A stretch of DNA of 49,463 bases from Rhodospirillaceae bacterium (lineage in GTDB: Bacteria > Pseudomonadota > Alphaproteobacteria > Bin65), in NCBI GenBank assembly GCA_009840595.1, contig VXNK01000054.1, forward strand, positions 1 through 49,463, read 5' to 3'. A program made the position numbers and the translations under genes. Of this stretch, positions 1 to 49,463 are shown in pieces. The notes under the pieces were generated by a model. The model did no database searches, was not told where the DNA came from, and saw nothing but the letters and a program-made list of their open reading frames with translations. Each line of letters begins with the position of its first letter. Position 1 is the stretch's first letter.

Positions 1-140
1 CCCCCCCCCCCCCCCCCCCCCCCCCCTTTTTTTTTTAAATTACCCGCCCCCCACCGATATCACCCCGCGTATGTGCGGCGGCTGGTTCTTTTGTTAAAAC
101 CCCCCCCCCCTCCCCCCCCCCCCCACGGGGAGGGGGACTC
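1..140. other. Homopolymer-rich contig edge, no gene
   Basis: The window opens with 26 consecutive C, then 10 T, and has a further C-rich run at about 101-125. Nothing codes here. Such long mixed homopolymers are unlike the rest of the window and look like a low-quality assembly end rather than biology. About 60 further bases lie between this and the first gene end. Confidence 0.7.
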
Positions 141-199
141 TCGCGTCGATATCGGTTTTTTGCAGAGAAGCCTGGGGAAAGGGGAGGTGGGTGCCCCAC

Positions 200-985
200 T
201 CACATGGCGCTGACGCCGCCGTCGATGACGAGTTCGGCGCCGGTCATGAAGCGGGATTCCTCCGACGCCAGGTAGAGCACGGCATAGCCGACGTCGCTCG
301 GCGCACCGATATGGCCGAGTGGCAGTTGCCGGGCCATCTTGGCCTTGATGTCGTCGGTGGTGTGCCGGCCGCTGACCTGGTTGAGGATCGGCGTGTCGAC
401 GAAGGCCGGGTGGATCGAGTTGCAGCGGATGTTGTATCCCTGCCGCGCGCAGTGCAGCGCGACCGATTTCGTCAGGTGCCGGACCGCCGCCTTGGCCGAA
501 TTGTAGGCGGCGAGGTTGGCCGCGGCGATGATGCCGGCGACCGAGGAGATGTTGACGATCGCGCCGGTCATGCCGGTATCGCGCACGCTGTCCGCCATCG
601 GGCGGCAGGCGTATTTGCAGCCCAGGAACACCGAATCCAGATCGACCGCATGGACCTGTCGCCAGTCATCGAAGCTCGTCTCCTCGACCGTGCCCGGCGT
701 GCCGATGCCGGCATTGTTGACCAGGATATGCAGCCCGCCGAACGCCTCGACGGTTTCGGCGATCACGGCCTGCCAGCGCGCTTCGTCGGTCACGTCCTGC
801 TCCAATGCGAGGGCGCCGTCGCCGATCCCGGCGGCGCCCGCCTGCGCGCCCGCCAGGTTTATGTCGGTCAGGACGACCCTGGCGCCCTCGGCAGCCAGCA
901 TCTCCGCCGTGCATTTCCCCAGCCCCGACGCCGCGCCGGTGACGATGGCGACCTTGCCGGCGACCCGGCCTCCCGAATTCGTCAT
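200..985 (-). CDS. SDR-family NAD(P)-dependent oxidoreductase
   Basis: A 261-residue classical short-chain dehydrogenase/reductase, expected to be a cytosolic NAD(P)H-dependent alcohol/ketone oxidoreductase. Seen: cofactor-binding TGAASGLG at residues 16-23, NNAG at 90-93, catalytic Ser in NISS (147-148), YxxxK at Tyr161/Lys165, and the C-terminal VIDGG typical of the family. The ATG at 985 is chosen because GGAAAG lies just upstream; an open frame extends further to 1039 but adds only low-complexity residues. It is divergent from the glycosylase gene that follows. The substrate cannot be told from sequence. The family call is firm; the specific reaction is unknown. Confidence 0.9.
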   Translation of the reverse strand: MTNSGGRVAGKVAIVTGAASGLGKCTAEMLAAEGARVVLTDINLAGAQAGAAGIGDGALALEQDVTDEARWQAVIAETVEAFGGLHILVNNAGIGTPGTVEETSFDDWRQVHAVDLDSVFLGCKYACRPMADSVRDTGMTGAIVNISSVAGIIAAANLAAYNSAKAAVRHLTKSVALHCARQGYNIRCNSIHPAFVDTPILNQVSGRHTTDDIKAKMARQLPLGHIGAPSDVGYAVLYLASEESRFMTGAELVIDGGVSAM

Positions 986-1113
986 GCTTTCCATCCGATC
1001 AATGCGTGCCCCAGCGGCCGGGTCTCCGGCCCGGGGCAAGAAAAGCCCGGCGCTCGGGCAGATGCAAGACGTGCAAGGTCTTCAGGCGCGGCACGGCGGA
1101 CGGGAACCGGATC

Positions 1114-2322
1114 GTGACGCCGCTCCCCGTCACGGCGGCGCAGGGCCGCCGGCTGATCCTCGATCTCCAGGGCCTGGCCGGTCCGCCGCACCGGCGCTTC
1201 GAAGGCGGCGGCCTGCTCGACCTGATTACGCGCATGGGCTTCGTCCAGGTCGACAGCATCCGGACGGTCGAGCGCGCCCATCACACCATCCTGCACAGCC
1301 GCAACCGGACCTACCGGCCCGCCATGCTGGACGGTCTGCTCGAACGCGACCGCAGCCTGTTCGAACACTGGACCCACGATGCCTCGGTGATTCCGACGGC
1401 CTTCTACCCGGTGTGGCGCCGCAAATTCCGGCGCGAGGCGGCGGCCCTGCGGCAGAAATACCGCCGCTGGCACGGCCCGGATTTCGAGGCCGAGACCGGG
1501 CCGCTGCTCGACCTGATCGGCGAGAACGGCCCGGTGCGCGCCCGCGACCTGGAGCGCCGGCCGGCGCGCAACCCGCGCGGCTGGTGGGACTGGCACGCCG
1601 GCAAAACGGCGCTGGAATTCCTCTGGCGCACCGGCGAGTTGGCGGTGGCCCGGCGCGAGAATTTCCAGAAGGTCTACGATCTTGCCCCGCGGGTGCTGCC
1701 ACCCGAAGCCTTCGAGGACGAGCCCGACGAGCCGGCCTTCATCGACCGGGCCTGCCGTTCGGCCCTCGACCGGCTCGGCTTCGGCACGGCGGGCGAGATC
1801 GCCGGCTACTGGAACCTGGTGACGACGCGGGAGGCCGCGGCCTGGATCGCCGCCCGGCAGGGCCGGGAGGTCATCGAAGCCGTCGTCGGGGGCGCCGATC
1901 CGGACAGCCGCCCGCGCCGACTCTTTGCGCCCGCCGATCTGGAAGCCCGGATCGCGGCAACGGCCGATCCGCCGCCGGGGTTGCGGGCGCTCAGCCCGTT
2001 CGATCCGGCGGTCCGCGACCGCAAGCGATTGCGGCATCTTTTCGGCTTCGATTTCCGGATCGAAATTTTTATGGCGGAAGCGCAGCGGCAATACGGCTAT
2101 TATGTCTTCCCGCTGCTCGAGGGCGACCGGATGGTGGGGCGTATCGACATGACCGCCGACCGGACCGCCGGTATCCTCAACGTGCGCAAGCTGTGGCCGG
2201 AGCCCGGCATACGCTTCGGGGCCGGGCGGCGGCGGGCTCTGGAGGGTCTGCTCAACCGCGTTTCGAAGTTTGCGGATTGCCGGGATGTGGCGTATGCGGA
2301 CAACTCGCTCCCGGAGCGTTGA
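1114..2322 (+). CDS. YcaQ/AlkX-type winged-helix DNA glycosylase
   Basis: Belongs to the HTH_42/AlkZ-AlkX family of winged-helix DNA glycosylases, which excise alkylated or crosslinked bases. Seen: the N-terminal block GFVQVDSIRTVERAHH, containing the Q-V-D motif that matches the catalytic QxD of E. coli YcaQ (AlkZ has QxQ), then the family blocks HxxRNRTYRP, FEHWTHDAS and the C-terminal half with EARIAATA and RIDMTADR. Start: the frame is open from ATG 1006, but that start lies only about 20 bp from the divergent SDR start and adds a basic low-complexity leader. GTG 1114, with GGGAACC upstream, fits family length better (about 402 aa). The gap to the next gene is 32 bp, so it may be first gene of the urate operon, though its DNA-repair role is unrelated. 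Confidence 0.85.
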   Translation: MTPLPVTAAQGRRLILDLQGLAGPPHRRFEGGGLLDLITRMGFVQVDSIRTVERAHHTILHSRNRTYRPAMLDGLLERDRSLFEHWTHDASVIPTAFYPVWRRKFRREAAALRQKYRRWHGPDFEAETGPLLDLIGENGPVRARDLERRPARNPRGWWDWHAGKTALEFLWRTGELAVARRENFQKVYDLAPRVLPPEAFEDEPDEPAFIDRACRSALDRLGFGTAGEIAGYWNLVTTREAAAWIAARQGREVIEAVVGGADPDSRPRRLFAPADLEARIAATADPPPGLRALSPFDPAVRDRKRLRHLFGFDFRIEIFMAEAQRQYGYYVFPLLEGDRMVGRIDMTADRTAGILNVRKLWPEPGIRFGAGRRRALEGLLNRVSKFADCRDVAYADNSLPER

Positions 2323-2354
2323 TCCGGCCGGCGGGCCGGCCAAGGGTATCGATC

Positions 2355-2972
2355 ATGCTCGATGAACGACCTGCCGTCGATTTCATCCGGATGAAGGACG
2401 GCACCGCCGAGGAATACGCCTTCCTCCAGCGCGAGGAGGCGGCCTTTGCGGCGGGCACGGCCGAGCGCGTTCTGGCGGCATTGCGCGCGCTACGGGACAG
2501 CATGGGCGGCTACCGGGTCTCGCGCCTCGATCATTCGCTGCAAAGCGCGGCGCGGGCCGAGCGCGACGGTGCGGACATCGACTGGATCGTCAGCGCCCTG
2601 CTGCACGATATCGGCGACGCGCTGGCGCCGCACAACCATTCGCAGCTCGCCGCCGCCGTGATCGAGCCTTTCGTGCGCGCCGAATGCAGCTGGGTCGTGC
2701 GCCATCACGGCGCGTTCCAGATGATCTATTACGGCCACCATATCGGCCTCGATCCCGATGCGCGGGACCGCTATCGCGACAATCCGAACTACCCGGCCTG
2801 CGTCGCGTTCTGCGAGCGCTGGGACCAGGCGTCCTTCGATCCGGATTACGACACGCCGCCGCTCGACCATTTCGCGCCGATGGTCTGCGAAGTGTTTGCC
2901 CGGAAAGCCTGGGATCCCGCAGTCATCCGCGAGGGAGTCCGGTTGCCGCTCAGCCCGGCGCACGGCGCATGA
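2355..2972 (+). CDS. HD-domain protein, PhnZ/MIOX-like diiron fold
   Basis: A 205-residue HD-domain protein. Seen: His60 followed 24 residues later by His84-Asp85 (LLHDIGD), then His93, His117 (VRHHG) and Asp157 (ERWDQAS). The pattern HSLQSA-24 residues-LLHD and the later RWD block resemble the HD-type mixed-valent diiron oxygenases (PhnZ, inositol oxygenase) more than ordinary HD phosphohydrolases. PhnZ has His, HD (24 apart), His, His (24 apart) and Asp; here the first two spacings are reproduced. The substrate-contacting His of PhnZ (HDxxH) is Asp88 here. The stop codon overlaps the puuD start (ATGA), so it is translationally coupled to the urate operon. A role in purine/ureide breakdown is inferred from context only; phosphohydrolase activity remains possible. 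Confidence 0.7.
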   Translation: MLDERPAVDFIRMKDGTAEEYAFLQREEAAFAAGTAERVLAALRALRDSMGGYRVSRLDHSLQSAARAERDGADIDWIVSALLHDIGDALAPHNHSQLAAAVIEPFVRAECSWVVRHHGAFQMIYYGHHIGLDPDARDRYRDNPNYPACVAFCERWDQASFDPDYDTPPLDHFAPMVCEVFARKAWDPAVIREGVRLPLSPAHGA

Positions 2973-4207
2973 TCGAAGCCGCCATCATCGAATGGGGCGG
3001 GCTGCTGATCCGGTGGGTTCATATCATCACCGGGATCGCCTGGATCGGCGCGTCCTTCTATTTCATGCATCTCGACGCCGCGATCCGCGCGACGCCGGAC
3101 ATGCCGCCCGAACAGGGCGGCGAGGCGTGGGAGGTCCACGGCGGCGGATTCTACCAGGTGCGCAAGTTCCTGGTCGCGCCGGACTTCCTGCCCGACCACC
3201 TGATCTGGCACAAATGGCAGGCCTACACGACCTGGATCACCGGCTTCTTCCTGCTTGTCTGGATCTACTATCTGAGCGCCGACCTGTATCTGATCGATCC
3301 CGCCGTCATGGCGATGTCGCCCTGGGTCGCCGCCGGCCTCGGCATGGCGGGGCTCGCCGCCGGCTGGCTGATCTACGACCAGCTGTGCAAGTCCGGCCTC
3401 GGCGCGAACGACACGCATCTTTCCATCGCCTGTTTCGTGCTGGTCGTCGCCGCGGCCTACGGCTTCCAGTCCGTGTTCAGCGGGCGCGGCGCGCTGATCC
3501 ATACCGGCGCCTTCATGGCGACCATCATGTCGGCCAACGTGTTCTTCGTCATTATCCCCAACCAGAAGGTCGTGGTCGCCGACCTGATCGCCGGCCGGGC
3601 GCCCGACCCGGCGCTGGGCGAACAGGCCAAGCAGCGCTCGGCGCACAACAACTATCTCACCCTGCCGGTGCTGTTCCTGATGCTGTCCGGCCACTATCCG
3701 CTGACCTTCTCGACGCCCTACGCCTTCGTGATCGTGGCGCTGGTCCTGATCGCGGGCGCCCTGATCCGCGTCTATTTCAACCACCGCAACGCCGGAAAGG
3801 GCGAATTGTGGTGGACCTGGGCCGTGGCGGCGGTCTGCCTCGCCGCCGCCGCCGCGATCAGCCTGTCCTCGACGCCGCTCGGCCGGCAGGCACTGGCGAT
3901 CGCGCCGAAGATCGACGGCGGGGTGCCGGTGCAGACGGCCGCCGCGCCCGACGAGATTACCGACATCGTCGCCGGCCGGTGCAGCATGTGCCACGCCCGC
4001 CAGACGAGCTATCCACGCGTCGGCATGGCGCCGAACGGCCTCCTTCTCGACACGCCCGAGGCGGTCGCGCGCCACGCGCAGTCGATCTACCTGCACTCGG
4101 TGCTGACGACGGCGATGCCGCCCAACAATGTCAGCGGCATGACGCTCGCCGAGCGCCGGCAGATCGCCGCCTGGGTCGAAGGGCGGGGCAAGGAGCGCGC
4201 CGAATGA
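2969..4207 (+). CDS. puuD: Urate hydroxylase PuuD, membrane with cytochrome c domain
   Basis: A 412-residue membrane-bound urate hydroxylase, oxidising urate to 5-hydroxyisourate. Seen: multiple hydrophobic helices over residues 10-305 (including 10-35, 85-105, 118-138, 150-172, 250-270, 283-300) and the family block GFYQVRKFL. A C-terminal c-type cytochrome domain carries heme-binding Cys338-Ser-Met-Cys341-His342 and a likely axial Met383 in TAMPPNN. This is the integral-membrane, heme-bearing alternative to soluble uricase, thought to pass electrons to the respiratory chain. ATGA overlaps join it to genes on both sides. No HIU hydrolase or OHCU decarboxylase is visible nearby, so the two following steps must be encoded elsewhere or run spontaneously. 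Confidence 0.93.
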   Translation: MIEAAIIEWGGLLIRWVHIITGIAWIGASFYFMHLDAAIRATPDMPPEQGGEAWEVHGGGFYQVRKFLVAPDFLPDHLIWHKWQAYTTWITGFFLLVWIYYLSADLYLIDPAVMAMSPWVAAGLGMAGLAAGWLIYDQLCKSGLGANDTHLSIACFVLVVAAAYGFQSVFSGRGALIHTGAFMATIMSANVFFVIIPNQKVVVADLIAGRAPDPALGEQAKQRSAHNNYLTLPVLFLMLSGHYPLTFSTPYAFVIVALVLIAGALIRVYFNHRNAGKGELWWTWAVAAVCLAAAAAISLSSTPLGRQALAIAPKIDGGVPVQTAAAPDEITDIVAGRCSMCHARQTSYPRVGMAPNGLLLDTPEAVARHAQSIYLHSVLTTAMPPNNVSGMTLAERRQIAAWVEGRGKERAE

Positions 4208-5127
4208 CCGGGCCGGACGGATACGACCGCGACCTGATCGGCTACGGCCGCACGCCGCCCGCCGTGCAATGGCCGGGCGATGCGCGGGTCGCCGTCCAGT
4301 TCGTGCTGAACTACGAGGAGGGCGGCGAGAACTGCATCCTGCACGGCGATCCGGCTTCGGAAGCTTTCCTGTCTGAAATCGTCGGCGCCGCGCCGTTCCA
4401 GGGCGCGCGCCACATGTCGATGGAGTCGATCTATGAATACGGCTCGCGCGCCGGGGTCTGGCGCATCCTCAACCTGTTCCGGGACCGGCAGATTCCGCTC
4501 ACCGTCTTCGCCGTCGCCATGGCGTTGGAGCGGCATCCGGACGTGGCCGACGAGGTGCTGAAGGACGGCCACGAGATCTGCTCCCACGGCTATCGCTGGA
4601 TCAATTATCACGGCATGCCGGAAGAGGAGGAGCGCGAGCATATGGCCCGTGCGATCGAGATCCAGACCCGGATAACCGGCGAACGGCCGCTCGGCTGGTA
4701 CACCGGCCGGACCAGCGCCAACACGCGCCGTCTGGTCGCCGAGGAGGGCGGCTTCGTCTACGACTCCGACGATTATTCCGACGACCTGCCCTTCTGGAGC
4801 CGGGTGGTGGATCGGCCGCATCTGGTCGTGCCCTACACGCTGGACAACAACGACATGCGCTTCGCGGTGGCCCAGGGCTTCAACAGCGGCGACCAGTTCT
4901 ACGCCTATCTGAAGGATGCCTTCGATACCCTGTACGAAGAGGGCGCGGCGGCGCCGAAGATGATGTCGGTCGGCCTGCACTGCCGGCTGGTCGGGCGGCC
5001 CGGCCGGTTCGCGGCGCTCAGGCGGTTCGTCGACTATGTCCTGTCCCACGACCGGGTGTGGATCGCCCGCCGTATCGACATCGCCCGCGCCTGGATCGAA
5101 CGGTTCCCGCCCGAAGAGGCTGCATGA
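4204..5127 (+). CDS. puuE: Allantoinase PuuE, polysaccharide-deacetylase fold
   Basis: A 307-residue cofactor-independent-type allantoinase (PuuE family) that opens allantoin to allantoate. Seen: N-terminal RDLIGYGRTPP and VAVQFVLNYEEGGEN blocks, the deacetylase-fold segment MALERHPD...GHEICSHGYRWINY at about residues 118-140, GWYTGRTSANTRRL at 160-173 and the GLHCRLVGRPGR segment near 260. These are the hallmark blocks of the PuuE branch of the polysaccharide deacetylase superfamily and unlike the amidohydrolase allantoinase AllB. It is coupled by ATGA overlaps to puuD upstream and the allantoicase downstream, which fixes its role in the urate-to-ureidoglycolate pathway. Confidence 0.93.
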   Translation: MTGPDGYDRDLIGYGRTPPAVQWPGDARVAVQFVLNYEEGGENCILHGDPASEAFLSEIVGAAPFQGARHMSMESIYEYGSRAGVWRILNLFRDRQIPLTVFAVAMALERHPDVADEVLKDGHEICSHGYRWINYHGMPEEEEREHMARAIEIQTRITGERPLGWYTGRTSANTRRLVAEEGGFVYDSDDYSDDLPFWSRVVDRPHLVVPYTLDNNDMRFAVAQGFNSGDQFYAYLKDAFDTLYEEGAAAPKMMSVGLHCRLVGRPGRFAALRRFVDYVLSHDRVWIARRIDIARAWIERFPPEEAA

Positions 5128-6134
5128 CCGAGACACCTGAATTCGCCACCCGCTTCGTCAACCTGGCGTCGCCGAAGATGGGCACGGAGGCTGTGGCCTG
5201 CTCCGACGACTTTTTTGCCCCGATGGCCCGGATGCTGCAGGACCACGATCCGGTCTGGATCCCGGAAAAATACGACGACCGCGGCAAGTGGATGGACGGC
5301 TGGGAAAGCCGGCGCAAGCGCACGCCCGGCCACGACTGGTGCCTGATCCGCCTCGGCGTGCCGGGCATCGTCCGCGGCGTCGATATCGATACCGCGCATT
5401 TCACCGGCAACTATCCGCCGGAAGCGATGCTCGAAGGCTGCCGGAGCGAAACCGAGCCCGGCAGCGGCGCCGAATGGACGACCCTGGTGCCGCGGTGCGC
5501 GCTCGGTTCGTCCTGCAACAATTTCGCGGCGTCGACCAACGGGATGCCGGTCAACTGGCTGCGCCTCAACATCTATCCGGATGGCGGCGTGGCGCGGTTG
5601 CGCGTTTATGGCGAACCGGTCGTCGACTGGGACGCGGTCGCCGACGACGGCGCGGTAGAGCTTTCCTCGCTGAAGAATGGCGGACGGATCGTCGGCTACA
5701 ACGACGCCCATTACGGCGACGTCACGGCGCTACTTTCGGAGGGCCGCGGCAAGACGATGGGCGACGGCTGGGAAACCCGCCGGCGGCGCGAACCGGGCCA
5801 CGACTGGATCGTCATCGCGCTCGGCCACCGCGGCATCGTCGAGCGGATCGAGGTCGATACCGCCCATTTCAAGGGCAATTATCCGGACCGCTGCTCGGTC
5901 CAGGGCGCCGTCGCCGGCGCTTCGGGCGACGGCAACGGCGACGAGGCGTTGCTCGCTGCCGCCGGCGACTGGACCTTCCTTCTCGAGCAAAACAGGCTGG
6001 AAGCCGATTCGATCCACGTCTTCGAGGCGGCGGACCTGGCGTCGGCCGGGCCGGTCGATACCGTGCGCCTGAACATCTATCCCGACGGCGGCGTGTCGCG
6101 CTTCCGCGTCTTCGGCCGCCTCGACCGCGGATGA
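5124..6134 (+). CDS. alc: Allantoicase
   Basis: A 336-residue allantoicase, hydrolysing allantoate to (S)-ureidoglycolate and urea. Seen: the protein is an internal duplication, with the block DGWESRRKRTPGHDW...VDIDTAHFTGNYPPE in the first half repeated as DGWETRRRREPGHDW...VDTAHFKGNYPDR in the second, and each half ending in RLNIYPDGGV-R-RV-G. That two-repeat jelly-roll layout is characteristic of the allantoicase family. Start at ATG 5124 overlaps the puuE stop (ATGA); the stop overlaps the ureidoglycolate lyase start in the same way. Family and reaction are clear. Confidence 0.95.
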   Translation: MTETPEFATRFVNLASPKMGTEAVACSDDFFAPMARMLQDHDPVWIPEKYDDRGKWMDGWESRRKRTPGHDWCLIRLGVPGIVRGVDIDTAHFTGNYPPEAMLEGCRSETEPGSGAEWTTLVPRCALGSSCNNFAASTNGMPVNWLRLNIYPDGGVARLRVYGEPVVDWDAVADDGAVELSSLKNGGRIVGYNDAHYGDVTALLSEGRGKTMGDGWETRRRREPGHDWIVIALGHRGIVERIEVDTAHFKGNYPDRCSVQGAVAGASGDGNGDEALLAAAGDWTFLLEQNRLEADSIHVFEAADLASAGPVDTVRLNIYPDGGVSRFRVFGRLDRG

Positions 6135-6652
6135 CCCGGTCCCGGCCCGTAACGCTGCCGGTCGAACCGTTGAGCGAAGAGGCGTTCGCTCCGTTCGGCG
6201 ATGTCATCCAGCCGACCGGCGCCCGGCAGATGCTCATCAACGAGGGCACGACGGTGCGGTTTCACGATCTGGCGCAGGTGGACGTCGCCGGGGCCGGCGG
6301 CCGGCCGCTCGTTTCGATTTTCCGGGCGCAGCCCCGCCCGGTCCCGATCGCCATCCGCATGATGGAGCGCCACCCGCTCGGTTCCCAGGCCTTCTATCCG
6401 CTGGCGCCGCACGACTGGCTGGTCGTCGTGTGCCAGGGGGAGCCGGTCCCGGAGCCGGCAACCCTCCGCTGCTTCCTGGCGACGGGCGAACAGGGCGTCA
6501 ACTACCGGCCGAACGCCTGGCACCATCCGTTGCTGGTCCTCCGGCCGCAGGATTTTCTGGTCATCGACCGCGGGGGCCCGGGGGACAACCTTGAAGAATT
6601 TCGTTTCGCCGGAGCGGAACCGGCGTCTGTAAATTATTTCTGTCCAGACTGA
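6131..6652 (+). CDS. allA: Ureidoglycolate lyase
   Basis: A 173-residue AllA-type ureidoglycolate lyase (cupin-like fold), splitting ureidoglycolate into glyoxylate and urea. Seen: N-terminal PLSEEAFAPFGDVIQ, the central ERHPLGSQAFYPL and LVVVCQ blocks, YRPNAWHHPLL, and C-terminal DFLVIDRGGPGDNLEE. These are family landmarks in the correct order and the length is normal. It is the last gene of the operon, coupled to the allantoicase by an ATGA overlap. The pathway in this operon thus ends at glyoxylate and urea; no urease genes are in the window. No clear hairpin terminator follows the stop. Confidence 0.95.
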   Translation: MTRSRPVTLPVEPLSEEAFAPFGDVIQPTGARQMLINEGTTVRFHDLAQVDVAGAGGRPLVSIFRAQPRPVPIAIRMMERHPLGSQAFYPLAPHDWLVVVCQGEPVPEPATLRCFLATGEQGVNYRPNAWHHPLLVLRPQDFLVIDRGGPGDNLEEFRFAGAEPASVNYFCPD

Positions 6653-7036
6653 AAAAATTGCCCTGGCCTGCCGTCCTGCGCCGCCGTCGCCTTGGCACAA
6701 GCGAGGATTTTTGCCGGTACTGAAACAGGCTTAACGGCGCAATCCATTGATAAATGTGGATTTTTACGGCGCAGCCCCGCTCCGGCGGGAAGACGCCCGA
6801 TCCGGAGCCCTGTCCGTCCCGGACCCCGAGCGGCGCGTCGGACCGCAATTCGTTTCCTCCGGCCAACCGGGGTAATCGATTACAATTCCGAAACCGTCTG
6901 TTGATAACTCTGTGGCTAAATTTTTCGGCCGGACGGGCGCGTCGGCCTGCCGGCAGCGCCGACCGGCGACCGGCCGCATGGCGGATTTTCATTTCAATCT
7001 GTATTGAACGAAATATTTCGGACAGGCTTTCCGCAG
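6653..7036. other. Gene-free AT-richer intergenic region with palindromes
   Basis: A 384-bp stretch between the ends of two convergent genes, clearly poorer in G+C than its surroundings. No credible gene. It contains two similar sequence pairs, TTGATAA followed by TGTGGATTT (6747-6763) and TTGATAA followed by TGTGGCTAA (6901-6919), and two perfect 12-bp palindromes, GTAATCGATTAC at 6872-6883 and CGAAATATTTCG at 7009-7020. The TGTGGxTxx and TGTTGATAA words are one or two changes from a DnaA box. Function unproven; see findings. Confidence 0.5.
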
Positions 7037-8884
7037 TCAGGTTTCGCGCGCCGCTTCGTGGGCGTCGCGATAGGCGATCATCACGTCGCGCTGCCGGACT
7101 TCGCCGCGCAGGGTCTTGTCGGCCGGATTGTCGACAACCGGCAGCATCGTTTCAGCGGTGCGCGAAAACACCTGCATGGCTTCCTCGACATTGTCGGATT
7201 CGAGCAGGAACGGCGGGGTATGGATGACATTCTCGACCGATTCGCCCGCCCGGGGCGCCGCCTCGAAACCGTAGGCGAACAATTCCGGCAAGCCGACCCA
7301 GCCGCTCAACCGCCCGCTGTCGTCCACCACATAGACCGGCCGGTCCGGAACCTCGATCAGCATGGTCCGGGCGTCGGCCACCGAACAGGCGTTGTTCATG
7401 ACCGGAACCGCCGTGTGCGCCAGATCGGCCATCGTGGTTCGCCGGATCAGCAGCCCGGCATGATCCAGCACGGCCGCGACGCCGCGCTGCTCGAGCTGCC
7501 AGTGGAAGAAGGACTGCCGGAACACCGCCCGCGTAATCGCCGAGGCGATGACGACGGCAAACATCACGCCGAGCGTGACCTTGTAGTCGCCGGTGAGTTC
7601 GAAAATGATCAGGATGGTCGAGATCGGCGCGCCCAGCACCGCACCGGAAACCGCGCCCATGCCGACAAGGGCATAGGCGCCGCGGTCGGAGGCCAGCTCG
7701 GGGAAAATCGAAGCCGCCACGGTGCCGAAGGCGGCGCCGACCATGGCGCCGAGCATCAGCGACGGGCTGAAAATGCCGCCGCCGAAGCCGCCGCCGATCG
7801 ACAGGCCGGTTGCCGCAATCTTCGCCACGATGATGCCGAACAGCAGCCAGAGCCCGAATTCTCCGTTCAGGGCCCGGTCCGTCGCCTCATAGCCGACGCC
7901 CAGCACCTGGGGAAACAACAGGGCGATGGCCCCGACCGCCAGACCGGCGAAAACGGGCCGGGCCCACACGGGCAGCCGACTGTGCCGGGCGCCGAAACTC
8001 ACGGCGATGATGGCGGCCATCATCGCGAGGGCGGCGACGGCTGCGGTAACGCCCAGCAGGGCGAAGGCCGGAAATTCCCAGAAGGAAACGATGTTGTAAT
8101 CCGGTTTGATGAAGGCCGGAAAATCGCCGAAATGGATACGGGAAACGATGGTGCCGGTGACCGACGCCATGACGACGGGGGCGAACGCGGTCAGCCGGTA
8201 GTGACCGACGACGACCTCGAGCGCGAACAGGGCGCCGGCGAGGGGCGCGTTGAACGACGCGGCGACGGCCGATGCCACCCCGCATCCGAGCAGGGTCAGC
8301 ATGTTGCCCCTGCTGTAGCCGAGCCGCTTGCCCACAGCCGAAGCGAGTCCGGCCCCCAGCAGGACGACCGGACCTTCCCGGCCGACCGAGGCGCCGCCGC
8401 CGATCGACGTCGCATTGGCCAGCGAGGCCAGCGCGACATGGCGGAGCGACATCCGCCCTTCGTGCAGGGCCGCGCTCTCGATCACATCGGCGACGCCCTG
8501 GGGCCGTCCGTCCGGCATCAGGTAGCGGATGAACAGCCCGACCAGCAGTCCGCAGGCGGCCGGCGCCAGCAGCACCTGCCACCACGGCAGGCCGAGCGCC
8601 GTCGAATAGAGTTTCTCAGCGGCTTCGCCATAGAACAGGAACTGGATCCAGCCGATCAGCAGCCGGAAGCCGACCGCGGCATAGCCGGCCAGGGCGCCGA
8701 CCAGGAGGGCAAGCAGGGCGATCTGCATCTCCTCGCCCCGGATCGCACGGGCAAGCTGGGCCAGACGGGTACGGGTTTCGCCGGCGACGGCCGCGCGGAA
8801 ACGCCGTCGCTGAGAATCGCTGTCCGGGGTGCCGTCGCCGACGGGGTCCATCCGGCCGTTCCTGTCGCTCCGGTTCGCGGCCAT
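7037..8884 (-). CDS. clcA: CLC chloride channel/antiporter with CBS domains
   Basis: A 615-residue CLC-family protein in the inner membrane. Seen: some 10-12 hydrophobic helices from residue 53 to about 455; anion-pathway motifs GREGP (gating Glu170), FNAPLAG (212-217) and GGGFGGGIFSPSL (364-376); then a cytosolic C-terminal region (about 480-605) with two CBS-type repeats, likely nucleotide-regulated. At the inner proton-relay site of E. coli ClcA (Glu202-Glu203) this protein has Glu223-Val224, so the proton glutamate is Val as in true CLC channels. Start: ATG 8884 is chosen because the frame further upstream runs through the neighbouring thioesterase gene with low-complexity residues. It is downstream of, and co-directional with, the thioesterase gene. 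Confidence 0.92.
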   Translation of the reverse strand: MAANRSDRNGRMDPVGDGTPDSDSQRRRFRAAVAGETRTRLAQLARAIRGEEMQIALLALLVGALAGYAAVGFRLLIGWIQFLFYGEAAEKLYSTALGLPWWQVLLAPAACGLLVGLFIRYLMPDGRPQGVADVIESAALHEGRMSLRHVALASLANATSIGGGASVGREGPVVLLGAGLASAVGKRLGYSRGNMLTLLGCGVASAVAASFNAPLAGALFALEVVVGHYRLTAFAPVVMASVTGTIVSRIHFGDFPAFIKPDYNIVSFWEFPAFALLGVTAAVAALAMMAAIIAVSFGARHSRLPVWARPVFAGLAVGAIALLFPQVLGVGYEATDRALNGEFGLWLLFGIIVAKIAATGLSIGGGFGGGIFSPSLMLGAMVGAAFGTVAASIFPELASDRGAYALVGMGAVSGAVLGAPISTILIIFELTGDYKVTLGVMFAVVIASAITRAVFRQSFFHWQLEQRGVAAVLDHAGLLIRRTTMADLAHTAVPVMNNACSVADARTMLIEVPDRPVYVVDDSGRLSGWVGLPELFAYGFEAAPRAGESVENVIHTPPFLLESDNVEEAMQVFSRTAETMLPVVDNPADKTLRGEVRQRDVMIAYRDAHEAARET

Positions 8885-8967
8885 CGTTGCGGTATCGCAT
8901 GCCGGCCGCGGCGGTGCCAACCGCGATGCGCCGGAAAGTCCGGTGGGCGGGCCGGTCAGGCGGCGGG

Positions 8968-9510
8968 TCAGGCGGCGGGGCGGCGGCGGATGCCGATCTT
9001 CCGTCCGGCCTGGTCCGGCCAGGGCATGTCCTTGTGGGCCGCGCGGATTTTCTGCAACGGCGCCAGGAGGTCGGGCCGGAACGGCGCCATCCGGCGGGTC
9101 GTCATGTCCATATGGGCGCTGATCCACTCGGCGGTGGCGCAGAGATCGTCCGTCCGGTCGTCGATCATGAAGAGAAGGAAATGAAACCGCTTTTCATCCA
9201 GATCGAGCATCTGGACTTCGAAGCGCAGCGGGTCGTCGAGCCGGACTTCCCGGACGTAGCAGAGGTGAACCTCCAGCGCGAATGTCGAAACGCCGTGTTC
9301 CCGGCGGTAGGCCTGCGTCAGGCCGATCCGGTCGAACAGCGCATCCAGCGCCAGATCGAACGCGAGCAGGTAATAGGCCACGTTCATATGACCGTTGTAG
9401 TCGATCCACTCCGGCCGGACGGCGGTCCGCTGCACGACCAGCCGCTCGTTCGCGCGAATGTCGAGGCCCCGGCCGGCCGGGGCGTGGCGCAGGGTTTCCG
9501 GTGCTGACAT
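8968..9510 (-). CDS. 4HBT/hotdog-fold acyl-CoA thioesterase
   Basis: A 180-residue thioesterase of the 4-hydroxybenzoyl-CoA thioesterase superfamily. Seen: the motif RPEWIDYNGHMNVAYYLLAFD at about residues 32-52, with the Asp (38) and the GHMN turn that form the active site, then the long-helix and strand pattern LEVHLCYVREVRLDDPL. The family hydrolyses acyl-CoA thioesters in the cytosol. Similar proteins occur fused to or beside carnitine dehydrogenase as betainyl-CoA thioesterases, but no carnitine genes are present here, so the substrate is open. The last codons fall in a small GC-rich 12-bp repeat (GGTCAGGCGGCG twice, about 8955-8978). Confidence 0.85.
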   Translation of the reverse strand: MSAPETLRHAPAGRGLDIRANERLVVQRTAVRPEWIDYNGHMNVAYYLLAFDLALDALFDRIGLTQAYRREHGVSTFALEVHLCYVREVRLDDPLRFEVQMLDLDEKRFHFLLFMIDDRTDDLCATAEWISAHMDMTTRRMAPFRPDLLAPLQKIRAAHKDMPWPDQAGRKIGIRRRPAA

Positions 9511-9612
9511 GGTTCGGATGCCGGGTATGCGGGCGGGAGACTGGGGACGGGGCGCCGGAGCCGCGGGGCGTCTGCCGGCGGGTATCAGATGCCACGGCGC
9601 CGGCGGCCTGCG

Positions 9613-9849
9613 CTAGCGGTCGTCCTGCGACGGATCGTCGATATCGTCGTAGCCCTTGCGGGCGCTGAAGAAGACCAGAGCCATCAGGCCGCCGCCGACG
9701 AGCAGGGAGAGCGTGACGCCGGCGGCGAGAGCGATGTAGCCGTGCGCCGTCATGACCGCGCCGTCCAGGCCCGACCAAACGCGCCAGGAAACCGCCGCGG
9801 CGGCGGCCAGAAGCCCGACAAGTATACCGATCAGCAGCTTTGCGCGCAT
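9613..9849 (-). CDS. Small two-helix membrane protein, unknown function
   Basis: A 78-residue predicted inner-membrane protein. Seen: a positively charged start (MRAK), a first hydrophobic helix at residues 4-22, a second at about 38-62, then an acidic tail (DDIDDPSQDD). ATG 9849 is preceded by a GGGAA-type ribosome site; the open frame extends upstream without sense. It lies about 100 bp upstream of the thioesterase gene in the same orientation and may share its transcript. I do not recognise a named family. Composition and codon use match the neighbours, so it is likely real. Confidence 0.6.
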   Translation of the reverse strand: MRAKLLIGILVGLLAAAAAVSWRVWSGLDGAVMTAHGYIALAAGVTLSLLVGGGLMALVFFSARKGYDDIDDPSQDDR

Positions 9850-10246
9850 TTCCCGATTGCCCTGCCCGCCTTCGCACCCCGCCTTCCAGCCGACCCTCTC
9901 CGCGCCCCGGCGACCCGGCGCCTGTATCGGCTTCCTGCTTTCGTACATGGGCCCGGCCGGCCGCAATTTCGCCTGTGGCGAATTCCCTTTGGCGCAATCT
10001 CCGTGGCGAACCGGCCGCAGGGCCGGCGCCGCCGCTGGTTTTAGGTCAATCGGTTCGACCGGAACGGAAGGCGAAGCCTGCCGGAAAATGGCCGCAAACT
10101 GGCGGCAAACCGGGGCAAATTGGTACCGGAACGGCGGCGCTCCGGAGTAGCAAAGCGCCTTCCGGTATGCTAACCGGAAGTATCGGCGCGCACCGCAAGA
10201 CCGGCGGAAAAAACGGCGGCGCGGTGGCGCACAAGGGGGGTGTTGC
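9850..10246. promoter_or_regulatory. Divergent intergenic region upstream of mlaA
   Basis: About 400 bp separates the small membrane protein (-) from mlaA (+) and must hold promoters for both. No gene is supported. Three GCAAA words lie at 10094, 10105 and 10115, spaced 11 and 10 bp so that they face the same side of the helix, inside the stretch GCAAACTGGCGGCAAACCGG and following bases. This could be a regulator site; no clear -35/-10 pair was identified. Confidence 0.35.
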
Positions 10247-11083
10247 GTGTACGCAGCAGCAAGACGGAGCCTGCCGGCGGCTGCGGCAATGGCGTTGGCC
10301 GCCTGCGCGACTCAGGGCGATGCCAATGGCGGCAACGGCCTTTACGATCCTTTCGAAAGGGTCAATCGCGCAACCTTCGAATTCAACATCGCTTTGGACG
10401 ATGCCCTCGGCAAGCCGATCGCCCTGTCCTACCGGACGGCGTTTCCCAAGCCTGTCCGGGACGGGATCCGGAACGTCGCCGACAATCTCTATTCGCCGGT
10501 TACCTTCGTTAACGATCTGTTGCAGGGCGAATTTGCCCGCGCCCGGATCACCCTGACCAGATTCTTCATCAACACGACAGCGGGAATCGGCGGCATCGCC
10601 GACGTGGCGAAGGATATCGGCATGCCCGGCCACAGGGAGGATTTCGGGCAGACCCTGGCGGCCTGGGGACTCGGTCCCGGCCCGTATATCGTCGTGCCGT
10701 TTCTCGGGCCGCAGACGACGCGCAATCTGGGCGGCCGGGCGGTCGATATCGGCGTCAGCCCGTTCAGCTATGTGCTGGCGGCCCACGACGTGGAATGGGT
10801 CGGGTTTGCCGTAACCGCGATCAATGCCGTCGACCAGCGCGAGCGGCTGATCGAAGCGGTCGACGGTCTGAGAAAAACGTCGCTCGATTTCTATGCCGCC
10901 GCGCGAAGCAGCTACTGGCAGGCGCGCCTCGCCGAAATCCACAACGGCCGGCTGCCCCCTGCCGTTCCGGGCGACGACGATGTCGATATCGATCTCGACG
11001 GCGACGAACTCGAGGCGGATCCGGACGGCCCGCCGCCGAACCGCAGAAGCAACGACAACCGCGTTGCAGCGAAGGTCCGATGA
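10247..11083 (+). CDS. mlaA: MlaA (VacJ) outer-membrane lipoprotein
   Basis: A 278-residue MlaA-family lipoprotein of the Mla pathway, which removes misplaced phospholipids from the outer leaflet of the outer membrane. Seen: a signal peptide ending in a lipobox with Cys20 (LAAC), then YDPFERVNRATFEFN, RNVADNLYSPVTFVNDLLQG, RFFINTTAGIGGIADVAKDIG, DFGQTLAAWGLGPGPYIVVPFLGP and a Tyr-rich helix near 205-225, all family landmarks. The tail from about 240 is strongly acidic (GDDDVDIDLDGDELEAD), which is unusual. GTG 10247 is the start; AGGGGGG lies 7-13 bp upstream. The stop overlaps the mlaC ATG. Confidence 0.93.
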   Translation: MYAAARRSLPAAAAMALAACATQGDANGGNGLYDPFERVNRATFEFNIALDDALGKPIALSYRTAFPKPVRDGIRNVADNLYSPVTFVNDLLQGEFARARITLTRFFINTTAGIGGIADVAKDIGMPGHREDFGQTLAAWGLGPGPYIVVPFLGPQTTRNLGGRAVDIGVSPFSYVLAAHDVEWVGFAVTAINAVDQRERLIEAVDGLRKTSLDFYAAARSSYWQARLAEIHNGRLPPAVPGDDDVDIDLDGDELEADPDGPPPNRRSNDNRVAAKVR

Positions 11084-11802
11084 AACCCGTCTGCAGCCAC
11101 GGCAACCCGAACGCGATGACGACCCCTTCCGGAGCCGGCATACGGCCCTCCGCAGCCGGCACCGGTCTGCAACATCTGCGCCGCACCGCGATCGCCGCCG
11201 TGCTGGCGATCGCCGGCGCCCTCTCGCCGGGCGCCGCCGGGGCGGCGGACGCGCCGTCCGCCCTGGTCGCAAACGGAAAGTCGATTATCCGTTCCCTGTC
11301 GCATTCGGTTTTCACCCTGCTGCGCGACGAGAGCGACCGCCGCAAGCAGGAAGCAACCTTCCGCACGCTTTTTGCCATGTATTTCGATGTGCCGCGGATT
11401 GCGCGTTTCGTACTGGGCCGGGCGGCCTGGTCGAAGGCCACGGCCGACGAAAGGGCGCAATTCCTCAACCTGTTCCAGCAATATGTCGTCAGGGTCTACG
11501 CCGTGCAGCTGAGGCGCCACAGAAAGGGCAAATTCGAGATCGTCGCCGCCGGACCGGACCGGAACGGCGTTTTCGTCACCAGCAGGATGGTGGGCCTGCG
11601 CAGCGGACGACCGTTCCACATGAAATGGCGCCTGCGCCCGTCCGGCGGAACGCTGAAGGTGCGCGACATGGTGTTCGAGAATGTGTCCATGTCGATCAAC
11701 CAGCGCCGGGAATTCGCCTCGGCCTACCGCCGCCATGGCGGCACCATGGCCGGCCTGCTCCGGGCGATCCGGACCAAGATGGCGGAGCTGGACCGCCAAT
11801 AG
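11080..11802 (+). CDS. mlaC: MlaC-type phospholipid-binding periplasmic protein
   Basis: A 240-residue MlaC/Ttg2 family protein, the periplasmic shuttle that carries phospholipid between MlaA and the inner-membrane MlaFEDB transporter. Seen: an N-terminal signal sequence with hydrophobic core at about residues 38-52 ending in AAGAAD; then the MlaC fold blocks FRTLFAMYFDVPRIARFVLGRAAWSKATADERAQFLNLFQQYVVRVYA and the C-terminal LKVRDMVFENVSMSINQRREFAS. ATG 11080 overlaps the mlaA stop; a second Met 12 codons on could also serve. The rest of the transporter is not in the window. The TAG stop lies inside the first unit of a 14-bp tandem repeat. Confidence 0.9.
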   Translation: MKPVCSHGNPNAMTTPSGAGIRPSAAGTGLQHLRRTAIAAVLAIAGALSPGAAGAADAPSALVANGKSIIRSLSHSVFTLLRDESDRRKQEATFRTLFAMYFDVPRIARFVLGRAAWSKATADERAQFLNLFQQYVVRVYAVQLRRHRKGKFEIVAAGPDRNGVFVTSRMVGLRSGRPFHMKWRLRPSGGTLKVRDMVFENVSMSINQRREFASAYRRHGGTMAGLLRAIRTKMAELDRQ

Positions 11803-11867
11803 GCCCCGGGCAATAGGCCCCGGGCAATAGGCCCCGGGCAATAGGCCCCGGGCAATAGGCCCCGTGC
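11798..11867. repeat. 14-bp tandem repeat, 5 units
   Basis: Five head-to-tail copies of AATAGGCCCCGGGC. Four are identical; the fifth has one change. The mlaC stop codon is inside unit 1. It is non-coding and one of four 14-bp arrays in this window with unrelated unit sequences. Likely made by slippage; a function is not evident. Confidence 0.95.
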
Positions 11868-12026
11868 CGGCCGGCCGCGCCCCGCATCTGCGCCTCGTTT
11901 CGCCGGCAACGGCGATGCAGCCGGGCGGACGGCCCAAGTGCATGGCATAGTGCGGCTTGCCGGTATCGCGGCTGCCGCCTATAGGTTCCGGTCGATCGAG
12001 TCCGCCAACCAGCGATTTCCCCGCCG

Positions 12027-13613
12027 ATGGGCCAAGTCCGGAACGTCCTGTTCATCATGTGCGACCAGTTGCGGGCGGATTACCTGTCCTGCATGGGCCA
12101 CCCGACGCTCGAGACGCCCCATGTCGATGCGCTGGCGGCCCGGGGCGTTCGCTTCACCCGCGCGTTCACCCAGTCGTCGGTCTGCGGGCCGTCGCGCATG
12201 TCCTTCTATACCGGCCGCTACATGGTCACCCACGGCGCGAACTGGAACCGGGTGCCGCTGCCGCTGCATATCCGCACGATGGGCGATCACCTGCGCACGC
12301 TGGGCGCCCGGGTGGCGCTCGCCGGCAAGACCCATATGCAGATCGACGAGCCCGGCCTCGACCGGCTGGGGATCGACCGGGCCTCGCCCCACGGCGTGCT
12401 GGCGACCCAGGCCGGCTTCGAGCCCTTCGACCGCGACGACGGCCTGCATCCGGGCGGCTACGGCGCGAAGGATTTTGCCTACAACCGCTATCTGAGGGAA
12501 CAGGGCTACGAAAGCGACAACCCCTGGCAGGACTATTGCGCCAGCGCGCTCGACACCGGCGGCAACGTGGTCAGCGGCTGGGAGATGCGCCATGCGGGCC
12601 TGCCGGCGCGGGTGGAGGAGGTTCACTCCGAGACCGCCTACATGACCCGGCGCGCGCAGGACTTCATGGCGGAATGCGGCGACGGGCAGCCCTGGTGCCT
12701 GCATCTCTCCTACATCAAGCCGCACTGGCCCTATCTGGCGCCGGCGCCCTACCACGACATGTACGGCCCCGGCGATATCCTGCCGGCGGTGCGCAGCGCG
12801 CGCGAGCGCCAGACCAGCCATCCGGTCTACGCCGCCTTCCAGCAGCATGAGGACAGCCTGAATTTCAGCCGCGCCGAAGTGCGGGAGACGGTGATCCCGA
12901 CCTATATGGGGCTGGTCAAGCAGATCGACGACCATCTCGGCAAGCTGTTCGCCTGGATGGAACGGGCCGGCCGGATGGATGACACGATGATCGTGCTGAC
13001 CTCCGATCACGGCGACTATCTCGGCGACCACTGGCTGGGCGAGAAGGAGCTGTTCCACGATTGCGTCCTGCGCCTGCCGATGATCGTCTACGATCCGGAC
13101 CCGGCGGCCGACGCGACCCGCGGCGCGCAGGACGACCGCTTCGTCGAATGCATCGATATGCTGCCGACCTTCTACGAGGCGATGGGCGGCGACCCGGCGG
13201 AGCAGGACCACTGGATGGAGGGCCGTTCGATCCTGCCGCTCCTGCGCAGCGGCGATGCGGTTGACGACTGGCGCGACGCCACCTTCTCGGAATGCGATTA
13301 TTCCTACCGCGGCGCCCGGGACGCGCTCGGCCTGCGCGCCCACCAGGCCAAGGCGTATTGCATCCGCACGGCGGACTGGAAATACATCCTCTACGAGGGC
13401 TTCCGGCCGCAGCTCTTCGACATGGCGAACGACCCGGACGAACTGGTCGACCTGGGCGAGAGCGAAGAACACGAAGCCGTTCGCGCAGATCTGCACGAGC
13501 GCCTGTTCCACTGGCTGCGCACCCGCCGGACCCGGACGACCAAATCCGACCGCGAGATCGAGGATGCGCTCGGCGTCGCCAGGAAACGGGGCGTCCTGAT
13601 CGGCGTGTGGTAG
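12027..13613 (+). CDS. Sulfatase / phosphonate monoester hydrolase family enzyme
   Basis: A 528-residue alkaline-phosphatase-superfamily hydrolase. Seen: N-terminal metal-site strand NVLFIMCDQLRADYL (Asp13), the sulfatase signature CGPSR with Cys53 that is converted to formylglycine in this family, TGRY following it, GKTHM near residue 100, HxxxxxPH-like segment KPHWPY at about 232, and the second metal site TSDHGDYLGDHWLGEKELFHD at about 325-345. No signal peptide is seen, so it is probably cytoplasmic. Sulfate-ester or phosphonate/phosphate-diester hydrolysis are both possible; the neighbours give no clue and no formylglycine-generating enzyme is in the window. The upstream 160 bp after the 14-bp array presumably holds its promoter. 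Confidence 0.88.
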   Translation: MGQVRNVLFIMCDQLRADYLSCMGHPTLETPHVDALAARGVRFTRAFTQSSVCGPSRMSFYTGRYMVTHGANWNRVPLPLHIRTMGDHLRTLGARVALAGKTHMQIDEPGLDRLGIDRASPHGVLATQAGFEPFDRDDGLHPGGYGAKDFAYNRYLREQGYESDNPWQDYCASALDTGGNVVSGWEMRHAGLPARVEEVHSETAYMTRRAQDFMAECGDGQPWCLHLSYIKPHWPYLAPAPYHDMYGPGDILPAVRSARERQTSHPVYAAFQQHEDSLNFSRAEVRETVIPTYMGLVKQIDDHLGKLFAWMERAGRMDDTMIVLTSDHGDYLGDHWLGEKELFHDCVLRLPMIVYDPDPAADATRGAQDDRFVECIDMLPTFYEAMGGDPAEQDHWMEGRSILPLLRSGDAVDDWRDATFSECDYSYRGARDALGLRAHQAKAYCIRTADWKYILYEGFRPQLFDMANDPDELVDLGESEEHEAVRADLHERLFHWLRTRRTRTTKSDREIEDALGVARKRGVLIGVW

Positions 13614-13671
13614 GCCGGCCCGGACAGGCCACCGGACAGAGGGCGCAGACGGGCAACGCAGACCGGGCGCC

Positions 13672-13862
13672 TACCGGATCGCGAAGCCCTCGTCGTTCGC
13701 CGCGGCCAGCGACTCGCTCAGTTCGGCCAGTGCCAGCGTATCCCGGGCGCAGTAGGCGCGCAGGTCGGCGAATGTGCGCCGGCGCTCTTCCGGATCGCCG
13801 GCCGCCAGCACCCGGACGTAACGCGCGGCCGCCGTCTGCCCGTCTCCGGGATTCCCTTGCTA
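13672..13862 (-). pseudogene. 3' fragment of a DUF2779/RNase H-like protein gene
   Basis: Reading the minus strand gives about 62 in-frame residues with no start, bounded upstream by an in-frame TAG. They read like the C-terminal end of DUF2779-family nuclease-like proteins: GDGQTAAARYVRVLAAGDPE followed by LRAYCARDTLALAELSESLA, where YCxxDTLA is the family hallmark. The last seven codons (DEGFAIR-stop) are instead identical in DNA to the end of the monooxygenase gene 1000 bp away. I infer a decayed gene remnant whose end was replaced by recombination. Family assignment is by recalled motif only. Confidence 0.5.
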
Positions 13863-13985
13863 AACCCGAAAGCCGCGAAAACGGGGCCGCCGGCCCGGTC
13901 CTTCCGCTTCCTCAGGGACGTCCCGCGACCGGAACCGGACGGAAGCGACGGCAAAAACCTTGATATCCACAATAAGGAACATTAT

Positions 13986-14120
13986 ATGAACAAACGTGCC
14001 GGCTTCGGTAGACGGTTTGCGGCGGCGCGATGTCGGAGGGAGCGGAGCGACTCTCGGCTCGGCCTGTCGGGCAGGCGCCGGAGGTTGGCGCTCGGCTTCC
14101 TCCGTTCCGCAGGCCTGTGA
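13986..14120 (+). other. Possible 5' remnant ORF with strong ribosome site
   Basis: ATG 13986 is preceded by AATAAGGAACATTAT, an AT-rich stretch with a good AAGGA site at suitable spacing, quite unlike the surrounding GC-rich repeats. The resulting 44-residue peptide (MNKRAGFGRRF...) becomes an arginine-rich low-complexity read of repeat sequence and is unlikely to be functional. It may be the start of a gene whose body was lost when repeats invaded. Confidence 0.3.
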
Positions 14121-14195
14121 GCCGCTCCGGTCGGAATGACGGGACGGGTTGGACGGGGCGTTCATGACGAATCATGACATTTCCTGACACATCCC

Positions 14196-14265
14196 GGGAC
14201 CGTCATCCCGGAACCCCCATCCCGGAACTCCCATCCCGGAACTCCCATCCCGGAACTCCCATCCC
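14196..14265. repeat. 14-bp tandem repeat, 5 units
   Basis: Units of 14 bp with consensus GGAACTCCCATCCC: a diverged first unit (14196-14209), one with a single change (14210-14223) and three identical units to 14265. Non-coding, within the repeat zone. Confidence 0.9.
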
Positions 14266-14286
14266 GACCGGGCGCAAACCCCGCAC

Positions 14287-14464
14287 CGTCATTCCGACCG
14301 AGCGAAGCAGCCTGCCCCATCGGCTTCGCTCAGGGCGGGCTCTGAGCGAAGTCGAAGGGAGCGGAGGAATCCCGACTCGATCCCGACACCGGGAACCCGG
14401 ACGCCAGCGACGGGATTCCTCCACTCCGCCCCGGATTGAATCCGGGGCTCCGGTCGGAATGACG
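14287..14464. repeat. Dispersed inverted-repeat element, copy A
   Basis: Bounded by the 14-bp inverted ends CGTCATTCCGACCG and CGGTCGGAATGACG. Inside are GCGGAGGAATCCCGACTCGATCC (14362-14384 region), its imperfect inverse GGGATTCCTCCACTCCG, a CCCCGGATTGAATCCGGGG hairpin, and an extra hairpin CTTCGCTCA...TGAGCGAAG near 14326-14353. Copy B at 41991-42141 shares ends and core but lacks the extra hairpin. A diverged partial copy ends at 14128-14141 with the same right end. The whole can fold as a long nested stem. Confidence 0.85.
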
Positions 14465-14670
14465 GGTGGGGTTTGCGGTTTCGGTGTCCGGTTCGGAACG
14501 GCGGACGGGGCGGAAAACGGGGCCGCCATGACGAAACATGACATTTCCTGACACATCCACCGTCCCTTGCCCCGACCGGGCGGAATGGCGGGAGAGAACG
14601 AAGAAAGGAGCGCCCACGACGAATCATGACGAATCATGACATTCCCTGACATGCCGGAACCCGGCGGCCG

Positions 14671-16338
14671 TTACCGGATCGCGAAGCCCTCGTAGCCTGC
14701 GGCGGCGATTTCGGCGCAGCGGGCGGCGTAGGCGGGGTAGCCGCCGATATAGGGCATGAAGACTCGCGGCTTGCCGGGGATGTTGGCGCCGACATACCAG
14801 GACGAGCAGGTCGAGCGCAGGGAGGCGTCGGCCAGTTCGTTGACATGGCCGACCCAGGCGTCCTGGGCGGCGCGCTCGGCCTCGATGACGCCGGCGCCGC
14901 GCTCGCGCAGGGCTTCGATGCAGTCCGAGACCCATTCGACATGCTGCTCGATCGACGGCATCATGTTGGTCAGCACCGAGGGGCTGCCCGGCCCGGTGAT
15001 GGTGAACAGGTTCGGGAAGCCGGCGACCGCCAGGCCGAGATAGCTGCGCGGGCCGGCCTCCCAGGCCTCGCGCAGGGCCAGGCCGCCGCGGCCGCGGATG
15101 TCGATGCGCTTGAGCGTGCCGGTCATGGCGTCGAAGCCGGTGGCGAAGACGATGGCGTCGGCTTCGATCTCCTCGCCGCCGTTCGCTTCATCCCCGACCG
15201 CTACGCCGGCTTCGGTGATCGCCCGGATCGGCCGCTCGACGATGTCGATCAGGCGCACGTTGGGGCGGTTGTAGGTCTCGAAATAGCCGGTATCGACGCA
15301 CAGCCGCTTGCAGCCGATCACGTTGGTCGGCATCAGCTTGCGCGCGGTCTCGGGGTCGCGAACGGTTTCGCGGATCTTGGCGCGCACGAAGTCCGCAGCG
15401 GTCTCGTTGGCCGCCGCGTCGTACAGCAGGTCTTCGTAGCTCGCCATGAAGGTGAGCCCGCCGGTCTCCCAGCGCCGCTCGAATTCCGCCGTCCGCGCCT
15501 CCGGGCTGTCGGCGAGCGCGGACGGCCGGGGCAGGTCGACCAGGAAGCAGCCGAAGCGCGTCTTGGCCTCCTCGCGCAGCGCCCGGTAGTCGGCCTTGAC
15601 CGCGGCGACCTCGGCCGCGCCGAGCGGGCGGTTCTGCGCCGGCACGGAATAGTTCGCCGTGCGCTGGAACACGGTGAGCTGCGCGGCCTGTTCGGCGATC
15701 GCCGGGATCGACTGGATGGCCGAGGAGCCGGTGCCGATCACGGCGACGCGCAGGCCGGTGAAATCGACCTCTTCATGGGGCCAGCGGCCGGTGTGGTAGG
15801 TCGCGCCGCGGAAGCTGTCGCGGCCGGGGATGTCGGGCAGGTTGGCGGTCGAGAGGCAGCCGGTCGCCATGATGCAGAAGCGCGCCGTGACCCATTCCGG
15901 CGCGCCGCCCGCCGGCTCCAGTCGGACCCGCCACAGGCCGGCGGCCTCGTCCCAGTGCGCCGCCGCAACGCGGGTGTCGAAGCGCATGTCCGGCCACAGG
16001 GCGAAACGGTCGGCGACATGGTTGGCGTAGCGCAGGATCTCCGGCTGGACGGCGTAGCGCTCGGTCCACTCCCACTCCTGCTGGAGGGCCTCGTCGAACT
16101 GGTAGGAGTAGGACATGCTCTCGACGTCGCAGCGCGCGCCGGGATAGCGGTTCCAGTACCAGGTGCCGCCGACTCCGCCGCCGGCCTCGTAGACCCGCGC
16201 CCGGAAGCCGGCGCCGCGCAGCCGGTGCAGCAGATACAGGCCGGCGAACCCGGCGCCGACGATCAGGGTATCGAGATCGGGGGCGGGGATGCCGGAGGCG
16301 CGGGGATCGGGCGCGGCGGCGGGAGCGGCGTCGTTCAT
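14671..16338 (-). CDS. Type I Baeyer-Villiger/flavin-containing monooxygenase
   Basis: A 555-residue FAD- and NADPH-dependent monooxygenase. Seen: FAD-binding GAGFAG at residues 28-33, GGTWYWNRYPGARCD at about 57-71, the Baeyer-Villiger fingerprint FRGATYHTGRWP at 176-187 (FxGxxxHxxxWP), NADP-binding GTGSSA at 202-207, and the late ATGFD motif. This fits the cyclohexanone-monooxygenase-like group that inserts oxygen next to ketones; the substrate is unknown. ATG 16338 is chosen; the frame upstream runs through a 14-bp repeat. The final 22 bp of the gene are duplicated exactly 1000 bp downstream at the end of the DUF2779 fragment. Confidence 0.92.
   Translation of the reverse strand: MNDAAPAAAPDPRASGIPAPDLDTLIVGAGFAGLYLLHRLRGAGFRARVYEAGGGVGGTWYWNRYPGARCDVESMSYSYQFDEALQQEWEWTERYAVQPEILRYANHVADRFALWPDMRFDTRVAAAHWDEAAGLWRVRLEPAGGAPEWVTARFCIMATGCLSTANLPDIPGRDSFRGATYHTGRWPHEEVDFTGLRVAVIGTGSSAIQSIPAIAEQAAQLTVFQRTANYSVPAQNRPLGAAEVAAVKADYRALREEAKTRFGCFLVDLPRPSALADSPEARTAEFERRWETGGLTFMASYEDLLYDAAANETAADFVRAKIRETVRDPETARKLMPTNVIGCKRLCVDTGYFETYNRPNVRLIDIVERPIRAITEAGVAVGDEANGGEEIEADAIVFATGFDAMTGTLKRIDIRGRGGLALREAWEAGPRSYLGLAVAGFPNLFTITGPGSPSVLTNMMPSIEQHVEWVSDCIEALRERGAGVIEAERAAQDAWVGHVNELADASLRSTCSSWYVGANIPGKPRVFMPYIGGYPAYAARCAEIAAAGYEGFAIR
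14672..14693. repeat. 22-bp exact repeat (partner at 13672-13693)
   Basis: TACCGGATCGCGAAGCCCTC followed by GT occurs at 13672-13693 and again here, exactly 1000 bp apart and in direct orientation. Both copies are the 3' end of a minus-strand reading frame (last seven codons encoding EGFAIR and the stop). Points to a recombination or copying event. Confidence 0.9.
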
Positions 16339-16370
16339 GGGGCGGCAGTCTCGCCGAACCGGGAGCCCGG

Positions 16371-16414
16371 TCAAGTCCTTGGGGTCAAGTCCTTGGGGGG
16401 TCAAGCCTTTGAGG
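16371..16414. repeat. ~14-bp tandem repeat, 3 units
   Basis: Units TCAAGTCCTTGGGG (16371-16384), the same with two extra G (16385-16400), and a diverged third copy TCAAGCCTTTGAGG (16401-16414). Non-coding, directly upstream of the monooxygenase start on the minus strand. Confidence 0.85.
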
Positions 16415-16456
16415 CGCCGGGCGGGCCTCCGCCGGGCCGGCCCGTATCTTCCGGCG

Positions 16457-16825
16457 TCAGGCGACCCGTTTGGTCGAGACGAAGGCGCGCCATTCGCACA
16501 GTTTGCCGCCGCGCATCTTCCAGTGCTCGCCGGCGATCTGGCGCGCCTTCGTGCCGTCGGGATTGTCCCAGCCCGCGGTCCACTCCACGGCGATCCAGTC
16601 GCCGCTCGCCGCGATCAGCGTCTTGTCGAGCTGCACGTTGCGGATCGAGGGATCGTAGAAGCGCTCGTGGAAGGCGCGCACCGCGTCGGCACCGCGCGCG
16701 ACCTCGCGGCCGTTCCAGACGATGACCGCATCGTCCGTATACAGCGCCATCGTCGCCTCGATATCGCGCCGGCGGTACACCGCCTCCGCTTGGCGCACGA
16801 TCTGTTCGGCTTCGGCCTGGTTCAC
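16457..16825 (-). CDS. SnoaL-like / NTF2-fold small protein
   Basis: A 122-residue protein of the NTF2-like (SnoaL) superfamily. Seen: an N-terminal helix pair EAEQIVRQAEAVYRRRD, then the typical MALYTDDAVIVWNGREVARGADAVRAFHERF block and strands IAVEWTAGWDNPDG and GEHWKMRGGKLCEWRAFVS. Such proteins may be small isomerases, hydrolases or binding folds; no conserved catalytic set allows a reaction to be named. It lies 39 bp downstream of korB in the same direction and may be a passenger of that transcript or of the monooxygenase group. Confidence 0.8.
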   Translation of the reverse strand: MNQAEAEQIVRQAEAVYRRRDIEATMALYTDDAVIVWNGREVARGADAVRAFHERFYDPSIRNVQLDKTLIAASGDWIAVEWTAGWDNPDGTKARQIAGEHWKMRGGKLCEWRAFVSTKRVA

Positions 16826-16864
16826 TGTTTCCGCCTTTCCCGAATTGCGCCTGCCGGCGGCACG

Positions 16865-17896
16865 CTACGCCGCGACCTCCCAGGTCGCGCCGCGGTGCAG
16901 CAGGGCGTTCATGTCGCCCTTGGTCGGCGCCTTGTCGGCGATCGCGCGGTTCTGGCTGAGGACGGCCTGTTCGTAGCTCTGCTCGGCCGGGCTGCAATAG
17001 AGCACGCCGATGGCGACCGGGAAGTCCGGCGGCTTCAGGCGGGCGAGCGCACCGCCGATCGTCCGGTTGGTCTCGTCGTGGACGATGATGTCCTCTTCGC
17101 GCACGCCGTCGTCGCCCAGGGTCACGACCTCCAGTTCGAGCGTATGGCGGTTCATGCGCAGGCCCTTTTCCCGGTCCTTGCCGAACAGCAGCGGCTTGCC
17201 GTGCTCGGCCTCGAGCTGCATGTCGGCCTTCACCTCCTTCTCGGTGAAATGCTCGAACACGCCGTCATTGTAGACGATGCAGTTCTGGATGATCTCGACG
17301 AAGGAACAGCCCTTGTGGGCGTGGGCGCGGGCGAGCAGGCCGGGCAGATGGTCCTGCCGCCGGTCGATGCCGCGGGCGACGAAGCGGGCGTTGACGCCGA
17401 GGGCGAAACTCAGCGCGTCGACCGGCGAATCGAGCGAGCCGTGGGGCGTCGAGGGCGAGCGGGTACCGGGCCGCGAGGTCGGCGAATACTGGCCCTTGGT
17501 CAGGCCGTAGATCTCGTTGTTGAACAGCAGGTAACTGATATCGACGTTGCGGCGGACGGCGTGCAGCGTGTGGTTGCCGCCGATCGACAGCCCGTCGCCG
17601 TCACCGCCGACCACCCAGACGTCGAGGTCCGGGTTGGCCAGCTTGATCCCGGTGGCGAAGCTCGGCGCCCTTCCGTGGATCGTGTGGAAACCGTAGGTCT
17701 CCATGTAATAGGGAAAGCGCGCGGCGCAGCCGATGCCGGAGACGAACACGGTGTTCGCCGGGTCGGCGCCGATATCGGCCATCGCCTTCTGCACGGCCTT
17801 CAGGATGGCATAGTCGCCGCAGCCGGGGCACCAGCGCACCTCCTGGTCTGTGGCGTAGTCCTTGGGGGACAGGCCCGAAGGGGTCTGTATATTCAT
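16865..17896 (-). CDS. korB: 2-oxoacid:ferredoxin oxidoreductase, beta subunit
   Basis: A 343-residue beta subunit of a CoA-dependent 2-oxoacid (likely 2-oxoglutarate):ferredoxin oxidoreductase. Seen: WCPGCGDYAILKAVQKA at residues 22-38, the thiamine diphosphate motif GGDGDGLSIGGNHTLHA (about 117-133) with a following NN pair, and the C-terminal IGVLYCSPAEQSYEQAV. ATG 17896 has GGAGA upstream and starts 19 bp after the alpha gene, so the two form one operon. The enzyme makes succinyl-CoA and reduced ferredoxin (or the reverse) in the cytosol. Substrate preference for 2-oxoglutarate is inferred from the KorAB-like architecture. Confidence 0.92.
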   Translation of the reverse strand: MNIQTPSGLSPKDYATDQEVRWCPGCGDYAILKAVQKAMADIGADPANTVFVSGIGCAARFPYYMETYGFHTIHGRAPSFATGIKLANPDLDVWVVGGDGDGLSIGGNHTLHAVRRNVDISYLLFNNEIYGLTKGQYSPTSRPGTRSPSTPHGSLDSPVDALSFALGVNARFVARGIDRRQDHLPGLLARAHAHKGCSFVEIIQNCIVYNDGVFEHFTEKEVKADMQLEAEHGKPLLFGKDREKGLRMNRHTLELEVVTLGDDGVREEDIIVHDETNRTIGGALARLKPPDFPVAIGVLYCSPAEQSYEQAVLSQNRAIADKAPTKGDMNALLHRGATWEVAA

Positions 17897-17915
17897 CGCT
17901 CGGTCTCCGCCGGCC

Positions 17916-19772
17916 CTAGAGCCAGGCTTCCAGCGCTTCTTCGATTTCGACGATGCGGAACGGTTTGCCGTTCACCTTGTTCACCGGTTTGGCGTCGATG
18001 AGAAATTCGGCGCGCAGGACCGTCGCCAGCTGGCCGGTGTTCATCTCCGGCACGACGACCGTTTCGTAGCTGTTCAGCAGGTCGCCCAGATTGCGCGGCA
18101 TCGGCCAGATGTGGCGGATGTGGATGTGGGACACGTCGTGGCCGCGGGCGCGCATGTTGGAGACGGCCCGGCCGATCGGCCCGTGGGTCGAGCCCCACCC
18201 GACGACGGCGACCTTGCCGCCTTCCTGCCCCTGATCGACCGCCTGGTCCGGAATGTCCCTGGCGATGCCGAGGATCTTGTTCCGGCGGTTGTCGGTCATC
18301 TTCTGGTGGTTGTCGGCATCGTAGGAAATGTCGCCGGTCAGATGATGCTTCTCGATGCCGCCGATCCGGTGCAGCAGGCCGGGCGTGCCGGGCTTGACCC
18401 AGTCGCGCGCCAGGGTTTCGGGATCGCGGGCGTAGACCTGGTAGCCGTCAGGATCGGTGCGGAAGGCGACCGGGAAGGGTTCGTGGTCCTCGAAATCCGG
18501 AATCGGCCACGGTTCGGCGGCGTTGGCGATATAGCCGTCGGTCAGGAACATCACCGGCGTCATGTATTTGACCGCCAGGCGGCAGGCCTCGATGGCCGCG
18601 AAATAGGCGTCGCCCGGCGAATGGCAGGCGACCACGGCGAGCGGCGAATCGGCGTTGCGGCCGTAGACCGCCTGGTAGAGGTCCGACTGTTCGGTCTTGG
18701 TCGGCAGGCCGGTCGAGGGGCCGCCGCGCTGGGAATTGACGATGACGAGCGGCAGTTCGGTGGCGACCGCCAGGCCGATGGCCTCGGTCTTGAGCGCGAT
18801 GCCGGGCCCGGAGCTGGAGGTGACGCCGAGCGCGCCGGCATAGGAGCCGCCGATCGCCGCGCACACCGCCGCGATCTCGTCTTCGGCCTGGAAGGTCGTG
18901 ACGCCGTAGTCCTTGAGCGGCGCCAGCAGGTGCAGCAGGGCCGAGGCCGGCGTGATCGGATAACCGGTGAACAGCAGGGGCAACCCGGCCAGCCGGGCGC
19001 CGGCGACCAGGCCCATGGCCACGCCCTCCCCGCCGGTCAGCGCCCGGTAGGTGCCCGGCGCGATATCCGCCGGCGGCACCACGAATGCGCGGAACTCGCG
19101 CGCCATGTCGGCGGTTTCGCCGAAAGCGTGCCCGGCGTTGAGGGCGGCGATGTTCGCGTCGGCGATATCCGGCTTGCTGGCGAATTTCTGCTTCAGCCAG
19201 TCTTCGTTGATCGTCCGGTCGCGGCCGAACAGCCAGTCGACCAGGCCCAGCGCCCACATGTTCTTACAGCGCTGCGCATCCTTGTTGCCGAGGCCAAAGG
19301 GCTTCACCGCCTCGACCGTCATGCGGGTCATGTCAACCTCGAGCTTGCGGTAGCCCTCGAGAGAGCCGTCCTCCAGCGGATTGGCGGCAAAGCCCGCCTT
19401 GCTCAGGTTGCGCGCCGTAAAGGCGCCGGTATCGACAATGATCAGACCGCCCTTGCGCAGGTCGGCGAGGTTCGTCTTGAGCGCCGCCGGGTTCATGGCA
19501 ACCAGCACGTCGACCGCATCGCCCGAGGTCCGGATCGTGCGCGAGCCGAAATGAATCTGGAAGGCCGAGACGCCGAACGTCGTTCCGGCCGGCGCGCGGA
19601 TCTCGGCCGGAAAGTCCGGGAACGTCGCCAGATCGTTCCGCGCCATGGCGGTGGCCTGGGTGAACTGGGTGCCGGTGAGCTGCATGCCGTCGCCGGAATC
19701 GCCGGCGAAGCGCACGACGGCGCTTTCCAGTTCGTTGCCGGATTCGTCGAGTAAGACCGAGCCGCCTTCCAT
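17916..19772 (-). CDS. korA: 2-oxoacid:ferredoxin oxidoreductase, alpha subunit (gamma-alpha fusion)
   Basis: A 618-residue subunit in which a gamma domain (residues about 15-190; VVRFAGDSGDGMQLTGTQF) is fused ahead of the pyrimidine-binding alpha domain (about 215-400; GEGVAMGLVAGARLAGLPLLFTGYPITPAS and EDEIAAVCAAIGGSYAGA). This is the KorA layout known from actinobacteria and many alphaproteobacteria, which works with KorB alone. ATG 19772 is chosen because AAGGAG sits 8 bp upstream. Ferredoxin-NADP reductase is encoded next upstream in the same direction, which suggests coupling of ferredoxin and NADPH pools. Frame and composition are regular. Confidence 0.93.
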   Translation of the reverse strand: MEGGSVLLDESGNELESAVVRFAGDSGDGMQLTGTQFTQATAMARNDLATFPDFPAEIRAPAGTTFGVSAFQIHFGSRTIRTSGDAVDVLVAMNPAALKTNLADLRKGGLIIVDTGAFTARNLSKAGFAANPLEDGSLEGYRKLEVDMTRMTVEAVKPFGLGNKDAQRCKNMWALGLVDWLFGRDRTINEDWLKQKFASKPDIADANIAALNAGHAFGETADMAREFRAFVVPPADIAPGTYRALTGGEGVAMGLVAGARLAGLPLLFTGYPITPASALLHLLAPLKDYGVTTFQAEDEIAAVCAAIGGSYAGALGVTSSSGPGIALKTEAIGLAVATELPLVIVNSQRGGPSTGLPTKTEQSDLYQAVYGRNADSPLAVVACHSPGDAYFAAIEACRLAVKYMTPVMFLTDGYIANAAEPWPIPDFEDHEPFPVAFRTDPDGYQVYARDPETLARDWVKPGTPGLLHRIGGIEKHHLTGDISYDADNHQKMTDNRRNKILGIARDIPDQAVDQGQEGGKVAVVGWGSTHGPIGRAVSNMRARGHDVSHIHIRHIWPMPRNLGDLLNSYETVVVPEMNTGQLATVLRAEFLIDAKPVNKVNGKPFRIVEIEEALEAWL

Positions 19773-19948
19773 CGGCGCTCTCCTTCCGCTCCGCCGGCGG
19801 GCCGGCCCCGTGTCCGATACCGCCGGCGCGCCCTGCAAGTCTCCGCGCCCCAAGCTTATACCGGGACGCTCGCAATCGTTCTAGGCCCGAACTATCAGCA
19901 ATTCGAATATTTTAGACCTAAAGCAATTTCGGGGCGCCCGGCCGCCGG

Positions 19949-21259
19949 TCAGTCCAGCACCGCCAGCATTTCGTCGACCCGGCCGAACTTGCGGCGCGGC
20001 GCCGGCGGCGTCGCAGCCGCTTCCTCCGCCGCCTCGATCCGTTTCCAGTCGTCGAACGGCACACCGCGGATATTGTGGGCTTGCAAGTGTTTTTCCAGTG
20101 CGGCGCGGCCGGGCGCGCCGGCGCCGGCGCCGCAATCCTCGACAATCTGCGCCGCGGCAGCCGCGCCGTCCGGCTTGTTCGAGCCGATCACGCCCGACGG
20201 GCCGCGCTTGATCCAGCCGACGGCGTAGAGGCCGGGTTCGATCCGGCCGTCGCTGTTGCGGCTCCGACCGCCCTCGAACGGCACGCCGTCGACCGGCTCG
20301 GAATAGTAGCCGATCGCCGGGATCACCAGCCCGCAGGGGATGTCGAAGGTTTCGCCGGTGCCGACCGCGCGGTCGCTCTCGATCCGCGTCCGCTCCATCC
20401 GGATGCCCTCGACCCGTTCGCCGCCCAGGATCTCGACCGGGCTGGCGCAGAAGCGGAAATGCACCCGCTTGGCCCGGCTGCCGGCTTCCATGGTTGTGAA
20501 ATCGCGCAAGGTCGCCAGGTTGCGCCTTGTCATGCGCAGGTCGCGGTCGCTCATCGTGGAGGCGGTGTCGTCCGGTACGTCGTCCGGCACTTCGGCCGGG
20601 TCGAGGACCGGTGCGCTGTCCTCGAGTTGGCCCATCTCGCGCAGCTCGACATTGCTGAACTTGGCGTGGTGCGCGGCGCGCCGGCCGAACATGTAGACAT
20701 CGCGGACCGGCGCGGCGTGGATCGCCGCGGCCGCGTAGTCGGTCAGGTCGGTCGCCGCCATTTCGGCCGGCGTCTTGGTCAGCACCCGGGCGACGTCGAC
20801 GGCGACGTTGCCGACGCCGATCACCGCGACCGCTTCGGTATCGAGCGGCGGATCGAGATCGCGGAAATCCGGATGGCCGTTGTACCAGCCGACGAAGGCG
20901 GCGACCCCGAGCACGCCTTTCTTGTCGTCGCCGGGGATGCCGAGGCTGCGGTCGATGGCGGCGCCGGTCGCAAGCACGACGGCATCGTACATGCCGCGCA
21001 GCGCATCGAGGCCGATGTCTTCGCCCAGGGTCACGTTGCCGAAATAGCGGACCCGCGGGTCGCGCGCCGTCTTCTCGTAGGACCGCGCAACATTCTTGGT
21101 CTTGGCATGGTCCGGCGCGACGCCGCCGCGGATCAGCCCGTAGGGGGTCGGCAGCCGCTCGACAATGTCGATCTCGACATCGTCCACCGAGCGCAGCAGG
21201 GATTCGGCCGTGTAAAATCCGCTCGGCCCGGAGCCGACGATCGCGACGCGGAGCGTCAT
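19949..21259 (-). CDS. fprA: Ferredoxin-NADP(+) reductase, FprA/adrenodoxin reductase type
   Basis: A 436-residue FAD enzyme that exchanges electrons between NADPH and ferredoxin or flavodoxin. Seen: FAD motif GSGPSGFYTAE at residues 8-18, the family block ERLPTPYGLIRGGVAPDHAKTKNV at about 34-57, NADP-binding GVGNVAVDVARVL at about 148-160, GRRAAHHAKFSNVELREMG, and near the end GWIKRGPSGVIGSNKPD. These fit the mycobacterial FprA/mitochondrial adrenodoxin reductase branch. It lies between korA and the usg-box cluster, all on the minus strand, so it could serve KorAB or the BoxB oxygenase, whose usual reductase BoxA is absent. Confidence 0.93.
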   Translation of the reverse strand: MTLRVAIVGSGPSGFYTAESLLRSVDDVEIDIVERLPTPYGLIRGGVAPDHAKTKNVARSYEKTARDPRVRYFGNVTLGEDIGLDALRGMYDAVVLATGAAIDRSLGIPGDDKKGVLGVAAFVGWYNGHPDFRDLDPPLDTEAVAVIGVGNVAVDVARVLTKTPAEMAATDLTDYAAAAIHAAPVRDVYMFGRRAAHHAKFSNVELREMGQLEDSAPVLDPAEVPDDVPDDTASTMSDRDLRMTRRNLATLRDFTTMEAGSRAKRVHFRFCASPVEILGGERVEGIRMERTRIESDRAVGTGETFDIPCGLVIPAIGYYSEPVDGVPFEGGRSRNSDGRIEPGLYAVGWIKRGPSGVIGSNKPDGAAAAAQIVEDCGAGAGAPGRAALEKHLQAHNIRGVPFDDWKRIEAAEEAAATPPAPRRKFGRVDEMLAVLD

Positions 21260-21362
21260 ACCGTTTATCGCTATCGATTTCCCTCAGGCGCCGGATGGCG
21301 CACGGCGGGCAAGCTAGTGCGTGTACGCCGTTGTTGAAAGACCTTTTATCCGCCCGAAAGGG

Positions 21363-21662
21363 TCAGTTGAGGCGGAGCACCCCGTCGACGAAGCGGAACT
21401 CGGCGGGCCGGACCAGCTGGCGCGACGCCACGCGCACGATATGGAGCGCGCCCTCCAGATTCTCTTCCCAGAAGCACAGGAACTCCCGCAGCTTGGGAAA
21501 GCGCGGCGCGACATCCAGGCTCTGCCAGACATAGGTCTGCAACAGGGCCGGGTGGTCGGGCAGGCGGTAGATGATCTCGGCCGTGGTCAGCCGGTGGCCC
21601 TGCAGCTGCCGCAGCAGGCCCGGCGCGGCCGGCGGCCTGCGCGATCCCAGGTTCGTGCCCAT
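21363..21662 (-). CDS. usg: Usg-family small protein
   Basis: A 99-residue protein of the Usg family (named from genes beside trp or tRNA-modifying loci in alphaproteobacteria). Seen: the core LQGHRLTTAEIIYRLPDHPALLQTYVWQSLDVAPRFPKLREFLCFWEENLEG followed by VRVASRQLVRPAEFR, which covers the whole family domain. Function is unknown; the family is nearly confined to alphaproteobacteria, so it supports the taxonomic placement. ATG 21662 starts about 100 bp beyond the box-cluster terminator, so it is likely a separate unit. Confidence 0.85.
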   Translation of the reverse strand: MGTNLGSRRPPAAPGLLRQLQGHRLTTAEIIYRLPDHPALLQTYVWQSLDVAPRFPKLREFLCFWEENLEGALHIVRVASRQLVRPAEFRFVDGVLRLN

Positions 21663-21774
21663 GCCGTCCTCCCCGCTTGCCGTGACCGGAGACGACCTTA
21701 ACAGACGGGCATTAAATCAACAATATCAATGATTTAGCAGCCTTCGAATCGGAGTGCTGACAATGCCGTGCAAC

Positions 21775-21807
21775 AAAAAGGGGCCCGGACTTTCGTCCGA
21801 GCCCCCC
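21775..21807 (-). terminator. Rho-independent terminator of the box genes
   Basis: On the minus strand, 23 bp after the boxB stop, GGGGCTCGGAC-GAAA-GTCCGGGCCCC forms an 11-bp stem (one G-U pair) with a GAAA tetraloop, followed at once by TTTTT. This is a textbook intrinsic terminator and ends the boxR-boxC-boxB transcript before usg. Confidence 0.92.
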
Positions 21808-21829
21808 TATTCCTGCCGCTGGCCGCGGT

Positions 21830-23257
21830 TTACAGCCTGACATATTCGTAATCGACCGGGTTGTTGTTGATGCCGCGGTCGGGCGGGGCGATCCAGCCGG
21901 CCATCTTGCCCGGCGCGGTCACCTGCTTCATCAGGCTCTTGATGTGGGCCCGGTCGGCTTCCGACGGGATCCAGCCGTTTATCCGGCTCTCGTAGACCTC
22001 TTTCGAGACCGGCGTGCCGTCGGGCGCGAAATGGAAGCCGGCGAAGGGGCCGACCGTCCGGCGGAAGCGGTCCGACGGCAGGCTGATCTCGAAATCGACT
22101 CCGGCCTTCCGGATCATCCGGTTCCAGCGCGTGACGCCGATATCGCAGTCCTTCGAATAGCCCTTGCGGGCGACCAGGTTCATGGCGTTGCGCGTCGGTA
22201 TCTCGACCTCCTGTACGCCGGCGCCGTCTTCGGTCGGCTCCTCGATGCTGTAGGCCGTGTCCGCCTCGATGTGATCCTCGAACCGGTCCTCGTCCGGCCG
22301 GCCCTTCAGGCCGTTGGCGAAATAGGCCGCGGCGTTGGTCGAGCGGTCGGCGCCGAACAGGTCGAGGGAGGAGGAGTACCAGAAGTTGATGTATTTCTGG
22401 ACGAGCCCCAGATCGATCGCGCCGTGGTCGCGGATGCGTTGGGGATCGTCTGTGTTCAGCTCCTGCATGACCTCCAGCGCCCGCCGGATGACCCGGCCGA
22501 GCCCGGTCTCGCCGACGAACATGTGGTGGGCTTCCTCGGTCAGCATGAAGCGGCAGGTGCGCGACAGCGGGTCGAAAGCGCTCTCGGCCAGCATCTTGAG
22601 CTGGAACTTGCCGTCCCGGTCGGTGAAATAGGTGAAGCTGAAGAACGACATCCAGTCGTCGATCGGCTCGTTGAAGGTGGTCAGGATGCGCGGGTTGTTG
22701 ATGTCGCCGGAATGGCGCTCCAGCAGGTCCTCGGCCTCCTCGCGGCCGTCGCGGCCGAAATGGGCGTGCAGCAGGTAGACCATGGCCCACAGGTGCCGGC
22801 CTTCCTCGACATTGACCTGGAACAGGTTGCGCATGTCGTAGAGCGACGGGCAGGTGTAGGCGAGCATGCGCTGCTGCTCGACCGAGGCCGGCTCGGTATC
22901 GCCCTGGGTCACGATCAGGCGGCGCAGGTCCGAGCGGAACTCGCCGGGCACCTGCTGCCACACCGGCTGGCCGAAATTGTCGCCGAAGCCGATGGTGCGG
23001 TCCTCCGTCTTGTCGGCGAGGAAGATGCCCCAGCGGTAGTCCGGCATCTTCACATGGCCATAGGTGGCCCAGCCCTTGGCGTCGACCGAGGTCGCCGTGC
23101 GCAGGTAGACGTCCCGCGCCTGGAAGTCGCCGTCCGGGCCCATCTCGCCCCACCAGTTCAGGAAGGCGGGCTGCCAGCGCTCCAGCGCGCGCTGGAGCTG
23201 GCGGTCGGCGCTGAGATCGACGTTGTTGGGGATTTTCTCGGCGTAGTTGATCGACAT
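21830..23257 (-). CDS. boxB: Benzoyl-CoA 2,3-epoxidase, oxygenase subunit BoxB
   Basis: A 475-residue diiron oxygenase that converts benzoyl-CoA to its 2,3-epoxide in the aerobic box pathway. Seen: the ligand set known from Azoarcus BoxB is intact with a +2 offset: Glu122, Glu152 and His155 (NVEEGRH), Asp213 (FTDRDG), Glu242 and His245 (TEEAHH). N-terminus MSINYAEKIPNNVDL and C-terminus DRGINNNPVDYEYVRL are family hallmarks. GAGGA precedes ATG 23257. It lies 89 bp downstream of boxC. BoxB needs electrons from the NADPH-dependent reductase BoxA, which is not encoded in the window. Confidence 0.97.
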   Translation of the reverse strand: MSINYAEKIPNNVDLSADRQLQRALERWQPAFLNWWGEMGPDGDFQARDVYLRTATSVDAKGWATYGHVKMPDYRWGIFLADKTEDRTIGFGDNFGQPVWQQVPGEFRSDLRRLIVTQGDTEPASVEQQRMLAYTCPSLYDMRNLFQVNVEEGRHLWAMVYLLHAHFGRDGREEAEDLLERHSGDINNPRILTTFNEPIDDWMSFFSFTYFTDRDGKFQLKMLAESAFDPLSRTCRFMLTEEAHHMFVGETGLGRVIRRALEVMQELNTDDPQRIRDHGAIDLGLVQKYINFWYSSSLDLFGADRSTNAAAYFANGLKGRPDEDRFEDHIEADTAYSIEEPTEDGAGVQEVEIPTRNAMNLVARKGYSKDCDIGVTRWNRMIRKAGVDFEISLPSDRFRRTVGPFAGFHFAPDGTPVSKEVYESRINGWIPSEADRAHIKSLMKQVTAPGKMAGWIAPPDRGINNNPVDYEYVRL

Positions 23258-23346
23258 GAAAGCGGTCCTCGGGTCTGGGTTTCCGGTATCGGGCGGCGCA
23301 TCGGGCAGGGTGCCAGGCAGCGCGCCGTTCAGGGCGATCGGCGGCG

Positions 23347-25002
23347 CTACACGCGCTGCCACTTGAAGCTGGGTTTGGTGCCGGTGCCGTAGAGCTTGAG
23401 CGCACCCCGGTCGCCGACGGCGTTGGGCCGGATGAAGATCCAGTTCTGCCAGGCGGTCAGCCGGCCGAACACCTTGGTGGCCATGGTCTCCCGGCCGCCG
23501 AAGCGCAGGCTGGCCTCCATGCCGGTCAGCGCATCGGGCGACAGGCTGGCGCGCTCCTCGATGGCGAGGCGCACCTCGTCCTCCCAATCCAGTTCGTCCG
23601 GCGCAAAGGTGACGAGGCCGAGTCCGGCAGCCTCCTCCGGGCCTATGGCCTCGCCGGTCCGCGCCCTGGCAGCGGCCTCGGCGGCGGCGTCCTCCTGGAA
23701 ATGCGCGGCGATCCGGGTGAGGCCGTTCGGCATCGGGAACAGGCCGAAATTCGTCTCGTCGAGCAGGATGGCCGGCGAATTCTCCGGCTCCTCCTGGTCG
23801 TCGAGCATGTAGGAGCGGTCGGCGGCGAGCAGCAGTTCGGCGAGAATGCCGGCGAAACAGGTGCCGGCATCGGCGATCGCGAACAGGCTGCGCGAGGAGA
23901 CATCGAGGCGCGCCAGCGTCCGCTTGAGATACTGGACCGTCTCGTTGACGAACCAGTTGTCCCGGTTTTCCAGCAGCGACCGACCGGCCGCCAGCACGGC
24001 CGCGGCGTCGCCCTCGGCGCGCAGCAGCCACAGGCCGATGTCGGTGTTGTTGGTGCGCAGCATCAGGATCGCATCGTCAAGTTCGCGCGTCATCTGCAGG
24101 GCCCACCAGCCGGCGCCCGCCGCCTCGATCTCCGCAGCGGTCGCCGGCGGCGCGCCGGCCGGGCCGCGCACCGTCAGCGTCGCGGTACGGTCGGCCGAAT
24201 CCAGCGCGACGTCGACGAATTCGTAGTGGTAGCCCGCATCGTCGATCCGGCGGTTCAGCGGGGTCAGCTTTACGCCCGTCGCGTCGTCCGGACGGCTGGA
24301 TTGCGCGGCCAGCGCCCTGGCCCGGTCGGCGACCAGCGCGTCGAACGCGGCCGGCGGCGCGTAATCGTCGATCAGCTTCCAGGCCTTGGCCCGGTCGGCC
24401 CGCACGCCTTCCGAAGTCGTGCAGAACACGTCGGCCAGGTCGCGGCGCACCCTGCGCTTGTCGGTCACGCGGGTGAGGCCACCGGTGCCCGGCAGCACGC
24501 CGAGCAGCGGCACTTCGGGCAGGCTCACGGTGGAGGAGCGGTCGTTGACCATCACGATCTCGTCGCAGGCGAGCGCCAGCTCGTAGCCGCCGCCGGCGCA
24601 GGCGCCGTTGACCGCGGCGAGCGATTTCAGGCCGGAGCTTTCCGACATATCCTCGAGGCCGTTGCGGGTCTCGTTGGTGAACTTGCAGAAATTCACCTTC
24701 CACCAGTGCTCGGACGAGGACAGCATGTTGATGTTGGCGCCGGCGCAGAACACCCGGTCCTTGCCGCTGGTGACGACCGCCACCTTGACCGACGGATGCT
24801 CGAAGCGGATGCGCTGGAGGGCGTCGGACAGTTCCATATCCACGCCCAGGTCATAGGAATTCAGCTTCAGCGCGTAGCCGGGCTTGAGCCCGCCATCCTC
24901 GGCGACGTCCAGGGTCAGCCGCGCGACATCGCCGTCGACATCGATCGACCAGTGTTTGTAGTCGCCGGGCTCCCGGTCATACAGCACGATATTTTCGGTC
25001 AT
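23347..25002 (-). CDS. boxC: 2,3-Epoxybenzoyl-CoA dihydrolase BoxC
   Basis: A 551-residue BoxC, which opens and cleaves the benzoyl-CoA epoxide ring to the dialdehyde semialdehyde-CoA and formate. Seen: two crotonase-like halves; the first with FCAGANINML, AAVNGACAGGGYELALACDE and SLPEVPLLGVLPGTGGLTRV (about residues 85-190), the second with FAGILAELLLAADRSYML and ILLDETNFGLFPMPNGLTR (about 405-455). GGGGAG precedes ATG 25002. The promoter/operator region lies immediately upstream, between it and boxR. Length and order match known BoxC proteins. Confidence 0.97.
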   Translation of the reverse strand: MTENIVLYDREPGDYKHWSIDVDGDVARLTLDVAEDGGLKPGYALKLNSYDLGVDMELSDALQRIRFEHPSVKVAVVTSGKDRVFCAGANINMLSSSEHWWKVNFCKFTNETRNGLEDMSESSGLKSLAAVNGACAGGGYELALACDEIVMVNDRSSTVSLPEVPLLGVLPGTGGLTRVTDKRRVRRDLADVFCTTSEGVRADRAKAWKLIDDYAPPAAFDALVADRARALAAQSSRPDDATGVKLTPLNRRIDDAGYHYEFVDVALDSADRTATLTVRGPAGAPPATAAEIEAAGAGWWALQMTRELDDAILMLRTNNTDIGLWLLRAEGDAAAVLAAGRSLLENRDNWFVNETVQYLKRTLARLDVSSRSLFAIADAGTCFAGILAELLLAADRSYMLDDQEEPENSPAILLDETNFGLFPMPNGLTRIAAHFQEDAAAEAAARARTGEAIGPEEAAGLGLVTFAPDELDWEDEVRLAIEERASLSPDALTGMEASLRFGGRETMATKVFGRLTAWQNWIFIRPNAVGDRGALKLYGTGTKPSFKWQRV

Positions 25003-25067
25003 GGTCGCTCCCCGGATGCCGCCCGTTCCGGCGCGGCAGGTCATTCGGCGCGTATCGATACGTCTTG

Positions 25068-25108
25068 TGCAGATATATGCAATATAATGCACATTATCTG
25101 CATTGCAA
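25068..25108 (-). promoter_or_regulatory. boxC promoter with BoxR-type TGCA operator array
   Basis: TGCA words lie at 25068, 25078, 25088, 25099 and 25104. The first three are exactly 10 bp apart (TGCA-N6-TGCA-N6-TGCA), the arrangement reported for the related regulator BzdR and accepted for BoxR. On the minus strand a -35-like TTGCAA (25108-25103) and a -10-like TATATT (25086-25081), 16 bp apart, sit inside the array, so repressor binding would block RNA polymerase. A 17-bp stretch (25074-25090) is repeated exactly at the boxR promoter. Confidence 0.85.
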
Positions 25109-25114
25109 GCAATA

Positions 25115-26035
25115 TTATTCGCTTTTTCGCCGCGCGTCGCTCAGGGCGAGGCCCAGCGCGTTCAGCGTTGCTTCGACCGACCGGCTCGAGGTGTCGAGCA
25201 CGACATCGGCACGCGTGTAGAGCGCGTTTCTCGTCTCCAGAATGCGCTTGAGATCGGCCATCGCCTCGCCGCTGTTCTCCATCGGGCGGGTGTCGCCCTG
25301 TTCGCGGACCCGGCGCATGTGGTCCTCCGGCGTCGCGCGCAGCCAGACGGTGAAACATTCGCGAAGCAGCATCTCGTAGGTCTCCGGCTCGGAGACGATG
25401 CTGCCGCCCGCCGCAATCACGCATTCCGGATGGGCAGCCAGCACATCCTCCAGGGCGCGGCGCTCGTAGCGCCGGTAAGCGGCCTGCCCGGACAGGTCGA
25501 ATATCTGGTCGACCGACATGCCGGCCGTCCGCTCGATTTCGCGCGCCATTTCGATGAAGGGTGCGCCGCTGCGCCGGGCCAGGGCGGCGCCGAGCGTCGT
25601 CTTACCGGCGCCGCGCAGGCCGATGAGCGCGACCCGGTCTATCCGGCGCCCGCTTTCGCCCAGGCCCAGGGTCTCGGTCAGCAGGCTGTTGGCCTGGGCG
25701 AGTTCGTCCGGCTGCAGGCGTTCCAGCTTGCGGATCAGCAGGGTCAGGTCGACCGGCCGCTCGCCCTCGCGCACAAGGTCGCCAAGCGGCACGCTCATCG
25801 CCTCGGCGACCTTGCGCAACAGGCCGATCGAGATATTGCCCTTTCCGGCTTCGAGCTGGGCAAGATAGCGTTCCGACACGCCGGAGGCGCGCGACAGGAC
25901 CTTGCGCGACATGCCGCGCCGGGCCCGCGCCGCACGCACGCGCTCGCCCAGTCCGGCCAGGTAGGCGTCGAGCCCGCCATTCTGCCGGGATTCCGGCATA
26001 GGCGGGCCGATCGGCGGTCGTTGGGAAGCTTCCAT
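25115..26035 (-). CDS. boxR: BoxR transcriptional regulator (HTH plus shikimate-kinase-like)
   Basis: A 306-residue repressor of the aerobic benzoyl-CoA genes, expected to release DNA on binding benzoyl-CoA. Seen: an XRE-type helix-turn-helix at about residues 28-85 (MSRKVLSRASGVSERYLAQLEAGKGNISI), a linker, then a shikimate-kinase-like effector domain from about 132 with Walker A GLRGAGKTT at 139-147 and AAGGSIVSEPETYEMLL. This two-domain fusion is diagnostic for BoxR/BzdR. ATG 26035 is used. It is encoded just upstream of boxC, with operator arrays in front of both genes, implying autoregulation. Confidence 0.95.
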   Translation of the reverse strand: MEASQRPPIGPPMPESRQNGGLDAYLAGLGERVRAARARRGMSRKVLSRASGVSERYLAQLEAGKGNISIGLLRKVAEAMSVPLGDLVREGERPVDLTLLIRKLERLQPDELAQANSLLTETLGLGESGRRIDRVALIGLRGAGKTTLGAALARRSGAPFIEMAREIERTAGMSVDQIFDLSGQAAYRRYERRALEDVLAAHPECVIAAGGSIVSEPETYEMLLRECFTVWLRATPEDHMRRVREQGDTRPMENSGEAMADLKRILETRNALYTRADVVLDTSSRSVEATLNALGLALSDARRKSE

Positions 26036-26064
26036 GATCGCGGTCCGGTTTGGAGGCTCGCCGT

Positions 26065-26093
26065 ATTATATGCAATATAATGCTTGTCATCAA
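26065..26093 (-). promoter_or_regulatory. boxR promoter with TGCA operator
   Basis: On the minus strand TTGATG (26093-26088) and a perfect TATAAT (26070-26065) are separated by exactly 17 bp. Between them lies TGCA-N6-TGCT (26071-26084). The 17-mer TATATGCAATATAATGC at 26067-26083 is identical to 25074-25090 in front of boxC. The site is also close enough to affect the divergent flavodoxin gene. Confidence 0.8.
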
Positions 26094-26168
26094 GATCAAA
26101 CGGATTTATCTTGCGCGCCATTCGCCCCGGGAGCGGGACATGCCCCGAGACATGTTGGAGCAACGGTC

Positions 26169-26639
26169 GTGGAACTGAAGATTCTGGTCGGCACGATGAC
26201 CGGCACCGCCGAAATGGTGGCGGAAGAGATGAGCGACACGCTCGCCGAGCTTGGCCACGAAATCGAGGTCGAGCCGATGGACGATCTCGATATCTCGGTG
26301 TTCGACGGCGGCGGCGATTTCCTGATCGTCTCCTCGACCTACGGCCAGGGCGACGTGCCGGACAACGCGATGGCGCTCTACGAGGGGCTTGTCCAGGACA
26401 AGCCGGACCTGAGCGACGTGCGCTACGGCGTCTTCTCGCTCGGCGACATGACCTATTCGGACACCTTCAATTTCGGCGGCAAGCGCTTCGACAAGGCGCT
26501 GGCGGACTGCGGCGCGAAGAAGATCGGCGAAATTTTTACTCATGACGCCAGTTCCGGCACAATCCCCGAAGACGACGGCGTTGCGTGGGTCAAGGAGTGG
26601 ATCGGAAATTTTAGCGAGGCCCGCGCCCTCGCCGCCTGA
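26169..26639 (+). CDS. MioC-like flavodoxin
   Basis: A 156-residue single-domain FMN-binding flavodoxin. Seen: phosphate-loop GTMTGTAEMVAEEM at residues 8-21, the strand LIVSSTYGQGDVPDNAMALYE at about 50-70, and GVFSLGDMTYSDTFNFGGKRFD at about 86-107; these align in order with E. coli MioC (short-chain flavodoxin). It starts at GTG 26169, with GGAG 9 bp upstream. It is divergent from boxR, sharing a 133-bp intergenic region that holds the boxR operator. Because boxA is missing, this flavodoxin is a plausible electron carrier to BoxB, possibly fed by the FprA-type reductase; that is inference. Confidence 0.88.
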   Translation: MELKILVGTMTGTAEMVAEEMSDTLAELGHEIEVEPMDDLDISVFDGGGDFLIVSSTYGQGDVPDNAMALYEGLVQDKPDLSDVRYGVFSLGDMTYSDTFNFGGKRFDKALADCGAKKIGEIFTHDASSGTIPEDDGVAWVKEWIGNFSEARALAA

Positions 26640-26773
26640 TCGGGACGGCGCCGGCGCCGGGCATTCCCGGCCCGTCGAATTGAACGAAACGGGGGCTTGC
26701 GCGCGCCGCATTCGCTCCCCATATCGGCGCGCCCCGGCACTGCTGCCGGACCCGTTCGCAAAGGCTCCCCGCC

Positions 26774-28054
26774 GTGGCGCGCATGACCGCCTCCCTCGCC
26801 GCACCGAAAGCGCTGCTCGCGCCCGTCGCCGCCCTGCTCGTCGGGGTGGCGCTGCTCATGCTGGGCAACGGCCTGTTCCTGACCCTCGTGCCGCTGCGCG
26901 CGGACCTCGAAGGGTTCGGCGCCGCCTGGATCGGCGTCATCGGCGCGGCCTATTCGGTCGGCTTCGTGGCCGGTTGCTATCTGGTGCCGCCGCTGGTCGC
27001 CAGGGTCGGGCACATCCGCGTCTACGCTGCTATCGCCGCGCTCGGAGCTATCGTCCCGCTGCTGCATCTGCTCGCGCTGCATCCGGCCGCCTGGGTTCTC
27101 TTCCGCATCATCATCGGCCTTTGCATCTCCGGCCTCTACATGGTCATCGAGAGCTGGCTGAACGGCGCCGCAACCCGGCGCAACCGCGGCACGGTCTTCT
27201 CTGCCTACGTTGCGATCCACCTGGCGGCGGTGACCGCCGGGCAATATCTCCTCCTGCTCGATACGCCGAGCAGTTCCAAGCTGTTCTCCCTGGCGACGAT
27301 CCTGTTCGCGCTTGCCGTCATCCCGGTCTGCCTGACCCGGGCGCCGTCGCCGCCGCTGCCGGTCAAGGCGCGGCCGGACCTGGCGAAACTGTGGCGCAAT
27401 TCCCAGGTATCCGTGGTCGGCTGCTTTACCAACGGCATGGCCAACGGCGCGGTCTGGAGCCTCGTGCCGGTCTACGCCAAGGGCCTCGGCCTGTCGGTGG
27501 CCGGCATCGCTATCTTCATCAGCGTCGCCATCGTCGGCGGCGCGGTCGTGCAGTATCCGCTGGGCCGGCTGTCCGACCGGCTGCCCGACCGGCGCTGGCT
27601 GATCGCCGCGGTCTGCGCCGTCGCCGCAGCCGCAGGAGCGGTCCTGCTGGCGGCAGACGGCCTGCCGGCCCTTCTCGTCTATGTGGCGTATTTCTTCTTC
27701 GGGGCCGCAGCCTTCTCGATCTACGGCTTTTCCGTCGCCCACGCGAACGACCATGCCGATCCCGAGGACTTCGTCGAAATCAGCGCCGGCCTGCTGGTGA
27801 TTTTCGGGGTCGGCGCCGTCGCGGGGCCGCTGATCGCCGCGGCCCTGATGGAAGCGCTGGGACCGGGCTATCTCTTCCTGTTCACCGGCGTCGTGCACGG
27901 CGCGGTCGCGCTGTGGACCTTCCGGCGCACGAAACAGCGCCGCGCGATCGCGCCCGAGGACCGCGAGGACTATGTGCCGATGGCCCGGACCTCGCCGAAC
28001 ATATTCGCCTTCGATCCGCGCGCCGAAGAAGCCGAAGCGGATCGGGACGGCTGA
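26774..28054 (+). CDS. MFS transporter
   Basis: A 426-residue major-facilitator permease of the inner membrane. Seen: about 12 hydrophobic helices arranged as 6+6 with a central loop at about residues 185-210, a conserved IESWLNGAATRRNRGTVFSAYVA segment between helices 4 and 5, and YPLGRLSDRLPDRRW between helices 8 and 9, typical of the YcaD-like group. A charged 40-residue tail follows. Start GTG 26774 (ATG 26783 also possible). Downstream of the flavodoxin in the same direction with a 134-bp gap. Substrate unknown; benzoate uptake is conceivable from position but unsupported by sequence. Confidence 0.88.
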   Translation: MARMTASLAAPKALLAPVAALLVGVALLMLGNGLFLTLVPLRADLEGFGAAWIGVIGAAYSVGFVAGCYLVPPLVARVGHIRVYAAIAALGAIVPLLHLLALHPAAWVLFRIIIGLCISGLYMVIESWLNGAATRRNRGTVFSAYVAIHLAAVTAGQYLLLLDTPSSSKLFSLATILFALAVIPVCLTRAPSPPLPVKARPDLAKLWRNSQVSVVGCFTNGMANGAVWSLVPVYAKGLGLSVAGIAIFISVAIVGGAVVQYPLGRLSDRLPDRRWLIAAVCAVAAAAGAVLLAADGLPALLVYVAYFFFGAAAFSIYGFSVAHANDHADPEDFVEISAGLLVIFGVGAVAGPLIAAALMEALGPGYLFLFTGVVHGAVALWTFRRTKQRRAIAPEDREDYVPMARTSPNIFAFDPRAEEAEADRDG

Positions 28055-28186
28055 TCCGGACCGGCCGGCCGCCGCCGAAGGGGCCACTGCCGGAGGGGCC
28101 GCCGCCGGCGCGCAGCCCTTTATTCGGCGGCCCCGGTCCATAGATCAGGCAGACACCCAGCGCCGACCCCCCGCACTGCGCGCCGC

Positions 28187-29062
28187 ATGAACCCGTTTTC
28201 TCCCGAGACCGCCGCCGCCGAGACCGCCCCCGAGACGGTCCCGTCGCCGGACGGTGCGCCGAACCGCCCGGCCGCCGTCGGGCCGCGACCGATGGGCACC
28301 GTGAACCGGCTCGGCCTGTGGACCCTGTACCGCAAGGAGCTCCAGCGCTTCCTGAAGGTCGTCAGCCAATCCCTGCTGGCGCCCATCGTGACGACGCTGC
28401 TGTTCCTTTCGGTCTTCTCCGTGGCAATGGGCGATGTCGTGCGCGAGATCGGCGGCGTGCCCTTCGCCGAATTCCTGGCGCCCGGCCTGGTTATGATGGC
28501 GATCGTCCAGAGCGCGTTCCAGAACACCGCCGGCTCCCTGCTGATCTCGAAGATCCAGGGCAATATCGTCGACGTGCTGATGTCGCCGCTCTCGCCGGGC
28601 GAGTTGGCGGCGGCCTACGCGGCGGCGGGCGCGACCCGCGGCCTGGCGGTCGGGGCGGTCACGCTTGCCGCCATGGCGGTGTTCGTGCCGGTACAGGTCC
28701 AGGCGCCGCTCACCATCCTGTATTTCGCCGTCATGGCTTCGGTCATGCTCGCCCTGCTGGGCCTGATCGGCGGCATCTGGTCCGACAAGTTCGAACAGAT
28801 GGCCGCGGTCACCAACTTCGTCGTCACCCCGGCGGCCTTCCTCAGCGGCACCTTCTATTCCATCGAACGGCTGCCGCCGCTGCTCAGCGACTTCGCCCAT
28901 ATCAACCCGTTCTTTTTCATGATCGACGGGTTCCGCAGCGGCTTCATCGGTCGCGCCGACGGCGATACGCTGGCCGGCGGCATCGCGCTGCTGGTCCTGA
29001 ACCTCGTCCTGTGGCTGGTCTGCCTGCACCTGTTCCGCACCGGCTACAGGCTGAAGAGTTAA
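28187..29062 (+). CDS. ABC-2 type transporter permease (no ATPase nearby)
   Basis: A 291-residue ABC-2 family permease. Seen: a 45-residue Pro/Ala-rich N-terminal tail, then six hydrophobic segments from about residue 62 to 285, with the family blocks LYRKELQRFLKVVSQSLLAPIVTTLLF, GNIVDVLMSPLSPGELAAAYAAAGATRG and INPFFFMIDGFRSGFIG. These fit YadH-like exporters, which normally pair with a YadG-like ATPase. No ATPase gene adjoins; the nearest ABC ATPase (38.9-39.7 kb) already has its own permease. The partner must be elsewhere, or lost. Confidence 0.88.
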   Translation: MNPFSPETAAAETAPETVPSPDGAPNRPAAVGPRPMGTVNRLGLWTLYRKELQRFLKVVSQSLLAPIVTTLLFLSVFSVAMGDVVREIGGVPFAEFLAPGLVMMAIVQSAFQNTAGSLLISKIQGNIVDVLMSPLSPGELAAAYAAAGATRGLAVGAVTLAAMAVFVPVQVQAPLTILYFAVMASVMLALLGLIGGIWSDKFEQMAAVTNFVVTPAAFLSGTFYSIERLPPLLSDFAHINPFFFMIDGFRSGFIGRADGDTLAGGIALLVLNLVLWLVCLHLFRTGYRLKS

Positions 29063-29105
29063 CCGGAGCCGCCCCTTCGGCAGGCTCGAGGCAGGCTCTC
29101 GATAC

Positions 29106-29160
29106 GTCCCGGATTCGATCCGGGACCGCTCAAGACGAGAAATATTTGCAATTGCAAATA
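29106..29160. promoter_or_regulatory. Hairpin and 18-bp palindrome between convergent genes
   Basis: GTCCCGGAT-TCG-ATCCGGGAC at 29106-29126 is a perfect 9-bp stem with a 3-base loop, possibly a terminator for the permease gene although no T tract follows. At 29143-29160 lies the perfect 18-bp palindrome TATTTGCAATTGCAAATA, strikingly AT-rich for this genome. The region lies between the permease (+) and the molybdenum hydroxylase (-), which converge. Confidence 0.55.
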
Positions 29161-29248
29161 ATGCTATCGTTCCGGGCAGGCGCCCTTCGGCTTGGCTCGG
29201 GACGGGCTTCGCGCCGTATCGACAGACGGCCGGTCCGGGCCTCGGATG

Positions 29249-31615
29249 TCAGGTCCGCGCCGCCTGAAGCGCTTGCCACACGGCATGGGGCGTCAGCGGC
29301 ATGTCGAGCGTCGTCACGCCGTCTCCGGCCAGTGCATCCAGCACCGCGTTGATGGCGGTCGGCGGCGAGGCGGTGGTCGGCCCTTCGCCGATGCCCTTGA
29401 CGCCGAGCGGGTTGTCGTCGCCCTCGACCGGGTTGAAGACGGTGTCGACCGGCGGCATGTCGTCGGCCCGGGGCAGGCAGAAATCCATGAAGCTGCCGCT
29501 CAGCAATTGTCCGGTGCCGGCCTCGTAGACCGTGTTCTCCATCAGCGCCTGGCCCACGCCCATGGCGATGCCGCCGTGCAACTGCCCGGCCGCGAGCAGC
29601 GGGTTGATGACCCTGCCGGGGTCCGAAACCACGACATAGCGGTCGATCCGCGTCCGGCCGGTTTCGGGATCGACCTCGACCTCGCACAAATGGCAGCCGC
29701 TGGGATAGCTCATCCCCGGCACCTCGAAGCGTTCCTCGATGCGGAGCGCCGCGCCACGCCGTTCGGCCTCGGCCGCCACGGCGAACAGCGAGACCGCCCG
29801 GTCGGTGCCCCGCACCCGGTAGGCGCCATCGGCGAAGCCGATATCCGCCGCGGCGGCCTCCAGCAGGTCAGCGGCCAGCGGCCGGCCCGCCTCGATCAGC
29901 GACAGCGCCCCGTTGTGGATCGCGCCGCCGCCGATGCGCATGGTGCGCGAGCCGTGGGAGCCGCCGCCTTGCGGAATACGGTCGGTATCGCCGTCCTCGA
30001 CGAGGATCCGGTCCGGCGCGATGCCCAGCAGGCCGGCGAGGATCTGGCCGAACACGGTGGCGTGGCCCATGCCGCAGTCCTGGCTGCCGACAAGGGCGCG
30101 CACCCGCCCGTCCTCCGGCCCGCCTTCCGGTTTGCCTTCCGGTCCGGGGGCCTCGACCCGGAGGTCGGCGTGTTCGACGAGCGCGCCGCCGGCGTTCTCG
30201 ATATAGGTCGTCACGGCGCGTCCGCGGCGCAGGCCGCGGGCCGCCGAAGCCGCCCGGCGTGCCGCGAAACCGTCCCAGTCGATCTGCGCCAGTCCGGCGT
30301 CCAGGCTGCCGAAGAAATCGTTGCGCTGGTAGCGCGCGCCGGTCGGCGACTCCCACGGCATGTCGGCAAGGGGGATCAGGTTGCGCCGGCGCAACTCCGC
30401 CCGGTCGATGCCGGTCTCGCGCGCCGCCCGGTCGATCAGCCGTTCGAGCACCAGGGTCGCCTCGGCCCGGGCGATGCCGCGGTAGGCGGCGATCGGGGCG
30501 GTGTTGGTGAAGACGCCGCCGATCTCGAAGCGGTGGGCCGGAATGCGGTAGGGGCCGCAGATCATCGGCGCCATCCAGGTCACGATGATGTGCGGCGCCC
30601 GGTTCACCCAGTAGGCGCCGTGCCACCAGTCGGCCTTCACGTCGATCGCGGCGATGCGCCCCTCGGCGTCCAGCGCCATGCGGGCGTGCAGAGTCTGGCT
30701 GCGCGCCTGGGTATCGGTCAGGAAGGCTTCGCTGCGGCTGGCGATCCAGCGCACCGGCCGGCCGAGCGCCCGCGCCGCGAACAGGGCGACGACGAATTCG
30801 GGATAGACCAGGTTGCGCGCGCCGAAGCCGCCGCCGGTATCCGGCACGATCACCCGCAGGTCCTCACGCCCGATGCCCAGGCAATCGGCGATAATGGCGC
30901 GCAGGACATGGCCGGACTGGCTGCCTGCGTAGAGCGTGAACCGGCCGTCGGCAAAGTCGGCGAGCGCGCCGCGCGGCTCCATGAAGGCAATGGTGGAGCG
31001 GGTGAAGGCGATATCCTGCGCGACGATGCGGTGCGCCGCCGCGAACGCCGCCTCGGTCGCGGCGGCGTCCCCCGCGGCCCAGGTGAAGGAGCAGTTGTCG
31101 GGCGCGTCCTCCCAGATCGCAGCGGCGCCGTCGGCCAGCGCATCGTCCATCGTGCCCAGCGCCGGCAGGGGATCGTAATCGACCGCAACCAGTTCCGCCG
31201 CTTCCACCGCAGCCGCCTCGGTCTCGGCGACGACGAAGGCGACGGCCTCGCCGGCAAAGCGCACCCGGTCCCCGGCCAGCGGATACTGCGGCGCATCGAC
31301 GATCGCGCGCCGGACAGCGCCTTCCGGCAACGGCTCGTCCGCACCGGTCGGCAGGGCGCGCACGCCGGCTGCGCACAGGTCCGCCGCGGTGTAGACCGCC
31401 AGGACGCCGGGCAGCGCCAGCGCCGCGGCCGGATCGATTGCGCCGAGCATGGCGTGGGCGTGCGGCGAGCGCACGACGGCGGCATGAGCCTGGCCGGGCA
31501 GCGACAGATCGGCGGTGAAGCGGCCGGTGCCGGTCAGGAAGGCGCGGTCCTCGACGCGCGGCACCGAAGCGCCGATCGGGGAGGCATTGGCGGTGGCGGA
31601 TTCGGGTGTTGTCAT
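29249..31615 (-). CDS. Xanthine dehydrogenase/CO dehydrogenase-family Mo-binding large subunit
   Basis: A 788-residue molybdopterin-binding subunit of the xanthine oxidase superfamily. Seen: N-terminal RVEDRAFLTGTGRFTADLSLPGQAHAAVVRSPHAHA, the substrate-channel and cofactor blocks FMEPRGALADF, DTGGGFGARNLVYPEF, AYRGIARAEA, GSQDCGMGHATVFGQILA and, near the C-terminus, VKGIGEGPTTASPP, whose Glu corresponds to the general base. AYRGIAR differs from both the AYRCSFR loop of form I CO dehydrogenase and AYRGAGR of form II. The usual iron-sulfur and FAD subunit genes are absent from the window. The substrate is unknown; an aldehyde or N-heterocycle is likely. Confidence 0.9.
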   Translation of the reverse strand: MTTPESATANASPIGASVPRVEDRAFLTGTGRFTADLSLPGQAHAAVVRSPHAHAMLGAIDPAAALALPGVLAVYTAADLCAAGVRALPTGADEPLPEGAVRRAIVDAPQYPLAGDRVRFAGEAVAFVVAETEAAAVEAAELVAVDYDPLPALGTMDDALADGAAAIWEDAPDNCSFTWAAGDAAATEAAFAAAHRIVAQDIAFTRSTIAFMEPRGALADFADGRFTLYAGSQSGHVLRAIIADCLGIGREDLRVIVPDTGGGFGARNLVYPEFVVALFAARALGRPVRWIASRSEAFLTDTQARSQTLHARMALDAEGRIAAIDVKADWWHGAYWVNRAPHIIVTWMAPMICGPYRIPAHRFEIGGVFTNTAPIAAYRGIARAEATLVLERLIDRAARETGIDRAELRRRNLIPLADMPWESPTGARYQRNDFFGSLDAGLAQIDWDGFAARRAASAARGLRRGRAVTTYIENAGGALVEHADLRVEAPGPEGKPEGGPEDGRVRALVGSQDCGMGHATVFGQILAGLLGIAPDRILVEDGDTDRIPQGGGSHGSRTMRIGGGAIHNGALSLIEAGRPLAADLLEAAAADIGFADGAYRVRGTDRAVSLFAVAAEAERRGAALRIEERFEVPGMSYPSGCHLCEVEVDPETGRTRIDRYVVVSDPGRVINPLLAAGQLHGGIAMGVGQALMENTVYEAGTGQLLSGSFMDFCLPRADDMPPVDTVFNPVEGDDNPLGVKGIGEGPTTASPPTAINAVLDALAGDGVTTLDMPLTPHAVWQALQAART

Positions 31616-31767
31616 GGCGCTCGATTTAGGGCCTTGGGGCGCTCCGCGACAGTCCCTTTCCGGGTCCGCGGCGTCACGCCCGCAGGCCCCGGCGTGCCCG
31701 CCGAGCGCGCCTGGCCGCGACCCGCTGCCGGTTGACCTTTGGCGATGCCGCGGCCTTTTTCGCAGCC

Positions 31768-33003
31768 ATGAACACGACGAACGATCCCGCCGCCGCTTCG
31801 AAGCCGGCCGCCGCCAGTCCGGCGGGGACCGGCCTGCCGCTCGAAGCTGTCCGCATCCTCGATCTCACCACCATCGTCTACGGCCCCTACGCGACCCAGC
31901 TCCTGGGCGATTTCGGCGCCGAGATCGTCAAGGTCGAGGCGCCGGGCGGCGACGCCATGCGCCAGATGGGGCCGGAGCGCAGCCCGCGCATGGCGGCCCT
32001 GTTCCTCGGCATGAACCGCAACAAGAAGAGCATCGTGCTCGACCTCAAGCGCGCGGCGGCGCGCGAGGCGCTGTGGCGGCTGGTCGATAGCGCCGATGTC
32101 TTCGTCCACAATATCCGGCCGCACAAGATCCTGAAGCTGGGCTTCGACCCGGACCGGGTAATGGCGCGCAACCCCGGCATCGTCTATGCCGGACTCTACG
32201 GCTACCGCGACGGCGGGCCCTATGCCGGCCGGCCGGCCTACGACGACGTGATCCAAGGCCAGGCCGGGCTCGCCGGCACCTTCCTTGCCCGCGACGGCGC
32301 GCCGAACCTGATCCCGACCATCGCGGCCGACAAGATTTCCGGCCTCCTCGCCTCCAACGGCATCCTCGCCGCGCTCCTCCAGCGCCGCAATACCGGCCGG
32401 GGCGTCTATGTCGAAACCGCCATGTTCGAGGGCATCGCCGGCTTCACGCTGGCCGAGCACCAGTATGGCGCGATCTTCTCGCCGCCGATGACGCCGCCGG
32501 GCTATCCGCGCGTCCTGTCGCCCCATCGCCGGCCCCAGCCGACCGCCGACGGCTTCATCTGCCTGCTCGCCTATACCGACGCGCAGTGGGAGCGCTTCTG
32601 GGCGCTGGTCGGCCGGCCGGAGATGACGGACGATCCGCGCTTCCGCACCATCGGCGACCGGCTGAACCACGTCGATGCGCTCTATGGCGAATCGGGCCGG
32701 GAACTGGTCGGCAGGACTTCGGCGGAATGGCTCGACCTGATGCGCGGCGCGGAAATCCCCTGCGGCCCGGTCAACACGCTGGACGACCTGTACGGCGACC
32801 CGCACCTTGCCGCCACCGGCTTCTTCCGACCCTTCGAACACCCGACCGAAGGGCCGATGGACATCCCGGACACCGCCTTCCGCTTCGACCGCGCGGCCCT
32901 GCCCGTCCGCCTCGGCCAGCCGCAGCTCGGCGAACACACCGAAGCGCTGCTCGCCGAGGCCGGCTTCGACGCGGCGGAGATTACGGAGATCGCCGGCGGA
33001 TGA
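31768..33003 (+). CDS. Family III CoA-transferase (CaiB/BaiF)
   Basis: A 411-residue family III CoA-transferase, moving CoA between carboxylic acids. Seen: the N-terminal VRILDLTTIVYGPYATQLLGDFGAEIVKVEAPGGDAMR block at about residues 28-65, FLGMNRNKKSIVLDLK at 79-94, the catalytic-loop PAYDDVIQGQAGL with probable nucleophile Asp159, and C-terminal PCGPVNTLDDLYGDPHLAATGFF. ATG 31768 is preferred over an upstream TTG frame. It is divergent from the molybdenum hydroxylase gene with 150 bp between; both could act in catabolism of an unidentified acid. Confidence 0.92.
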   Translation: MNTTNDPAAASKPAAASPAGTGLPLEAVRILDLTTIVYGPYATQLLGDFGAEIVKVEAPGGDAMRQMGPERSPRMAALFLGMNRNKKSIVLDLKRAAAREALWRLVDSADVFVHNIRPHKILKLGFDPDRVMARNPGIVYAGLYGYRDGGPYAGRPAYDDVIQGQAGLAGTFLARDGAPNLIPTIAADKISGLLASNGILAALLQRRNTGRGVYVETAMFEGIAGFTLAEHQYGAIFSPPMTPPGYPRVLSPHRRPQPTADGFICLLAYTDAQWERFWALVGRPEMTDDPRFRTIGDRLNHVDALYGESGRELVGRTSAEWLDLMRGAEIPCGPVNTLDDLYGDPHLAATGFFRPFEHPTEGPMDIPDTAFRFDRAALPVRLGQPQLGEHTEALLAEAGFDAAEITEIAGG

Positions 33004-33099
33004 CCGGGAAATGCGTCAGCCTGCGGCCGTCCGGAACGGTGGCGGAGCCGGGTGCGGGCGGCGCCACCGGTCCCGCGAGGGTCGAGCCCTCTTTTCGAA

Positions 33100-34026
33100 T
33101 CATGGGGCGCGATCCGCACGCGCCGCCTTTTCCGCCCCCGCCTTTTCCGCCGCAATCAGCGCCTCTTTCCGCGCGACGCCCCAGCGGTAGCCGGCGAGGC
33201 CGCCGTCGCTGCGCTTTGCGCGGTGGCAGGGGATGACGATCGAGACCGGATTGGTCGCGCAGGCCCGGCCGACGGCGCGCTGCGCGGCGGGCTTGCCGAG
33301 GCTGCGCGCGATTGCGCTGTAGGTCCGGGTCTCGCCCTGCGGAATCTCGGTGAGCGCCCGCCAGACCCGCTGCTGGAACGCCGTCGCCCGGACGTCGAGC
33401 GGCAGGGTCTCGCGCGGCGGCCTGCCCTCGACCCGGCGCAACACCTCGGCGGTCCAGGCCTCCAGGATGCCGATGTCCGGCACGATCTCGGCGTGCGGGA
33501 ACTCGGCGCGCAATTCCGTCAGCAGATCCGCTTCGCCGTCGTCGAAGGCGACGAAGCAGATGCCCCGCTCCGTGGCCGCGACCAGCAGCAGGCCGAGGGC
33601 GCAGGGGACCGCCGTCCAGGCGATGCGCGCGCCGGCGCCGCCCCGGCGGTAGGTGGCGGGCGTCATGCCCAGCGTGGCGTCCGACGATTCGTAGAGCCGG
33701 CTGGACGAGCCGTAGCCCGCCTCATAGAGCGCGCCGGTCACGTCGTCGCCCTCGCGCAGCAGCGCTTTCAGCCGCTCGCGCCGGCGCTGGTCGGCATACT
33801 GTTTCGGCGACACGCCGAGCGCCCGGGTAAAGCGCTTCTGCAGCCAGGCCGGGCTGAGGCCGACATGATCGGCGATCTGGCGCAGGGTCGGCACGCCGTC
33901 GTCGAACCCATCGATAAAGCGGCAGGCCCGCTCGATATGCCGGTCCGGCAACGCCCCGGAAGCGGCAGGGGCAGCGGTCGCGGGGGCGTCGGTAACGGCG
34001 GCTGGGGCGGCAGCGTCGGGGATCAT
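33100..34026 (-). CDS. ada: Ada-like regulator with O6-methylguanine-DNA methyltransferase
   Basis: A 308-residue two-domain protein. Seen: an AraC-type DNA-binding domain at about residues 28-128 (IADHVGLSPAWLQKRFTRALGVSPKQYADQRRRERLK), then an Ogt-type methyltransferase domain with FQQRVWRALTEIPQGETRTYSAIA and the active-site IPCHR, Cys267, followed by GLAGYRWGVARKEALI. The N-terminal zinc/Cys domain that lets E. coli Ada sense methylphosphotriesters is missing; only a 27-residue Ala/Pro-rich leader is present, so induction by that route is unlikely. Start ATG 34026 has AGG 9 bp upstream; ATG 34035 is an alternative. Confidence 0.9.
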   Translation of the reverse strand: MIPDAAAPAAVTDAPATAAPAASGALPDRHIERACRFIDGFDDGVPTLRQIADHVGLSPAWLQKRFTRALGVSPKQYADQRRRERLKALLREGDDVTGALYEAGYGSSSRLYESSDATLGMTPATYRRGGAGARIAWTAVPCALGLLLVAATERGICFVAFDDGEADLLTELRAEFPHAEIVPDIGILEAWTAEVLRRVEGRPPRETLPLDVRATAFQQRVWRALTEIPQGETRTYSAIARSLGKPAAQRAVGRACATNPVSIVIPCHRAKRSDGGLAGYRWGVARKEALIAAEKAGAEKAARADRAP

Positions 34027-34133
34027 GGTTCGCATCCTGTCTTGCGGGCATTGTGCGGAACGGATGCAGTTTGGGACAGGCCGGCCGCCGGCGCTATCCG
34101 ATGCGTGTCCTGCCCCCGATCGGTCCGCGCCCG

Positions 34134-34844
34134 TCAGTCCGAGCCGCCCGCACCGTAGGCGTGCAGTCCGGGGCCGTGAAGGCGCAGCCACGACCGGCCG
34201 TGTCCGGCATGGTCGGTCAGCGTATCGACCAGGTGCCAGAAGCGGTCCGAGTGGTTCGGCTCCGCGAGATGGGCGACTTCGTGGGCCACGACATAGTCCA
34301 GCACCTCGGCCGGCGCCAGGATCAGCCGCCAGGAAAAGCTCAGATTGCCGGCGGCGCTGCACGAGCCCCAGCGGCTGCGCTGGTCGCGCACGGAAATGCG
34401 CGCGATGTTGCGGCCGATCCGGGCCGCCTTGGGATGAGCCAGCCCGGCGATGCGGCGCCGGGCCTCGCGCCTGAGCCAGTCCTGCACCCGGCGGTCGAAG
34501 AACTCGCGCCGGCCGGAGACGATCAGCCGGCCGCCGTCCAGCACGACGCCGGCGCGCGCCTCCGGGGCATGGACCAGCAGGCGGTCGCGCCCCAGGACGG
34601 GCACCGACTCGCCCGGCGCGAAGGGCACGGTTTCGGGCAGCAGGGCCAGCCGGTTGCGCAGCCACAGCGCCTTCTTCTCGGCAAAGGCCCGGCCCTCGGC
34701 GACCGACGCGCCCGGCGGCAGCACCAGTTCGGCCTTGCGGGCGTTGCGGTCGATGCGCAGCAGGATGCGCCGCGCCCGGGCGCTGCGCCGCACGCCCACC
34801 GTCACCGGCCGGCCGGCAGCGTCGAGCGTCAGGACATCCGTCAC
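34134..34844 (-). CDS. YgjP/DUF45-type metallopeptidase
   Basis: A 236-residue protein of the YgjP (DUF45, M48-like gluzincin) family. Seen: RRSARARRILLRI near the start, ISVRDQRSRWGSCSAAGNLSFSWRL at about residues 150-174 (the family hallmark RWGSC), and the zinc-binding HEVAH at 188-192 with a third ligand His198 in EPNHSDRFW. Presumed cytosolic metal-dependent protease; physiological substrate unknown. It starts 15 bp after the PHA depolymerase stop, so the two are likely co-transcribed, with the Ada-like gene following 107 bp on. Confidence 0.88.
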   Translation of the reverse strand: MTDVLTLDAAGRPVTVGVRRSARARRILLRIDRNARKAELVLPPGASVAEGRAFAEKKALWLRNRLALLPETVPFAPGESVPVLGRDRLLVHAPEARAGVVLDGGRLIVSGRREFFDRRVQDWLRREARRRIAGLAHPKAARIGRNIARISVRDQRSRWGSCSAAGNLSFSWRLILAPAEVLDYVVAHEVAHLAEPNHSDRFWHLVDTLTDHAGHGRSWLRLHGPGLHAYGAGGSD

Positions 34845-34859
34845 GGCGGGAACGGGCGG

Positions 34860-36122
34860 CTAACCGGCCGGACGCCCGGCCCGGCCGCCCGAAGCGTGGG
34901 CGGCGCGGATGAAGTCGCGGACCTGCGGGCAGATCAGGTCGCGCCAGCGGCGGCCGTTGAAGATGCCGTAGTGGCCGACGTCCGGCTGCAGGATGTGGCG
35001 GCGGCGGTCCGGCGGGATGCCGGTGCACAGGTCGTGAGCGGCCCGGGTCTGGCCGACCGCGGAGATGTCGTCCAGTTCGCCCTCCACGGTCAGCAGGGCG
35101 GTGCTTTCGATCGCAGCCGGCTCGACCCTGCGCCCGCGCGAGACCCATTCGCCCCTGGGCAGGGCGTGTTGCTGGAACACGACATCGACGGTCTGGAGGT
35201 AGAACTCTGCCGTCATGTCCATCACCGACATGTATTCGTCGTAGAATTTGCGGTGCGCCTCGGCGCTGTCGCCGTCGCCCCGGATCAGGTGCTCGAACAG
35301 CTTGAGATGGGCGCCGAAATGGCGGTCGAAATTCATCGACATGAAGCCGGTGAGCTGGAGGAAGCCGGGATAGACCCGCCGGTTGAAGCCTTCGTAGCCG
35401 AACGGCACCCGGGTAATGACCGAGCGTTCGAACCAGCCGAGGCTGTGCCGCCTGGCGAACGCGTTGACCTTCGTCGGATTGATCCTTGTATCGACCGGGC
35501 CGCCCATCAGCGTCATCGACACCGGCCGGCACGGATCGCCGGCCGCCGCCATCAGCGAGACCGCGCCCAGCACCGGCACCGAGGGCTGGCACACCGCCAC
35601 GACGTGGGCGCCGGGGCCGAGCCGTTGCAGAAAGCCGATGACGTGATCGACGTAATCGTCCAGGTCGAACCGGCCTTTCGAGACCGGCACCCGGCCGGCG
35701 TCGATCCAGTCGGTGATGTAGACATCGTGGTCAGGCAGCAGGGCGGCGACCGTGCCGCGCAGCAGCGTCGCGTGATGGCCGGACATCGGCGCGACGACCA
35801 GAATCTTCGGATCGTCCCGCTTCTCCGAAACGGCCGGGTCGCGCCGGAAATGCAGCAGGTTACAGTGCGGCCGGGCCTCGACGATCTCCTCCGTCACCGC
35901 AACCGGCGCGCCGCCGATCCGGGTCCGCTCCAGGCCCCAGGCCGGCTTCTCGTAGCGCCGGGTCACGCGCTCGAACAGTTCGCAGCCGGCGGCGACGCCG
36001 CGGAAGAACCGGCTCTCGGTGAACGGAAAATCCGGATTGGTCAGGAAATTCCGGCCGGCGACCGCCATCGCGCGCATCGGCGCGAAAGCGGCGAGCTGCC
36101 AATCGTACATCGAATAGAGCAT
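34860..36122 (-). CDS. phaZ: Intracellular polyhydroxyalkanoate depolymerase
   Basis: A 420-residue intracellular PHA depolymerase that mobilises stored polyhydroxybutyrate. Seen: N-terminal MLYSMYDWQLAAFAPMRAMA, the lipase-like box with a cysteine nucleophile VAVCQPSVPVL (Cys178, matching Cys183 of Ralstonia PhaZ1), the Asp region VEGELDDIS at about 344-352 and catalytic His in PDVGHYGIFNG. No signal peptide, as expected. The promoter region upstream contains a perfect TGTTGCAGTGCAACA palindrome, a candidate PhaR site. Confident family call. Confidence 0.95.
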   Translation of the reverse strand: MLYSMYDWQLAAFAPMRAMAVAGRNFLTNPDFPFTESRFFRGVAAGCELFERVTRRYEKPAWGLERTRIGGAPVAVTEEIVEARPHCNLLHFRRDPAVSEKRDDPKILVVAPMSGHHATLLRGTVAALLPDHDVYITDWIDAGRVPVSKGRFDLDDYVDHVIGFLQRLGPGAHVVAVCQPSVPVLGAVSLMAAAGDPCRPVSMTLMGGPVDTRINPTKVNAFARRHSLGWFERSVITRVPFGYEGFNRRVYPGFLQLTGFMSMNFDRHFGAHLKLFEHLIRGDGDSAEAHRKFYDEYMSVMDMTAEFYLQTVDVVFQQHALPRGEWVSRGRRVEPAAIESTALLTVEGELDDISAVGQTRAAHDLCTGIPPDRRRHILQPDVGHYGIFNGRRWRDLICPQVRDFIRAAHASGGRAGRPAG

Positions 36123-36197
36123 GAAGACTGCGGCCCCGGCGCCGCCGTTGTTTCAGATTTCGAACGCCATCGGGGACGCAGTGCCGCCCGGCCTTCC

Positions 36198-36236
36198 TGT
36201 TGCAGTGCAACAAACCACGCTGCAGTGCCCTGCACA
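36198..36236 (-). promoter_or_regulatory. Candidate PhaR operator upstream of phaZ
   Basis: TGTTGCAGTGCAACA at 36198-36212 is a perfect 15-bp palindrome around one central base. A second related word, CTGCAGTGCCCTGCAC, follows at 36220-36235 (TGCA-N6-TGCA). Alphaproteobacterial PhaR repressors are known to bind TGC/GCA-rich palindromes in front of PHA genes; the match here is by motif type and position, 75-115 bp upstream of the phaZ start. Confidence 0.6.
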
Positions 36237-36312
36237 ACCGATATGACGCATCATCGGCATTCACAGATTCGATAGCGACCGCCGATGCGTCCGTCTGTGG
36301 TCAAAAGAACCA

Positions 36313-36357
36313 GTAGTGCCGCCCCGGATCGTCGTTGCGCTCCGTCCGGGGCGGCAG
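36313..36357 (-). terminator. Stem-loop terminator after the CobC-like gene
   Basis: TGCCGCCCCGGA (36317-36328) and TCCGGGGCGGCA (36345-36356) form a perfect 12-bp stem with a 16-base loop, about 50 bp after the stop of the minus-strand phosphatase gene. In the minus direction the stem is followed after a few bases by TTCTTTTG, a weak T tract. Likely terminates the CobC/CobS-like transcript before phaZ regulatory DNA. Confidence 0.65.
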
Positions 36358-36404
36358 TGTGGTGACGGGTGATAAGGCCGGTCATCGGAATGGCGTGGGC
36401 GGAC

Positions 36405-37037
36405 TCAGCGCAATCCGGCAACGCCATGACCGTTGAGCAGGTTGAGCATCCAGCGGGCGCGGCGGCCCGGTTCCTCGACCAGGTCGATCTGGGTCAGGGA
36501 ACTGTTGCCGATCGTCAGGCTGAGCGCCATCGGCGAGGGCAGGTCGAGAGCGCCGACGAGGGCGGCGCGGATCGTCCCGCCATGGGCGACCGCGACGATA
36601 TCCCGGCCGCGATGCCCGGCGGACAGCCGACCGACCGCGGCGGCGACCCGGCGGCGCAGGTCGGCGAAGCTCTCGCCGTTGGGCGGCGCATTGTCCAGAA
36701 CGCTCATCCAGAAACCGTGGAAGCCGCCGTATTTCTCGTAGGCCGGCTGGCGCGGCGTGCCCTGCCAGTCGCCGAAATGCTGCTCCGCCAGATCCCGGTG
36801 GGTCTGCACTTCGGGCAGCGGATAGCCGGCCTCGCCGATCGCCGCTGCGGTCTGGCGGGCGCGCCGCAGGTGGGAGGAAACCCACACGGCGTCCGGCGGC
36901 AGCGCTTCGGCGAGGGCGCGGTGGGCCGCCATGTCACCGGTATCGGCCTCCAGGTCCGCCTGGCCGTAGAAGCAGCCGCCATCGTCGATCACCGGCGCGT
37001 GGCGGATCCACCACCACCGGGTTACGGTTACGCTCAT
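36405..37037 (-). CDS. Histidine phosphatase family protein, CobC-like
   Basis: A 210-residue histidine phosphatase (phosphoglycerate-mutase branch). Seen: the phosphohistidine motif WIRHAPV near residues 10-16 (RH-A in place of the more usual RHG), FGDWQGTP at about 90-97, GESFADLRRRVAAAV at about 119-133 and the second catalytic His in VAVAHGGTIRAAL at about 148-160. RHAPV plus FGxWQG is common in alpha-ribazole-5-phosphate phosphatases of cobalamin synthesis, and the gene lies 20 bp downstream of a CobS-like gene, which supports that role. A housekeeping phosphatase role cannot be excluded. Confidence 0.85.
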   Translation of the reverse strand: MSVTVTRWWWIRHAPVIDDGGCFYGQADLEADTGDMAAHRALAEALPPDAVWVSSHLRRARQTAAAIGEAGYPLPEVQTHRDLAEQHFGDWQGTPRQPAYEKYGGFHGFWMSVLDNAPPNGESFADLRRRVAAAVGRLSAGHRGRDIVAVAHGGTIRAALVGALDLPSPMALSLTIGNSSLTQIDLVEEPGRRARWMLNLLNGHGVAGLR

Positions 37038-37057
37038 GCAGGAAACCCTGAATGCGG

Positions 37058-37903
37058 TTATAAGGCGGCAGCGGCCGTGACGATGACCGCCAGTTCCGTC
37101 TTGATGCGGATCGTGTACAGGAAATTCCGGTCCCGCGGCATCCGGCAAATTTCCGCCGCGCCCCAGACCAGCCCGGCAACCAGCATGGCCACGGCGTAGG
37201 CCAGCAGGCCGCTCCACAGGCCGAGGAACAGGATGGCGAGCAGCAGGGCCGCGGCGGCGCCGGTCCACAGCGCGACGCTGCCGCCCCCGTTGCGTTCCCC
37301 GTCGCGTTGGGGGCCGAACAGCGGGTCGGTATCGTCGGGTTTGACGGCTCCCGGGGTCGCGGGCAGCGTCGCCAGCGCCATGATTGCGGCCGACAGGACC
37401 TGCGCGGCGATCAGCGCCCCCAGCATGTCTGCGAGGCTCGCCATGGCGCTCAGCCCGGCGACGCGGGCGAGCAGAATGGCGCCGACGCAGCCGGCGATCA
37501 GCGCGAAACGCCGGTCGGAGCCGGCTTCGGTTCCGGCCAGGTCGGCGGCCGCGGCGGCGGCGCCGCTTTCGGCGCGCGCGTTGGTCAGGATGACGAGCGC
37601 GGCGGCGGCGAAGACGGCCGCGCCGAAGATTTGCAGGCCGAGACCGTCGGCGATCCAGGCGATCAGGGCGGCGGGCAGGCCGAGCGCCAGGCCGACCGGG
37701 ACGAAGGCGCGGCGGCTGTCCGCCGCGGCGGCCCGGCCGATCTCGCCGCGCCGGCCGAGCGGCCAGCCGGTCAGGACGATGGCGGCGTTGCGGCAATCGC
37801 GGAACCAGCCGCCGCCGGGCGGGCCGTCGCCGTCATGCCGCCCCGACAGGCCCAGCCAAGCGTCCGGATCGTCGCCGCGGTCACGGTCCCGGTCGTCGGT
37901 CAT
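37058..37903 (-). CDS. Degenerate CobS-like membrane protein
   Basis: A 281-residue membrane protein with about six hydrophobic segments from residue 68 on (68-85, 92-107, 133-150, 160-182, 212-230, 233-250 approximately). Length, helix pattern, the early LTGWPLGRRGE...RRAFVPVGLALGLPAALI block and its place beside a CobC-like phosphatase point to adenosylcobinamide-GDP ribazoletransferase (CobS). However, the family motif with DGLAD/DG residues that binds metal is replaced by ARAESGAAAAAADLAG at about 109-124, and no DSRIGxxG block is seen. It may be non-catalytic or diverged to a new role. ATG 37903 chosen; the frame upstream is repeat-derived. Confidence 0.55.
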   Translation of the reverse strand: MTDDRDRDRGDDPDAWLGLSGRHDGDGPPGGGWFRDCRNAAIVLTGWPLGRRGEIGRAAAADSRRAFVPVGLALGLPAALIAWIADGLGLQIFGAAVFAAAALVILTNARAESGAAAAAADLAGTEAGSDRRFALIAGCVGAILLARVAGLSAMASLADMLGALIAAQVLSAAIMALATLPATPGAVKPDDTDPLFGPQRDGERNGGGSVALWTGAAAALLLAILFLGLWSGLLAYAVAMLVAGLVWGAAEICRMPRDRNFLYTIRIKTELAVIVTAAAAL

Positions 37904-37959
37904 CGCTGCTCCGCTTCCTCTGTGCCCGGCCGGGCCGTCTCCGCCTGTCCGGACCCGGG

Positions 37960-37992
37960 GCAGACCGGAGGCAGACCGGAAGCAGACCGGGG
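37960..37992. repeat. 11-bp tandem repeat, 3 units
   Basis: Three copies of GCAGACCGGNN (endings AG, AA, GG) upstream of the CobS-like gene, non-coding. Short slippage-type array. Confidence 0.85.
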
Positions 37993-38080
37993 CCGGACGA
38001 GCGCTTCGCATCGCACTATAAGCCATTCCGCCCGACCCCGACAGGACCGGGCCGCCGCCCTGCCGCCCACCCGCCGCCGG

Positions 38081-38914
38081 TCATTCGCCAATCTGGAGGA
38101 TCAGGCCGCGTTCGCGCGCCGAGCGGAAGAAACGCAGGAACACCGCGACGGCCGCCGACAGGTAGGCGGCGTTCAGGGCGACGGCGTTGATCAGCAGGTC
38201 GGTGCGGAAGGTCTTTTCGACCAGGACGGAGCGCATGCCTTCGAAAACATGGGTCGACGGCAGGACGCCCGCGATCCATTGCAGCCAGTCCGGCATGACC
38301 GAGAGCGGATAGTAGATCGCGCTGAACGGGGCGATGGCGAAGATCGCGAACCAGGCGATGCTCTCGGCGCCCAGGCCGTAGCGCATCAGCAGGCCGCACA
38401 CGATCAGCCCGAACGACCAGCCCATGACCTGCAGGTTGGCGAAGAAGGCGATCAGCGGCAGCCCCATGTCGAAGATCGAATAGGCATACAGCCAGATCGC
38501 GAGCAGCGACGCCGGAACGATGCCGATCAGCACGCGGATCAGCGACATCAGGGTGAGCGCGGCGACGAACTCGCCCGGCCGCAGGGGGCTGACGAAGATA
38601 TGGCCGAGATTGCGCGACCACATTTCCTCGAGGAAAGACAGGCTGACCCCGAGGGACGAGCGGAACAGCACGTCCCACAGCAGGACGGCGGCGATCAGCA
38701 CACCGGCGGCCTGGACGAAAAAGCCGGACTTGCTGGCCAGGAAGATCGTCAGGAAGCCCCACATGATCATCTGCAGGGTCGGCCAGTAGGCGAGTTCCAG
38801 AATCCGCGGCCACGATCCGCGGTAGAGGTAGACGTAGCGCAAGACCATGGCCTGCATGCGCCGCCAGGCCGCGGCCGGGCCCTTCGTGCCGGCGAGCTTC
38901 GCGTCGGCGCTCAT
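38081..38914 (-). CDS. ABC-2 type transporter permease
   Basis: A 277-residue ABC-2 permease forming an exporter with the ATPase encoded just upstream; its ATG overlaps that gene's stop (ATGA). Seen: RILELAYWPTLQMIMWGFLTIFLA, a conserved EEMWSRNLGHIFVSPLRPGEFVAA coupling-helix block at about residues 92-116, and five to six further hydrophobic segments, with PLSVMPDWLQWIAGVLPSTHVFEGMR near 205-230. Such pairs export lipids, polysaccharides or drugs; the cargo is not indicated. Confidence 0.9.
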   Translation of the reverse strand: MSADAKLAGTKGPAAAWRRMQAMVLRYVYLYRGSWPRILELAYWPTLQMIMWGFLTIFLASKSGFFVQAAGVLIAAVLLWDVLFRSSLGVSLSFLEEMWSRNLGHIFVSPLRPGEFVAALTLMSLIRVLIGIVPASLLAIWLYAYSIFDMGLPLIAFFANLQVMGWSFGLIVCGLLMRYGLGAESIAWFAIFAIAPFSAIYYPLSVMPDWLQWIAGVLPSTHVFEGMRSVLVEKTFRTDLLINAVALNAAYLSAAVAVFLRFFRSARERGLILQIGE

Positions 38915-39747
38915 GCCGCCCTTCCGGTTCGTTCGGGGCCCGTCCGTTCGGGACCCGTCCGTTCGGGGCCCGGCCGTTCGGAACCGCGGTCCGCGCGGCG
39001 CCGGTCGCGCGCGATATCGAGAAAGACGTCCTCCAGGTTGGCCCGGCCGTAGCGCCGGATCAACTCGGCCGGGCTGCCCTCGTCGACGATCCGGCCGGCG
39101 CGCATCATCATCACCCGGCTGCACAGGCGCTCGACCTCGGCCATGTTGTGCGAGGCGAGCAGGATGGTGGCGCGGCGGGTATCCCGGTAGGCCTCCAGGT
39201 AGGTCCGGATCCGGTCGCCGGTATCCGGGTCGAGGGAGGCAGTCGGCTCGTCGAGCAGCAGGACGTCCGGTTCGTTGAGCAGCGCCTTGGCCAGCGCCAG
39301 CCGGGTTCGCTGCCCGGCGGAAAGCGTGCCGCTCGGCCGGTTCATGAAGGCGGTGAGGTCCAACTCTTCGGCCAGTTCGCCGATCCGGCGCGCCGGCCGG
39401 CGCAGGCCGTAGAGCCGGGCGTAGACCATCAGGTTTTCCCGCGCGCTCAGCCGCTTGGGCAGGTCGACATAGGGCGAGGAGAAATTCATCCGCGGCAGGG
39501 CGTCGTAGCGGCGTTTCAGCATGTCGATGCCGAGCACCGAAATCCGCCCCCGGGTCGGAAGGAGCAGGCCCAGGATCATGGAGATCGTCGTCGTCTTGCC
39601 GGCGCCGTTGCCGCCGAGCAGCGCTGCCGTCGTGCCCTCCGGCACGCTGAACGACAGGCGGTTGACGGCCAGCACGTCGTCGTAGGACTTGGTCAGTTTG
39701 GAAACCCGGATGGCTGCGGGCGGCCCTTCGGCCGGGGCCGCGCTCAC
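38911..39747 (-). CDS. ABC transporter ATP-binding protein
   Basis: A 278-residue ATPase of an ABC-2 exporter. Seen: Walker A GGNGAGKTT at 45-53 (first residue Gly rather than the common Pro/Gly-P), Q-loop region RMNFSSPYVDLPKRLSARENL, signature LSAGQ at 142-146, Walker B VLLLDEPTASLD at about 162-173 and the switch His in ASHNM. The C-terminus ends in a Gly-Pro-Glu-Arg-Thr repeat (GPERTGPERTGPERTG) from a 15-bp tandem DNA repeat. Coupled to the permease gene. Confidence 0.95.
   Translation of the reverse strand: MSAAPAEGPPAAIRVSKLTKSYDDVLAVNRLSFSVPEGTTAALLGGNGAGKTTTISMILGLLLPTRGRISVLGIDMLKRRYDALPRMNFSSPYVDLPKRLSARENLMVYARLYGLRRPARRIGELAEELDLTAFMNRPSGTLSAGQRTRLALAKALLNEPDVLLLDEPTASLDPDTGDRIRTYLEAYRDTRRATILLASHNMAEVERLCSRVMMMRAGRIVDEGSPAELIRRYGRANLEDVFLDIARDRRRADRGSERPGPERTGPERTGPERTGRAA
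38930..38981. repeat. In-frame 15-bp coding tandem repeat
   Basis: Units of CGTTCGGGGCCCGTC at 38930-38944, 38945-38959 and 38960-38974 with a partial fourth. It lies inside the end of the ABC ATPase gene and encodes a repeating five-residue GPERT tail, so the unit length keeps the frame. Confidence 0.9.
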
Positions 39748-39917
39748 CGCCCTTCGATCGGGCTTGCGGCCCGGAGCTGCATCAATCGCCTTGCGAACAT
39801 CGCCTGTCTTCGTCAGTACTGGATCCCGTTACTGAACCCTTTTTCCGGGCGGTCGGGCCCGAAAGCAGTTCGCCCCCGGAAGCCGGCCGACCCCGAAGGG
39901 GCCGAAACAACCGGACG

Positions 39918-41282
39918 ATGAGAGCCAAACTCGCCGCGATCCGCCGCCTTGCCGCTCCGGGAACGGGGCGGGTCCGCCTGCGGACGCTTGTCTACATAAG
40001 GTGGTTCGCCGTCGGCGGACAGTTGGCGGCGGTGGTCATCGTCAATTTCGGCCTGAACTACCCGCTGCCGCTGCTCGCCTGCCTGGCGACGGTCGCCGTC
40101 TCGGCGGCGGTCAATATCGGCATCACGCTCACCCGGCCGATGAGCGGCACGCTGTCCGACCGGGGGGCGGCGCTCTGGCTGGCCTACGACATCGTGCAGC
40201 TGTCGACCCTGCTCTACCTGACCGGCGGTCTGCAGAATCCGTTCGCCGTGATGCTCCTCGCCTCGGTGGTGGTCTCGGCCTCGGTCCTGTCGCGCATCAG
40301 CACGCTCAGCCTCGGCCTGCTCGTCGCGGTCTGCATCAGCGTTCTGGCCTTCCGCTACGAACCGCTGCCCGGGCCGGAGCCGCTGCTCGAGCTGCCGGTC
40401 TTCTACGTTCTGGGCGTGTGGCAGGCCCTGGTGATCGGCGGCCTGTTCATCGCCGCCTTCGTCGGCAGCGTCGCCGAGGAGGGAAGGCGGATGCAGGATG
40501 CGCTGAACGCGGCGCAGGTCGCGCTGGAGCACGAACAGCGCCTGTCGTCGCTCGGCGGGCTGGCCGCGGCGGCGGCCCACGAACTCGGCACGCCGCTCGC
40601 GACGATCGCGGTGACGGCCAAGGAATTGAGCCACGACCTGAAGCCGGGCAGCCCGATGGCCGACGATGTCGAACTGATCCTGGAACAGACCGCCCGCTGC
40701 CGCGAAATCCTGATGGAACTGAGCCGCAAGCCCGAGACCGAGGGCGGCGAGCCCTACAGCCGGTTGCCGCTCGGCACCATGCTCGAGGAGGCCGCCCGGC
40801 CGTATCTCACCGGAACGGTCAATCTGACCCACGATTTCCGCGCGGTCGGCGAGGCGCCGGGTAGCCCCGAACCGGTGTTGACCCGGAGCCCGGAATTCCT
40901 GCGCGCCGTCGGCACCCTGATCCAGAACGCCATCCAGTTCGCCGACTCCGAAGTCATCCTGCGGGCGCGCTGGGACGCCGGGACGGTGACCGTCGAGATC
41001 ATCGACGACGGGCCGGGATTCTCAGCGCACTTGCTAGACCGCCTCGGCGAGCCTTATGTTTCAACCCGTGCCGGTGCGGACGGCGAAGGCGAGCATATGG
41101 GGCTGGGCGTGTTCATCGCCCAGAATCTGCTCAATCGTACGGGCGCCACACTCCGGTTCGCCAATCAGGATTGGTGGGACTGGTGGGGGGCCGGCGCCAT
41201 CGTTCGGATAACCTGGCCGCGCCGGGAGCTCGAACACGCAACTTCGGAGACCGGACGTGTCGGAGAACACGCAGGACAGTAA
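39918..41282 (+). CDS. regB: Redox sensor histidine kinase RegB/PrrB/ActS
   Basis: A 454-residue membrane sensor kinase of the RegB type, controlling energy and redox metabolism. Seen: six hydrophobic helices over residues 25-185, the quinone-binding GGLQNPF at 103-109, the H-box AAAAHELGTPLATIAVTAKEL with phospho-acceptor His221, the redox-active Cys261 in EQTARCREIL, then N- and G-boxes (LIQNAIQFA, DDGPGF, HMGLGVFIAQNLL). All RegB-specific marks are present. The end overlaps regA by 26 bp. Known targets of the system include respiration, carbon and nitrogen fixation genes. Confidence 0.96.
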   Translation: MRAKLAAIRRLAAPGTGRVRLRTLVYIRWFAVGGQLAAVVIVNFGLNYPLPLLACLATVAVSAAVNIGITLTRPMSGTLSDRGAALWLAYDIVQLSTLLYLTGGLQNPFAVMLLASVVVSASVLSRISTLSLGLLVAVCISVLAFRYEPLPGPEPLLELPVFYVLGVWQALVIGGLFIAAFVGSVAEEGRRMQDALNAAQVALEHEQRLSSLGGLAAAAAHELGTPLATIAVTAKELSHDLKPGSPMADDVELILEQTARCREILMELSRKPETEGGEPYSRLPLGTMLEEAARPYLTGTVNLTHDFRAVGEAPGSPEPVLTRSPEFLRAVGTLIQNAIQFADSEVILRARWDAGTVTVEIIDDGPGFSAHLLDRLGEPYVSTRAGADGEGEHMGLGVFIAQNLLNRTGATLRFANQDWWDWWGAGAIVRITWPRRELEHATSETGRVGEHAGQ

Positions 41283-41817
41283 AGGAAAACTTCTGGTCGT
41301 CGACGACGACCGCCCCTTGCGGCAGCGCCTGATCCTGGCGATGGAGCGGCGCGGCTTCAGCGTGGTGGCGGCGGAAAGCGCCGCCCAGGGCGTGGCCTGC
41401 GCTAAGTCGGAAATGCCGGACTACGCGGTGATCGACCTGCGCCTGGGCGACGGCAGCGGCCTCGACGTCGTGGCCGCCCTGCACGAGGTCAAGCCCGACT
41501 GCCGGGTCATCATGCTGACCGGCTACGGCAACATCGCGACTGCCGTCGCCGCCGTGAAGGCCGGCGCCGTGGACTACCTGCCCAAGCCGGCCGACGCCGA
41601 CCAGATCGAGGCGGCGCTGCTCAATACCGACCGGCCGCTGCCGGGGCCGCCGGAAAACCCGATGTCGGCCGACCGGGTGCGCTGGGAGCATATCCAGCGG
41701 GTCTACGAGCAGTGCGACCGCAACGTGTCGGAAACCGCCCGCCGGCTGAACATGCACCGGCGCACGCTGCAGCGCATCCTCAACAAATACGCCCCGCGCG
41801 AAACGCCGAACAACTGA
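41257..41817 (+). CDS. regA: Response regulator RegA/PrrA/ActR
   Basis: A 186-residue response regulator partnering RegB. Seen: receiver domain at residues 10-125 with DDD at 16-18, phospho-acceptor Asp60, Thr88 and Lys110; a Pro-rich linker (RPLPGPPENP) and a Fis-type helix-turn-helix at about 139-182 (NVSETARRLNMHRRTLQRILNKYAPR), which is almost invariant among RegA proteins. Start GTG 41257 has GGAG 8 bp upstream and lies within regB. Confidence 0.96.
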   Translation: MSENTQDSKGKLLVVDDDRPLRQRLILAMERRGFSVVAAESAAQGVACAKSEMPDYAVIDLRLGDGSGLDVVAALHEVKPDCRVIMLTGYGNIATAVAAVKAGAVDYLPKPADADQIEAALLNTDRPLPGPPENPMSADRVRWEHIQRVYEQCDRNVSETARRLNMHRRTLQRILNKYAPRETPNN

Positions 41818-41838
41818 GGGGCCGCAAGGCGCATTTTT

Positions 41839-42171
41839 GCCTCCTCCTCTTCAGAGGGGGAGGCCAGGTGGGGGTGGTGCGCCTCTGGCGGCGCTGCGCT
41901 GATCCCAAGTCCCCCTCCCCATGGATTCCTCTGCGAAAGGGGCACTGACCGAATCCTCCTCCCCTTGGATTCCTCTGCGAAACCCCTCGTCGTCATTCCG
42001 ACCGGAGCCACGGCCCGGCGGGCCGGGGCGTAGCGGAGGAATCCCGGCTCGATCCCACCCACAGGAAACCCGTAGTCCTGCGCTGAGATTCCTCCGCTGC
42101 GCGCCCCGGACCAAATCCGGGGCGCTCCGGTCGGAATGACGGGATGGGAGCGGACTTTCGCAGAGGAATCC
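41839..42171. repeat. Repeat zone with dispersed inverted-repeat element, copy B
   Basis: Shortly after regA lies a stem-loop GCCTCCTCCTCT-TC-AGAGGGGGAGGC (41839-41864). GGATTCCTCTGCGAAA occurs directly at 41923-41938 and 41967-41982 and inverted at 42156-42171. Between the inner pair lies copy B of the dispersed element (41991-42141), with the same CGTCATTCCGACCG / CGGTCGGAATGACG ends, GCGGAGGAATCCCGGCTCGATCC core and CCCCGGACCAAATCCGGGG hairpin as copy A at 14287-14464. No gene. Confidence 0.85.
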
Positions 42172-42224
42172 CTTGGGGTAAGGAGAAACACGGGTGCAGA
42201 CCGGATACATGGGTAACAGGTCCG

Positions 42225-42416
42225 ATGACCGACGAAGAGAAAATTGCCGACCGGCGCAAGAGGACGGGATCATTGACCGAGCCTCATGCAGACCCCGATT
42301 TCGACCCGGATACCGCGCCGGATCTTTCGCGCGAGGAATGGCCGGACAAGTTCGACAGGGCCAAGGTCCGCCGCGGCCGTCCGCTCGACCCGCCGCCTAC
42401 TTCCCCGGCGGCTTGA
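42225..42416 (+). CDS. Small acidic/basic protein, possible truncated BrnA-like antitoxin
   Basis: A 63-residue open frame from ATG 42225, starting just after the repeat zone: MTDEEKIADRRKRTGSLTE then DTAPDLSREEWPDKFDRAKVRRGRPLD. The segment PDLSREEW...RAKVRRGRP resembles the linker before the ribbon-helix-helix domain in BrnA-type antitoxins, but the DNA-binding part is missing and no toxin gene adjoins. The stop falls inside the 3' end of the convergent HIT gene (20-bp overlap). It could be a free-standing small protein of alphaproteobacteria; identity uncertain. Confidence 0.4.
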   Translation: MTDEEKIADRRKRTGSLTEPHADPDFDPDTAPDLSREEWPDKFDRAKVRRGRPLDPPPTSPAA

Positions 42417-42765
42417 TCATGCGGCCCAGCGGCTGGCCGCCGAACAGGTGGACGTGGAAGTGCGGCACCTCCTGCAGCCCGTGTTCGCCGATGTTGGTGA
42501 GCGCCCGGTAGCCGCCGTCCGTGATGCCGAGCATCTGCGCCGTCTCGCCGACCGCGCGGACGAAGCCCTCGATCTCGTCGGCCGAGGCGTTGGCCGCGAA
42601 GTCGGTCAGGTCGACATGGGGACCTTTCGGGATGACCAGGACATGAACCGGCGTCTGCGGGTTGATGTCCCGGAACGCCAGCGCATGGTCGTTCTCGTGG
42701 ACCCTGTCGCACGGGATCTCGCCGCGCAGGATTTTGGCGAAGATGTTGTTCGGATCGTAGCTCAT
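42397..42765 (-). CDS. HIT family protein (histidine triad nucleotide hydrolase)
   Basis: A 122-residue HIT protein of the HinT branch, cytosolic, hydrolysing nucleoside phosphoramidates and similar adducts. Seen: [19 protein letters not shown] at the start, the [20 protein letters not shown] strand, and the active HxHxH triad His102-Phe-His104-Val-His106 with downstream GG. It lies 32 bp after hisE in the same direction; that neighbourhood (hisF-hisE-HIT) is common in alphaproteobacteria and suggests co-transcription. Confidence 0.95.
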
Positions 42766-42797
42766 CGGCCGGCCGGCCTCCTTCGAAGTCTGCTCCG

Positions 42798-43136
42798 CTA
42801 CGGCGTCCGGGCCGCTTTCTCGGCGATGCCGGACGCGCCTTCGCGCCGCTCCAGTTCGCGCCACACCTGATCCGGCGTCACGCCGCAGGCCGCCCACAGC
42901 ACCAGCAGGTGATAGAGCAGGTCGGCGCTCTCGGCCGCCAGCGCGTCGGGGTCTTCCGCCATGGCGGCGAGGATGGCCTCGACCGCTTCCTCTCCGGTCT
43001 TCTTCGCCACCGCCGGAACGCCGCCGGCGAGCAGCCGGGCGGTCCACGAGGAGGCAGGATCGGCGCCACGCCGGCTCTCCACGGTCGCGAACAGCGCGTC
43101 CAGCACATGCTGCTTTTCGGGGCTGCTTGCGCTCAC
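42798..43136 (-). CDS. hisE: Phosphoribosyl-ATP pyrophosphatase
   Basis: A 112-residue HisE, performing the second step of histidine synthesis (PR-ATP to PR-AMP). Seen: the four-helix MazG-like fold with [37 protein letters not shown], containing the EExxE and ExxD metal-binding residues. It starts with GTG 43136, overlapping the hisF stop (GTGA). Length normal. Confidence 0.94.
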
Positions 43137-43969
43137 GCCGCCGCCTCCGCTTTCCGGATCTCCGCTGCCGGCCCCGCCGCGGGTTCCAGGTCCGCCCGGT
43201 GCGGGCGCACCGGCACGCCGGCAGCCGCCATGTGGGCCTTGGCCTCCGCGATCGTGAAGGTGCCGAAATGGAAGATGGAGGCCGCGAGCACCGCCGAGGC
43301 CCGGCCCTGCGTCACGCCTTCCACCAGATGGTCGAGGGTGCCGACGCCGCCCGACGCGATCACCGGCACCGGCACCGCATCGGCGATCGCCCGGGTCAGG
43401 TCCAGGTCGAAGCCGGCCTTGGTGCCGTCCCGGTCCATCGAGGTCAGCAGCAGCTCGCCGGCGCCGTAGTCCGCCATCCGCCGCGCCCAGCTGATCGCTT
43501 CGATGCCGGTCGGCGTGCGCCCGCCATGGGTGTAGATCTCGAAACCGCCGCCATTCGGACCGCTCGTCGCCCGCTTGGCGTCGATGGCGACCACGATGCA
43601 CTGGCTGCCGAACTTGTTGGCGGCTTCCTGCACGAATTCAGGCCGGTGTACGGCGGCGGTGTTGATCGAGACCTTGTCCGTGCCGGCGAGCAGCAGTTTG
43701 CGAATGTCCTCGACCTCGCGCACGCCGCCGCCGACGGTCACCGGCATGAAGCAGGAGGCGACCGTGCGGTCGACCACGTCGTAGATCGTGTCGCGGTTCT
43801 CGTGGCTCGCCGTGATGTCCAGGAAGCACAGTTCGTCCGCGCCTTCCCGGTCGTAGAGCTTCGCCTGCTCGACCGGATCGCCGGCATCGACCAGGTCGAC
43901 GAAGTTCACGCCCTTGACGACGCGGCCGTCCTTGACATCGAGGCAGGGGATGATGCGGGTCTTCAGCAT
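43133..43969 (-). CDS. hisF: Imidazole glycerol phosphate synthase cyclase subunit
   Basis: A 278-residue HisF beta/alpha barrel that, with HisH, makes imidazole glycerol phosphate and AICAR. Seen: N-terminal [20 protein letters not shown] with catalytic Asp11, the phosphate-site [18 protein letters not shown] with the second catalytic Asp near residue 135, [15 protein letters not shown] and [15 protein letters not shown]-terminal tail of about 20 residues is longer than usual. hisA, hisH and hisB, which normally precede it, are not upstream here; a methyltransferase gene is instead. Confidence 0.96.
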
Positions 43970-43972
43970 GCC

Positions 43973-44014
43973 GTCACCAGTGGGCCGTCACCAGTGGGTC
44001 GTCACCAGTGGGCC
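43973..44014. repeat. 14-bp tandem repeat, 3 units
   Basis: Three copies of GTCACCAGTGGGCC (the middle one ending TC), starting 4 bp upstream of the hisF start codon on the minus strand, where the ribosome-binding site would be expected. One of four non-coding 14-bp arrays in the window. Confidence 0.95.
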
Positions 44015-44097
44015 GGCGGCAGCGTTGCGCCCTGCCGCCGGACACGCGCGATCATGCGCGAGAGGCCCGGAAAAGGAAAGTCCGGCCGGGCGCGGCG

Positions 44098-44718
44098 TCA
44101 TTTCCCGCCCCGGTCCCCGGCAGGCGGCAGCGTTGCGGGGGCCGGGGCGGCGATCCCGGCATAGCGCTGCACGACGCGCGGCGTCGGCGCCGCTTCGTAG
44201 CCCTGCTCGAACGCCAGAAGGGTCAGAAGGTCGTCGAAGGCCGCCGGCAGTTCGCCGGGGCGGAGCAGGAAATCCGGGTTCCGCGGCCGGCCATACGCCT
44301 CGTTGCCGAGCATGAAGGTCTCGTAGATCAGCCGGCCGCCCGGCTTCAGCACCGCCGGAAGATGCGGCAGGAGCGGGCGGTGCAGATAGTTGCAGACGAT
44401 GGCGACGTCGAACGGTCCGGCCGCGCCGACGGCCTGCATCGCGTCCGCGGCGGCGCCGGCCTCCAGGTCGATCTCCAGTACCGCGATTCCGTCGTCTTCG
44501 GCCGCCAGGGCGGTCAGCGGGGTCGTCTCCCGGTCGACCGCCGTCACCCGCCAGCCGCGCTGCCGCGCCAGCCGGCTGTGGCGGCCCCTGCCGGCCGCCA
44601 GATCGAGAACCTGGCCGCCGCCCGCCGGCGCCCCGGGCAAGAAACGCGATACCCAGCGGCTTGGCGCTGGAAAAGCCGTTTCCGGGAGAGCCGTTTCCGG
44701 GCGGGCCGTTTCAGCCAT
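44098..44718 (-). CDS. Class I SAM-dependent methyltransferase
   Basis: A 206-residue methyltransferase of the TehB-like group. Seen: the SAM-binding GGGQVLDLAAGRGRHSRLARQRGWRVTAVDRE block (about residues 33-65), acidic motif LEIDLEAG, FDVAIVCNYLHRPLLP and LKPGGRLIYETF. The N-terminus holds a repeated ETALPETAFPAP from a 15-bp DNA repeat (44675-44712). ATG 44718 is preferred; an in-frame Met ten codons upstream is possible. Substrate unknown. It is divergent from the DUF1178 gene. Confidence 0.85.
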   Translation of the reverse strand: MAETARPETALPETAFPAPSRWVSRFLPGAPAGGGQVLDLAAGRGRHSRLARQRGWRVTAVDRETTPLTALAAEDDGIAVLEIDLEAGAAADAMQAVGAAGPFDVAIVCNYLHRPLLPHLPAVLKPGGRLIYETFMLGNEAYGRPRNPDFLLRPGELPAAFDDLLTLLAFEQGYEAAPTPRVVQRYAGIAAPAPATLPPAGDRGGK

Positions 44719-44817
44719 CGGGCCGTAAGGCCTTCCGTTTCGGCGCAAAAATCCCTAAATGCGTGTTATGAGGCACGAACCCCGCCAGGATCTGCGTTGC
44801 TGCACGCCGGGTGCGCG

Positions 44818-45327
44818 ATGATCCGTTATACCGTCCGCTGCAATGCCGGCCACGAATTCGAGGGCTGGTACAGGGATTCGAAGACCTACGAAAGCCTGCA
44901 GGCCGCCGGTGCGGTCTCCTGCCCAGAATGCGGCGCCGTGGAGGTTCGCCGCGCCCCGATGGCGCCGGCGCTCTCCGGCACGAAGGCGACCCGGCGCAGC
45001 GAGCCCGCGCCCGCCGAGCCGGGCGGCGACAGCGCGGCGGACTCCGCCGGCCCCGCTGCACCGCCCGCGCCGGTCTCGGCCGAAGACGCCAAGCGCATCC
45101 ATGTGATGGGCCGGATCCGGGAGGCGATGGTCGAGATGCGCCGGCATGTCGAGAGCAACGCCGACTATGTCGGCCCGAAATTCGCCGACGAGGCGCGCAA
45201 GATCCATTATGGCGAGACCCGGCAGCGCAGCATCTACGGCGAGGCCACCGACGCCGAATCCGAAGCCCTGCGCGACGAAGGCATCGAGTTCGGCCGCATC
45301 CCCTGGGTCTCGAAGACCGACGCCTAG
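44818..45327 (+). CDS. DUF1178 family protein
   Basis: A 169-residue protein of the DUF1178 family, widespread in alpha- and betaproteobacteria and of unknown function. Seen: N-terminal MIRYTVRCNAGHEFEGWYRDSKTYE, a zinc-ribbon-like CPECGA (Cys near 35 and 38, with Cys8/His12 as further candidate ligands), an Ala/Pro-rich low-complexity linker (about 52-85), and the C-terminal helix DYVGPKFADEARKIHYGE and EGIEFGRIPWV, both diagnostic. Probably a small cytosolic zinc-binding protein. Confidence 0.9.
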   Translation: MIRYTVRCNAGHEFEGWYRDSKTYESLQAAGAVSCPECGAVEVRRAPMAPALSGTKATRRSEPAPAEPGGDSAADSAGPAAPPAPVSAEDAKRIHVMGRIREAMVEMRRHVESNADYVGPKFADEARKIHYGETRQRSIYGEATDAESEALRDEGIEFGRIPWVSKTDA

Positions 45328-45610
45328 CCGGCCGCACTTGCGCCGCGCCGGCCCCCGACCGTAGACCCGCGGCATGAACGCGATCCGCAAAGACGACGGC
45401 GATTTCTTCGCGCCCGAACATCGGCAGAAGCAGGATCGGGGGCAGGCTCGCCGCCTGGCTCTGCCCGACGCCCGGGTTCGGCCCGCGTTGCCGCGGAAAA
45501 TCCCACGGAAAGCCAATGCGCGAACATGCCGATCGGCGTTCGGCCTGCAAGCCACAAACCGATTGCGCGCCCATGCGCCGAGAGCCCCCACGCCGATGGA
45601 GTCCCGATAG

Positions 45611-46711
45611 ATGCCGCCCGAAACACTGACCTTCCGGAGCGTCGATGCGCGCGCCGTGGTTCTCAAGCTGAAGCGCCCCGTCGTCGCCAGGATCGCGACC
45701 ATTACGGAATGGCCGCTCATCCTGATCGACCTCAAGACCGAGGAAGGGATCGTCGGGCGCAGCTATCTGGAACCCTACATCGTCAAGTCGATGCACTATC
45801 TCGTGCCCGCCCTGCGCGACCTGGGGGCGATGCTCAAGGGCCAGAGGCTGGCGCCGGCCGAACTCTACGACGCCGCGCGAAAATCGCTGCACTTCGTCGG
45901 CTACGAAGGCCTGGCGATGATCGCCGTTTCCGGCATCGACATGGCGGCCTGGGACGCGCTCGCCAAGGCCGCCGGCCTGCCGCTCTGTACCCTGCTCGGC
46001 GGGTCGCCCGGCCCGGTGCGCGCCTACAACAGCAACGGGCTCTGGCTCAAGTCGCCGGCCGAGGTCGCCGCCGAGGCCGTCGAGATCCGCGACGAAGGAC
46101 AGTTCGAAGGCCTGAAACTGCGTCTCGGCCGGGACGATCCGAAGGACGACCTCGCCACGATCGATGCGGTGCGCCGGTCGGTCGGCGAAGACATGCATCT
46201 GATGATCGATTTCAACCAGGGCCTCGACATGGCGGAGGCCCTGCGCCGGTGCCACATGCTCGACGATCTGGGCCTCGCCTGGCTGGAAGAGCCGGTCGTC
46301 TACGATAATTTCGACGGCTGCGCCCAGCTCGCCTGGGAACTCAAGACGCCCCTGCAGATCGGCGAGAATTTCTACGGGCCGCGCGATCTGCACCGGGCAT
46401 TGCGTGCCCAGGCCTGCGACTATGTCATGCCGGATTTCATGCGCATCGGCGGCGTCACCGGATGGATGCGCGCGGCGGCCATCGCCGGCGCGGCCGGCAT
46501 TCCGATGTCGACGCATCTCTATCCCGAGGTCGGCGCCCATATGATGCGGGTGACCGAGACCGCCCATTGGCTGGAATGGCAGGACTGGGCCGAACCGATC
46601 CTGCTAGAGCCCTATGAGATCGGGGACAGCCATCTGCACATCCCGGACGTGCCCGGCGTCGGCCTGGACTGGAACGAAGACGTCGTCGCCAGGAACCTGT
46701 ACGAAGGCTGA
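45611..46711 (+). CDS. Mandelate racemase-like enolase superfamily enzyme
   Basis: A 366-residue enolase-superfamily protein closely parallel to mandelate racemase of Pseudomonas putida throughout. Seen: GIDMAAWDALAKAAGLPL, metal ligands Asp200 (DFNQGLD), Glu226 and Glu252 (GENFYGP), catalytic dyad Asp275 (MPDFMRIGGVTGW) and His302 (STHLYPEVGAH), plus Glu322. The KxK motif of mandelate racemase (Lys164, Lys166) is Lys169-Leu-Arg171 here, so the second lysine, the S-face base, is arginine. The enzyme may act with one-sided chemistry on a 2-hydroxy acid. No aromatic-acid genes adjoin. A 283-bp upstream region shows no gene. Confidence 0.9.
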   Translation: MPPETLTFRSVDARAVVLKLKRPVVARIATITEWPLILIDLKTEEGIVGRSYLEPYIVKSMHYLVPALRDLGAMLKGQRLAPAELYDAARKSLHFVGYEGLAMIAVSGIDMAAWDALAKAAGLPLCTLLGGSPGPVRAYNSNGLWLKSPAEVAAEAVEIRDEGQFEGLKLRLGRDDPKDDLATIDAVRRSVGEDMHLMIDFNQGLDMAEALRRCHMLDDLGLAWLEEPVVYDNFDGCAQLAWELKTPLQIGENFYGPRDLHRALRAQACDYVMPDFMRIGGVTGWMRAAAIAGAAGIPMSTHLYPEVGAHMMRVTETAHWLEWQDWAEPILLEPYEIGDSHLHIPDVPGVGLDWNEDVVARNLYEG

Positions 46712-46855
46712 CCGCCCGAAAACCGACGCCGGTCCTGGCGCCTGCCGGATTGTCCCCCAAGGCGCCGACGTCAGTCGGAGCCGGCGCTGGCGTTCAGCTC
46801 ATACATCGGAAAAAATGATCCACAAAGCTCAATTCAGCGGTAGTTTCGCTTTCCC

Positions 46856-47857
46856 CTACTGCGCTCTATCGAACCCCCACTCCTCCAGCACCGATTCCAG
46901 CAGCCGGTCCAGCGCATCGGGATCGCGCCATTCGAGGGTGACGGGGACCGGCGTCACCATGAGGCGGGCGTCGGGCGGCAGGCGCATATAGTCCTTCTCG
47001 GTGCAGACCGGGATCGCGCCGCGCTCCTGCGCCACCTCGCAGATGAACATGATCTCGGTTTCCGGGAAGGGGTGATGGTCCGGATAGGCCATCGCCTCGG
47101 CCAGGTCCGCGCCGATCTCCGTCACCGTCTCGAAGAACTTGTCCGGCCGGCCGATGCCCGCGAAGGCGACGACCCTGCGGCCCTGCAACGCCAACGCTTC
47201 CTCCGCCGGCACGAAGCGGGCCTCGAGCAGCGGCAGCGCGGCGGCTTCCCGCCGGCACCGGTGGGCTGCGCCCGCGGTGTCGGTACCGACGACGACGACC
47301 GCATCCGCCCGCGCCAGGCCCCGGCCGACCGGTTCGCGCAACGGGCCGGAGGGAATGAGCCGGCCGTTGCCGAAGCCGAAGCCGCCATCGACGACGACCA
47401 GCGACAGGGCCTTGGCGACGGCCGGGTTCTGGTGGCCGTCGTCGAACAGCAGGATATCGGCGCCGGCATCGACCGCGGCGCGCGCGCCGGCGGCCCGGTC
47501 CCGGGCCACGACGGTCGGCAGCGTCCCGGCCAGCAGCAGCGGTTCGTCGCCGACCTCCCGGGCGGTGTGCAGCGCGGGATCGACCCGCACCGGGCCGGTC
47601 AGGCGGCCGCCGTAGCCGCGGCTGACGGCGAAGGGCCGCCGGCCCCGGTCCGTCAACAGCCGCGCCAGGGACAGAACGACGGGGGTCTTGCCCGCGCCGC
47701 CGGCGGTGAGGTTGCCGACGCAGACCGCCGGCACGGGCGGAACGTAGCGCGGCGCGCGGCCCGCCCGCAGGGCCGTAGCGAGGCCGTACAGCCACGACGC
47801 CGGCAGCAGCATGGTCGAGACCGCGCCCTTGCGCGACCAGGCATCGGGCGTGCGCAT
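46856..47857 (-). CDS. lpxK: Tetraacyldisaccharide 4'-kinase
   Basis: A 333-residue LpxK, the inner-membrane-associated kinase that adds the 4'-phosphate of lipid A. Seen: an N-terminal amphipathic/hydrophobic segment (ASWLYGLATALRAG), the P-loop GNLTAGGAGKTP at 48-59, SRGYGG, VGDEPLLLA, the DDGHQ motif (FDDGHQNP) and PDHHPF, all hallmarks. It starts one base overlapping the waaA stop and completes a lipid A/Kdo cluster with the transporter gene at the window end. Confidence 0.96.
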   Translation of the reverse strand: MRTPDAWSRKGAVSTMLLPASWLYGLATALRAGRAPRYVPPVPAVCVGNLTAGGAGKTPVVLSLARLLTDRGRRPFAVSRGYGGRLTGPVRVDPALHTAREVGDEPLLLAGTLPTVVARDRAAGARAAVDAGADILLFDDGHQNPAVAKALSLVVVDGGFGFGNGRLIPSGPLREPVGRGLARADAVVVVGTDTAGAAHRCRREAAALPLLEARFVPAEEALALQGRRVVAFAGIGRPDKFFETVTEIGADLAEAMAYPDHHPFPETEIMFICEVAQERGAIPVCTEKDYMRLPPDARLMVTPVPVTLEWRDPDALDRLLESVLEEWGFDRAQ

Positions 47858-49167
47858 CAGGCGCCGTCCCGGCCGGAGGGCGGCGCGGCGTCGGCGGCGC
47901 CGGGCAGGCCGGCGAGGCAGGGCTCCAGCAAGGCCATCGTCCGGTCCAGGATGCCGGCGCTGTCCTCGACCGCGGCGGCGGCCCTGGCCGCCCGGTCCCG
48001 GCATTCGGCCGGGTCCGCGAGCAGGCAACACACCGCGGGCGCCAGCGCATCGGCCGACGGGACGGTCTCGCTCGCCCCGGCCGACCGCAGGACGCCGGCG
48101 ATCTCGGCGAAGTTGCCGACATGCGGGCCGTGCAGGATCGCGCAGTCGAGCTGCGCCGGCTCGATGAGGTTCTGGCCGCCGTGCGGCGTCAGGGAGCCGC
48201 CGACGAAGGCGACCGGCGCCGCGCGGTAGAACAGGCCCAGCTCGCCCAGCGTATCGGCGATGTAGATGTCGGCGGCGCGGTCGGGCACGGCGCCGGCGCT
48301 GCGCAGCCCGACGGCATGGCCGGCGCGTCGCAGGTCGTCCGCGATGGCGGGACCGCGCTCCGGATGGCGCGGGACGAGGATAAGCAGCGCGTCGCCGAAC
48401 TGCCGGCGCACGGCCCGGTGTGCATCGGCGATCGCCGCCTCCTCGCCCGGATGGGTGCTGGCGGCGAGCCAGACCGGCCGGTCGGCCAGCGCCTGCCCGA
48501 CCGCGGCAAGCGCCGCCGGGTCGGCCGGCAACGGCGCGGCAGCCATCTTGAGATTGCCCGGCGTCTCGACGCGCCGGGCGCCGAGCCGGCGGAACCGTTC
48601 GGCATCGGTTCCCGACTGGGCCATGACCGGATCGAACGCCCGGATCAGCCGCCGCGCGACGTCCGGGAAGCGCCGCCAGCGCCGGAACGACCGGGCGGAC
48701 ATCCGCCCGTTGAGCAGCACCGCCGCCGGCACCCGCGCGGCGGTTTCGGCGAGCAGGGCCGGCCACAACTCGCTCTCGACCCACAGGGCGAGGTCCGGCC
48801 GGTAGTGGTCCAGGAAGCGCCGCACCCAGGCCGGGCAGTCGACGGGCGCGAACTGGTGGAAGGCGCGCGCCGGCAGACGCTCGTCCATCAGCCTGGCCGA
48901 AGTGACGGTACCCGACGTGACCATGACATGGGCCGCCGGCAGGCGCGTCAGAACCCGGCCGATCAGCGGCAGGGCCGACTGGGCTTCGCCGACGCTGGCG
49001 GCGTGCAGCCAGATCAGGGCGCCGTCTGGCCGGGTCCGGCGCGGGTGGCCCATGCGCTCTCGAAACCGGTCCGGATGCTCCTTACCGCGCGCGCGCCGGC
49101 GCATCAGCGCCAGCCGGGCAACCGGCGGCGCCAGCCGGCCGGCGCCGCGATACAGGCCGAGCAGCAT
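47857..49167 (-). CDS. waaA: 3-Deoxy-D-manno-octulosonic acid transferase
   Basis: A 436-residue Kdo transferase that adds Kdo from CMP-Kdo to lipid A precursor at the inner membrane. Seen: LYRGAGRLAPPVARLAL membrane-anchor start, GALIWLHAASVGEAQSALPLI with the catalytic Glu61, VTSGTVTSARLM, LWVESELWPALL, GNLKM, the nucleotide-sugar part STHPGEE, ILVPRHPERG, and GGSLTPHGGQNLIEPAQL. ATG 49167 lies 22 bp after the upstream ABC transporter stop. Whether one or two Kdo residues are added is not evident. Confidence 0.96.
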   Translation of the reverse strand: MLLGLYRGAGRLAPPVARLALMRRRARGKEHPDRFRERMGHPRRTRPDGALIWLHAASVGEAQSALPLIGRVLTRLPAAHVMVTSGTVTSARLMDERLPARAFHQFAPVDCPAWVRRFLDHYRPDLALWVESELWPALLAETAARVPAAVLLNGRMSARSFRRWRRFPDVARRLIRAFDPVMAQSGTDAERFRRLGARRVETPGNLKMAAAPLPADPAALAAVGQALADRPVWLAASTHPGEEAAIADAHRAVRRQFGDALLILVPRHPERGPAIADDLRRAGHAVGLRSAGAVPDRAADIYIADTLGELGLFYRAAPVAFVGGSLTPHGGQNLIEPAQLDCAILHGPHVGNFAEIAGVLRSAGASETVPSADALAPAVCCLLADPAECRDRAARAAAAVEDSAGILDRTMALLEPCLAGLPGAADAAPPSGRDGA

Positions 49168-49189
49168 GGTTCCGCTTACCCGGCGCCGT

Positions 49190-49463
49190 TCATCCGGCGC
49201 CGCCGGGCCGCCCGACCGCCTGCTGGGCGTGCAGGCGGGCGAAGGCGCCGCCCGCGGCGACCAGGTCGCTATGGCTGCCGCACTCCACGACGCGGCCCTC
49301 GTCCAGCACATAAACGATGTCGGCATCGACGATGGTGGACAGCCGGTGGGCGATGACGACGGTCGTCCGGCCCCGGCGCAACGAATCCAGCGCAGCCTGG
49401 ACCTGGCGCTCCGATTCGGTGTCGAGCGCCGAGGTCGCCTCGTCGAGCAGCAGGATCGGCGCG
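49190..49463 (-). CDS. MsbA-like ABC transporter, C-terminal end only
   Basis: The last 90 residues of an ABC exporter, cut by the window edge. Seen: Walker [27 protein letters not shown], switch-His block [46 protein letters not shown]. The sequence fits MsbA-type lipid-flippase nucleotide-binding domains, and its place ahead of waaA and lpxK supports lipid A export. The symbol msbA is likely but cannot be proved from the end alone. Confidence 0.9.

Follow-up and report, generated by a model that had tools for sequence, protein, structure and literature searches.

Four tandem arrays with a 14-bp unit lie in a single stretch of 49,463 nucleotides, here called the window. An earlier note on this DNA had proposed that a shared mechanism sets their length, for example replication slippage or a repair or primase footprint. 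The question is therefore whether anything holds such units at 14 bp, or whether separate events agree in length by coincidence. The window is contig C149 of a 4.1-Mb genome in 168 contigs, and six congeners were compared with it. By HisF, the closest named records found were two bins, one of Rhodospirillaceae from a Spongia sponge and one alphaproteobacterial, so sponge-associated alphaproteobacteria are probably part of the genus.

Tandem arrays of the window and neighbouring genes

Tandem Repeats Finder recovered the four 14-bp arrays essentially where the earlier note had placed them (Table 1), and they were real, unrelated in sequence and outside genes. When the non-coding DNA of the window was resampled with a first-order Markov model, no array reached the threshold used, so each array was far beyond chance. 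Tandem Repeats Finder gave period 15 for the two arrays that the note had called coding (38930-38981, 3.5 copies; 44674-44712, 2.6 copies), the second being coding if an upstream ATG is used. From the in-frame ATG just upstream on the minus strand, this array reads MAETARPETALPETAFPAP... The simple codon-usage gene caller chose a later start, and the array was accordingly counted as non-coding; a few gene-end arrays were misfiled in this way. Further genes near the arrays, encoding a sulfatase, an ABC ATPase and a methyltransferase, were confirmed with Pfam. The overlaps with gene signals held up as well: array 1 holds the mlaC stop codon (TAG, 11800-11802) in its first copy, and array 4 spans the hisF ribosome site and lies directly next to the hisF ATG (43969, minus strand).

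Table 1. Arrays of the window and genes beside them, with the output of Tandem Repeats Finder on the window.
Feature	Coordinates	Strand	Description	Tandem Repeats Finder
Array 1	11797..11867	+	Unit CAATAGGCCCCGGG, 4.9 copies; mlaC stop in first copy	Period 14 at 11797-11864, 4.9 copies, 100%
Array 2	14190..14266	+	Unit about CATCCCGGAACTCC, 5.5 copies; within a dispersed intergenic repeat family	Period 14 at 14190-14266, 5.5 copies, 93%
Array 3	16369..16414	-	Multiplied CTTGACC (-35-like) box 5' of the monooxygenase gene; spacings 14 + 16 bp	Period 14 at 16369-16398, strictly 2.1 copies; looser third copy 16 bp off
Array 4	43970..44015	-	Three hisF leader units GGCCCACTGGTGAC with GGTGA (Shine-Dalgarno-like motif), then GGC-ATG	Period 14 at 43970-44015, 3.3 copies, 93%
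15-bp coding array	38930..38981	-	3.5 copies; near the 3' end of an ABC transporter ATPase gene	
15-bp array	44674..44712	-	2.6 copies; PETA-type pentapeptide, methyltransferase N-terminus if the upstream ATG is used	
mlaC (MlaC protein)	11080..11802	+	Pfam PF05494, E 4.9e-32	
FAD/NAD(P)-binding monooxygenase-like gene, downstream of array 3	14671..16338	-	Pfam PF13738, PF00743	
hisF	43133..43969	-	Pfam PF00977, E 5.2e-87	

The window held six strong non-coding arrays with 7-40 bp units, four of them of period 14. The nominal probability of four in six at period 14 was about 0.006 on the genus spectrum and 0.001 on the smaller spectrum of the genome itself; for four in six sharing any one period it was about 0.02-0.03, before allowing for the coincidences open to a reader. 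Because the genome is about 84 such windows long and a reader could notice coincidences of many sorts, the agreement is unremarkable. The density of arrays was high (six in 6.5 kb of non-coding DNA, versus 1.2 per 10 kb in other sampled stretches of the same genome, where two was the maximum for a sampled stretch of up to 20 kb). Clustering occurs elsewhere in the genus, as a 12.6-kb contig of one congener (G003, contig C3, L130) carried ten strong non-coding arrays, far above the genus average.

Two other features of the window were observed. At 41914-41982, a non-coding 44-bp unit was partly duplicated (1.6 copies). The contig opens with 26 C and then a stretch of T, and a second C-rich run lies at 100-124 (window 1-124). 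Poly-C/G runs were also seen near the ends of other contigs of this genome and of a congener (G005; L098, L159, L155). Such runs probably mark breaks in the assembly or poly-G artefacts of the reads, or else genuine G-tracts at which assembly halted.

Unit lengths in the genus sample

Every period was scored by self-match runs at its lag (+1 for a match, -3 for a mismatch). This score favours no period, apart from missing two-copy arrays whose units are shorter than the threshold. The sample comprised about 2.4 Mb, namely 1.06 Mb of the same genome outside the window and about 1.36 Mb from four congeners (0.28-0.39 Mb each). At a score of at least 12, the non-coding arrays of the pooled sample numbered 9, 10, 24, 17, 21, 14, 2 and 8 for periods 10 to 17, respectively; at a score of at least 16, there were 5, 12, 7, 12 and 10 for periods 11 to 15. 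Period 14 was not in excess of the mean of periods 12, 13 and 15 among the sampled non-coding arrays (Poisson p = 0.30 and 0.27). The spectrum was a broad hump at 10-15 bp without a peak specific to 14, and lent no support to a length set at 14 bp. Above 15 bp the hump does fall off in these samples, and its lower edge is sharpened by detection limits. An early peak at 14 (8 of 30 non-coding arrays in 0.45 Mb, half of them the window's own) disappeared with the lag score and the larger sample. The earlier note had staked its proposal on an excess of 14-bp units outside genes in a genome-wide distribution. In the roughly 2.4 Mb sampled there was an excess over long periods only and none specific to 14, so the proposal of a length set at 14 bp was in substance contradicted. 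A search of the literature found no published unit-length spectrum for bacteria that fits.

In coding arrays the hump recurred, but almost exclusively at multiples of three, with 22, 46, 28 and 13 arrays at periods 9, 12, 15 and 18 for a score of at least 12. Among strong arrays, the unit was divisible by three in 48 of 49 coding versus 36 of 78 non-coding cases (Fisher p ~1e-10), which bears out the view that coding arrays preserve the frame. The lengths of 14 outside genes and 15 inside them are thus a single distribution without and with a frame filter, and the shared length of exactly 14 among the four arrays is mostly coincidence.

Array loci in related genomes

At the mlaC loci compared, array 1 was not present in any of the six congeners. 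Array 2 and its flanking repeat modules had matches at 38 places in their own genome, and the dispersed repeat around the array was rich in CATCCCG-like direct repeats. This intergenic family (window 14150-14660) consists of two modules, TGACGAATCATGACATTTCCTGACAC and CGTCATTCCGACCGAGCGAAGC..., with the same 38 genome matches, and is possibly a REP- or MITE-like element.

At the array 3 locus, CTTGACC was found exactly 37 bp before the monooxygenase ATG in six species, with a conserved block, TTCGG.GA.ACTGCC, behind it. This arrangement would fit a sigma-70-type promoter with CTTGAC as the putative -35 box. The box occurred once in three congeners, three times in the window's genome (G000; at -37, -51 and -67 from the ATG), four times in G002 and three times in G003. 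The spacings were 14 and 16 bp in the window, 14, 14 and 15 bp in G002, and 15 and 15 bp in G003. Three spacings at one locus argue against a 14-bp ruler. The array over this -35-like box is the sole mildly interesting detail among the four; the multiplied and otherwise strictly placed box amounts to a small natural experiment on promoter-element duplication.

The hisF leader was single-copy in the five congeners that have it, and the window carries three 14-bp units followed by GGC-ATG, with the last copy retaining its position before the hisF ATG. The GGTGA in the unit matches the anti-Shine-Dalgarno end of 16S rRNA. In G003, the single-copy leader GGCCCACCGGTGAC-GGC-ATG (equal to GGCCCACCGGTGACGGC-ATG) contains GGC repeats 14 bp apart that bound the window's unit exactly. 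Slippage between these two GGC would yield the window's array, and the unit length would thus have been preset by the local sequence. By this comparison, array 4 is a lineage-specific triplication of the ribosome-site leader. An in-frame upstream GTG start for hisF within the array was ruled out, because the frame runs into a stop. Other duplications were seen at the same locus: G001 and G006 (L104, L105) have in common a 31-bp duplication with GGCGCTCGCGCATG upstream of hisF, and the G003 leader (L101) has separate 12- and 16-bp duplications.

Origin of the arrays and comparison with known repeats

Slipped-strand mispairing between short direct repeats is an established mechanism of tandem duplication. 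We consider it highly probable that the four arrays are independent, mostly recent minisatellite-type tandem duplications by slippage, with lengths that follow the spacing of local microhomologies and no 14-bp device. The tandem duplication would have come from replication slippage at places where two short direct repeats were by chance about 11-16 bp from each other, and later slippage would have expanded or contracted the arrays. The unit length would mirror local microhomology spacing within a general preference for 10-15 bp; genes would keep only multiples of three (12, 15, 9) and non-coding DNA all lengths. The independent origin of the arrays and slippage as the most likely mechanism, both put forward earlier, were supported, the slippage step itself being deduced. 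At hisF, the duplicated segment appears to be flanked by microhomology (GGC...GGC) with a leftover partial copy, as expected for slipped-strand mispairing. Homology beyond whole copies averaged 4.6 bp in perfect non-coding arrays with units of at least 12 bp (n = 36, including those of the window) and 3.4 bp in perfect coding arrays of the same unit size (n = 26), versus 0.73 bp in simulated blunt duplications. Such an excess is predicted by slippage between short repeats and agrees with it; leftover homology may also arise from later unequal copy changes. Slippage is the presumed mutational step, and selection would be the cause of the frame filter. Since the conserved spacing is retained by the gene-proximal copy, the arrays probably do little to expression. 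Weighing against this explanation are the window's richness in arrays and its four in six of period 14, and also the 10-15 bp hump itself, for which microhomology alone does not account, because microhomologies exist at all spacings.

This last point is where a broader length-selective process could enter, such as a limit to the loop size of slipped DNA, or a footprint of about 11-15 bp left by a polymerase or primase, that makes the genus-wide hump. It would be compatible with slippage at local microhomologies, and we regard it as possible but less likely than not. The hump at 11-15 bp appeared in both coding (12, 15) and non-coding arrays, accounted for 59% of the strong non-coding arrays with 7-40 bp units, and had a similar though sparse counterpart in other alphaproteobacteria (12 strong arrays, a small sample). 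However, at least 12 matched positions were needed for detection, so that a two-copy array with a unit under 12 bp goes unseen and the lower edge is sharpened. It is possible, though rather doubtful, that new tandem duplications throughout the genus, and perhaps in GC-rich alphaproteobacteria, obey a genuine preference for about 11-15 bp, with a polymerase or loop-size constraint setting minisatellite units; intergenic DNA would show this preference unfiltered and genes would show it through the frame filter. A fixed footprint (primase, repair or polymerase stepping) that sets 14 bp exactly in non-coding DNA is very unlikely. It would account for the period of the four arrays first noticed, among the six strong non-coding ones, but the spectrum is broad and 14 does not rise above its neighbours, the array 3 locus has spacings of 14, 15 and 16 bp, the window's other non-coding arrays have units of 11, 15 and 44 bp, and the hisF leaders of relatives hold arrays of 12, 16 and 31 bp.

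The elements multiplied in arrays 3 and 4 are conserved ones (CTTGAC, found at -37 in six species, and GGTGACGGC before the ATG), so the copy number of a -35 box or a ribosome site might have been selected as a tuner of monooxygenase or hisF expression. We find this unlikely: the gene-proximal copy keeps the native spacing, which places the extra copies too far upstream for the same start, several congeners do without the arrays, and intergenic regions are so short that any array there overlaps some signal. An artefact of assembling a short-read metagenome bin is very unlikely. The window is one of 168 contigs and opens with artefact-like poly-C runs; however, the arrays span 30-77 bp, probably below read length, and the array 3 locus is also repeated in the assemblies of two other species. 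Slippage at local microhomologies replaces the claimed 14-bp device with a simpler picture, in which duplications of 11-15 bp arise at many places and are frame-filtered in genes. Outside genes, short tandem duplications fall on stop codons, -35-like boxes and ribosome sites.

The arrays resemble bacterial minisatellites, the variable-number tandem repeat loci of MLVA typing (e.g. in Brucella; PMC1513380), in having head-to-tail units longer than 9 bp with few copies each, and in a copy number that varies between related genomes, here between species with one genome per species. In the output of Tandem Repeats Finder, the units were tandem, of about 9 bp or more, in several copies and of high identity. 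Copy number differed between species from one to four for CTTGAC at the monooxygenase promoter and was one or three for the hisF leader. An excess of exactly 14 over neighbouring lengths in the sampled non-coding DNA, as a 14-bp-specific repeat class would have, was not found. The tandem repeats of archaeal Borg elements (PMC9879509), on a larger scale, are likewise recent and independent, with partial repeats at the flanks; units in open reading frames are divisible by three and most intergenic units are not. In comparison with these, the arrays of the window have fewer copies, lie on a bacterial chromosome and have GC-rich rather than A-rich units, which measure about 11-15 bp versus 18-21 nt in the Borg examples compared. 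Nothing tested sets the arrays apart from minisatellite or Borg-type loci, and they are ordinary minisatellite-type duplications.
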